Origin: Nitrospirota bacterium
GTDB lineage: Bacteria > Nitrospirota > Nitrospiria > Nitrospirales > UBA8639
Reading direction: 5' to 3'
DNA: 41,034 nucleotides
Assembly: GCA_011088105.1 (NCBI GenBank)
Contig: JAALKI010000023.1
Span: 1-41,034 of the forward strand
The translations under genes were made by a program, and so were the position numbers. Position 1 is the stretch's first letter. Every line of letters begins with the position of its first letter. The notes beneath the pieces were generated by a model. It saw nothing but the letters and a program-made list of their open reading frames with translations, searched no databases and was not told the DNA's origin. Positions 1 to 41,034 of the stretch are shown in pieces.

Positions 1-47
1 CCGCATCCAGCCATCCTAAGATAACTCTCGTTATCTAGGACAGCCCC
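1..47. mobile_element. Terminal end of a probable insertion element (left edge)
   Basis: Bases 30-47 (gttatctaggacagcccc) are the exact reverse complement of bases 40973-40990 at the other edge of the window. Read outward from pyrE the end begins GGGGCTGTCC, the G-rich outer tip typical of many insertion-sequence terminal repeats. Just inside it, bases 14-25 and 30-40 form a stem-loop (12 against 11 bases, one bulge, loop tctc). No transposase is visible because the window stops 47 bases in. Element family not assigned; it could also be another dispersed repeat. Confidence 0.55.
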
Positions 48-88
48 AAAGAAAATATTAAGGTTTGACAATGGTCAAGCTTGTGTCC

Positions 89-715
89 TCACGGACGATC
101 TTTTGGAATAGCCCTCGCTTCCAACATACGTTGCATATGTTTGAGGTCATCAAGAGTCAAAAGACCAACAACACTGATCCCCTCTGCTTCAACATTTTGC
201 CTGCCAGTCTGTTCCCCTCGATCAACAATCACCAATGCATTCGAGACAAGCATACCCACTTCACGAACAGCCTGGACGGCCTTGAGAAGAGACCCTCCAC
301 TTGTGAGCACATCATCCAGAATAAGAGCTTGATCACCAGACTGGGCCGCCCCCTCAATTAATTTTCCAAGCCCATGTCCCTTTGGTTGTTTTCGTACGAC
401 GAACGTCCGCCATTCTTTCTGCGGAATGGCTTGGTATGCATAGTCGGAAATGGCCGTGGACATGGGAATAGCCCCGATTTCTAACCCGCCGATTGCATGA
501 ATGTCCAAAGCTTGCATAGAGTGAAAGGCCAGCTCGGCAATCAGCCGGCGAGTATCCGGGTATGCCAAGAGCGAACGACAATCCACGTAATACGGGCTGA
601 CTTGCCCAGAGGCCAATCGAAACCCATCCTTGGGATCCCATTGAAAGGCTCCCAGCATACAAAAAGCCTTTGCTAATTGTTCTTTCAGCTGTAAGGGATT
701 CAGTCCATCACGCAT
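89..715 (-). CDS. pyrE: Orotate phosphoribosyltransferase
   Basis: Converts orotate and PRPP to orotidine 5'-phosphate in cytoplasmic de novo pyrimidine synthesis. The 208-residue protein has the family length. The PRPP-binding signature ILDDVLTSGGS lies near residues 131-141, and the substrate loop VRKQPKGHGLGKLIEG near 107-122 is the characteristic flexible catalytic loop. The ATG at 715 is the first good start; the Shine-Dalgarno is weak. It is the last gene of the gap-pgk-tpiA-secG-pyrE run, 53 bases after secG. Only about 40 bases of native sequence separate its stop from the element end at the window edge, so a downstream partner may have been displaced. Confidence 0.95.
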   Translation of the reverse strand: MRDGLNPLQLKEQLAKAFCMLGAFQWDPKDGFRLASGQVSPYYVDCRSLLAYPDTRRLIAELAFHSMQALDIHAIGGLEIGAIPMSTAISDYAYQAIPQKEWRTFVVRKQPKGHGLGKLIEGAAQSGDQALILDDVLTSGGSLLKAVQAVREVGMLVSNALVIVDRGEQTGRQNVEAEGISVVGLLTLDDLKHMQRMLEARAIPKDRP

Positions 716-768
716 GAGCCGTCATGTTCCATTGGGAACCCTTCACACAATCATGTTCCAGGAGTTAT

Positions 769-1110
769 TTAGGGTGTTGCTGGCTCGGGAGAGTCTTTCG
801 AAGAAGAGGCAGGAGCCGGAGATTCTTGAGATGAAGATGCCGGCGTGCTCGCATCTACATCGATAACGGAAGATGAAGAGTTTTGCTGCTTGGAAAGAAT
901 GGCAAGACTCAGAGAGGTCAACATGAAAATAATCGCTGCAGCCACAGTTACCTTGCTGAGAAATGTACCAGGCCCTCGACTCCCAAACACCGTCTGGCTA
1001 GATCCTCCAAAAGATGCGCCAATTTCTGCGCCTTTTCCAGCTTGCAGAAGAATAGCCGCAATCATCAAAAAACAGACGATTAAGTGAATGACAACAGTAA
1101 GTGCATACAT
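769..1110 (-). CDS. secG: Preprotein translocase subunit SecG
   Basis: Small accessory subunit of the SecYEG channel in the inner membrane. The first hydrophobic helix (MYALTVVIHLIVCFLMIAAI) is followed by the family signature LLQAGKGAEIGASFGGSS, the GSRG element and a second membrane helix. The C-terminal 35 residues are a Ser/Pro/Ala/Glu-rich tail that lies outside the conserved core. I chose the ATG at 1110 because SecG proteins begin directly at this helix; an in-frame TTG at 1137 would add nine residues. No clear Shine-Dalgarno is seen for either. It starts 37 bases after tpiA, suggesting cotranscription. Confidence 0.92.
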   Translation of the reverse strand: MYALTVVIHLIVCFLMIAAILLQAGKGAEIGASFGGSSQTVFGSRGPGTFLSKVTVAAAIIFMLTSLSLAILSKQQNSSSSVIDVDASTPASSSQESPAPASSSKDSPEPATP

Positions 1111-1147
1111 AATATTAGATAGATTATTCTTGATCAAAGAACATTGA

Positions 1148-1900
1148 CTAAGCTGTAGAAGCTATAATACTAGCAAAGGCATCAAGGTCAAGACAAGCTT
1201 TCCCGACTAAGGCTCCATTAATTTGATCGGACTGAAATAATACCCCTGCATTCTCACCACTGACACTGCCCCCATAGAGAATCCGAATAAACTGGGGAGC
1301 AAGGCTCCACTGCTCACAGAGCGTCTCCCGAACCAGACCATGAACGTCTTCAGCCTGATCCACTGAAGCAGCACGTCCAGTGCCAATAGCCCAAACCGGC
1401 TCATAGGCCAAGGTAACCTTAGAAACATCAACTTTTTCGAGACCCTGCAAGCCCGCCAACGTTTGAACTCGCACCACATGATGCGTCTGCCCAGCATCCC
1501 GTTCTTCAAGAGATTCTCCAACACAAAGAATTGGGAAGAGATCATGGTGCAGCACAGCCTTCACTTTTTTATTGATCTCATCATCACTCTCTCCAAATAT
1601 TTTCCGTCGTTCAGAATGCCCGATGAGTACATACTGACAGCCAAGGCTTTTTAGCATTGCCCCTGATACCTCACCGGTATATGCTCCTTGTTCTTCCCAA
1701 AAAACATTTTGTGCTGCCAGCGTAAATGACGTACCTGCAACAGCCGATCCCACCTCCGAAAGGAAAGGGAACGGAGGAGCCAATACAACCTCCACAGGCA
1801 CATTGGCTGACACGCGTTTAGCTAATTGCGCCACAAATAGGTTCGTTGTCGTGGTGGGCACATTCATCTTCCAATTGCCCACAATAAGACGAGGAAACAT
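1148..1900 (-). CDS. tpiA: Triosephosphate isomerase
   Basis: Interconverts dihydroxyacetone phosphate and glyceraldehyde 3-phosphate. The 250-residue TIM barrel has every landmark: GNWKMN with Lys11, IGHSERR with the electrophile His95, AYEPVWAIGTG with the base Glu167, and the phosphate loop YGGSVSGENAG near the end. The ATG at 1900 is preceded by a modest AGAGTGA element. It follows pgk after an unusually long 237-base gap containing two inverted repeats, so it may have its own promoter or internal control, while secG follows closely. Confidence 0.97.
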   Translation of the reverse strand: MFPRLIVGNWKMNVPTTTTNLFVAQLAKRVSANVPVEVVLAPPFPFLSEVGSAVAGTSFTLAAQNVFWEEQGAYTGEVSGAMLKSLGCQYVLIGHSERRKIFGESDDEINKKVKAVLHHDLFPILCVGESLEERDAGQTHHVVRVQTLAGLQGLEKVDVSKVTLAYEPVWAIGTGRAASVDQAEDVHGLVRETLCEQWSLAPQFIRILYGGSVSGENAGVLFQSDQINGALVGKACLDLDAFASIIASTA

Positions 1901-2065
1901 TATGGTAATTTCACTCTGATCAAAAACAGATGCGTGTCGTGTTTAGCAGACTGTCAAAAACTCAATGTGGGCAAAATCCTCAGAATTTATGGAAAGATCA
2001 CAGAAGCCTTAAAAGCGCAATAGGATATTCCCTCAAACTTATCTAGCAAAGCCCTAGACCATTTG

Positions 2066-2082
2066 GCATGTAGAGTACATGC
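2066..2082. repeat. 17-base perfect palindrome, operator-like
   Basis: GCATGTA-GAG-TACATGC: two 7-base arms with a 3-base centre, in the pgk-tpiA gap 166 bases upstream of the tpiA start. Size and symmetry fit a dimeric repressor site, but no regulator or second copy is evident in the window, so the function is a guess. Confidence 0.35.
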
Positions 2083-2101
2083 AGTTGTCGCGAATGACAA
2101 T

Positions 2102-2132
2102 GAATCGAGTCTGCCAGCAACAGACTTGATTC
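2102..2132. repeat. 12-base stem-loop just after pgk
   Basis: GAATCGAGTCTG (2102-2113) pairs with CAGACTTGATTC (2121-2132), with one non-Watson-Crick position and a 7-base loop ccagcaa. It begins 5 bases beyond the pgk stop on the transcribed strand. There is no T-run after it, so it is not a standard intrinsic terminator; an RNA-processing or stability hairpin between pgk and tpiA is an alternative. Confidence 0.4.
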
Positions 2133-2137
2133 ACAGC

Positions 2138-3337
2138 CTAGGAGACGCAGTCTGGCAATGCGTCTAACCCTGGCATCTTCTTTCCCTCTAGAAATTGGAG
2201 CGAGGCCCCACCACCAGTGGAGATAAAGGACATATTGTCAGACTCGCCAGCACGGTGCACAGCCAAAGCCGTCTCACCACCACCAACAATGGTCAGCGCA
2301 TAGGCATTGGCCACGGAATGCGCCATAGAGAATGTCCCACGTGAAAAGGCATCCCGCTCAAACACACCCATTGGCCCATTCCATAAAATCGTTTTCACAT
2401 TTTGAACGGCTTCATCAAACAATTTAACAGAGGCAGGACCAATGTCCATCCCATACCAACCGACAGGAATTTCTTGAACAGGGACCGTTTTTGTTTCAGC
2501 TCCAGGCTCAAGACTGGCCGCCACGACACAATCGACGGGAAGATAAAATTTCACACCTCGAGATAATGCATGCTCTTGCACACCCTTGGCAAAATCGAGC
2601 ATATCCTCTTCGACAAGAGATCGACCAATCTCCAGCCCCATCCCCTTAATGAAGGTAAAAGCCATGCCACCACCAATAATCACTTTATCGACATGTTTGC
2701 CGAGATTTTCAATGACCCCAATTTTTCCGGATACTTTCCCCCCACCTAATATGGCGACAAAGGGTCTCGTAGGATTATCAACAGTACTTTCCAGATATTC
2801 CACTTCTCGTTTCATTAAATAGCCCGCTGCCGCCACTTTCATAAATTTGGTAATCCCGACCGTTGATGCATGAGAACGATGAGCAGTCCCAAAAGCCTCA
2901 TTAATGTAGACGTCGCCAAGCGATGCAAGTTTGGCCGCAAAGGCTTCATCGTTTTGCTCTTCACCGGGATGAAAGCGAAGATTTTCCAAAAGTAGGACAT
3001 CTCCCACTTGCATGCTCTCCACCAACATTTCCACTTCTGGCCCAACACAATCTGAAGCGAAGGGTACATCCTTGCCTAATAACCGTTGCAAACGCTTAGC
3101 GACAGGCGCCAGACTAAATTCAGAGCGTCGCGCACCCTTGGGACGGCCGAGATGAGAGCACAAAATCACCCGACCTCCTTCATCGACAGCTTGGTTGATC
3201 GTCGGAAGAGCTGCCCGAATTCGTGAATCATCCGTAATTTGGAGTTCGTCATCCAAAGGAACATTAAAGTCCACACGGATAATAATCCGCTTATTGCGAA
3301 GATTAATCTGATCGATAGTTTGTTTGGTCATACTCAT
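2138..3337 (-). CDS. pgk: Phosphoglycerate kinase
   Basis: Transfers phosphate between 1,3-bisphosphoglycerate and ADP in glycolysis, or the reverse in gluconeogenesis or CO2 fixation. The 399-residue length is normal. The N-domain shows RVDFNVPLD near residues 21-29 and SHLGRPKG near 61-68; the nucleotide domain shows GGGKVSGKIGVIENL, WNGPMGVFE and the C-terminal GGGETA and STGGGAS loops. An aggaaagga Shine-Dalgarno stands about 6 bases before the ATG at 3337. It follows gap by 66 bases, giving the common gap-pgk order. Confidence 0.97.
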   Translation of the reverse strand: MSMTKQTIDQINLRNKRIIIRVDFNVPLDDELQITDDSRIRAALPTINQAVDEGGRVILCSHLGRPKGARRSEFSLAPVAKRLQRLLGKDVPFASDCVGPEVEMLVESMQVGDVLLLENLRFHPGEEQNDEAFAAKLASLGDVYINEAFGTAHRSHASTVGITKFMKVAAAGYLMKREVEYLESTVDNPTRPFVAILGGGKVSGKIGVIENLGKHVDKVIIGGGMAFTFIKGMGLEIGRSLVEEDMLDFAKGVQEHALSRGVKFYLPVDCVVAASLEPGAETKTVPVQEIPVGWYGMDIGPASVKLFDEAVQNVKTILWNGPMGVFERDAFSRGTFSMAHSVANAYALTIVGGGETALAVHRAGESDNMSFISTGGGASLQFLEGKKMPGLDALPDCVS

Positions 3338-3403
3338 GAAAACATCCTTTCCTCAAGAATCAGGTAGGAAGCCTCAGAGACAATGGAGCACAAAACCTGC
3401 TTG

Positions 3404-4432
<1,029 letters not shown>

Positions 4433-4468
4433 TTACTACTAATCAAGGTCAGACAGGACAAGCGAGTA

Positions 4469-4497
4469 ATCGTACCGAGCACATGGCTTCTTGTCAA
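4469..4497 (-). promoter_or_regulatory. Sigma70-type promoter of the gap operon
   Basis: On the minus strand: TTGACA (4497-4492), a 17-base spacer and TACGAT (4474-4469). The -35 is a perfect consensus and the spacer is ideal. The predicted transcript would start near 4462, leaving a leader of about 54 bases before the gap ATG. Found by eye. Confidence 0.65.
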
Positions 4498-4553
4498 GCA
4501 AGAACCCCTTCTCACTAGCAGCTAAACGCGATGTAGACCATACAAGCATTTGC

Positions 4554-5534
4554 TCAGATTTTCATAGCCTTTTTGGCTTCTTCAAGGGTATCGTGTGCAA
4601 CCCGAGATGCCTTTTGACACCCATGGTGAATCACGTCCTCGATTCTTTTGGGATGCGCCTCAAGCGCAGCCCGGGTTTCCCACAAAGGCGCCAGCCGTGC
4701 CACGATGGCACCCGCCGCAAATGCTTTACATTGGACACAACCGATTTCAGCAGTTCGACATTCTTGATTGACTTGATCAATGATCGGCAGAGGAGAAAAG
4801 ATTCGATGAAAATCAAATACCGGACAAATATCTGGATTGCCAGGATCAGTTCGTTTCACACGAGCAGGATCCGTCACCATGGTTTTTAACTTTTGACGAA
4901 CAACGGGCTCCTGGTCAGAAAGATTAATCGTATTGCCATAGCTTTTACTCATCTTTTTTCCGTCAGTGCCCAAAACTTTGGGAAAGCTAGTCAGCAGTTC
5001 CTTCGGCTCTGGAAAGACTGGCTGATACAAGCTATTAAAACGACGGGCAATTTCTCTCGTCAGTTCAAGGTGAGGTAATTGATCTTTTCCAACCGGAACC
5101 GCATCGGGTTTGTAGAGTAAAATATCCGCGGCTTGCAGCACAGGATACCCCAAAAACCCGTACGTCGAGAGGTCCCGATCCGTCAAATATTCCTGTTTTT
5201 CTTTGTAAGTTGGATTCCGTTCTAACCAGGGGATAGGCGTCATCATCGAAAACAAGAGGTACAGGATGGCATGTTCTGGGACATGGGATTGCACAAACAC
5301 CGTAGACCGCTCAGGATCGATACCAGCAGCCAACCAGTCAATCAAGACCTCATAGGTAAACGTCTTCACTTGACTAGTATCGGCATAATTCGTGGAGAGC
5401 GCATGCCAGTCAGCCACAAAGAAAAAACACTCGTGGGTCTCTTGGAGCCTCTGCCAATTATCCAGGGCACCCAGGAAATTTCCCAGATGCAGTCGGCCAC
5501 TAGGCTGCATGCCACTTAACACGCGATCAGGCAT
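4554..5534 (-). CDS. trpS: Tryptophan-tRNA ligase
   Basis: Charges tRNA-Trp in the cytoplasm. The 326-residue class I synthetase has the HIGH equivalent HLGN (16-19) within QPSGRLHLGNFLGAL, and KMSKS at 194-198. Near the C-terminus lie Cys237, Cys259, Cys266 and Cys269, giving C-x21-C-x6-C-x2-C. This is very close to the four-cysteine pattern reported for the [4Fe-4S] TrpRS of Thermotoga maritima, so this may be an iron-sulfur TrpRS; cluster binding is inferred. The gene lies 30 bases after the M50 peptidase gene and 56 bases before the gap promoter. Confidence 0.96.
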   Translation of the reverse strand: MPDRVLSGMQPSGRLHLGNFLGALDNWQRLQETHECFFFVADWHALSTNYADTSQVKTFTYEVLIDWLAAGIDPERSTVFVQSHVPEHAILYLLFSMMTPIPWLERNPTYKEKQEYLTDRDLSTYGFLGYPVLQAADILLYKPDAVPVGKDQLPHLELTREIARRFNSLYQPVFPEPKELLTSFPKVLGTDGKKMSKSYGNTINLSDQEPVVRQKLKTMVTDPARVKRTDPGNPDICPVFDFHRIFSPLPIIDQVNQECRTAEIGCVQCKAFAAGAIVARLAPLWETRAALEAHPKRIEDVIHHGCQKASRVAHDTLEEAKKAMKI

Positions 5535-5564
5535 ATATGAACGTCCTAGATTAATGGGCGCGCG

Positions 5565-6287
5565 CTAGAGCACAATCCCGGTTAAAATACTTCCCGCCAA
5601 CACTTGTACCACAGTTCCCAAGATCGTGTGAATGACATGAATCTGAGGATCAAACATAATCAGCAAGAGAATGATCAGCATCCCATAGGGTTCCAGCTGA
5701 CTTAGCGCTCTGGCTGCCCCAAAAGGCAGAACACTGGTGAGGATACGACCCCCATCCAATGGCGGAATAGGAATAAGATTGAAGACCATTAATAATATGT
5801 TAATGAATATGGAATAGAGCGCCATGGCTGCAAGAGGCAGCAACACCATACCCAACAGGTCTTCTCGTGGCATCATGCCCGGTCGAGGAGGCCAATTAGC
5901 AGTCAGGGTCGGATCGATAAATAACAGAAAACTGAGGAGAAACCCACTGGCAAGAGCCAACGCTAGGTTCATCGCAGGCCCTGCCGCAGCAACAAACGCC
6001 ATGTCCCGACGGGGATGAAACAGTCGGCTGGGTGTAATCGGCACAGGCTTAGCCCACCCAATAAAAAACCCGCCAGGCGCAAGGAGGCATAGCAATGGCA
6101 TGATAATAGTCCCAAATAGATCGATATGGGCAAGCGGGTTAAGAGTCAGTCGGCCTTGATCCCGAGCCGTAGAATCACCAAAATAATTTGCCACCCATCC
6201 ATGCGCATATTCGTGAAACACCATAGCCACCAATAGCGGTAAGGCCATGAATGAGATGGTATGGACAATAGCGCTGAACGAATTCAT
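5565..6287 (-). CDS. Site-2-protease-like M50 family zinc metallopeptidase
   Basis: Polytopic intramembrane peptidase of the compact S2P/SpoIVFB-like type. Numbered from the chosen ATG at 6287, the zinc motif HEYAH is at 25-29 within a membrane helix. NPLAHID follows, and the second catalytic motif NLIPIPPLDGG lies near the C-terminal third and supplies the Asp ligand. At least five hydrophobic segments are visible. An ATG at 6380 in the same frame would add 31 charged residues; I prefer 6287 because the family starts just before the first helix and an AAGG lies upstream. It sits in a run with trpS, a frequent neighbour in many bacteria. The substrate is unknown. Confidence 0.88.
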   Translation of the reverse strand: MNSFSAIVHTISFMALPLLVAMVFHEYAHGWVANYFGDSTARDQGRLTLNPLAHIDLFGTIIMPLLCLLAPGGFFIGWAKPVPITPSRLFHPRRDMAFVAAAGPAMNLALALASGFLLSFLLFIDPTLTANWPPRPGMMPREDLLGMVLLPLAAMALYSIFINILLMVFNLIPIPPLDGGRILTSVLPFGAARALSQLEPYGMLIILLLIMFDPQIHVIHTILGTVVQVLAGSILTGIVL

Positions 6288-6403
6288 ATAGTCATCATGC
6301 CTTGGAGCCTGGTGCCCACCATTCTTCTCACATTCATCCTTCTTCCTTTCAAAGAGATGCCTTTCATCCCCTAGAAACATGCCAAGATGTTGAGGGAAAC
6401 CGG

Positions 6404-8344
6404 CTAATTAATCTGCTTAAATTTCTTCTTGTCTATTTGGATTAAAAAGACTTTTCGATCCAACACGCCTCCGTGCCCAAACGAAGTCAAGCCACTTAAG
6501 GCGGGGAGGTCATGTCGAACAAACAACTGAGCTCGAACATCATGGCTTGAGGCCGCGCCAAGACGAAGGGTATCCAGAATCAATCGCATGGCATCATAGG
6601 CTTGAACAGCAAAGAGCGAAGGGGTCGCGTCAAAACGTTCGTGGTATCGATGAACAAAGTCTCGGACTTGTGGGTCAGGACTTTGGAGAAACACCCCCGC
6701 ACTAAAAATGCTCCCTTCAAGTGTCTCGTCGCCCCACCTGAGGAGATCAGGCTGATTCCAGCCATTATTCCCTAATATAGGAACATTGATGTCATAGAAT
6801 GCCAATTGTGCCGTAATGAAGGCAACCTCCACAGGGTCTGTGGGGAGAAAGACTGCATCAAACCCTGGGGTATAGACTTCTCGAATTTCACCATCCTTAA
6901 GCGGAAGAGGTGTTAATTCTCCATACAAACCCAAATCTCGCGTTTTTAGGTGCGTAATTTGTGGTCCCAGATCCGTACTCCCATGTTTGTATGATTCCAT
7001 GACAATCATTTCGCCACCACGTGCAACAACTTTTTGTTGAAAAGCTTGGCTGAATGCTTGACCAGAGGCCGTACGAGGAAACAACGTACAAAAGCGGCGA
7101 AACCCTAAAGTATCCATGGCATACTCGACGATTTTTTCTACTTGTAGGGAAGGCGTCAGTGCCGTACTAAACAAAAACCTTCCAAATTGGCGGACATCAG
7201 ATATGGTCGCCGATGGGGTAATCGTAGACACGCGAGCTGAGTCGGCAAGATCAGCAATCAGCTGTACCTCGTGTGTTAACAATGGGCCAATAACAGCAAG
7301 TGGTTGAAACTCATCCAGCATGTGAGAAAATTGACTGCGGAATTGGGTGGAGGACGGCGCACTACTATCTTTCACAACTAGGGCGACATCCTGAAAACCC
7401 AAGACATGTTTCTCTTCTTCTAAAGCAAGCCGCACCCCATTAAAAGAATCATGGCCAAAGGGTTTCAACGGGCCCGAAAAAGGCAGGACAACAGCAATCA
7501 CATTGTCATGGGTCTTGATCTTGGCAATAAGGGATTGCAAGAGAGCCCTCGCCGTTTGGGAATACGGATGTGAGGGAAATCGGGCAAGAAAGGACCGAAT
7601 AGCTTGTTCAGCCATCACCTCATCGCTGGCAGCCATATACAGCTCAATGAGGCGAATGCAGGCCAAGCCTCCAGGAAAAGACGCAGGAAATTTTGCCTTT
7701 ACCTGCACGAGGTCCCTTTCACCCAACTGCTGCAAAACTAACCCTTGAATGTCATCACGCAACGGCTCTCGTTGTTGTTCATCAACAAGCTCCATATTCT
7801 CGACCATCACATACACGGCTTCGAGATAATTGCCCGTTTTATCGTATACTTGACGAAGATGATGCAACCCTTTTTGTCGGATCTCGGAATTCGGTGCCCG
7901 ATTGACCAGGGTCTTTAAAACCGCAATGGCCTGCTCGTATTGCTCGAGCGAACTCAACAGATTACTGAGAGCAAAGCGGGCCTCATGGACCAAAGACGAA
8001 ACAGGAAACTCCTCAATAAGTTGTTCTAGGACAATGATCGCCTCGGAAACATGCTGACTCTGAATGAGGATATCCGCTTGCAGAAAATAAAATTCATCCA
8101 AGAGAGTCGAATTCGTAGTTTCTTCAATGAAGTTTTCCAGAACAGTCAGTGATTCATCCAAACGCTGTTCTTCAAAGAGCATACGTGCATGCGCCAACGT
8201 CTCGTGATTGTGTGAAGTCATCGAAGTAGAAGTCGGCAGGGAGCTCATCTGAGCTACTGCAGGGTGAAATAGGATGCCTATGGCTCCGACCAAAAGAGAA
8301 AAAGCCAGCAAAGGCTTGAGTGGTACCTGATGAAAATATGTCAT
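6404..8344 (-). CDS. TPR plus periplasmic-binding (LppC/LpoA-like or Leu/Ile/Val-binding-like) envelope protein
   Basis: A 646-residue exported protein. A signal peptide ends near residue 32 (HPAVAQ). Residues about 45-270 are helical TPR-type repeats (for example LFEEQRLDESLTVLENFIEE). From about residue 280 a type 1 periplasmic-binding fold begins with VIAVVLPFSGPLKPFGHDS and runs to the end. This arrangement resembles LpoA/LppC, activator of penicillin-binding proteins, and orphan branched-chain amino-acid-binding proteins. There is no lipobox cysteine after the signal and no ABC permease nearby, so a cell-wall or sensory role is likelier than transport, but this is inference. AAGGTCT precedes the ATG at 8344. 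It diverges from xerD across 51 bases. Confidence 0.8.
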   Translation of the reverse strand: MTYFHQVPLKPLLAFSLLVGAIGILFHPAVAQMSSLPTSTSMTSHNHETLAHARMLFEEQRLDESLTVLENFIEETTNSTLLDEFYFLQADILIQSQHVSEAIIVLEQLIEEFPVSSLVHEARFALSNLLSSLEQYEQAIAVLKTLVNRAPNSEIRQKGLHHLRQVYDKTGNYLEAVYVMVENMELVDEQQREPLRDDIQGLVLQQLGERDLVQVKAKFPASFPGGLACIRLIELYMAASDEVMAEQAIRSFLARFPSHPYSQTARALLQSLIAKIKTHDNVIAVVLPFSGPLKPFGHDSFNGVRLALEEEKHVLGFQDVALVVKDSSAPSSTQFRSQFSHMLDEFQPLAVIGPLLTHEVQLIADLADSARVSTITPSATISDVRQFGRFLFSTALTPSLQVEKIVEYAMDTLGFRRFCTLFPRTASGQAFSQAFQQKVVARGGEMIVMESYKHGSTDLGPQITHLKTRDLGLYGELTPLPLKDGEIREVYTPGFDAVFLPTDPVEVAFITAQLAFYDINVPILGNNGWNQPDLLRWGDETLEGSIFSAGVFLQSPDPQVRDFVHRYHERFDATPSLFAVQAYDAMRLILDTLRLGAASSHDVRAQLFVRHDLPALSGLTSFGHGGVLDRKVFLIQIDKKKFKQIN

Positions 8345-8395
8345 GATATGGTTGAGACCTTATGGTTGTTCATTTCGTGATATAAGAGGGAATGG

Positions 8396-9397
8396 ATGGC
8401 TGTCAAGCTTACACAGGATGACACACCTGCCAACCCAAATCCACGCATGGTCAATCCAAACATTCCCATTCACGTCCCTCCTGCCTCCACCCCCTCTCAC
8501 TATGACCAGCTGCTCGACACCTATCTTGACACCCTTACCATTGAGGCAGGATTGGCGATCAATACACTCGCAGCCTATCGACGAGACCTGAAAAAATTTC
8601 AACACTTTCTCGAACAAGCGAAGATCCACGACCTTGTCAACGTCACTCCACCAACGTTTATGGAGTTTCTTGAATATTTGCGAAAAGCGCAGTTATCTCC
8701 AACCTCGGTCGCACGATGCCTGGCGGCAACTAGGGGATTCTTTCGGTTTCTGGTTGAAACCGGTGAATTGCCTGGCAATGGCCCTCAAATACCACGGGCT
8801 CCAAAGGCTTGGGAACGGCTTCCGAAAACGCTCACAGAAGCCGAAGTCATGAAACTATTGAATCTGCCAGTTGGAACCAGTCCCGAAGAACTGCGCAATA
8901 TCGCTATGGTGGAATTATTGTATGCAACCGGGCTCCGCGTTTCCGAACTCATTACCTTGGAGTTAGCCAAAATCAATCTAGAGGTTGGCTACGTCCTGGC
9001 CACGGGAAAACGTAATAAACAGCGAATCGTCCCAATCGGTGATCAGGCCAGAGATTGTCTGGTCATCTATATCCGGGATGCGCGGGCAGCCCTCCTCCGC
9101 ACACAGACTTCTACGATTTTGTTTGTCACGCGACGCGGGAAACCCTTTACCAGACAAGGATTTTGGAAACTCTTACAAGTCATGGGCAGACGAGCCGGAA
9201 TCACCAAACCGCTATCCCCACATATGCTTCGGCACTCCTTTGCCACACATTTATTAGAACATGGGGCAGATCTCCGGGCAGTCCAAATGATGCTCGGCCA
9301 TGCTGATATTTCCACCACGCAAATTTACACACATGTGGAACAAGCAAGACTGAAACGGATCCATACTGATCTATTTCCTCGCAAACACCGGATGTAA
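8396..9397 (+). CDS. xerD: Site-specific tyrosine recombinase XerD
   Basis: Resolves chromosome dimers with a XerC partner at the dif site. All six catalytic positions are present: Arg181 (ATGLRVSEL), Lys205 (ATGKRNKQR), His276 and Arg279 (HMLRHSFATHLLEHG), His302 (LGHADISTTQIY) and the nucleophile Tyr311. The N-terminal SAM-like domain has NTLAAYRRDLKKF. At 333 residues it is about 30 longer than usual because of a Pro/Asn-rich leader before the core-binding domain. The start is supported by GAGGG five bases upstream. XerD rather than XerC is assigned by resemblance of the N-domain and is less certain. There is no phage or transposon context, so a housekeeping role is expected. Confidence 0.9.
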   Translation: MAVKLTQDDTPANPNPRMVNPNIPIHVPPASTPSHYDQLLDTYLDTLTIEAGLAINTLAAYRRDLKKFQHFLEQAKIHDLVNVTPPTFMEFLEYLRKAQLSPTSVARCLAATRGFFRFLVETGELPGNGPQIPRAPKAWERLPKTLTEAEVMKLLNLPVGTSPEELRNIAMVELLYATGLRVSELITLELAKINLEVGYVLATGKRNKQRIVPIGDQARDCLVIYIRDARAALLRTQTSTILFVTRRGKPFTRQGFWKLLQVMGRRAGITKPLSPHMLRHSFATHLLEHGADLRAVQMMLGHADISTTQIYTHVEQARLKRIHTDLFPRKHRM

Positions 9398-9416
9398 CCT
9401 TGATGACCTAATATAG

Positions 9417-9483
9417 CCAGGCCTATCCATATTCTTTTTTAAAAGAAGAGAATATGGTATTGAAGTCACATGGATAGGCCTGG
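9417..9483. repeat. Nested inverted repeats between xerD and the AsmA-like gene
   Basis: The outer arms CCAGGCCTATCCAT (9417-9430) and ATGGATAGGCCTGG (9470-9483) are a perfect 14-base inverted repeat. Inside, CCATATTC (9427-9434) pairs with GAATATGG (9450-9457) and the centre is rich in T then A. The two stems share bases 9427-9430, so they exclude each other in part. The second outer arm contains an ATG (9470) in frame with the AsmA-like gene. Possible roles are a xerD transcript end, a translation switch or a mobile palindromic element. Confidence 0.6.
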
Positions 9484-9511
9484 CGAAGAGATTCAAACAA
9501 CATATGTGGAG

Positions 9512-12500
9512 ATGAGTAAGCCCGTAAAAAAACGAAGATGGTTGAGATGGCTTTCAATCGCTGGAGGCATCATCCTGGCATGCATCCTGGCGCTAGTGCT
9601 CCTGTTAACCTATCTCTTTCCATCAGAATTGGTGAGGAAAGAGCTTGAAGCTCGCCTCTCGGACATACTGGAAGCATCGGTCCGCATTGAGACACTCTCG
9701 TTTAATCTCCTGAATGGACTCGAACTCAAACGAGTTGCCATTCACAAACAGGCCACGCCTCTTATCCAGTTTGACCGGTTAACCCTGGACTATCGCCTCC
9801 TGGCATTGCTGAAACAGGAAGTCCAGATCAATGAGGTTCTAATCGACAACGCCAACATCTCGCTCAATTTGAAAGAGCTGAGCGGAACGCCCCAACCCAA
9901 CCCGACTTCCCCACCACCGCCGCCACCTTCAGAATCTTCAAACTTGCCAGTACTTCCAGTCTCGGTTAACCTTGAACGTTTTGTTATTGGGCATGCCATG
10001 ATCCAATTGGTCGTAAACCCGACATTGTTTGTTGGCCTCACGGATTTGAATGTGAACATGACAGGGCAGGTGACGAAAGAAGCCGTTACAATAGCCGGCT
10101 CTCTCGAAATCCAAGACCTGATGGTCAATCTTGAGGAAAAACACCTTCAACTGCCAGTGGACCTAGCCTTTTCGCTTCAAGCCGACTTAACCAATCAACA
10201 GCTTCAACTCCATCACGTCACATTGCAATCAGCTCCTGCAGCCCATCTGACCCTTTCCGGGACAATACATGACATGCTTGCCTCTCCATCGGTTGATCTC
10301 TCATTAAAAAATACCGGCTTTGACCTGAAACACTTCTTGGCCCATGTAGCTGATTTTGTACCACCTGACCTCCAAGATATTCAGGTAGCCGGCCAATTTA
10401 CTCCAGAGGTCACGGTTCACGGTCAGCTCTTGGCATCGGGATTCAATGGAGACGTGACGGCAACCTTAGAAGCCCAAGGGATACAGGCTCGCCTTGCTCC
10501 ATTTGAAACGACGATCAAGCCGATGCATGCCGTTATCATGGTATCTCAACTAAACATCCGCGAGAATGTGCCGAAGCATGGAGCGATAGCCGCCACGCTC
10601 TCTTCTGAAAATGTCATGTTTCAGAACTATGCCGTATCAGATTTTCAACTTGATGTTGAAGGAAACTATGCTGCATTGGGACCAGTGTCAGCCTCCATGA
10701 AAACATCCGGCGTTTCTGTATTTCCCTCTCTTGGCCCTCTGCCTCAACAAACCCTGCCCTTTAACATTGCACTCGACGCCATGGGAAATTATCAGACACA
10801 GGCGCTCGACCTCAAACAATTAGTCGTACAGCTAGGAGACATGCTTGGACTCGAAATCAATGGAACCATAACCCCCGTTGGGAATCCGACTGAAACAATC
10901 AACGTCTCACTCTCCACACGATTAACCCCGCAAATTGACCATTTGGCCTCGCGTGCCCCGACGGACATACTCCAGGGGATCACCATCAGTAAAAGCGGGA
11001 AGCCTGACATGATCACAATTGATGTGACAGGCATGTTGGATCCAGAGTATCAACCATTGGAAGCTAAATTTTCCGCTGGTGTCGAACTACAAGGCATATC
11101 GATCACTCATAATACACCATCGCTGACCGGGACCTTTGATGATATACAGCTATTACTTTCCGGCAGATATCACGCTCAAACCGGTCGCATACGAGGTACC
11201 GTTTCCAGTGACATTCAACTCTCTCAGTTCCAACAAGGCAACGCCATGACCCTGGAGGCCCTGGGCCTCTCTCTCCGTTCCCAGATGAATGCACACCTCA
11301 ATCCTGCATATGAAATCACCGCGCTGAAGTCAGAAGATACCCTGTCTGTTCATGCAAACAATATTGGATACAGTACCCCTTCACTGCAAGCGGCCATTGA
11401 TGAACTGCGGATTCTTTCCAAAACGCAAGAAGACCTTGTTGCACACACATATAAGCTCCACACCCTTCGGATAACGAGTCCTCCCTTATTTGATATGTCA
11501 GTACGGGGGGGGTATCAAATGGCTAACCAAGGTTTTGCCGTCTTGGCAAATCTCACAAACGTTGATGTTGGTGAAATTCTTAAACAGCTTCAAGGGGAAA
11601 TGGTTCAAGACCTTCATGACATGAATCCTCAGGGCACGGTCTCCCTGGCTATCAAGGGAAAAGGTCGTGTGCCGCAACAAGCAGATATCGACCAGCTACA
11701 TCTCCCCCTGTCTGCTGAAGTCCGGTTGGCTTTGGACAATATTGAGGGAACCTTTGCCCAACACCAAATACAGGGAGCCGGAGGAACAATCTCAGCATCC
11801 TTAGTCCCCGGGAACCATCCTGTGTCAATGCTACAAACCGATCTGCATGTCGAGAACATGAACCTTTCTCCAGGACTGCCCCTCTCTCACATTTCGGATG
11901 CTGTGGCTCAACTCGCTATCACTGGGCGGGATATGGATGAGATTGATGTGGATCAGTTTCATATCGGCATGAAAGGGGCCAACCTGAACATAACCGGATC
12001 AGTGACCGGACTCAAAAACGTCGTCACCAGTCAGTTCACGTTTGGAAAACCTATCGAAAAGGTATTCGCACAGATCGAGGCTGATGCCACCGTACAATTT
12101 GATGAGTTCCAGGATCTGCTGCAATCCATAGGGTTAGAGAAAGCCGGGAAAGCACAAATGACGCTCTCCATGCTCAAAAAAGAGCATGGCCCATTGGATG
12201 TACAACTGCAACTAGGGGGTCGTGACATCACCCTACGTCACAATGGAACACATGTAGTTGATATAGACGGCTCAATCGCCCTTCGAAAACGCCTTATGTG
12301 GAAGACGGCTTCCGAGAAGCCTGTGACACCCAATCGCTTTCACCCCAGTGATGTGCTAGCACAACTTCGTTCTATTACCGGCCAGAAAAAGAGCCTGCGG
12401 ATCGATCGACTCAATCTAGGAAACCTGACCATTTCGAATTTTTCTACCGATATTTTGTTTAATCGAAACACCTTCAAGATCCAAAACTTAGCCATGAACA

Positions 12501-13060
12501 TTCTCGGTGGCGGACTGGGCGGCAACATAGCTGCCGTTGCCAGCAAAACATTTGGCGTGTCAGCTAACTTGGAAGCGGCACAACTCGATCTGAATTACCT
12601 CCTTGACGATAATTTGAAAATTGCCGGAGATAGTTTGGTCGACGCAACCATTGGAATTTCCATCTTCTTTGAAGAGGAAGCTGGAGCCCTAGACCTCAGC
12701 CGAACTGAGCTCAAACTGTTTATCACGCATATCGGCAAAGAAGCATTAGATCGCCTGTTGTTATTCCTTGATCCAGAAGGTAGCAATCCCACAATTGTCA
12801 ATGCTCGATCTAAGGTCAGACTTGCAAACCCCTCCCAAGTCACGATGCAATTGACGCGTGGAATGCTGGGTTTTGAGATTCAGTTCAGTGAGGGATTATT
12901 GTCCTCTTTTAAAATGGACCGAATTCCTGCAGGTAGCATTAAATCGTTTCAGACCCTCACGCAAAGAATTCCCAATTGGGACACAATCCATAACACCATG
13001 GCCATGATCGGGGCTGAATTCTACGGCATCGACGAGGAAGGAAATATTGTTCTTCAGTAG
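9512..13060 (+). CDS. Very large AsmA-like / bridge-type envelope protein
   Basis: About 1,180 residues. A Lys/Arg-rich start (MSKPVKKRRWLRW) leads into one membrane helix and then a long periplasmic region of repeated beta-strand-rich segments. The opening after the helix (VRKELEARLSDILEASVRIE...GLELKRVAI) is the typical AsmA/DUF748-like N-domain. A proline-rich stretch (SPPPPPPSE) lies about 135 residues in, and the end resembles the C-terminal AsmA module. Family members (AsmA, TamB, YhdP) are linked to lipid transfer between membranes; that role here is inferred. The same frame has an ATG at 9470, but it lies inside an inverted repeat arm; neither start has a well-placed Shine-Dalgarno. 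The gene stands 114 bases after xerD. Confidence 0.8.
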   Translation: MSKPVKKRRWLRWLSIAGGIILACILALVLLLTYLFPSELVRKELEARLSDILEASVRIETLSFNLLNGLELKRVAIHKQATPLIQFDRLTLDYRLLALLKQEVQINEVLIDNANISLNLKELSGTPQPNPTSPPPPPPSESSNLPVLPVSVNLERFVIGHAMIQLVVNPTLFVGLTDLNVNMTGQVTKEAVTIAGSLEIQDLMVNLEEKHLQLPVDLAFSLQADLTNQQLQLHHVTLQSAPAAHLTLSGTIHDMLASPSVDLSLKNTGFDLKHFLAHVADFVPPDLQDIQVAGQFTPEVTVHGQLLASGFNGDVTATLEAQGIQARLAPFETTIKPMHAVIMVSQLNIRENVPKHGAIAATLSSENVMFQNYAVSDFQLDVEGNYAALGPVSASMKTSGVSVFPSLGPLPQQTLPFNIALDAMGNYQTQALDLKQLVVQLGDMLGLEINGTITPVGNPTETINVSLSTRLTPQIDHLASRAPTDILQGITISKSGKPDMITIDVTGMLDPEYQPLEAKFSAGVELQGISITHNTPSLTGTFDDIQLLLSGRYHAQTGRIRGTVSSDIQLSQFQQGNAMTLEALGLSLRSQMNAHLNPAYEITALKSEDTLSVHANNIGYSTPSLQAAIDELRILSKTQEDLVAHTYKLHTLRITSPPLFDMSVRGGYQMANQGFAVLANLTNVDVGEILKQLQGEMVQDLHDMNPQGTVSLAIKGKGRVPQQADIDQLHLPLSAEVRLALDNIEGTFAQHQIQGAGGTISASLVPGNHPVSMLQTDLHVENMNLSPGLPLSHISDAVAQLAITGRDMDEIDVDQFHIGMKGANLNITGSVTGLKNVVTSQFTFGKPIEKVFAQIEADATVQFDEFQDLLQSIGLEKAGKAQMTLSMLKKEHGPLDVQLQLGGRDITLRHNGTHVVDIDGSIALRKRLMWKTASEKPVTPNRFHPSDVLAQLRSITGQKKSLRIDRLNLGNLTISNFSTDILFNRNTFKIQNLAMNILGGGLGGNIAAVASKTFGVSANLEAAQLDLNYLLDDNLKIAGDSLVDATIGISIFFEEEAGALDLSRTELKLFITHIGKEALDRLLLFLDPEGSNPTIVNARSKVRLANPSQVTMQLTRGMLGFEIQFSEGLLSSFKMDRIPAGSIKSFQTLTQRIPNWDTIHNTMAMIGAEFYGIDEEGNIVLQ

Positions 13061-13148
13061 GAACACTTGAAACACCTATTCCAACGGGTACCTACCAAAG
13101 AAGGGTCCGCGAAGACAGAAGCCTAATGTTCAGCCTCATCTTACATTC

Positions 13149-13367
13149 TTAGATGATGATCCCACTACAAATCATACCATCAGCTATAATGCTTGGATCT
13201 GGTTCACCACCTTTGTCATTGCCTTCCTCCAGTACGCTTTCTCCCGTAAACTCCCGACTCATTGATTCTGGATAGTCACGCCCCAACTTCTGACATTCAT
13301 TAGCTGACACTTGGGGAAGCACGACGATTCCTGCAATGACAGGCCATCGGCCCTTGACTTTGTCGTA
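13149..13367 (-). pseudogene. Relic of a small secreted protein, start codon missing
   Basis: The 391 bases between the AsmA-like gene and the PEP mutase gene contain an open minus-strand frame of 72 codons with a protein-like translation. A basic start (DKVKGRW), a hydrophobic segment (PVIAGIVVLPQVSA) and an A-x-A-like cleavage site resemble a signal peptide. Then comes a small acidic domain with two cysteines (NECQKLGRDYPES and ADGMICSGIII). An in-frame TAG (13368-13370) lies just before it and no ATG, GTG or TTG precedes the signal-like part, so the gene seems to have lost its start or been frameshifted. I do not recognise the family. It could instead be chance; a homologue search would decide. 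Confidence 0.35.
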
Positions 13368-13451
13368 CTATTGAACATGAACCGATGTCCGATAAGCCAG
13401 ATGCGGAAACGGTCCGGCAGGCTAAACACAAATTAAAAGACACCGAGTCAG

Positions 13452-15065
13452 TTAAAATTTCATGGCTTCGGACAAAATTTCCAGATCATCAATGTCCAGC
13501 CAATGCCCATTTGAGTATACAACACGAATCTCATGCCCTTGCTGCAGCAACCATTCAAAGAGATCGTTCATACGGAGTGCAGCAAAATCCTTTCGACTGC
13601 GAAGCACCTCCAACCCTGCGTGGACATGTTTGCCTCCCTCGGCGCTGAGTTTGACGAGTCCAATCCATTCACCATCGGCCCGATCAGGGAGTAGGGACGG
13701 ACTCATTTCCAGCAGTTGGACAGGTTCTTCAAAATAATCGGCATCATAGCGACGGGAACAGCGCACAAAATCCGTAAATCGATGGGCAACATGTATTCGG
13801 GATAGATTGGAATCCACATTGACGACAATATCACCAGGTTCATTCAATAACCGAAGGAGAATATAATTTTTGAAGAGAATATCACCGTACGAAATGACCA
13901 CATCACGATCAACATAGTCCAATGCCATTGACAATGAATACAATTCCTTGGTTTGGGCATACTCGGCATTCACCACAACCGTCACATCCGGCAGCGTAAT
14001 CGCCTCGGCTTTATACCCACCAACAACAATAATGTCATGAATATCAACAGCATGAAAATGATCGGCCAATCGTTGCAACAAGGGTTTGCCCTGTACATGC
14101 AACATGGCCTTTGGCTTCTCATCAGTCAGTGACCCTAAATCTGCACCTTTGGACGCTGCCAGCACGATAGCTCGCCCGCATTCTGCAGGACGACTGGGCA
14201 GATACTCGGCTTCAGCCTGTTTTAACGTTGCCGCATCTTGTAACCGAAAGATTTCTCGAACCGGTACGATGGTATCTTCGACCGTCATTAGCGAACGTTC
14301 ATGACAAATGGTATTGGCAACGCGCTGCATCGCGGCAATGCTCGCGCGGACTAAATGATTGGCCCAAATGACCATGCTGACGTTCGCCTCTTCAAAGACA
14401 CTCGTCGGTGTTGCAAAGTACATCGTGGGGACAATCACCACAGGACAAGGCGCCTGCCATGCTTTCATAAACTCCAAAATTTGATCAGGATTCGACCATT
14501 TACTATGGACCAAAATAGCATCAGCTCCGGCTTGCGAATAGGAATAGGCTCGTTTCAAAGCCTCATTGAGCCCCCGACCGGCAATAAAGGCTTCGATACG
14601 AGCCACCACGCAAAAATCCGCATCATGTTGGGTATCTTTTGCTGCTTTGATCTTGCCACAAAACTCATCCATATCAGCCAACGGCTGTTGCTCACCAATA
14701 AATGAATTGGTTTTCGGGAATAATTTATCCTCAAGACAGACGGCTGCCACCTGGCGCTGTTCAAGTTTTCGAACAAGCCGACAGACATTGTTGAAATTGC
14801 CATATCCAGTATCAGCGTCCAACAGGAGAGGAATGGTAGTTGCGTCACTCATGAACTCGACAACTTCCAACACTTGTGTCCAGCTGGCTTCATTGTTGTC
14901 TCGTACCCCTAAGGCCGCTGAAATGCCCAAGCCACTTCCCCAAATCCCCTTATGGCCAGACTCCTCCACGATCTTGGCACTGAGACCATCATGCGCTTCC
15001 AACAAAAACTCTAGTTGATTGGACTGCAACAATTGTTTGAATTGGGTCGTCTTTTTCAGCATCAT
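13452..15065 (-). CDS. aepX: Phosphoenolpyruvate mutase fused to a cytidylyltransferase-like domain
   Basis: PEP mutase makes the carbon-phosphorus bond of phosphonates by converting PEP to phosphonopyruvate. Residues 1-290 form the mutase: metal site [10 protein letters not shown] (81-90), signature loop [10 protein letters not shown] (112-121), and [10 protein letters not shown] (232-241). Residues about 298-537 form a nucleotidyltransferase domain ([24 protein letters not shown] is split here into [11 protein letters not shown] and [10 protein letters not shown]). Its LicC/PntC-like features are [11 protein letters not shown] and [10 protein letters not shown]. The usual GxGxR of the nucleotide loop is replaced by SKGADLG. 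Fusions of this kind are known to activate phosphonate headgroups with CTP. The ATG overlaps the stop of the upstream gene (ATGA), so translation is probably coupled. No phosphonopyruvate decarboxylase or aminotransferase is in view. Confidence 0.88.
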
Positions 15066-15805
15066 GCCGTGTTATCCATAGCCATCGCCAATTGCGGAAG
15101 GATTATTGCTTCAGCCCGCATGACATCTTCGGGAAAATCAATTTCAATCCAAGGATATCCGCCGATCATTTCATATCCAACAACGACCTGAGCAAAAAAA
15201 TCAACCAGTGCATCCTCATATTCCATATGCACTGCGCCCCGTTCGATACAGGCCCCAATCACAGCTTTCAGACATGGAAGGTGAGAAACATGGACCTTGA
15301 AAAACCCTAGGCCTTCACCGATTTGATCATAGGGCATGGTCACCTGCTTCGTCAGCGCCACCACCCGACCTTCTCGTGCAACGACCATGCATTCTTCACC
15401 CTGTTGCACAACCGTTTCATCCATGGCCAACGCCGTTGAATGAGAAGAATCTAGTAAGCGACGAAGAATCATGGGGTGAAAGAGCACATCAGCGTCCATA
15501 ATCACCGTATCAGAGTCCATGCATTGACTAGCAATCCATAGCGATTTCACATTCCCTTGTTCATAATCTTCATTGACCAGATAGTCAAGATTGAGACCAT
15601 AGGCGTTTGGGCCATAGACCGACCGAAGCAAATCCTGTTGATAGCCAACCACCAGTGTTGCGTCCCGAATGCCATATTCTGCTAACTGTTGGAGATACCG
15701 ATCAAGCAAGGAACGCCCACCGATTTCAATGAGACACTTTGGACGCCCCTGAGAAAATTTTAAAAGCCGCTTCCCAACACCGGCAGCAAGAATCATCGCC
15801 TTCAC
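15062..15805 (-). CDS. LicC/PntC-like nucleotidyltransferase
   Basis: A single-domain NTP transferase of about 247 residues. The nucleotide loop is [11 protein letters not shown], followed by [30 protein letters not shown] corresponds to the LicC choline-phosphate cytidylyltransferase motif, DADVLF is a metal site, and [11 protein letters not shown] is the C-terminal signature. I chose the GTG at 15805, three codons before the ATG at 15796. Longer frames would run far into mscS, which ends at 15825. It overlaps the PEP mutase fusion by four bases. Together they suggest CTP activation of a phosphonate or phosphoalcohol headgroup; the exact substrate (2-aminoethylphosphonate, choline phosphate or other) cannot be read from the sequence. 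Confidence 0.8.
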
Positions 15806-15824
15806 GAATTGTCCACTTTTAATT

Positions 15825-17018
15825 TCATTGACGTTTCTTCTCCACAACCGGTTCTTGTCCACCTGAAACTTGTTGTTCAGCAGGAATCTGAAATGGCTCT
15901 GGTTTGCCAAACGGCAACGTTTCAACATAAATCGATCTGGAGGGGAATGCAAAGCTGGCCGCATGTTCCTCGACAATCTCTTTAATCTTGTAGGCTAATG
16001 TTTCCTTCACCGCCAGCCATTCACCCCAACGCGTCGTCTTGGTAAAACAATACAGCATGACATCGATGCTGGAAGGACCAAAGGAATCAACAAAAATGAA
16101 GGTAGGGACCTTGGCACGATCGGTTTCAAAATCCGCATTGCCCTGAATGTAAGTCGTAATCGAGTTAACGATCGCTCGAAGTTGCTCCTGCGTCGTCCGG
16201 TATTCCAAGCCGATGGTCCAATAAATGCGACGTTGGGTCATCCGTGAATAATTGATGAGTGCATCTCCCGCTAGTCGGCTATTAGGAATAGTGACGAGGG
16301 CCTTATCAAATCGACGAACTTTTGTCGCCCGAAATCCAATATCTTCGACATTGCCCTCAATGTCTGGTGTTTTGATCCAATTACCTTTTTCAAACATCCG
16401 ATCCATAAAAATTGTTAACCCTGCAAACATATTCGCGATAAATTCCCGTGCCCCTAACGCCACAGCCATCCCCACCAATCCAAGACTCCCCAACACCGCA
16501 GCAACATTGAATCCCCATTCTTGAAGCACAGCAGCCGTCCCGAGACAAATGACAATAGCTTTCGCTAGTTTAACGAAAAAGCCTTTCATGGTTTCATGCA
16601 TACCGGCACTGCCAAAGAGACCAATCGCCCGATCAAATAACAAAGAAAGCGGATCAAGCGCTCGGACAAGCGCCCAGAACACGACGAACGCAATGAGGGA
16701 ACGGACGACGGTATAAAGCACATCACTCGCCTCTTCAGACAAAGGAAGAAGTTGACCTGCCACATAGAGCCCGAGAATAACAAACGCTCCCTCAATCGGC
16801 TTTTCAATGGTTTCTAACAGCAGGTCATCAATGATCGTTTTTGTGCGGCGGGTCATCGCTTTGAAGAAGGACAAGACAAACTTGAAAAATAGGCGTCTGG
16901 CCACGACGAACAGAAAAAAGACTCCACAGGCTATAAGCACATCGCGGATGGTAATCCCGAACATGCCCATTTGCCCTATGATGGCAATCTGCTCAACAAC
17001 ATCTGCGAATGTATTCAA
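15825..17018 (-). CDS. MscS-family mechanosensitive ion channel
   Basis: Inner-membrane channel of 397 residues that releases solutes under osmotic downshock. Four to five hydrophobic segments precede the pore helix, whose Gly/Ala-rich pattern VLGSLGLVGMAVALGAREFI near residues 190-209 is the MscS TM3 hallmark. The beta domain follows (GNWIKTPDIEGNVEDIGFRATKVR, given here only as GNVEDIGFRATKVR for the core) with PNSRLAGDALINYSR. The start is a TTG at 17018, supported by a strong GGGAGG eight bases upstream; no ATG fits. The extra N-terminal helices place it nearer the YnaI/YbdG-type channels than to minimal MscS. It ends 19 bases before the nucleotidyltransferase. Confidence 0.92.
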   Translation of the reverse strand: MNTFADVVEQIAIIGQMGMFGITIRDVLIACGVFFLFVVARRLFFKFVLSFFKAMTRRTKTIIDDLLLETIEKPIEGAFVILGLYVAGQLLPLSEEASDVLYTVVRSLIAFVVFWALVRALDPLSLLFDRAIGLFGSAGMHETMKGFFVKLAKAIVICLGTAAVLQEWGFNVAAVLGSLGLVGMAVALGAREFIANMFAGLTIFMDRMFEKGNWIKTPDIEGNVEDIGFRATKVRRFDKALVTIPNSRLAGDALINYSRMTQRRIYWTIGLEYRTTQEQLRAIVNSITTYIQGNADFETDRAKVPTFIFVDSFGPSSIDVMLYCFTKTTRWGEWLAVKETLAYKIKEIVEEHAASFAFPSRSIYVETLPFGKPEPFQIPAEQQVSGGQEPVVEKKRQ

Positions 17019-17026
17019 TACTGTTT

Positions 17027-17032
17027 CCTCCC
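17027..17032 (-). promoter_or_regulatory. Strong ribosome binding site fixing a TTG start for mscS
   Basis: On the minus strand GGGAGG stands eight bases before TTG (17018-17016). The next in-frame ATG is at codon 17, much further from the site, so the TTG is the likely true start. Confidence 0.7.
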
Positions 17033-17196
17033 TTTCACCGGCAGCAAGATTTTCCTGGACGGCGTATCATCATCGTTTATACGGATATTGTGTCGAAAAA
17101 TACATTCGGAGACAATTCTCTCTCCTGTAAAAAGGAAGAAATTTTCGTTTCCGCACCTTATTGCCTTTTTAAGGGACAGGCCTCTTGAGCACCTAA

Positions 17197-18216
17197 CTAT
17201 TGGTTTTCCAAAAATCGCTGAACCCGTTCACGAGTCGCAGGGTGAGTGGCAATAAAATGTGAGATGGGATCATCTTCATCCGTACGATCATCCAAACGCA
17301 TGAGAATATTTGCAAAATGCTTGGTGGAAATCTGGTGTGTTTTCAAAAATTGGAAAGCAAAATCATCTGCCTCAATCTCAAAAGCTCTCGAGTACTTCGC
17401 TTGTAGCAACAATACTGGCAATACGGCAGAAAGAGATGCGACCGAAGACATATCTCCGGTCACACTGGCAATCAGTAAGACAACAGCCGAATGTTGCAGA
17501 AGATGACGCAGCGTGTGGCGATTCACTACATGTCCGATTTCATGTGCCAGCACGGCAACAATTTCCTTGTCATCCTCTGCAAGGTGCAGAAATTCATCCG
17601 TCAGAATAATGATTCCAGAAGGAAGCGCCAGAGCATTCGCGCCCACGAGGTCACTGGTTCGAAACTCTAGGCTGAGTGCGTACCCTTCTCCCACCTTCTG
17701 GACCATATCCCCCAAGAGCATGCGGTAATGCTGCTGCCTTGTCTCATCCAACGCTGTGGGTGAAAACACCGTTTCATCTAACATCAGTAAACTTTGTTGG
17801 CCTAACATGGCATCCATCGACTGTGGAAACGTATGGGCAACCTGCTTCGCCATGGCAGGAATGGCATAGTGAATGAACCCCCATGGCACGGCAATAGCGA
17901 GGAGTAGGGCAAGGAGAATGTAACGGGAACGGCTTTCAAGATGGTGGCGGACTCTGTGCCATCGCCATCCCTCTTGGCCTGCCAACGCCACATCAATCTC
18001 GTCATTATGAAGCGTTTCACACTTTGTGCCATTTGGAAAATACAGATACCGTGGCGTACTCCCCAATCGAGATGTAATCCGCACATTGGAAAGAGGATAG
18101 GTCATCTCATCATACATTCCAATCAACCGGATGTGTCCAGGAGGTTCAAATGACAAGAGGATCTCCTGCCGATCTGATGTCTGACCATCATAGAAAAAAG
18201 CTGGAATGCTGATCAT
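17197..18216 (-). CDS. M48 family zinc metallopeptidase, membrane-anchored
   Basis: A 339-residue protein with an N-terminal soluble domain (1-90) containing beta-rich sequence such as EPPGHIRLIGMYDEMTYPL. A single membrane helix (about 99-118) follows, and then a Ste24/HtpX-like peptidase domain. Zinc ligands are HEIGH at 225-229 and Glu280 in FEIEADDFA (ExxAD). A second hydrophobic stretch follows the zinc helix. A C-terminal HPATRERVQRF is the usual M48 substrate-binding tail. The start overlaps the DUF898 stop by four bases (ATGA), so the two are made together; this pairing recurs in proteobacteria as I recall. The likely role is processing or quality control of envelope proteins. The substrate is unknown. 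Confidence 0.9.
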   Translation of the reverse strand: MISIPAFFYDGQTSDRQEILLSFEPPGHIRLIGMYDEMTYPLSNVRITSRLGSTPRYLYFPNGTKCETLHNDEIDVALAGQEGWRWHRVRHHLESRSRYILLALLLAIAVPWGFIHYAIPAMAKQVAHTFPQSMDAMLGQQSLLMLDETVFSPTALDETRQQHYRMLLGDMVQKVGEGYALSLEFRTSDLVGANALALPSGIIILTDEFLHLAEDDKEIVAVLAHEIGHVVNRHTLRHLLQHSAVVLLIASVTGDMSSVASLSAVLPVLLLQAKYSRAFEIEADDFAFQFLKTHQISTKHFANILMRLDDRTDEDDPISHFIATHPATRERVQRFLENQ

Positions 18217-19250
18217 AACCCTGCTTCGACATCAAAAAATCCGGCAAGCTCTTCGCCTGTGGCCGTAACGGCTTGCGACTCACTGGCAGCAAACTCATCT
18301 AAATTTCCTTCTACCCACAGCGTCAGCTTTGCTAATCGATACCGTGTCATGCGGATACTGGCCCATGGAATCAACAACCCCACCGTCAAGACAACAGCCA
18401 ATGCATTTGAGAAATAAAGCCATGCCATCTGTTCGGTAGCCAAGGTACTTTCAAGCCGGTGATTTCCTAACCACGTATGTGACCACACAAGATTCGCAAT
18501 ATGCGTTTGAATGTAGGCCATGGCCAAGAAGACCCCCATGGCTATACACATGAACCCCGTCATACTTAGTCCTAAGACCGAAACAGCCACCATCCCCATC
18601 ATGGTGAAAAGCATGGCCAAACAGGCAGCGGCGATGTAGACCCCATAAAACCGTCTCACCGGATTGTCGTTCAGCTTCAACTCAAACGGCGTCGTGCCAA
18701 AGCCGCTGTGATTCACCACAAACCGGTGTTGAAGATAGGAAAAATAGGGATAAGCTAATCCTAACAACAACACCAGAAGCAGCGGCCACAACACATAGAC
18801 CACTCCAGCCTCTCGATAGGTCGCCTGGAAGGCAAAACGGATATGGCGATGCGAAGTATTTCTTGCTCTGAACTCCAGCGCCCTCACAACAAGCCATGGG
18901 GTTGCCAGAAAGAAGAGGAACCATAGGGTGCCTTCTATGAAAGGATACACCGAAGAGATGGCACCGAATATCACAAACACCCCCAAGACCATGCCCCGAC
19001 CTTTCAGAATCATGAGGGGATTCGCCAGATACTCAAACGATGCCTGTTGCAGGCGAGTATTTCCATAAAAATATTGTTTATTGCGGACTTTCGCCCATGC
19101 CGAATAAACCCCCAAGGTAATGACCGTGAGAACGATATTCACAATCCACACCTTAAAGTACTCATCGGCTCGCCCCGTAAATTCAAATGGAAGAGCTTGA
19201 AAAGGATATACAGTTAGCTGAGATGCGCCTTGGGGCTCTTCATACGACAT
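18213..19250 (-). CDS. DUF898 (YjgN-like) polytopic membrane protein
   Basis: A protein of about 345 residues with roughly eight hydrophobic segments. The repeated soluble-membrane unit FEFTGRADEYFKVWIVN...VYSAWAKVRNKQYFYGNTRL is characteristic of DUF898/YjgN, and a second copy with FELKLNDNP...FYGVYIA follows. No enzymatic motif is visible, and the family function is unknown. Start choice: ATG at 19250 (AGAG six bases upstream) just before the domain. An ATG at 19274 and a GTG at 19349 are also in frame, the latter immediately after the preceding stop. It is coupled by a four-base overlap to the M48 peptidase, so it may be a partner or substrate-presenting subunit. Confidence 0.85.
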   Translation of the reverse strand: MSYEEPQGASQLTVYPFQALPFEFTGRADEYFKVWIVNIVLTVITLGVYSAWAKVRNKQYFYGNTRLQQASFEYLANPLMILKGRGMVLGVFVIFGAISSVYPFIEGTLWFLFFLATPWLVVRALEFRARNTSHRHIRFAFQATYREAGVVYVLWPLLLVLLLGLAYPYFSYLQHRFVVNHSGFGTTPFELKLNDNPVRRFYGVYIAAACLAMLFTMMGMVAVSVLGLSMTGFMCIAMGVFLAMAYIQTHIANLVWSHTWLGNHRLESTLATEQMAWLYFSNALAVVLTVGLLIPWASIRMTRYRLAKLTLWVEGNLDEFAASESQAVTATGEELAGFFDVEAGL

Positions 19251-19349
19251 GAACGGCTCTTTTTGAACAGACATCAGCCATCGGCATCCATACGCCCCAC
19301 CACGACAAGAACACATCAGCGGGCTTTTCTGCCATGCTTCATCCCGCAC

Positions 19350-19619
19350 TTATTTTTTGACAAAACTGATGTGCTCTTTATACGTATTGATTGCCGCACC
19401 CAACGCGCTACTGCCTAGAGGAATATTCGCCTCTAGAGTATCCTCGATTTGCGGATCGTCAATGATGACCTCATAGCGATCTTGGACGTTTGTCAACACC
19501 ATCCCTTGATTCACTTGACGTGGCATGAGGATTTCAGTCCAAACTTCTTTTTCAACCAAACACACATCTCTGAATCGCTCATATAACAGAGCCAGTTTTT
19601 CAGAATCGGTTTCTTTCAT
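19350..19619 (-). CDS. Conserved-looking small protein of unknown function (89 aa)
   Basis: I do not recognise this protein. It is soluble, acidic and mixed alpha/beta, starting with a helix (EKLALLYERFRDVCLVEKEV) and then VQDRYEVIIDDPQIEDTL. A textbook AAAGGAGGT (19626-19634) six bases before the ATG strongly supports translation. It lies between hyuB (30 bases upstream) and the DUF898-M48 pair, all on the same strand, and could belong to either unit. It has no signal peptide, membrane segment or metal motif. Confidence 0.7.
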   Translation of the reverse strand: MKETDSEKLALLYERFRDVCLVEKEVWTEILMPRQVNQGMVLTNVQDRYEVIIDDPQIEDTLEANIPLGSSALGAAINTYKEHISFVKK

Positions 19620-19649
19620 TAATCGACCTCCTTTGATTACGTGTTTGAA

Positions 19650-21227
19650 TTACTCAACACCCTCATACACAAAACGCTTGCCGTATCCGCCTCCACCTGG
19701 CGTCTCGATCCTCAGACGATAACCAGCCTTTGCCTCGAAATTCACCTTGCCCGGCAAGACCGTTTCATTCCCATCGCGGCACAGGACATTGACACCCTTC
19801 TGCCCAGCTTCTCCACCAGCCATTCCATACGGCGCATGCGTTCGGCGATCGGAAAGAATGGTCACCATCATGTTTTGTAAAAACTCCAACTCTCGGATAA
19901 TCCCATCCCCACCACGATATTGCCCCGCGCCTCCAGACCCTTGACGCACGGCATGTTGATGGACCCGAACAGGATAGACATATTCTAAAGCTTCCACTGG
20001 TGTATTCTGGGTGTTGGTCATATGCGAATGGATCGCGCTCGCTCCATGACTTCCGTGGCTAGCGCCCATCCCACCGCCAATGGTTTCATAATAGGCAAAG
20101 AGCATCTGCCGAGAAACATCCCATCCACCGATAGCCAGATTATTCATGGTCCCTTGGCTCGCCGCCGGTACCCGATCGGGGCAGGCTTGGCTGAGCGCAC
20201 CCAGCAAGACATCCACAAGACGTTGCGCCGTTTCGACATTCCCGCCGGCTATAGCCGCTGGATGCTTGGCATTAACTACCGTCCCCTCAGGTGTGACCAA
20301 ACGAATGGGAAACAAACATCCACTATTTCCCGGGATGTCTAACCCAAGCAAACACCGAAAAACATAGGCAACAGCCGATAACGCAATGGCAGAGACCGCA
20401 TTCAAACTTCCACGGCATTGAGGTGATGTGCCGCCAAAATCAACCATCACTTCGTCATCCTGAATCGTCACGGTGACGGCAAGTGTTATGGGATCCAAGT
20501 CGATTCCATCATCATCTAAGACATCCGAAAAATGATAGGTGCCATCCGGCAAATCTTGGATCAGTCGTCTCGTCATCTGCTCGCTATAGGCCAATAATGC
20601 CTTCATCTTCGCTTCAACCGTTTTCCACCCATACCGCGCCACGAATGCATGCACCCGTTCAATTCCAATTCGATTGGCTGCCATTTGCGCATGGAGATCA
20701 CCCCGACGCTCAAGAGGTGTACGAACATTCGCCAACAATAAAGTCAAAACTGCTTCATTCAAGACACCTCCTGACATGAGTTTGAGTGGCGGAATAATAA
20801 CCCCTTCCTGGTAGAGTTCCTGCGACAACGGCATTGATCCCGGAGACATCCCACCAACATCCGCATGGTGCGCACGATTGGCAACAAACCCGAACAATTG
20901 TTGATGTCCATAAATAGGTGAAATAAGTGTAATATCAGGCAGGTGTGTTCCCCCATGGTACGGATCATTCACAATGGCGATGTCACCTTTCTCAAGCGTC
21001 ATCGCTTTGAGACATGCCTGAACCGACAGGGGCATCGCCCCAAGATGTACAGGGATATGAGCGGCTTGAGCAATGAGTTCACCGGTGGCATTGAAAACGG
21101 CACATGAAAAATCACGCCGTTCTTTAATGTTCGCAGAGTACGCCGAACGCTGTAATCGGCTTCCCATTTCCTCCGCAACGGATGCAAACAGATGTTTAAA
21201 AATTTCGAGTTCAATAGGGTCGTCCAT
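19650..21227 (-). CDS. hyuB: Hydantoinase B / 5-oxoprolinase beta-type subunit
   Basis: Second subunit of ATP-dependent N-methylhydantoinase/5-oxoprolinase-like enzymes, which open cyclic amides; acetone carboxylase subunits are relatives. The family signature runs through the protein: ERRDFSCAVFNATGELIAQ, HIPVHLGAMP, IVNDPYHGGTHLPDI, the central GNVETAQRLVDVLLGAL, and the Gly-rich C-terminal RQGSGGAGQYRGGDGIIRE and PGGGGYGKR. ATG at 21227 lies one base after the hyuA stop; a TTG at 21245 inside hyuA is the alternative. Length about 525 residues, as expected. Together with HyuA it forms a complete enzyme; the substrate cannot be told from sequence. Confidence 0.92.
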   Translation of the reverse strand: MDDPIELEIFKHLFASVAEEMGSRLQRSAYSANIKERRDFSCAVFNATGELIAQAAHIPVHLGAMPLSVQACLKAMTLEKGDIAIVNDPYHGGTHLPDITLISPIYGHQQLFGFVANRAHHADVGGMSPGSMPLSQELYQEGVIIPPLKLMSGGVLNEAVLTLLLANVRTPLERRGDLHAQMAANRIGIERVHAFVARYGWKTVEAKMKALLAYSEQMTRRLIQDLPDGTYHFSDVLDDDGIDLDPITLAVTVTIQDDEVMVDFGGTSPQCRGSLNAVSAIALSAVAYVFRCLLGLDIPGNSGCLFPIRLVTPEGTVVNAKHPAAIAGGNVETAQRLVDVLLGALSQACPDRVPAASQGTMNNLAIGGWDVSRQMLFAYYETIGGGMGASHGSHGASAIHSHMTNTQNTPVEALEYVYPVRVHQHAVRQGSGGAGQYRGGDGIIRELEFLQNMMVTILSDRRTHAPYGMAGGEAGQKGVNVLCRDGNETVLPGKVNFEAKAGYRLRIETPGGGGYGKRFVYEGVE

Positions 21228-21228
21228 G

Positions 21229-23253
21229 TCACACCCGTCGCTCAATTACCAGATTGGCATATTCGTCCACGCAGCACTGGTCTCCTGGTGTGACATACGT
21301 CGTCGTATCAGCCTGTGCAATGATCGCTGGCCCGACGATGGCATTGCCCGGAAGGAGTCGCTCTCGCTGATAATGCGGAACAGCCACCATCGTATGGTCA
21401 AGGACAACCGATGACTTTCCCAGGAATGCGCTTGAAGGATCAGCCGATGCTCTTTTTTGTGTCGGCAATAGTGGAGGTATGCCCGGACTAACAACACGAA
21501 CCCGCATATTCACAATTTCAATAGGGGCCGATTGATTGTGAAACCCATACTGCTGATCATGCATCGCATCAAACTCACCGCGAAAAGCCCTGGAAAATGG
21601 GATCGTGAGTTCATAGGATTGCCCCACATATCGTACATCTAATTCCTTGCGAATGATTCCTTGTTCACGTTCCACACCTTGATCAACTAATTCTGCCATG
21701 CCTCGTTCAATAAGAGGCGCCATCAAGACATCCAATTCTTCAAAAGGCGTCTCCCCCGAACGCATAATGGTTTGCCCATAATCGACCACCACATCGGCCA
21801 CCAACATACCATATGCCGACAAGGTCGAGGCCATGCGAGGAATCAAGATCGTGTTCATGCCCATGAGTTGTGCAAGCTCACAAGCGTGAACGCCTCCTGC
21901 CCCCCCAAATGACACAAAGACAAACTCCCGAGGGTCATATCCTCGCTCGACAGAGATAACCCGCAGAGCCCGTTCCATTTGTGCATTCACGACATCTTTT
22001 ACTCCCTTTGCCAGCACTTGTGCTTCCGTCAATTCTGTACTAGGGCCAATATGCAAAGCCTCTGCTAACGCTCTCAGCGCATGACTGGCTTGTTGGGTAT
22101 CAATAGCCATCTGTCCTCCAAGAAGTCCATGATCTGGCAACCGGCCTAAGACAAGATTGGCATCTGTGACAATCGGCACGATTCCTCCCAATCCGTAACA
22201 CACCGGCCCTGGTTGGGCGCCAGCACTCTTTGGCCCAACACGAAGACTCCCCCCTTTATCCATCAGCGCCAATGATCCACCACCAGCACCGACCGTATGG
22301 AGGTCGATCACCGGCACCCGAATGGGCAATCCGCCAATTTGAGCCTGATTCGTCACCTGCATTTGCCCATCGACCACGGACACATCTGTCGACGTCCCTC
22401 CCATATCAAAGGTGATCACTCGCTCAAATCCAGCGAGTTTCGCGACATGAACGGCGCCTACTACTCCACCGGCAGGCCCTGATAAAATCGATCGAACCCC
22501 TTGATTCCTCCCATCCGCCACACGAAGTCGCCCTCCATTCGACTGAAGAATGTGGAATTCCGATGGAGCCATTTTATCGCTCAATCGACCAAGATACCGA
22601 TTGAGAATTGGCGAGACATAGGCATTGACGACCGTAGTCACTGAACGCTCATACTCTCGAAACTCCGGCACGACTTCATGGGAAGCTGAGACAAAAAAAC
22701 CTGCGTCTCTCAAACGTTGAGCCAAGACCTTTTCATGCGCTGGAGAAGCAAAGGAAAACAAAAAACTGATCGCGACAGACTCAATACCTGAACTCTGTAA
22801 GTTCTGAAGCAGACTCGGAATTTCTTCTTCATTCAACGGCATCAGAACACAGCCATTGTGATCAACGCGTTCTGTCATATCCCAACAACAGGATGACGCG
22901 ATCAACGGTTCAGGTCGTGCATCTAACCAATCATACAAATGGGTTCGAGTCTGTCTACCAATGTTTAAAAGATCGCGGAAGCCTCGGGTTGCGACAAACG
23001 CCGTCTTTGCACCTTTTCTTTCCAGTAACGCATTCGTGGCTACGGTTGAGCCATGAATCAGTGTTCGTGGAAGATGAGAGGAGAAGCTCGCAAGCCCTTC
23101 GAGCACAGCATCAGCCGGATCGGGATGAGAAGAAAGATACTTAAACGTCTGAAGATGGTTGGTCGTCGCATCATACACAACAAAGTCCGTAAAGGTGCCA
23201 CCGACGTCAATCCCAATATAGAGCCTCGCACGTTGCAATGAAGTCTGTGTCAC
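21229..23253 (-). CDS. hyuA: Hydantoinase A / 5-oxoprolinase alpha-type ATPase subunit
   Basis: ATP-using subunit of the hydantoinase/5-oxoprolinase family, 674 residues. The phosphate-1 loop is GIDVGGTFTDFVV (14-26). It is followed by STVATNALLERKGAKTAFV, the central ILSGPAGGVVGA and DMGGTSTDVSVVDG (phosphate-2), and the HTVGAGGGS region. The GTG at 23253 is the chosen start, with no convincing Shine-Dalgarno; the protein begins just before the ATPase loop as in relatives. It starts 51 bases after the FG-GAP protein and runs directly into hyuB. Possible physiological jobs are recycling of 5-oxoproline or use of cyclic ureides as nitrogen source; there is no transporter nearby to narrow this. 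Confidence 0.93.
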   Translation of the reverse strand: MTQTSLQRARLYIGIDVGGTFTDFVVYDATTNHLQTFKYLSSHPDPADAVLEGLASFSSHLPRTLIHGSTVATNALLERKGAKTAFVATRGFRDLLNIGRQTRTHLYDWLDARPEPLIASSCCWDMTERVDHNGCVLMPLNEEEIPSLLQNLQSSGIESVAISFLFSFASPAHEKVLAQRLRDAGFFVSASHEVVPEFREYERSVTTVVNAYVSPILNRYLGRLSDKMAPSEFHILQSNGGRLRVADGRNQGVRSILSGPAGGVVGAVHVAKLAGFERVITFDMGGTSTDVSVVDGQMQVTNQAQIGGLPIRVPVIDLHTVGAGGGSLALMDKGGSLRVGPKSAGAQPGPVCYGLGGIVPIVTDANLVLGRLPDHGLLGGQMAIDTQQASHALRALAEALHIGPSTELTEAQVLAKGVKDVVNAQMERALRVISVERGYDPREFVFVSFGGAGGVHACELAQLMGMNTILIPRMASTLSAYGMLVADVVVDYGQTIMRSGETPFEELDVLMAPLIERGMAELVDQGVEREQGIIRKELDVRYVGQSYELTIPFSRAFRGEFDAMHDQQYGFHNQSAPIEIVNMRVRVVSPGIPPLLPTQKRASADPSSAFLGKSSVVLDHTMVAVPHYQRERLLPGNAIVGPAIIAQADTTTYVTPGDQCCVDEYANLVIERRV

Positions 23254-23304
23254 AATGATGGCAGGCGTGTTTGAGAGGATGGCAGAAAATACCCCTTGAG
23301 CTGT

Positions 23305-24795
23305 CTAATTCTCTCGTGTTCCGCTTAATTGGATAGACCGTGGCCCACCTGGAGCATTATCCCAAATCGTTAATTCTGCATGATGATTCCCTGGCAATGT
23401 TGCAATAAAGCGAACGTTGACGATACATCCTGTTCCGCTTGGCAAGACCTGCTGACGACATTGCTCATCGCTGAAAAAAAACGATTCCGGAGCACGTCCA
23501 GTGAGGGAAATCTTGTGAATCTTCAGCGCACCTAGGCCAATATTTGAAATTCGAATGCTTTGGACCGAATGGCGCACGGTGTGTCCATTGCTCTGAAACA
23601 TTAAGTTTTCTGTACTCAATATCAGGGAAGGCAGACCTTCTGCTCCACTCAGCAGTACAGTGACATCATCTGAGACACTATTCGTTGTCACAATATCAGG
23701 ACGACCATCCAGATCAAAGTCATGTGCCATCACAGACGTTGGAGTCCTCCCCACTCGAAAGTGTCCTGCAGGATGAAAGGCCCCGTTCCCGTCTCCCAAT
23801 ATAACAGACACACTATTCGAGGCACGGTTTGTGGTAATAATATCGAGCATCCCATCCTTGTTTAAATCTTCTGTGGTTAAAGCTATAGGACTAAAACCAA
23901 CGCCATACGGCTCCTGCACAGAAAAGTATTCGCTGGCATCTTGAAGCGCAACAATGACTTCATCAGAAAACAGACTTGTCGCAATGAGATCCTGATCCCC
24001 ATCAGCATCAAGATCCTTGGCAAGTACGGCACTCAAGGTCAACCCTGCCGGAATCTCTTTTGTGAGAAGAAACCGTTGCATTCCCGTATTAGTCAGGATC
24101 GTAATCAACCCACTGGGCGTTCGATAACTTGGTTGACTCCATGACACAGCCAAATCAGGCCATCCATCTGCATTGATATCTTCAATGGCAACCCCCGTTG
24201 GAAACATGCCATTTCGATTTTCTGCTCCATAAGACACGGGCTGTCCTAGTTGACCATTTCCTTCATTAAAAAAGACCGATACACTAAACGGACCATAATG
24301 GCCAAATCGCCCACTATTGACCACAACCACATCCAACGCCTTGTCCCGGTCAAGGTCTCGCACGGCTACAAACGTCGGGCCTTTCCCCGTTTTGTATCGC
24401 ACTGGGGAACGAAACAATCCATTCCCTTGCCCCGATAACACCAAAATTTCGTCAGAGCCTGTGGCCGCAACCACAAGGTCCAGATTCCCATCATCCTCCA
24501 AATCACCAGCAGCCACGCTCATAGGACTCTTCCCGACACCAAAGGCGATCGCCGACCGAAATGACCCATTGCCATTGCCAGCTAAAATCGCCACATCATC
24601 AGAAGCGCTATTGACCGTTGCGACATCGGAAAACCCATCGTTGTTAAAGTCCCCAACTGCAAGTGAATCAGGGTTTTTACCTACTGATAACGTGAGGTCA
24701 GGGGTCAAAAGAAGGTTTTGCCCTAGCCCGACTGACGGCATGGTCAACAGAAATGCGCCCATCACCCCCAAGAAGAAAAGACAACGAGGCATCAT
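23305..24795 (-). CDS. Secreted FG-GAP/VCBS seven-repeat protein with C-terminal ASH-like domain
   Basis: A 496-residue exported protein with a signal peptide (about 1-26, ending SVGLGQ). Seven repeats each carry an Asp-rich calcium-type loop: GDFNNDGFSD, GDLEDDGNLD, RDLDRDKALD, EDINADGWPD, KDLDADGDQD, EDLNKDGMLD and HDFDLDGRPD. This predicts a seven-bladed beta propeller. The last 110 residues (SIRISNIGLGALKIHKISL and later GCIVNVRFI) form an immunoglobulin-like ASH or choice-of-anchor-D-type domain with a cysteine pair. Such proteins are usually surface or extracellular binding proteins. No enzyme motif is seen. It follows the 92-aa gene by 25 bases and precedes hyuA by 51. Confidence 0.88.
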   Translation of the reverse strand: MMPRCLFFLGVMGAFLLTMPSVGLGQNLLLTPDLTLSVGKNPDSLAVGDFNNDGFSDVATVNSASDDVAILAGNGNGSFRSAIAFGVGKSPMSVAAGDLEDDGNLDLVVAATGSDEILVLSGQGNGLFRSPVRYKTGKGPTFVAVRDLDRDKALDVVVVNSGRFGHYGPFSVSVFFNEGNGQLGQPVSYGAENRNGMFPTGVAIEDINADGWPDLAVSWSQPSYRTPSGLITILTNTGMQRFLLTKEIPAGLTLSAVLAKDLDADGDQDLIATSLFSDEVIVALQDASEYFSVQEPYGVGFSPIALTTEDLNKDGMLDIITTNRASNSVSVILGDGNGAFHPAGHFRVGRTPTSVMAHDFDLDGRPDIVTTNSVSDDVTVLLSGAEGLPSLILSTENLMFQSNGHTVRHSVQSIRISNIGLGALKIHKISLTGRAPESFFFSDEQCRQQVLPSGTGCIVNVRFIATLPGNHHAELTIWDNAPGGPRSIQLSGTREN

Positions 24796-24820
24796 GATGT
24801 CTCATCCATTTTTGGGCCTG

Positions 24821-25099
24821 TCATGAGCAAGTTTGTCCATTTCCTAAGGCATTCGCCAAAAACTTTCGGCTCAACGAAATTTCTATCTCATCAGTCGGCG
24901 CCATTCCACGATTCCGAATACGCGCCACCCATAACGGGTCCTGTCGTAGAGTAGCAAACAGCTCTTTCAAAATCTCTGGCTTGATACGGACCTCCCAATC
25001 CCGAAGCCATGCATGGTTATCCTCTTCTCCTTCATACTCATCAGGAAACTGCGCCTCCATGGAAAATCTGATAACAAATTGCTTTTCTTCTTGATACAT
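24821..25099 (-). CDS. Small protein of unknown function (92 aa)
   Basis: I do not recognise it. It is a soluble acidic N-half (QFPDEYEGEEDNHAWLRDWE) followed by a basic helical half (KPEILKELFATLRQDP, ARIRNRG, EISLSRKFL). A GAAGAGG element lies about eight bases before the ATG at 25099, supporting translation. It is the first minus-strand gene of the block ending at aepX, and is divergent from the zinc-ribbon gene. There is no signal peptide, although the next gene encodes an exported protein. Confidence 0.62.
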   Translation of the reverse strand: MYQEEKQFVIRFSMEAQFPDEYEGEEDNHAWLRDWEVRIKPEILKELFATLRQDPLWVARIRNRGMAPTDEIEISLSRKFLANALGNGQTCS

Positions 25100-25144
25100 A
25101 TACGCCTCTTCTCTCTTTCAAAATGGAAGGCAAGACATACGGAA

Positions 25145-25173
25145 TTGCTCCTAAACCCCACCCTTCGTATAAT
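25145..25173 (+). promoter_or_regulatory. Sigma70-type promoter of the zinc-ribbon gene
   Basis: TTGCTC (25145-25150), a 17-base spacer and a perfect TATAAT (25168-25173). The transcript would start near 25180 and leave a leader of about 29 bases. The -35 is only a half match. Confidence 0.55.
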
Positions 25174-25208
25174 ACAAAAAATTCTCTATCTTAGACAGGA
25201 GATAAGCC

Positions 25209-25430
25209 ATGCCGTTATTTGAATATCGTTGTCAAGAATGTTCGCGTCACTTTGAATTTCTTGTCCAGAGATCAACCGTTCCAAGCTGTCCACTTTGCCA
25301 AGCCGAACAGCTTGAAAAGCAGTTGTCAGGCTTTGCGGTCAACGGAAGCAGTCAGCGAGTTACACCAACTTCTGGTGGATGCGGATCTTGTGGCGACCCC
25401 CGTGGCCCTGGAGCATGCTCGATGAATTGA
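25209..25430 (+). CDS. FmdB-type zinc-ribbon protein
   Basis: A 73-residue protein starting MPLFEYRCQECSRHFE, the standard opening of the FmdB/CxxC_CxxC_SSSS family. Cys8 and Cys11 pair with Cys27 and Cys30 (CPLC) to make a zinc ribbon. The C-terminal tail is Gly/Ser/Cys-rich (GGCGSCGDP), also typical. FmdB was named as a regulator of formamidase, but most members have no proven role. CAGGAGA sits before the ATG. It appears to be a single-gene unit with its own promoter. Confidence 0.88.
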   Translation: MPLFEYRCQECSRHFEFLVQRSTVPSCPLCQAEQLEKQLSGFAVNGSSQRVTPTSGGCGSCGDPRGPGACSMN

Positions 25431-26108
25431 AATATGGCCAGCGCCATCACGCTCCTCCTTCCCTGCACTCTGAGAATATCCCTAAGTAGTTCATCAAAAA
25501 ACCAACCCGGTTTTTACCTCAATTCCCAGTCTAACTGGCTGACTCCTTGGCATTCAAACTCAGGCCTCTTAGACAATGCCTTTTATGCCGAGGCCCTCTT
25601 GCGAGACTGGAGTTGTCACAACATTCTCTAATAGCTCGATGCAAGCAAGGTAGGCTTCGCTCATTTTTCTGGAGAGAGATATGTAGAACAGAAAGGAGGT
25701 TTGGTAATAGTGAAGAGCTCGCCATGGTTCCTCTTGAGATCAAATTAGAACAACTGGTGGCTAGAGATCTTCAAGCATTAAGCCCTTATATGCCTTTGCA
25801 GCAAACAGGGCAGGCAACCGTTCTTGATTTAAAACGCTCCATGGCCAGCTGTTGAGGCAAAAGGAATAGGCTTCCTTTGCTTTCGGGATTCACCTCAATA
25901 GACCCGAGTCAAGAGAAAGCCTTACAGACAATGTGAAGCGTGTTGATCGAGGGACTTGAGATACCCCTGATATGACTGACGAGGAACCGGCTTTTCAATT
26001 CTAGGATCAATGAGATTTTTCTAATGATGATTGAACATGTTATGGGATGGATCGCATGGCATTCTTATAGAATTTCATACGAAATCAGGTAGGCCAGCAA
26101 CACTGGAT
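25431..26108. other. Stretch without a convincing gene
   Basis: 678 bases lie between two convergent genes. Open frames exist, the longest a 102-codon plus-strand frame starting at a TTG (25547) with CLLCRGPL near its start and EIKLEQLVARDLQAL near its end. It has no Shine-Dalgarno and no recognisable domain, so I do not call it. A weak hairpin AAAAACC-aaccc-GGTTTTT (25497-25515) could end the zinc-ribbon transcript, and another, GCAAAAGGAA against TTCCTTTGC (25857-25880), lies further on. This could be a decayed gene. Confidence 0.4.
25497..25515 (+). terminator. Weak hairpin with T-run after the zinc-ribbon gene
   Basis: The seven-base stem AAAAACC/GGTTTTT with a five-base loop has only two G-C pairs, but it ends in five T residues 67 bases after the stop. 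Its AT-symmetric arms would work in either direction. Confidence 0.3.
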
Positions 26109-27017
26109 CTATTCCTTAATGGCTTGAGCTCGTCTCTGACTATAGGCTTCCCGAACCGCTCCATAAAGATCAACAGTCGACTCTTCAACCCCTTCAAAGA
26201 CTTGGAGGTTTAATGAGCGATCATTGACCACTTCTTCTCCCCGAAAACCGAGCTGCACCACAAACGGCGTAAAATAAATCAACGGGTTTAAGAAGGAATC
26301 GACAATCTGCCCAAGCCCATCACGAACCGTGGTTGGCTCAAGAAAGGGGACCACGACATATGGACCAGACGGGACCCCATGGATGGCAAGTGTTTGGCCC
26401 ATATCTTCAAAGTCTATATCTTTCAAATCAAACATTTCTCCCGCCACATCAAACAAGCCACCAATCCCAATCGTGCTATTAAGCAAAAACCGACTTAAGA
26501 CAACACCAGCACGCTCCCATTTTCCTTGTGCAAACGTATTGATGAAACGAGGAACGACACGAAGATTGTCAAAGACTCGATCAAGAGAACGCTGCACTTC
26601 GTATGGAATCACATGATCATAGCCGGTCGCAAAGGGTTTTAAAACACGCCTATCTACCTGATGGTTGAAGGTGAACATGGAAGAATTAAAAGATTCCCAC
26701 GGGTCTTTAACTTGTTCACCTTCTTCTTCAAATGGATCAACAAAGTCCCCTTCCACGACGGACTCGGCCAATACTTGAACCTTTTGCTCTTCATCAGGGG
26801 TAGAACGTTGCTCATTCAAAGGACGCGGCTGATCCGAAGCAGGGGCCACAGGTGGAGGTGCTACAAAAAATACATTCCCCCCTTCCAACGTTGCTATCGG
26901 CTTCGCCAATCCATCAGCCTCTCCAAAAGATTCACTTCCACTCGTTGCAAGGACAAGGGTGACACCCAGCATCAGCATCCCCATGTTTTTTAAGGATTTT
27001 CCCAATACCCTTTTCAT
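26109..27017 (-). CDS. mlaA: MlaA (VacJ)-family outer-membrane phospholipid-transport protein
   Basis: MlaA removes phospholipids from the outer leaflet of the outer membrane and passes them to the Mla pathway. From the chosen ATG (27017, with GGGAGG five bases upstream) the protein has 302 residues. It comprises a signal peptide, a Pro/Glu-rich linker of about 75 residues, and the MlaA domain from residue 105. Hallmarks are DPWESFN, FNHQVDRRVLKPFATGY, RFLLNSTIGIGGLFDVA and MGQTLAIHGVPSGPY. The usual lipobox cysteine is absent: the signal region reads LVLATSGSESFG. A longer frame from 27077 is not supported. No mlaBCDEF genes are nearby. Confidence 0.9.
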   Translation of the reverse strand: MKRVLGKSLKNMGMLMLGVTLVLATSGSESFGEADGLAKPIATLEGGNVFFVAPPPVAPASDQPRPLNEQRSTPDEEQKVQVLAESVVEGDFVDPFEEEGEQVKDPWESFNSSMFTFNHQVDRRVLKPFATGYDHVIPYEVQRSLDRVFDNLRVVPRFINTFAQGKWERAGVVLSRFLLNSTIGIGGLFDVAGEMFDLKDIDFEDMGQTLAIHGVPSGPYVVVPFLEPTTVRDGLGQIVDSFLNPLIYFTPFVVQLGFRGEEVVNDRSLNLQVFEGVEESTVDLYGAVREAYSQRRAQAIKE

Positions 27018-27094
27018 CCTGTCCTCCCAGTGCCGTTCATGTCTGATCTCTCGTCTCGACCAATTCTGCATGATCATTGATAACAGGTGTTTTT

Positions 27095-27123
27095 ACTCTA
27101 CCAGAATTTCCGCATTTCGCCAA
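27095..27123 (-). promoter_or_regulatory. Possible promoter of mlaA
   Basis: Minus strand: TTGGCG (27123-27118), 17-base spacer, TAGAGT (27100-27095). The predicted leader is about 71 bases. Partial consensus on both boxes. Confidence 0.4.
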
Positions 27124-27153
27124 GGATTCGACTCATATGCCATCACCCTCTGA

Positions 27154-27182
27154 TTGACCCGCTAAAAAAGCTGGTGTAAGGT
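27154..27182 (+). promoter_or_regulatory. Possible promoter of the 82-aa gene
   Basis: TTGACC (27154-27159), 17-base spacer, TAAGGT (27177-27182). The -35 is good and the -10 poor. It sits at the right distance from the start at 27218. Confidence 0.3.
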
Positions 27183-27217
27183 ATGCGCGACTGGATTGAA
27201 AAAAGGAGGAATGAGTG

Positions 27218-27466
27218 ATGAATGAACATATTATGCAGGCCTATCAGGCCGTTGAACAGGCAATGCAAAATTACAATACGGTCCTTGCTGAACATGTCAC
27301 CGCTCTGCGGGCAGAAGAGGCCGGGGATGTCTCAAAGGTCGAACGCATGATTGCCGGAACAAAAGCGATGCAAGATAGCAGCGGCATTTACCTTTCTTAT
27401 GCCAAGTTTGTGGCTTATGGAATGCCAGAAAGCGAAGATTTGATTGAAGAAGAACTCCAAGGCTAG
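27218..27466 (+). CDS. Small helical protein of unknown function (82 aa)
   Basis: I do not recognise a family. The sequence is mostly alpha-helical and soluble (AYQAVEQAMQNYNTVLAEHV, EEAGDVSKVERMIAGTKAM) and ends acidic (SEDLIEEELQG). AAAGGAGGA stands eight bases before the ATG at 27218; a GTG one codon upstream is also possible. With a perfect Shine-Dalgarno and a promoter-like sequence upstream it is very probably expressed. It stands alone between mlaA (divergent) and the tRNA (convergent). Confidence 0.7.
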   Translation: MNEHIMQAYQAVEQAMQNYNTVLAEHVTALRAEEAGDVSKVERMIAGTKAMQDSSGIYLSYAKFVAYGMPESEDLIEEELQG

Positions 27467-27489
27467 CAAAGCATTAGGTATTGCCTTCA

Positions 27490-27526
27490 GGCTGTAGCTA
27501 GCAACGTAACTACAGGGTAGACAGCC
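27490..27526 (+). terminator. Possible transcript end with two competing stems
   Basis: CTGTAG (27492-27497) can pair with CTACAG (27510-27515), and GGCTGT (27490-27495) with ACAGCC (27521-27526); the two overlap. It lies 23 bases after the small helical gene. There is no T-run, so this is only suggestive. Confidence 0.25.
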
Positions 27527-27614
27527 ATCCAACGAGAAGCACCCAGAATTAGGAGAGTCCAGACAGAACACGCTTAATTCATTGCTTACGCTTCTCTCAT
27601 TCCTTGTCTCATAC

Positions 27615-27691
27615 TGGTCGGGGCGAGCCGATTTGAACGGCCGACCTCTCGCACCCCAAGCGAGTGCGCTACCGGGCTGCGCTACGCCCCG
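27615..27691 (-). tRNA. tRNA-Pro, anticodon GGG
   Basis: The 77-base minus-strand sequence folds as a complete cloverleaf with an encoded CCA end. The acceptor is CGGGGCG/CGCCCCG with discriminator A; the D stem is GCGC/GCGC; the anticodon stem is CTCGC/GCGAG around loop TTGGGGT. The variable loop has five bases and the T arm is GGCCG-TTCAAAT-CGGCT. Anticodon GGG reads CCC and CCU. It lies 44 bases after merR on the same strand. Confidence 0.97.
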
Positions 27692-27735
27692 ACAGATCTC
27701 TTCTTAAACAGACGCACCACAACTTCATGGCCATC

Positions 27736-28101
27736 CTAGCCTTTTGCTTCTTGATTGGGATGTGTATCGAGAAGGCCAAGAATGTTTTGCAACTCATTTT
27801 TTGCGCGTTCCACTCTTTTACGGGACTGACGTGTCTTGCTTGCGGCATGTTGTCGTTTTTCCCAATACCGCTTCACCCCCATAATGGTATACCCTTCTTC
27901 GTAGAGCATCCGTTTGATTTCCAATATTGTTTCGATGGTTTGATGGTCATAGGCTCGATGACGGCCCTGACTTTTTTTCGGCTGTAAAAAGCTGAACTCC
28001 GACTCCCAAAACCGCAAGACGGATGCAGGAAGTTCCGTGATCGCACTCACTTCCCCGATTTTATAAAATGATTTTTCCCCTAATGGGCGTTGCACTGTCA
28101 T
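27736..28101 (-). CDS. MerR-family transcriptional regulator
   Basis: A 121-residue DNA-binding protein. The N-terminal winged helix-turn-helix reads FYKIGEVSAITELPASVLRFW and then GRHRAYDHQTIETILEIKRML, the normal MerR pattern up to residue 80. It is followed by a basic helix (KTRQSRKRVERAKNELQNIL) that probably forms the dimer coiled coil. There are no sensory cysteines, so it is not a metal sensor of the classic kind. It is close to the short MerR proteins paired with ihfA in several bacterial groups, 47 bases downstream of that gene. The targets are unknown. Confidence 0.88.
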   Translation of the reverse strand: MTVQRPLGEKSFYKIGEVSAITELPASVLRFWESEFSFLQPKKSQGRHRAYDHQTIETILEIKRMLYEEGYTIMGVKRYWEKRQHAASKTRQSRKRVERAKNELQNILGLLDTHPNQEAKG

Positions 28102-28148
28102 CACCGTACCAATCGAAGAAAAGACTGGTGGCTAAGCGCATTCAACAA

Positions 28149-28424
28149 TTATGAGTTAACATGTTCTTTCAATAACTGGCTCGGACGGAACGTCAGAACG
28201 CGCCTGGGTGGGATGGCAATTTCCTCGCCCGTTCTTGGGTTTCTTCCCTTTCGCGATCCTTTACTTCGCACCATAAAGTTTCCGAATCCTGCAATTTTGA
28301 CAGGTTCCCCTTTTTGCAGAGTTAACTTCATTGAACTCAGCACAAACTCTACAAGATCCATGCCTTCGGCTTTCGAGACACCAATGGTTTCACAGAGGTG
28401 ATTGGCAATATCTGCTTTCCGCAT
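28149..28424 (-). CDS. ihfA: Integration host factor, HU/IHF family subunit (alpha-like)
   Basis: A small histone-like protein that bends DNA. Its 91 residues cover the entire HU/IHF fold: helical dimerisation half (MRKADIANHLCETIGVSKAE), then GFGNFMVRSKGSRKGRNP, the arm tip RNPRTGEEIAIP, and RRVLTFRPSQLLKE. The alpha-subunit label is by resemblance and context. A GAGGT element lies five bases before the ATG. It is followed by merR and tRNA-Pro. A short upstream frame (28390-28491) overlaps its first codons. Confidence 0.92.
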   Translation of the reverse strand: MRKADIANHLCETIGVSKAEGMDLVEFVLSSMKLTLQKGEPVKIAGFGNFMVRSKGSRKGRNPRTGEEIAIPPRRVLTFRPSQLLKEHVNS

Positions 28425-28491
28425 TTCTACCTCGATCCATACTCACAATGATAATCTGTCTAGGAGGCCTGCACAGCCACGCCTTAGCCAT
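28390..28491 (-). other. Possible short upstream frame overlapping the ihfA start
   Basis: A minus-strand frame of 33 codons starts with ATG at 28491, five bases after a clear GAGGTG, and ends in TGA at 28390 inside ihfA in another frame. Its product would start MAKAWLCRPPRQ. A ribosome leaving it would end 34 bases into ihfA. It could modulate ihfA translation, or be coincidence. Confidence 0.25.
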
Positions 28492-28528
28492 AAATCACCT
28501 CGTTGATACGAGCCGTTTAATTTTTGGC

Positions 28529-28557
28529 ACGGTAGCGAGTAGGCGTGGCATTGTCAA
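28529..28557 (-). promoter_or_regulatory. Possible promoter of ihfA
   Basis: Minus strand: perfect TTGACA (28557-28552), 17-base spacer, TACCGT (28534-28529). This leaves a leader of nearly 100 bases before ihfA. A 9-base inverted repeat GCCACGCCT/AGGCGTGGC (28476-28484 and 28541-28549) brackets the -10 region. Confidence 0.45.
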
Positions 28558-28596
28558 GAAATAGAGCCATCGCGTTGACAACATCATATCTTATCC

Positions 28597-30177
28597 TTAC
28601 CGTTCCCCTTCCAACAATTTATACTCAATGCTATCCGCCAAAGCTTGCCAACTTGCCTCCATGATATTTTCTGAGACCCCGACCGTACCCCACTTTTCTT
28701 TGTGATCTCCAGATTCAATTAAGACACGCACCTTGGAACTGGTTCCACGATTTCCTGAAAGAACGCGCACTTTATAATCCAGCAGTTCAACATCTTTCAG
28801 CTGGGGATAAAATTTTCCTAAGGCCTTCCGTAACGCATGATCAAGCGCATTCACGGGCCCATCCCCTTCAGCTGCCGTATGCTCAATGACTTCCCCAACC
28901 TTGACCATGATCGTGGCCTCGGAAATAGGCGATTCTTGCGCCTGCCGTTTCTCAACAATCACCCGAAACCCGAGCAGCTCAAAAGAAGGACAATGACTGC
29001 CCATGGCTTTTCGCACAAGCAACTCAAACGATCCCTCGGCACCTTCAAATTGGAACCCTTCATTTTCCATATCTTTTAATGTGGCTAAGACTTCTTGAAG
29101 ACGAGGATGGTCCTTTGAAAGATCTAATCCATAGGTTTCAACTTTTCCTGCAACCCCGCTCCGGCCAGTGCTATCTGAGACTAACACCCGTTGACGATTC
29201 CCAACGACTTCGGGAGGCACATGCTCATAGGTAGCCGAATTTTTTTGTACCGCATGGATGTGGACCCCTCCCTTATGGGCAAAAGCCGCATCTCCCACGT
29301 ACGGTTGCCGTTTATTCGGAGCCAAATTAGCAATCTCTGTCACAAAATTTGATACATTGCGAAGCTGCGCTAACCGGCCATTTCCCAAAACACTTTTTTT
29401 CATTTTCAATTCTAAATTGGCCAAAATTGAACAAAGATTAGCATTGCCGCACCGCTCACCAATGCCATTAATTGTTCCCTGAATTTGCGAAGCACCCATT
29501 TGCACAGCCACTAATGAATTCGCAACGGCCATCTCAGCATCATTATGCGCATGCATGCCTAAAGGAACCTTGACCTCTCCTCGCACTTGCTCCCAAATGC
29601 TTTGGATTTCCCATGGCATCGTCCCACCATTGGTGTCACACAAAATGATTCGCTCTGCCCCTCCGGTTTCAGCTCGTCTCAATGTGTCAAGCGCATAATC
29701 CGGGTCCGACTTAAACCCATCAAAGAAGTGTTCGGCATCGTACATCACCCTTCTTCCACTGGACCGAAGAAAGTCAACTGACTCATAAATGATTTCTAAG
29801 TTTTTTTTCAGGGAGGTTCCCAACGCATCTGTCACATGCAACGTCCAAGTTTTTCCAAATAACGTGATGATTTGGGTTTCCACCGCAAGCAAGGCTTCCA
29901 AATTGGGGTCATGCTGCACGACATTGCTGGCCTTGCGAGTTGATCCAAACGCCACAATCGTCGCATGATGAAGTGGTAGGGTCTTGGTCATGTGGAAAAA
30001 TTCAACATCGCGAGGATTCGATCCTGGCCATCCGCCTTCGATATAGTCAATCCCCAACTCATCGAGTTTCTGGGCGATCCGCAGCTTATCCTCAACGGAA
30101 AAGCTCACGTCTTCGGCCTGAGCCCCATCACGTAAGGTCGTATCATAAATTTCTAATCTCTTTGTAGGCAGACTCAT
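28597..30177 (-). CDS. cimA: (R)-citramalate synthase
   Basis: Condenses pyruvate and acetyl-CoA to citramalate, the threonine-independent route to 2-oxobutyrate for isoleucine. About 526 residues. The HMGL-type TIM barrel begins EIYDTTLRDGAQAEDVSFS and carries the metal-binding GMHAHNDAEMAVANS. Residues after about 400 are the LeuA-type regulatory dimer domain (usually feedback-inhibited by isoleucine). The extended C-terminus and sequence such as PNKRQPYVGDAAFAHKGG separate CimA from 2-isopropylmalate synthase. The ATG at 30177 is chosen; frames to 30237 run into lysC. It starts 31 bases after lysC. Confidence 0.92.
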   Translation of the reverse strand: MSLPTKRLEIYDTTLRDGAQAEDVSFSVEDKLRIAQKLDELGIDYIEGGWPGSNPRDVEFFHMTKTLPLHHATIVAFGSTRKASNVVQHDPNLEALLAVETQIITLFGKTWTLHVTDALGTSLKKNLEIIYESVDFLRSSGRRVMYDAEHFFDGFKSDPDYALDTLRRAETGGAERIILCDTNGGTMPWEIQSIWEQVRGEVKVPLGMHAHNDAEMAVANSLVAVQMGASQIQGTINGIGERCGNANLCSILANLELKMKKSVLGNGRLAQLRNVSNFVTEIANLAPNKRQPYVGDAAFAHKGGVHIHAVQKNSATYEHVPPEVVGNRQRVLVSDSTGRSGVAGKVETYGLDLSKDHPRLQEVLATLKDMENEGFQFEGAEGSFELLVRKAMGSHCPSFELLGFRVIVEKRQAQESPISEATIMVKVGEVIEHTAAEGDGPVNALDHALRKALGKFYPQLKDVELLDYKVRVLSGNRGTSSKVRVLIESGDHKEKWGTVGVSENIMEASWQALADSIEYKLLEGER

Positions 30178-30208
30178 TGTTACCATCCGTTCATGATGCT
30201 CCAGAATA

Positions 30209-31438
30209 TTATGCGTCAGGGAACGTTTGGAGCCCAAATTCCTCGTGCAAGGCCCTCATGGCCAATTCCAAATACTTTTCTTCGACAATACAAGAAATTT
30301 TTATCTCCGACGTGCTAATCATCATAATGTTAATTTTATGATGGGATAAAGCCTGAAACATCCGTGAAGCGACACCAGAATGGGACCGCATGCCCACACC
30401 AACCAATGACACTTTGGCAATCTCCGCATCAACGCCAACGGATTTAGCATCGATGTCTTCCGCCACACGTTGCACCAAGGTCAAGGCCGGCGTCAATTCA
30501 TTGCGTGGAACGGTAAATGAGATATCCGTGAGAGACTCCTGGCTGACGTTCTGGATAATCATATCCACTAATATGGAGGCATGCGCGACTTGGCCAAACA
30601 AATTTGCTGCAATCCCTGGTCTATCCGGCACCCCCACCACAGTCAGTTTAGCTTGGTTTCGATCACCTGTCACTCCAGACACGACCGCCCCTTCCATATC
30701 TACGTCTTCCTGTTTCACTAACGTACCCTCTCCTTCTATAAAACTCGATTTCACTTCAACAGACACCCCAAATTTCGCAGCGAATTCCACGGAACGGGCC
30801 TGTAAGACTTTGGCCCCAAGGCTCGCAAACTCCAACATTTCCTCATAGGACAACTTAGGTATTCGTCTCGCTTCTGGAACTACATTGGGATCAGTGGTAT
30901 AGACTCCATCGACATCGGTAAAAATGATACAGCGATCGGCTTTGAGCGATGCCGCTAAGGCCACAGCCGTTAAATCAGAGCCACCTCGGCCAAGTGTGGT
31001 CACATCAGACTGCTCATTAACGCCCTGAAAGCCTGCCACAATGGGAATCATCTTGTTCGCTAAGGCTTCTTGGACCCGTCCCGTAGTTACCTGAGAGATC
31101 CTCGCCCTGGTATGAGCGCTATTCGTCCGAATCCCCACCTGCCGACCAGTAAATGAATTTGCCCTGAGGCCTCGTGCCCGTAATTCCATAGCCAGCAGAG
31201 CAATAGTGACACGCTCTCCTGACGATAATAACATATCAAGTTCCCGTTCATCCGGACACGACGTAATTTCATGAGCTAATCTCAGCAATCGATCGGTTTC
31301 CCCACGCATCGCTGAAAGCACTACCACCAATTGATGCCCTGCCTGCACTACCCCTTCGATGCGATCAGCCACTTGACGAATTCGGTCAATACTCCCGACG
31401 GAGGTACCTCCATATTTATGAATGAAGAGTGGGCTCAT
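30209..31438 (-). CDS. lysC: Aspartate kinase
   Basis: First step of the aspartate pathway to lysine, threonine and methionine. A 409-residue monofunctional kinase. Landmarks are KYGGTSVGS (8-16), GFQGVNEQSDVTTLGRGG, SDLTAVALAAS and FTDVDGVYTTDP. From about residue 265 two ACT domains (KLTVVGVPDRPGIAANLFG and KVSLVGVGMRSHSGVASRMF) mediate lysine/threonine feedback inhibition in relatives. It lies 60 bases after thrC and 31 before cimA, inside the amino-acid operon. Confidence 0.96.
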   Translation of the reverse strand: MSPLFIHKYGGTSVGSIDRIRQVADRIEGVVQAGHQLVVVLSAMRGETDRLLRLAHEITSCPDERELDMLLSSGERVTIALLAMELRARGLRANSFTGRQVGIRTNSAHTRARISQVTTGRVQEALANKMIPIVAGFQGVNEQSDVTTLGRGGSDLTAVALAASLKADRCIIFTDVDGVYTTDPNVVPEARRIPKLSYEEMLEFASLGAKVLQARSVEFAAKFGVSVEVKSSFIEGEGTLVKQEDVDMEGAVVSGVTGDRNQAKLTVVGVPDRPGIAANLFGQVAHASILVDMIIQNVSQESLTDISFTVPRNELTPALTLVQRVAEDIDAKSVGVDAEIAKVSLVGVGMRSHSGVASRMFQALSHHKINIMMISTSEIKISCIVEEKYLELAMRALHEEFGLQTFPDA

Positions 31439-31498
31439 TCATGTTCCATACGAAAGGTAAGCATTCATGGTCATGAATATCCAAGCGAAGGGAAGAAA

Positions 31499-32557
31499 CT
31501 AGAGGCGGAGCGCCGCCGACACGTCATCACGAGAGGCTTTCACAGTTAGGGGCTCAGGTGACGCTTTCATCGCGGTATCAGGATCTTTTAACCCATGGCC
31601 TGTCAAGGTACACACAATGGTTGTCCCTTCAGGCAAATGACTCACTTGATTCAATTTCACGAGCCCAGCAAGGGACGCGGCAGAAGCCGGTTCACAAAAG
31701 ACTCCCTCAACCTGAGCCAAGAGAGCATGGGCATGGAGAATTTCCTCATCAGATACATCAAAGATACGGCCATTCGATTCTTCCATAGCTTGCACTGCCA
31801 ATCTCCAACTCGCAGGATTCCCAATCCTGATGGCGGTCGCAATCGTTTGAGGGTCCTCAACTACACGGCCATGGACCAATGGCGCAGCCCCTTCGGCTTG
31901 AACCCCAATCATTTGAGGAAGGGCATGGATTTGCCCAGCTGTTCGATATTCTTTGTAACCACGCCAATACGCTGAAATATTCCCTGCATTGCCCACTGGA
32001 AGAATATGAAGGTCAGGTGCTACGCCCAGTTGGTCACTCACTTCCATCGCGCCCGTCTTTTGTCCTTCCAATCGGTACGGATTCAGAGAATTGACCAACT
32101 CAATGGAATCATCCTGAGACAATTCTTTGACAATGCCTAGAGCTTGATCAAAATTTCCTTCGATTTGAATGACCGTTGCGCCATGAGCCATTGCTTGAGC
32201 CAGTTTCCCTAGGGCAACTTTTCCCATAGGCACCAGAACATACACCGGTAGCCCCGCTTTTGCCCCATAGGCAGCAGCAGAAGCTGACGTGTTTCCGGTT
32301 GACGCACACATTAAGGCTTGCGCACCTTTCTCAAGGGCCTTTGAAACAGCCAGGCTCATTCCTCGATCTTTAAATGATCCTGTGGGATTAGCCCCTTCAA
32401 ACTTGAGGTACAGGTTAATCTGGGGAAACAATTGCTTGGCAAGACACGTGGCAGGAATCAACGGTGTGTTCCCTTCACACAGGGACACCACTGGCGTGGA
32501 CTCATCAATAGGCAAAAACTTCCTAAACTCTTCAATCACTCCACGCCACATGATCAT
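31499..32557 (-). CDS. thrC: Threonine synthase
   Basis: PLP enzyme converting O-phosphohomoserine to threonine. The 352-residue length matches the short bacterial type. PLP lysine is Lys63 in GANPTGSFKDRGM. Further family segments are CASTGNTSASAAAYGAKAG and LPVGNAGNISAYWRGYKEY. The start is ATG 32557 or the ATG two codons later. It lies between hom and lysC on the same strand. Its substrate maker, homoserine kinase, is not in the window. Confidence 0.96.
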   Translation of the reverse strand: MIMWRGVIEEFRKFLPIDESTPVVSLCEGNTPLIPATCLAKQLFPQINLYLKFEGANPTGSFKDRGMSLAVSKALEKGAQALMCASTGNTSASAAAYGAKAGLPVYVLVPMGKVALGKLAQAMAHGATVIQIEGNFDQALGIVKELSQDDSIELVNSLNPYRLEGQKTGAMEVSDQLGVAPDLHILPVGNAGNISAYWRGYKEYRTAGQIHALPQMIGVQAEGAAPLVHGRVVEDPQTIATAIRIGNPASWRLAVQAMEESNGRIFDVSDEEILHAHALLAQVEGVFCEPASAASLAGLVKLNQVSHLPEGTTIVCTLTGHGLKDPDTAMKASPEPLTVKASRDDVSAALRL

Positions 32558-32598
32558 GATGGTCTCATCATTTGTTGAATCAATCCAAGTTCCACTAT

Positions 32599-33912
32599 CT
32601 ATTCCTGACTCTCAATGCGAATCAATGTCGTTGGCTCTGAGACAAAGTTAGAAAGCGCATGAATTTCATGAAGCGCTGTTTGAACAGCCCGTTCCAAAGC
32701 TCGATGCGTCGTAATCACAACAGGCACTGGTTGTCCTTCTTGGCGGCCCCGCTGAAGCACGGAAGCAATACTAATCCCCTGCGCACCCAATATTCCGGCA
32801 ATCTGCGACAAGACCCCAGGTCGGTCAAGAACCATAAAATGAAGATAGTAGGCACTCATCAGCTCTTCCATCGGACGGAGACGCAATGGTCGCCGTTGAT
32901 TCCGCTGAAACGAAAGCGCTGGGATTGTGCCCGATGCCTGAATCAACACATTTCTCGCACATTCTATGACATCACTCACCACTGCGCTAGCTGTAGGAAG
33001 CGACCCGGCGCCTTGACCATATAACATGATATCCCCTACTGCATCCCCCACAAGATGCACAGCATTATAAACACCATGGACCTGAGCCAGTGGTGATGTT
33101 TGAGGCACCAGAGTCGGATGCACTCGCGCTTCCACTTGCTCATCATACAGTTTCGCAATACCCAACAGTTTCACGACCATCCCCAATTCTTTGGCATAGT
33201 CAATATCCAAGGTTGTGAGCCCCGTGATACCTTCGGTGGAAATATCTTTGATATTTACAGGTGTTCCAAAGGCTAGATTAATCATAATGGCCAATTTATG
33301 GGCTGTATCGATGCCTTCAATATCAAACGTGGGATCAGCCTCTGCATAGCCACAAGCTTTAGCTAAGTTCAGCGCTTCTTGAAAACCCTGTCGCTCGGTA
33401 GACATTTGAGTTAAAATATAATTCGCCGTTCCATTTAAAATGCCCATCACCGACGATACCCGGTTAGCCGACAGCCCTCGCGTCAACGACTGAAGGACCG
33501 GAATCCCACCACCAACACTTGCTTCAAACCCCACATCCACGCTGGCTCGGGCGGCGGCCTCGAAGATATCTTCTCCATGTATCGCTAACAAGGCTTTATT
33601 CGCCGTTACCACCTGTTTGCCTTGCGCAATGGCGCTTACCATGACATGTTTTGCGATATCAGACCCTCCAATCAATTCGACGATGATATCAATTGAAGGA
33701 TCCTCTAGTGTGGCTTGAAGATCCGTGGATAACACGCCAGCCGGCACGACAATGCCACGGTCGGTGGTAATATCCACATCGACAATTCGCAACAGATTAA
33801 CCGGCACACCCACTCGACGAGCAATAACATCCGCGTTCTGCATGAGGATTGTGACAACACCACTCCCTACGGTGCCAAAGCCAATCACCGCGACATTAAT
33901 TTGAGATCTCAT
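32599..33912 (-). CDS. hom: Homoserine dehydrogenase with C-terminal ACT domain
   Basis: Reduces aspartate semialdehyde to homoserine. 437 residues. The Rossmann motif is [10 protein letters not shown] (11-20). Catalytic-region landmarks are [30 protein letters not shown] and the loop [15 protein letters not shown]. The last 85 residues are an ACT domain ([20 protein letters not shown]), the site of threonine feedback in the family. The first codons overlap the aminotransferase stop by four bases (ATGA), so translation is coupled. It precedes thrC by 41 bases. Confidence 0.97.
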
Positions 33913-35108
33913 TCTGGGTCCTGTTTGAATTTTAAGGCTGTTTTGATGCCTCGCACGGCCTGATGAATACGATGTTCGTTTTCCACCAACGCAAACCGAA
34001 CATACTCATCCCCTCCCTCTCCAAACCCAATTCCTGGAGAAACCGCAACTTTGCCTTCCCGCAACAAAAGCTTGGAAAATTCCACTGACCCCATGCCGGC
34101 ATAGGCTGGGGGAATTCTGGCCCAGACGAACATCGTGGCACGAGGGTAATCCACAGCCCAACCAATTCGATTGAGACCCGCCACGAGCGCATTTCGCCGG
34201 CGTTTATATTGCTCCACGACCGTGTTCACACAATCTTGTGGCCCATTCAGCGCAATAATGCTGGCAATTTGAATCGGCTGAAACATGCCATAATCAAGAT
34301 AACTTTTGATCGTCGTCAATGCCTTGATGATCTCTGGATTTCCCACACAAAACCCCACACGCCACCCAGGCATATTGTAGCTTTTGGAAAGGGAATAAAA
34401 CTCGACGCCAACCTCTTTCGCTTCAGGAACCTGCAATAAACTTGGGGCTCGATACCCATCAAATACCAAGTCTGCATACGCCAAATCATGAATGACCCAC
34501 ACTTGGTGTTCTTTGGCAAAGGCTACAACCTTTTTGAAAAACTCCAAATCTACCACGCTGGTCGTGGGGTTATGGGGAAAGCTCATAATTAAGGCGCAAG
34601 GACGGGGTTGTGTCTGGCGATAGACCCGGGTCAAGTTTTCAAAAAAATCTCCGGCTGGTTGTAGTTCCACCCCACGAACCTCTCCCCCAGCAATAATGAC
34701 ACTATACATATGGATAGGATACGTTGGAGTTGGAGTCAAGACCACGTCGCCCGGGCCGACTATCGCCAACGCCAAATGGGCTAATCCTTCCTTGACCCCT
34801 AAGGTGACAATAGCCTCAGATTCAGGATCCACATCCACGTCATAATTTCTCCCATACCAATCAGAAATCGCATGACGAAGTTTGGTAATCCCCCGAGAAG
34901 CCGAATAGCGGTGGTTTTTTCCCATCCGCGCCGCCTCAGTCAATTTATCAACAATATGCGGGGGTGTTGACTGATCGGGATTCCCCATCCCAAGATCAAT
35001 AATATCCTCACCCCGTTGGCGTGCTTCAAGTTTGAGTGTCTGCACTTGTGCAAACACATACGGCGGCAATCGCTTGAGCCGAAAGAATGTTTCAGCCTTT
35101 GAATTCAT
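33909..35108 (-). CDS. alaC: AlaC-type class I/II PLP aminotransferase
   Basis: A 399-residue fold-type I aminotransferase. The N-terminus [17 protein letters not shown] followed by [13 protein letters not shown] is characteristic of the AlaC (glutamate-pyruvate transaminase) group. The PLP lysine is Lys242 in [23 protein letters not shown] is the cofactor-ring motif. Its position first in the hom-thrC-lysC-cimA operon also fits an aminotransferase acting on an aspartate-pathway intermediate, so alanine formation is probable but not certain. A promoter (35169-35197) lies upstream; AAGGG precedes the ATG at 35108. Confidence 0.9.
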
Positions 35109-35168
35109 AACAGAGAAACCCTTAGCGTCACATCAAAGCCCTATGGGCACCTACCAAAGAACGTAGTT

Positions 35169-35197
35169 ATTCTAGATTAGCCTACGAAACCAGTCAA
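35169..35197 (-). promoter_or_regulatory. Sigma70-type promoter of the alaC-hom-thrC-lysC-cimA operon
   Basis: Minus strand: TTGACT (35197-35192), 17-base spacer, TAGAAT (35174-35169); five of six matches in both boxes. The leader would be about 54 bases, too short for a classic attenuator. Confidence 0.65.
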
Positions 35198-35311
35198 TTG
35201 ATATTGTTCATATTTTTGATACTTTTCACGTCCATCAGAGAATATTCCGTACGGTCGGTGTGAAGCCCGTTCCTCCCTCGACATTTCAAGGGATCTCCTC
35301 AGGCAAATTTC

Positions 35312-35340
35312 TTGCGAGCTGTTTTCCTTTTTGGGATAAT
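35312..35340 (+). promoter_or_regulatory. Sigma70-type promoter of pdxJ
   Basis: TTGCGA (35312-35317), 17-base spacer, GATAAT (35335-35340). The predicted transcript starts near 35347, about 56 bases before the pdxJ ATG. It is divergent from the operon promoter at 35169-35197. Confidence 0.55.
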
Positions 35341-35402
35341 GACATTTCCTGATACATTGGCAACAGCATTTTCAAGATACTGCTCAGCAAAGACTATCCC
35401 TC

Positions 35403-36119
35403 ATGCCCACATTAGGCGTCAACATTGATCATGTCGCTACGCTTCGACAAGCTCGCGGTGGATCAGAGCCCGACCCATTGGCAGCTGCCGTCCTTGTCAA
35501 CCTTGCAGGAGCTGACGGGATCGTTGTCCATCTCCGTGAAGACCGACGCCATATTCAAGAGCGAGATCTTCGGCTTCTCCGGGAACTAATCTCGACCAAA
35601 CTCAATCTGGAAATGGCCGCCGATAAAGCCATGGTCGACATTGCGCTGAATGTACGTCCTGATATGGTGACGCTTGTTCCTGAACAACGACAAGAACTGA
35701 CCACCGAGGGAGGACTAGATATTGCCGAATACCAGGACCAGATCAAGGTCGTCGTCGAAGCCTTACATGAAGCTCAGATTGCCGTCAGTCTATTTATCGA
35801 CCCAGACCACCATCAAATTCATGCAGCCAACCTTGTTCAAGCTGATGCAGTAGAACTTCACACCGGTCGATATGCCCATGCTTGCCAACAGGAAGCAGAA
35901 GAGAAAGAATATGCGTTCTTATCACAAGGAGCACAATTGGCCAACACGCTTGGCCTCATTGTCAATGCTGGGCATGGGTTAACATATCGCAACATCTCAC
36001 GCCTTCGCCAAATTCCTGAAATCGTTGAATACAACATCGGTCACAGTATTGTGGCACGCGCCGTCTTGGTGGGAATGGACCGCGCGGTGAAAGAAATGAA
36101 AGCCTTAGTTAGCGGTTAG
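35403..36119 (+). CDS. pdxJ: Pyridoxine 5'-phosphate synthase
   Basis: Last ring-forming step of DXP-dependent vitamin B6 synthesis. The 238-residue TIM barrel has the full PdxJ signature: [16 protein letters not shown] (5-20), [41 protein letters not shown], and the C-terminal [10 protein letters not shown] and [12 protein letters not shown]. Catalytic His10, Glu and His in these loops are present. No strong Shine-Dalgarno is visible. It diverges from the aminotransferase across 294 bases and is followed by the repair enzyme gene after 95 bases. Confidence 0.97.
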
Positions 36120-36214
36120 CCATCCCCGCCTTCCTCATTGTCATTCTGCCTCATGAAAGAGGATGCCTTCTCACCATACTCACAGACAGAAAGGATCAAA
36201 ACCAACGATTTCCT

Positions 36215-37774
36215 ATGAAAATTGTAACTGCAGCGCAAATGCACGGACTTGACCGGCGAACAATCGAAGAGGCGGGGATTGCTGGAACAACACTGATGGA
36301 ACATGCAGGACAAGGGTTGGCAACCTGTTTGGAGAAAACCTTTGGTTCTCCTACCGGCAAACGAGTGACCATTGTCTGTGGCAAGGGAAACAATGGTGGC
36401 GATGGATTAGTCTTGGCCAGAATTCTTCATCAACAACAGAGCATCATCCGCGTACTGCTTCTCAGCGAGACTCACACCCTCACCCACGATGCGCAAACCA
36501 TGTATCAACGATTCATCGAATTGGCCGGACCAACTGTCATCAGCACATTACCCTCAGCATACGACATTCAAGAGACAACCACCCATAGTGAGTTGATTGT
36601 CGACGCCTTGTTAGGAACCGGGATTACTGCTGACGTTCAAGGTCTCTATCGCACAGCGATTGAAGCCATGAACGCCTCTCGTGTCCCTGTTCTCGCCGTG
36701 GACTTGCCTTCTGGGATCCATGCAGATAATGGAACAATTCTTGGTGTCGCTGTCCGCGCAACCCTTACGGTCACCTTCGGCTATCCCAAATTGGGACTCT
36801 ATCTTGGAGAGGCTATTGATTATACGGGGAAGATTATACCTGTCGATATCGGCATCCCCCCTCACTATATCGAATCCATGGCCATCGACACCCATCTCCT
36901 CAGTCGAGAAAATACTTTTCACCTTATTCCCGCCCGTCCTATGTCTTCTCATAAAGGAAGATTTGGTCATGCTGCCATTATCGCAGGCTCGATCGGCAAA
37001 ACAGGGGCTGCTGCCCTAGCAGCCAAAGCAGCGCTTCGCATTGGCACAGGCCTGGTCACCGTCGCGACACCGACCAGCGCCAATGCCATCTTAGAAGGTC
37101 AGGTCCTTGAAGCGATGACCACACCAATGCCAGAGACACCAGAAGGCACATTAGCGCAGACAGCTTTTGAGACGTTGCGGATATTCACCAAGAATCGAAC
37201 AGCTGTTGCTATTGGCCCAGGATTATCAACCCATGCTGAGACAGCCGAAGTCATTCGATCACTTCTTCCTGAGCTTGATTGTCCATGTGTCATAGATGCC
37301 GATGCCCTCAACGCACTCGCTGGGCAACCTGAACTTCTCCAAACCTGTTCTGTTCAGCCAATTGTGACTCCGCATCCAGGTGAAATGGCTAGGCTTGTGG
37401 GAGAAGTCTCCCCTCAAGCCGTGAATCAAGACCGATTGGGGATTGCCCGTCGCTTCGCACGCCAGACAGGAGCCATTGTCATTCTCAAGGGAGCCAGAAC
37501 CATTGTGGCTGGCCCTGATGGGAAAGCGGCAATTTGCCCAGCCGGCAACCCGGGCATGGCAACAGCAGGCATGGGCGACGTTCTCACTGGCACGGTGGTC
37601 GGCCTCTTAGCTCAAGGCCTGTCTCCATGGAATGCGGCCTGCTTAGGGGTCTATCTCCATGGCCTTGCTGGTGACTTGGCATCACAACGATGGGGGCAAC
37701 CCGGGCTCATAGCTGGTGATGTCCTTGAGACTTTACCTCATATCTTCAATAAGACATTCCCATCGGGTCTCTGA
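36215..37774 (+). CDS. nnr: Bifunctional NAD(P)H-hydrate epimerase / ADP-dependent dehydratase
   Basis: Repairs damaged (hydrated) nicotinamide cofactors. 519 residues, two domains. The N-terminal YjeF_N epimerase (about 1-210) has CGKGNNGGDGLVLARIL and LAVDLPSGIHADNG. The C-terminal carbohydrate-kinase-like dehydratase (about 220-519) has GRFGHAAIIAGS, AIGPGLSTHAET, VIDADALNAL, TPHPGEMARL and the Gly-rich NPGMATAGMGDVLTG anion hole. The fused length is normal for bacteria. It is upstream of tsaE by 23 bases, a frequent neighbourhood. Confidence 0.96.
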   Translation: MKIVTAAQMHGLDRRTIEEAGIAGTTLMEHAGQGLATCLEKTFGSPTGKRVTIVCGKGNNGGDGLVLARILHQQQSIIRVLLLSETHTLTHDAQTMYQRFIELAGPTVISTLPSAYDIQETTTHSELIVDALLGTGITADVQGLYRTAIEAMNASRVPVLAVDLPSGIHADNGTILGVAVRATLTVTFGYPKLGLYLGEAIDYTGKIIPVDIGIPPHYIESMAIDTHLLSRENTFHLIPARPMSSHKGRFGHAAIIAGSIGKTGAAALAAKAALRIGTGLVTVATPTSANAILEGQVLEAMTTPMPETPEGTLAQTAFETLRIFTKNRTAVAIGPGLSTHAETAEVIRSLLPELDCPCVIDADALNALAGQPELLQTCSVQPIVTPHPGEMARLVGEVSPQAVNQDRLGIARRFARQTGAIVILKGARTIVAGPDGKAAICPAGNPGMATAGMGDVLTGTVVGLLAQGLSPWNAACLGVYLHGLAGDLASQRWGQPGLIAGDVLETLPHIFNKTFPSGL

Positions 37775-37797
37775 CCTCTGAGAATACATACACCCAC

Positions 37798-38304
37798 ATG
37801 GATACAAGCACCATGGACCAGTCAATGTGGAAACAGCTGTTACCATCAGAACAAGCTACACATCACCTGGGGAAAACGATCGGCCAACTCTTACAGGGAG
37901 GGGAGGTCCTTGCCCTCATGGGTGAACTCGGTGCAGGAAAAACCACCTTGGTCCGAGGGATCGCTTTAGGGGCTGGCATCGCTCCTGAGGCAGTGAGTAG
38001 TCCGACCTTTACCCTGGTTCAAGAGTATCGTGGTCCCATTTTCCTTGTACATGTTGACTTATATCGGATTCACCAGTCCCACGATCTCGACCATCTTGGG
38101 CTCTCAGATTATTTCGATGGTCAACACACCGTTGTCATTGAATGGGCAGATCGGGCATCCTCCACATTGGTGGCTGATCATTTACAGATTTATCTCTGTC
38201 ATCACACACAACAGTCTCGAACCGTTACACTGCAACCCACTGGGCCACGCAGTGAAACATTCTTTATGCAAATCACCCAATCATTTTCACCCAGCCATTC
38301 ATGA
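37798..38304 (+). CDS. tsaE: tRNA threonylcarbamoyladenosine biosynthesis ATPase TsaE
   Basis: P-loop ATPase that works with TsaB and TsaD to make t6A37 in tRNAs reading ANN codons. 168 residues. Walker A is GELGAGKTT (42-50), with the family segments SSPTFTLVQEY, HVDLYRI and VIEWADR. Two ATGs close together (37798 and 37813) could serve; the first is used. The C-terminal 30 residues are less conserved. It lies between nnr and mutS on the same strand. Confidence 0.95.
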   Translation: MDTSTMDQSMWKQLLPSEQATHHLGKTIGQLLQGGEVLALMGELGAGKTTLVRGIALGAGIAPEAVSSPTFTLVQEYRGPIFLVHVDLYRIHQSHDLDHLGLSDYFDGQHTVVIEWADRASSTLVADHLQIYLCHHTQQSRTVTLQPTGPRSETFFMQITQSFSPSHS

Positions 38305-38343
38305 ACGCCATGCCACGTGGCTTTCTTCTACAAGGAATACGCA

Positions 38344-40971
38344 ATGTCTGAACCGGATCTAACGCCTCTTTTCCGGCAATACCAAGAGATTAAGCAGCAG
38401 CACCAGGAAGCGATTGTCTTTTTCCGCGTTGGGGATTTTTATGAAATGTTTTATGAAGACGCCCATAAGGCCTCAGCGATTCTCAACATTGCTCTGACGT
38501 CACGAGACAAAACGAGCCCTAACCCCATTCCGCTCTGTGGTGTCCCCCACCATGCCGCAATGGGGTACATTGCCAAACTGCTACATGCTGGACTGACTGT
38601 AGCGCTTTGTGAACAGGTCGAAGATCCTAAATTGGCTAAGGGTCTTGTACGCCGGGAGGTCGTTCGTCTGTATACCCCAGGCACACTGTATGACCCAGAG
38701 CTCCTCCATACCAATCAGTCGAATTTTTTAGCCGCATTGTCTGTCTCACCACCAGAGGAAACAGGGCCTCAACGAATCGGATTTTCCGCAGTTGAGCTAT
38801 CCACGGGTGAGTTTTGGATCAGGGAATTTTCCGGTGAGCAAGCGCGTGAAGACTTCATTGATGAATTGATCAAAGTCTCCCCACAGGAATTGTTGCACTC
38901 TCTTAATCTTTGCCAAGAATTCCAGGCACTTTTATCTAAGCTCCAACTTCCGCGACTAGCTCCTGTTGCCCCTTCCTGGTTTGACTTTGACACTTCAACG
39001 CAATGGTTTTCCCAGCAATTCACTCCCTCGCAATTACATGAATGCGGTCTTGATCATGTGAGAGAGGGTATCGAGGCAGGCCACGCTATTTTTCAATATC
39101 TTCGCAAAACACAACCCACAACTGTTCACGAGCACATTCAATGTCCTCTTGTTCGTCGATACGGCGGTGAAATCCCTTTAGATCGCATGTCAATTCGAAA
39201 TTTAGAGCTTCTTGAAGCTCTGGCAGAAAATGAGAAAGACACGACGCTACTTTTTGTTCTTGACCGAACGATGACTGCCATGGGCAGCCGGTTGCTGCGT
39301 CAATGGATTGTGCGTCCCTTAGCCAATATTGATGCCATTCAAGAACGACTCAATGCGGTATCTGAATTCATTGATACGATACAGGTTCGGAGTTCCTTGC
39401 AGCATCTGCTTAAATCAATTCAAGACCTTGAACGTCTTAGTAGCCGAATCTCCCTCGGCTCAGCGAATCCGCGTGAACTCCTCGCCTTACACCAATCGCT
39501 TGTTGGCCTCTCCGACATCTCTACACTCCTTTCCCCCCTCAAGGCGCCCCTGCTCGTGAACCTTCTCAAAGCCTGGGATCCATTATCCGACGTACAAACC
39601 ATTATCCAGAATGCTGTGAAGTCTGAAGCCCCGATATCATTCCGTGATGGAGGAATCATCCAAGATGGCTATGATCTGCAACTTGATCAACTGCGGCATA
39701 CGGCTACGGAAGGCACTACATGGATCATGGATCTTGAAACCAAGGAAAGAAAACAAACAGGGATTGATTCCTTAAAGATCAAATACAACCAAGTGTTTGG
39801 ATATTACATTGAGGTGACTAAAGCCAATTTATCACGGGTCCCTCCTGAGTTCATGAGAAAACAAACATTAGCGAACGCGGAACGTTTTACAACAGAAGAG
39901 TTAAAAATATTGGAAGGTAACGTTCTTGGCGCAACACAACAACTTCGACAACTGGAGGAAACGCTTTTTTCTCAACTTCGCTCCTTATTGGCCAAATCAA
40001 CTCCCAGAATACAGGCCATGGCTCAATGTTTAGCCACCCTCGATGCGCTTCTGGCTTTTGCTGAAGCTGCTCATGTCAATCGGTATGTTTGTCCTATCCT
40101 GCATGAAGGCGGAGTTATTGATATTCGGGAAGGCCGACATCCGGTCATTGAACAAATGAGTTTAGAAGGAGGATTTATTCCAAATGATACCTATCTGGAC
40201 TTAGATACCCACCGAGTATTGCTCATCACTGGTCCTAATATGGCAGGAAAGAGCACGTATCTCCGGCAAATTGGTTTGATTGTATTAATGGCTCAGATCG
40301 GATGTTTCGTCCCTGCGACATCAGCCAAAATTGGCCTCGTCGATCGGATATTTACTCGCGTGGGGGCTTCCGACAATCTTTCCAAAGGACAGAGCACATT
40401 TATGGTTGAAATGACGGAAACAGCTAGAATCCTCCAGGTAGCAACGTATCGAAGCCTACTTCTCCTAGATGAAGTCGGCCGTGGAACTAGCACCTATGAT
40501 GGACTGAGCATTGCCTGGGCGCTGGCTGAATATATTCAAGACCGCAATGTTTTAGGGGCCCGAACACTCTTTGCCACTCATTACCATGAAATGACCGAAT
40601 TAGAACACAGCAGAGGTGGGATAAAAAATTTAACCATATCCATTAAGGAAGATGGCGAAAATATTATTTTTCTCAGGAAAATTATTCAAGGAAAAGCTGA
40701 CCGTAGTTATGGCATCCATGTGGCTAAATTAGCAGGAATGCCAAAGCCATTGCTTCATCGGGCCAACGAAGTTTTACAGCAATTAGAAAATCCTCATGTT
40801 CCTGAAACGTTACCTGAAATACTTCTTCAAGATTCCGCCGTTCAAAACCTTGAACTGCCTTCACCATATCCTATTATTGAAGAGGTCAAGCAAATGGATC
40901 TATTCAACATGAGCCCTCTTGAGGCACTGAACCGATTGGCAGATATACAACGACGCTTGGACGAAAAATAA
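38344..40971 (+). CDS. mutS: DNA mismatch repair protein MutS
   Basis: Recognises mismatches and starts repair. 875 residues from the ATG at 38344, which has AAGGA upstream; a GTG at 38317 adds nine residues without such support. The mismatch-wedging motif is Phe32-x-Glu34 in GDFYEMF. The ATPase has Walker A GPNMAGKST from residue 630 and Walker B LLLDEVGRGTSTYDG with Asp709/Glu710. A sliding-clamp binding motif QMDLF is at 850-854, and the natural short C-terminal tail ends LADIQRRLDEK. The stop is one base before the terminal repeat of the right-hand element, so the gene is intact but its downstream region is displaced. Confidence 0.97.
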   Translation: MSEPDLTPLFRQYQEIKQQHQEAIVFFRVGDFYEMFYEDAHKASAILNIALTSRDKTSPNPIPLCGVPHHAAMGYIAKLLHAGLTVALCEQVEDPKLAKGLVRREVVRLYTPGTLYDPELLHTNQSNFLAALSVSPPEETGPQRIGFSAVELSTGEFWIREFSGEQAREDFIDELIKVSPQELLHSLNLCQEFQALLSKLQLPRLAPVAPSWFDFDTSTQWFSQQFTPSQLHECGLDHVREGIEAGHAIFQYLRKTQPTTVHEHIQCPLVRRYGGEIPLDRMSIRNLELLEALAENEKDTTLLFVLDRTMTAMGSRLLRQWIVRPLANIDAIQERLNAVSEFIDTIQVRSSLQHLLKSIQDLERLSSRISLGSANPRELLALHQSLVGLSDISTLLSPLKAPLLVNLLKAWDPLSDVQTIIQNAVKSEAPISFRDGGIIQDGYDLQLDQLRHTATEGTTWIMDLETKERKQTGIDSLKIKYNQVFGYYIEVTKANLSRVPPEFMRKQTLANAERFTTEELKILEGNVLGATQQLRQLEETLFSQLRSLLAKSTPRIQAMAQCLATLDALLAFAEAAHVNRYVCPILHEGGVIDIREGRHPVIEQMSLEGGFIPNDTYLDLDTHRVLLITGPNMAGKSTYLRQIGLIVLMAQIGCFVPATSAKIGLVDRIFTRVGASDNLSKGQSTFMVEMTETARILQVATYRSLLLLDEVGRGTSTYDGLSIAWALAEYIQDRNVLGARTLFATHYHEMTELEHSRGGIKNLTISIKEDGENIIFLRKIIQGKADRSYGIHVAKLAGMPKPLLHRANEVLQQLENPHVPETLPEILLQDSAVQNLELPSPYPIIEEVKQMDLFNMSPLEALNRLADIQRRLDEK

Positions 40972-40972
40972 A

Positions 40973-41034
40973 GGGGCTGTCCTAGATAACTATTTCATAT
41001 AAGGCTTAACCCACTGTTTTAATTGAATAAATTG
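40973..41034. mobile_element. Terminal end of a probable insertion element (right edge)
   Basis: Bases 40973-40990 (ggggctgtcctagataac) are an exact inverted copy of 30-47. Beyond the 18 bases the two edges differ, as expected if one is the left and the other the right terminal repeat of the same element. Both point out of the window. It begins one base after the mutS stop. No coding part of the element is present. Confidence 0.55.

Follow-up and report, generated by a model that had tools for sequence, protein, structure and literature searches.

The window analyzed here, a 41,034-nucleotide stretch of a Nitrospirales genome (contig JAALKI010000023.1, C32 in our numbering), contains two overlapping genes that probably encode the first and the activation steps of a 2-aminoethylphosphonate (AEP) phosphonolipid pathway, with the middle and late steps encoded at a second, unlinked locus. 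The host genome comprises 2.6 Mb in 70 contigs and is 97.6% complete. One gene codes for a free nucleotidyltransferase (NT) and the other for a fusion of PEP mutase with an NT domain; both lie on the minus strand, which places the free NT ahead of the fusion in reading order (Table 1). The initial annotation had reported that the fusion overlaps a second LicC-like NT by an ATGA junction, and the open reading frames confirmed this. The same gene order was found in one relative, G026 (L039), and in many Burkholderiaceae. Among named genomes, the fusion is closest to those of Nitrospirales (81% and 80%); these genomes also rank among the kin of the host, which places it in that order. Directly upstream of the pair, on the same strand (15825-19349), are genes for an MscS-type channel, an M48 peptidase with DUF7092 and a DUF898 membrane protein, which possibly form one operon with it; none of the relatives read has this neighborhood around its fusion. 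Another minus-strand gene pair (19650-23253) resembles caprolactamase/acetophenone carboxylase subunits (hydantoinase A/B type), at scores well below the cut-offs of the named families.

Table 1. Positions of the features discussed; plain coordinates refer to the window, prefixed ones to other loci
Feature	Position	Strand	Remarks
Fusion of PEP mutase and NTP_transf_3-type NT domain, 537 aa	13452..15065	(-)	TIGR02320, PF13714, PF12804
PEP mutase domain, residues 1-290	14196..15065	(-)	1pym, Z 39.9, 288 residues, rmsd 2.0, 67% identity
Mutase signature [10 protein letters not shown], residues 112-121	14703..14732	(-)	fits EDKXXXXXNS
Fused NT domain, residues 295-537	13455..14183	(-)	T. denticola PntC 6pd2, Z 29.3, 225 residues, rmsd 2.0; LicC 1jyk, Z 27.2
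Loop AASKGADLG of fused domain, residues 303-311	14133..14159	(-)	atypical but conserved; counts over 81 fused domains
Free LicC/PntC-like cytidylyltransferase gene, GTG start, 247 aa	15062..15805	(-)	T. denticola PntC 6pd2 match
Nucleotide loop LAAGVGKRL of free NT, residues 6-14	15764..15790	(-)	canonical; Gly9, Arg13, Lys23 in 43/43 free relatives
ATGA overlap of free NT and fusion, 4 bases	15062..15065	(-)	
Second locus	L038:9644-14492		ppdA, ppdB, AEP transaminase-like, CDP-alcohol phosphotransferase, LPG-synthase/HpnL-like membrane protein
Divergent fusions read	L057, L058, L064, L069, L071, L079		genomes G004, G003, G051, G009, G001, G041

Judged by its sequence, the first domain of the fusion is a true PEP mutase with a predicted PEP to phosphonopyruvate activity. 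The phosphoenolpyruvate mutase model TIGR02320 matched residues 9-278 with 382.2 bits (cut-off 319.55), and PF13714 matched the mutase part with 209 bits. The signature follows a motif that separates PEP mutase from its relatives (Rice et al. 2019, PMC6697681), and the active-site residues, in mussel numbering, are all kept (W44, S46, D58, D85, D87, E114, K120, N122, S123, R159 and H190). These observations bear out the initial description of a full PEP mutase. In structure-based alignments the domain is 66-67% identical to the mussel enzyme. An AlphaFold model of the fusion (mean pLDDT 88.9, with a weak linker at 288-293) matched mussel PEP mutase over residues 3-290 and PntC/LicC over residues 295-537; the NT-domain matches came from VIA-align, the Foldseek table being taken up by the mutase domain. 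An isocitrate-lyase-type identity of the first domain, which the initial annotation had also raised, was checked and ruled out: the domain groups with characterized PEP mutases, apart from PrpB-like proteins.

The free NT had as its best PDB match the T. denticola PntC of PntC-AEPT (PDB 6PD1/6PD2), where AEPT is the AEP transaminase; its model (pLDDT 94.8) matched 6pd2 with Z 31.4 (242 residues, rmsd 2.1) versus 27.0 for LicC. Replacement of Arg15, Lys25 or Lys153 of T. denticola PntC by Ala leaves <10% activity, while two acidic residues, Glu104 and Glu196, point toward the AEP amine (PMC6697681). The window free NT keeps the equivalents of Arg15, Lys25, Lys153 and Glu196; by profile alignment it has Arg13, Lys23, Asp106, Lys153, Glu197, Glu221 and Asp223. 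Among 43 free NTs, Arg13, Lys23, Asp106, Glu221 and Asp223 are invariant, with Lys153 present in 40 and Glu197 in 41. The loop was initially called canonical and proved to be so, as the pattern Gly-x-Gly-x-Arg...Pro-Lys is present, although the residue before Arg is Lys versus Thr/Ser in the published consensus. At the amine-facing positions, Glu197 is present and position 104 is Asp, as in LicC, whereas the T. denticola enzyme has Glu104. The window protein also differs from T. denticola PntC in that it is not fused to a transaminase and lies outside the PntC clade of that organism in the NT tree. The CTP:phosphocholine cytidylyltransferase LicC (1JYK/1JYL) has a similar fold and canonical loop (Z 27); however, the genome context of the free NT is AEP synthesis rather than choline uptake and phosphorylation.

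The second NT domain, fused to the mutase, is of a different kind. PF12804 (NTP_transf_3) matched residues 299-419 with 49 bits, and the NT tree groups all fused domains in a single clade (100/98), separate from the free NTs. Its loop had been regarded as degenerate in the initial annotation, but it is instead a subfamily signature: over 81 fused domains from about ten phyla, Ser305 occurs in 73, Arg or Lys306 in 77 and Gly307 in all. Recent or lineage-specific decay of the loop is thus ruled out, AAS[RK]G being conserved across most of the 81 domains. The catalytic Lys319, the metal-binding Asp395 and Trp522 are each present in 81/81, and the second metal position, 526, is always Asp or Asn. 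Because the catalytic Lys and both metal-ligand positions are kept, plain decay of the domain is disfavored. Most of the PntC residues listed above are absent, however; of Arg15, Lys25, Lys153 and Glu196 only the Lys25 equivalent is kept. The Arg15 equivalent, position 309, is Arg in none of the 81 sequences (Asp309 in the window protein), and the positions of Lys153 and the acidic amine contacts are occupied by Glu453, Tyr393 and Asn500, with 453 and 500 variable and 393 Tyr or Phe. Since the Arg15 equivalent and the acidic amine contacts are lacking, the fused domain is likely to have a substrate or role other than AEP activation. The choice initially offered, between different headgroups for the two NTs and a regulatory fused domain, is narrowed by these residues but not settled. 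At the key positions, fused domains that have a free NT nearby showed no tell-tale difference from those that do not.

A replacement of the free NT by the fused one where no free NT is nearby was also considered. Nine Paraburkholderia/Burkholderia genomes lack a free NT next to the fusion, but all nine have one elsewhere, which rules out such a replacement in them. Paraburkholderia xenovorans LB400 carries the fusion in L095 and a free NT at G059:C2:2678126-2678875. Together with two further genomes having a local free NT, 11/11 Burkholderiaceae carry a free NT (67-100% identical to that of the Burkholderia cluster). Conserved residues and co-occurrence therefore suggest that both NTs are needed and that the free NT is the better candidate for CMP-AEP synthesis. 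The best reading of these sequence comparisons is that the free NT would make CMP-AEP and the fused domain would do something else. We give roughly even weight to the more specific view that the fused domain represents a distinct NT class with its own AAS[RK]G loop, not PntC, and that phosphonolipid synthesis would require, alongside a separate canonical AEP cytidylyltransferase, an undescribed step supplied by this domain, whether through action on a second phosphonate or an intermediate or through mutase control.

One tentative alternative is that the fused domain handles a second, non-amino phosphonate, for example 2-hydroxyethylphosphonate, which would give two activated phosphonates per cell. 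In several Nitrospira-type relatives with the AEP genes at another locus, the fusion is followed by a single-chain phosphonopyruvate decarboxylase (Ppd) and an aldo/keto reductase (L046:9698-11770 and L047:9783-11803; the reductase also at L053:9588-10445). A decarboxylase and a reductase in this position would yield hydroxyethylphosphonate, and thus these loci possibly encode such a branch. On the other hand, the window fusion has neither a reductase nor a second Ppd as its neighbor, and the Burkholderiaceae fusion cluster shows only the AEP route. A more doubtful proposal is that the fused domain is itself the cytidylyltransferase for AEP or another phosphonate, the free NT activating another compound, such as a sugar phosphate or polyol phosphate destined for the acceptor. 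The invariant Lys and metal positions and the strongly PntC-like model (Z 29.3) are consistent with it, as is Fom1 of fosfomycin biosynthesis, likewise a fusion of PEP mutase and cytidylyltransferase, which activates a later intermediate, hydroxyethylphosphonate (PMC6697681). Yet the Fom1 cytidylyltransferase is of an unrelated type, N-terminal and PF01467, whereas that of the window is C-terminal and PF12804; moreover, the Arg whose change to Ala cripples PntC is replaced in every fused domain, and the Lys153 and acidic amine-contact positions are unconserved while the free NT keeps nearly all of them. We also doubt a pseudo-enzyme or regulatory role, in which the fused domain would bind a nucleotide and tune the mutase. 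Loss of the pyrophosphate-loop Arg and the amine contacts would fit this idea, and outside close Nitrospirales the NT domain diverges faster (about 34-46% identity) than the mutase domain (61-71%), but Lys319, Asp395, Trp522 and a D/N second metal ligand are retained throughout the 81 sequences of about ten phyla.

The preferred reading, with AEP activated by the free NT, needs the remaining enzymes of the pathway. The initial annotation stated that Ppd and AEP transaminase were absent, which holds for the window, but both are present on contig C12 of the same genome. The genome search that it had suggested for Ppd, transaminase and CDP-alcohol transferase located all three at this second locus, with Ppd split and both Ppd and AEPT below model cut-offs, and so an incomplete pathway in the organism is ruled out. 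In the whole-genome search the two Ppd-like halves appeared as separate genes, each chain covering one half of the single-chain model TIGR03297 (cut-off 312.5). The alpha subunit scored 133 bits with phosphonopyruvate versus 115.6 with sulfopyruvate decarboxylase, and the beta subunit 187.5 bits with sulfopyruvate versus 171.1 with phosphonopyruvate decarboxylase, all below the cut-offs of both models. The host genome yielded no single-chain Ppd above threshold. The class V transaminase matched TIGR03301 over its full length, best of all models, with 340.5 bits, just under the cut-off of 360.8. The CDP-alcohol phosphotransferase (486 aa) has a PF01066 domain behind an N-terminal region which by eye is NT-like. 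In this it resembles the bifunctional inositol-phosphate cytidylyltransferase/DIPP synthase, although it scores 80 bits against a cut-off of 580 for that family and its N-terminal part is without a typical NT loop. Contig C44 encodes another NT (27% identity to the free NT) near an additional CDP-alcohol transferase (20720-21430 and 27080-27349); by sequence these are candidates for a separate lipid-headgroup system.

The relationship between the two loci was examined in 59 genomes of the family and order, host included. The transaminase was found at 51% identity or higher in 49 of them, and in 45 of these 49 the free NT directly follows AEPT, with the CDP-alcohol transferase next in most, as read from coordinates. 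In the host, about 57 bp separate the end of AEPT (C12:53992) from the start of the transferase (54049), and no gene lies between them. The window free NT nests within the clade of Nitrospirales second-locus NTs (support 100/99), sister to that of G026 (100/100), which has the same moved arrangement and a transposase gene just upstream. Because the slot in the host is empty and the window NT nests among second-locus NTs, the free NT has moved. The fusion is absent in five relatives, all of which are also without a free NT; this co-absence has a chance of about 2.5e-5, computed by hand on the assumption of independent genomes, which these are not. Four relatives have the fusion but no free NT, and three of these are only 64-88% complete. 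In G055 (L063:6903-9262) and G036 (L182:1176-3350) ppdA-ppdB-AEPT are kept, but neither a PEP mutase nor a free NT was found in these two genomes, and therefore these genes may have another use there. Two other arrangements should be noted. In G054 (L056:3459-6725) the free NT, a gene similar to halogenase-D/2OG-Fe(II)-oxygenases and a Streptomyces-like PEP mutase-NT fusion form one overlapping run, possibly for a hydroxylated or halogenated phosphonate, and in G041 (L078:7572-8546) a protein similar to the C-terminal part of squalene-hopene cyclase is encoded between the free NT and the CDP-alcohol transferase.

In a wider survey, the fusion was confirmed in at least 590 loci. Within 10 kb of the best 80 of these, from about ten phyla, Ppd occurred 64 times, AEPT 48, free NT 43, CDP-alcohol transferase 26 and a flippase-like protein 24, whereas unrelated window genes, used as a control, occurred at most once each. 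Burkholderia, Caballeronia, Cupriavidus and Pandoraea have the CDP-alcohol transferase, flippase, free NT, fusion, Ppd and AEPT in one run, in this order. This one-cluster linkage in other phyla indicates that the window pair is a known linkage and that the host pathway is a cluster broken into two. A sulfonate pathway (sulfopyruvate to a taurine-type product) at the second locus, unconnected with the mutase locus, is improbable: the beta subunit score and the genes retained in G055 and G036 would suit it, but the joint absence of fusion and free NT, the movement of the free NT between the loci, the single clusters that include the mutase and the best fit of the transaminase to AEP transaminase models all argue against it.

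Gene content, gene order, relatedness, residue conservation and predicted folds were established directly; the reactions, the lipid product and how labor is divided between the NTs are all inferred from families and context. In the pathway proposed here, phosphonopyruvate from the mutase domain would be converted to phosphonoacetaldehyde by the two-subunit thiamine-diphosphate decarboxylase of C12 and then to AEP by the class V transaminase. AEP would be activated to CMP-AEP by the window free NT, which would have started out at the second locus, where nearly all relatives have it, and later relocated next to the mutase. A lipid acceptor would then receive AEP through the CDP-alcohol phosphotransferase, and movement of the lipid may be aided by the LPG-synthase/HpnL-like protein. 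The fused domain would belong to an old, separate and conserved NT subfamily, most likely with a non-AEP substrate, or would aid the mutase without CMP-AEP synthesis. Because the linked pathway includes a CDP-alcohol phosphotransferase and a flippase-like protein, a phosphonate-decorated lipid, one of the products suggested initially, appears to be the best-supported one. Replacement of phosphatidylethanolamine by an AEP lipid is unsupported: the host has a phosphatidylserine decarboxylase gene, beside a CDP-alcohol transferase, and the AEP lipid would therefore add to phosphatidylethanolamine.

A divergent mutase-like fusion, about 35-43% identical over the matched part, is the sole one in 13 relatives, and it was never found together with the EDK form in one genome among the relatives compared. 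In the six sequences read (Table 1), EDNxFPKRCS replaces EDKxxxxxNS, with Cys at the position of Asn122 as in lyases, while Trp44, Asp58, Asp85, Asp87, Glu114, Lys120, Arg159 and His190 are kept. Those scored had about 270-280 bits, under the PEP mutase cut-off. Most genomes with the divergent fusion have the second locus, which the fusion adjoins in G051; in G003 and G004 it is beside a gene for a pyridoxal-dependent decarboxylase. Either motif-based surveys have overlooked a mutase in this divergent form, or a different acid is used in these genomes.

Fusions of PEP mutase and PF12804 with the same two domain families and the mutase signature were described previously (Rice et al. 2019, PMC6697681), including three oral anaerobes in which a free NT lies near the fused one. 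Thus, the fused-plus-free arrangement was already published in 2019, and the role of the fused domain is the testable point; in contrast to the systems of that study, the pathway here is split over two loci, and it occurs in Nitrospirales. As 33% of the surveyed PEP mutases are fused to PF12804 (PMC6697681), the fused domain belongs to a family carried by about a third of known PEP mutases, and the present comparison suggests that it is not simply a second PntC. In the literature we found no report testing the role of the NT domain fused to PEP mutases, and searches for Nitrospira with phosphonate or PEP mutase returned no title or abstract about phosphonate synthesis there. The AEP pathway gene set is nearly universal in the sampled Nitrospirales, an order of many nitrite oxidizers. 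If our proposal is true, Nitrospirales would be phosphonolipid producers, which would bear on phosphorus cycling and on lipid work with these hard-to-grow bacteria.
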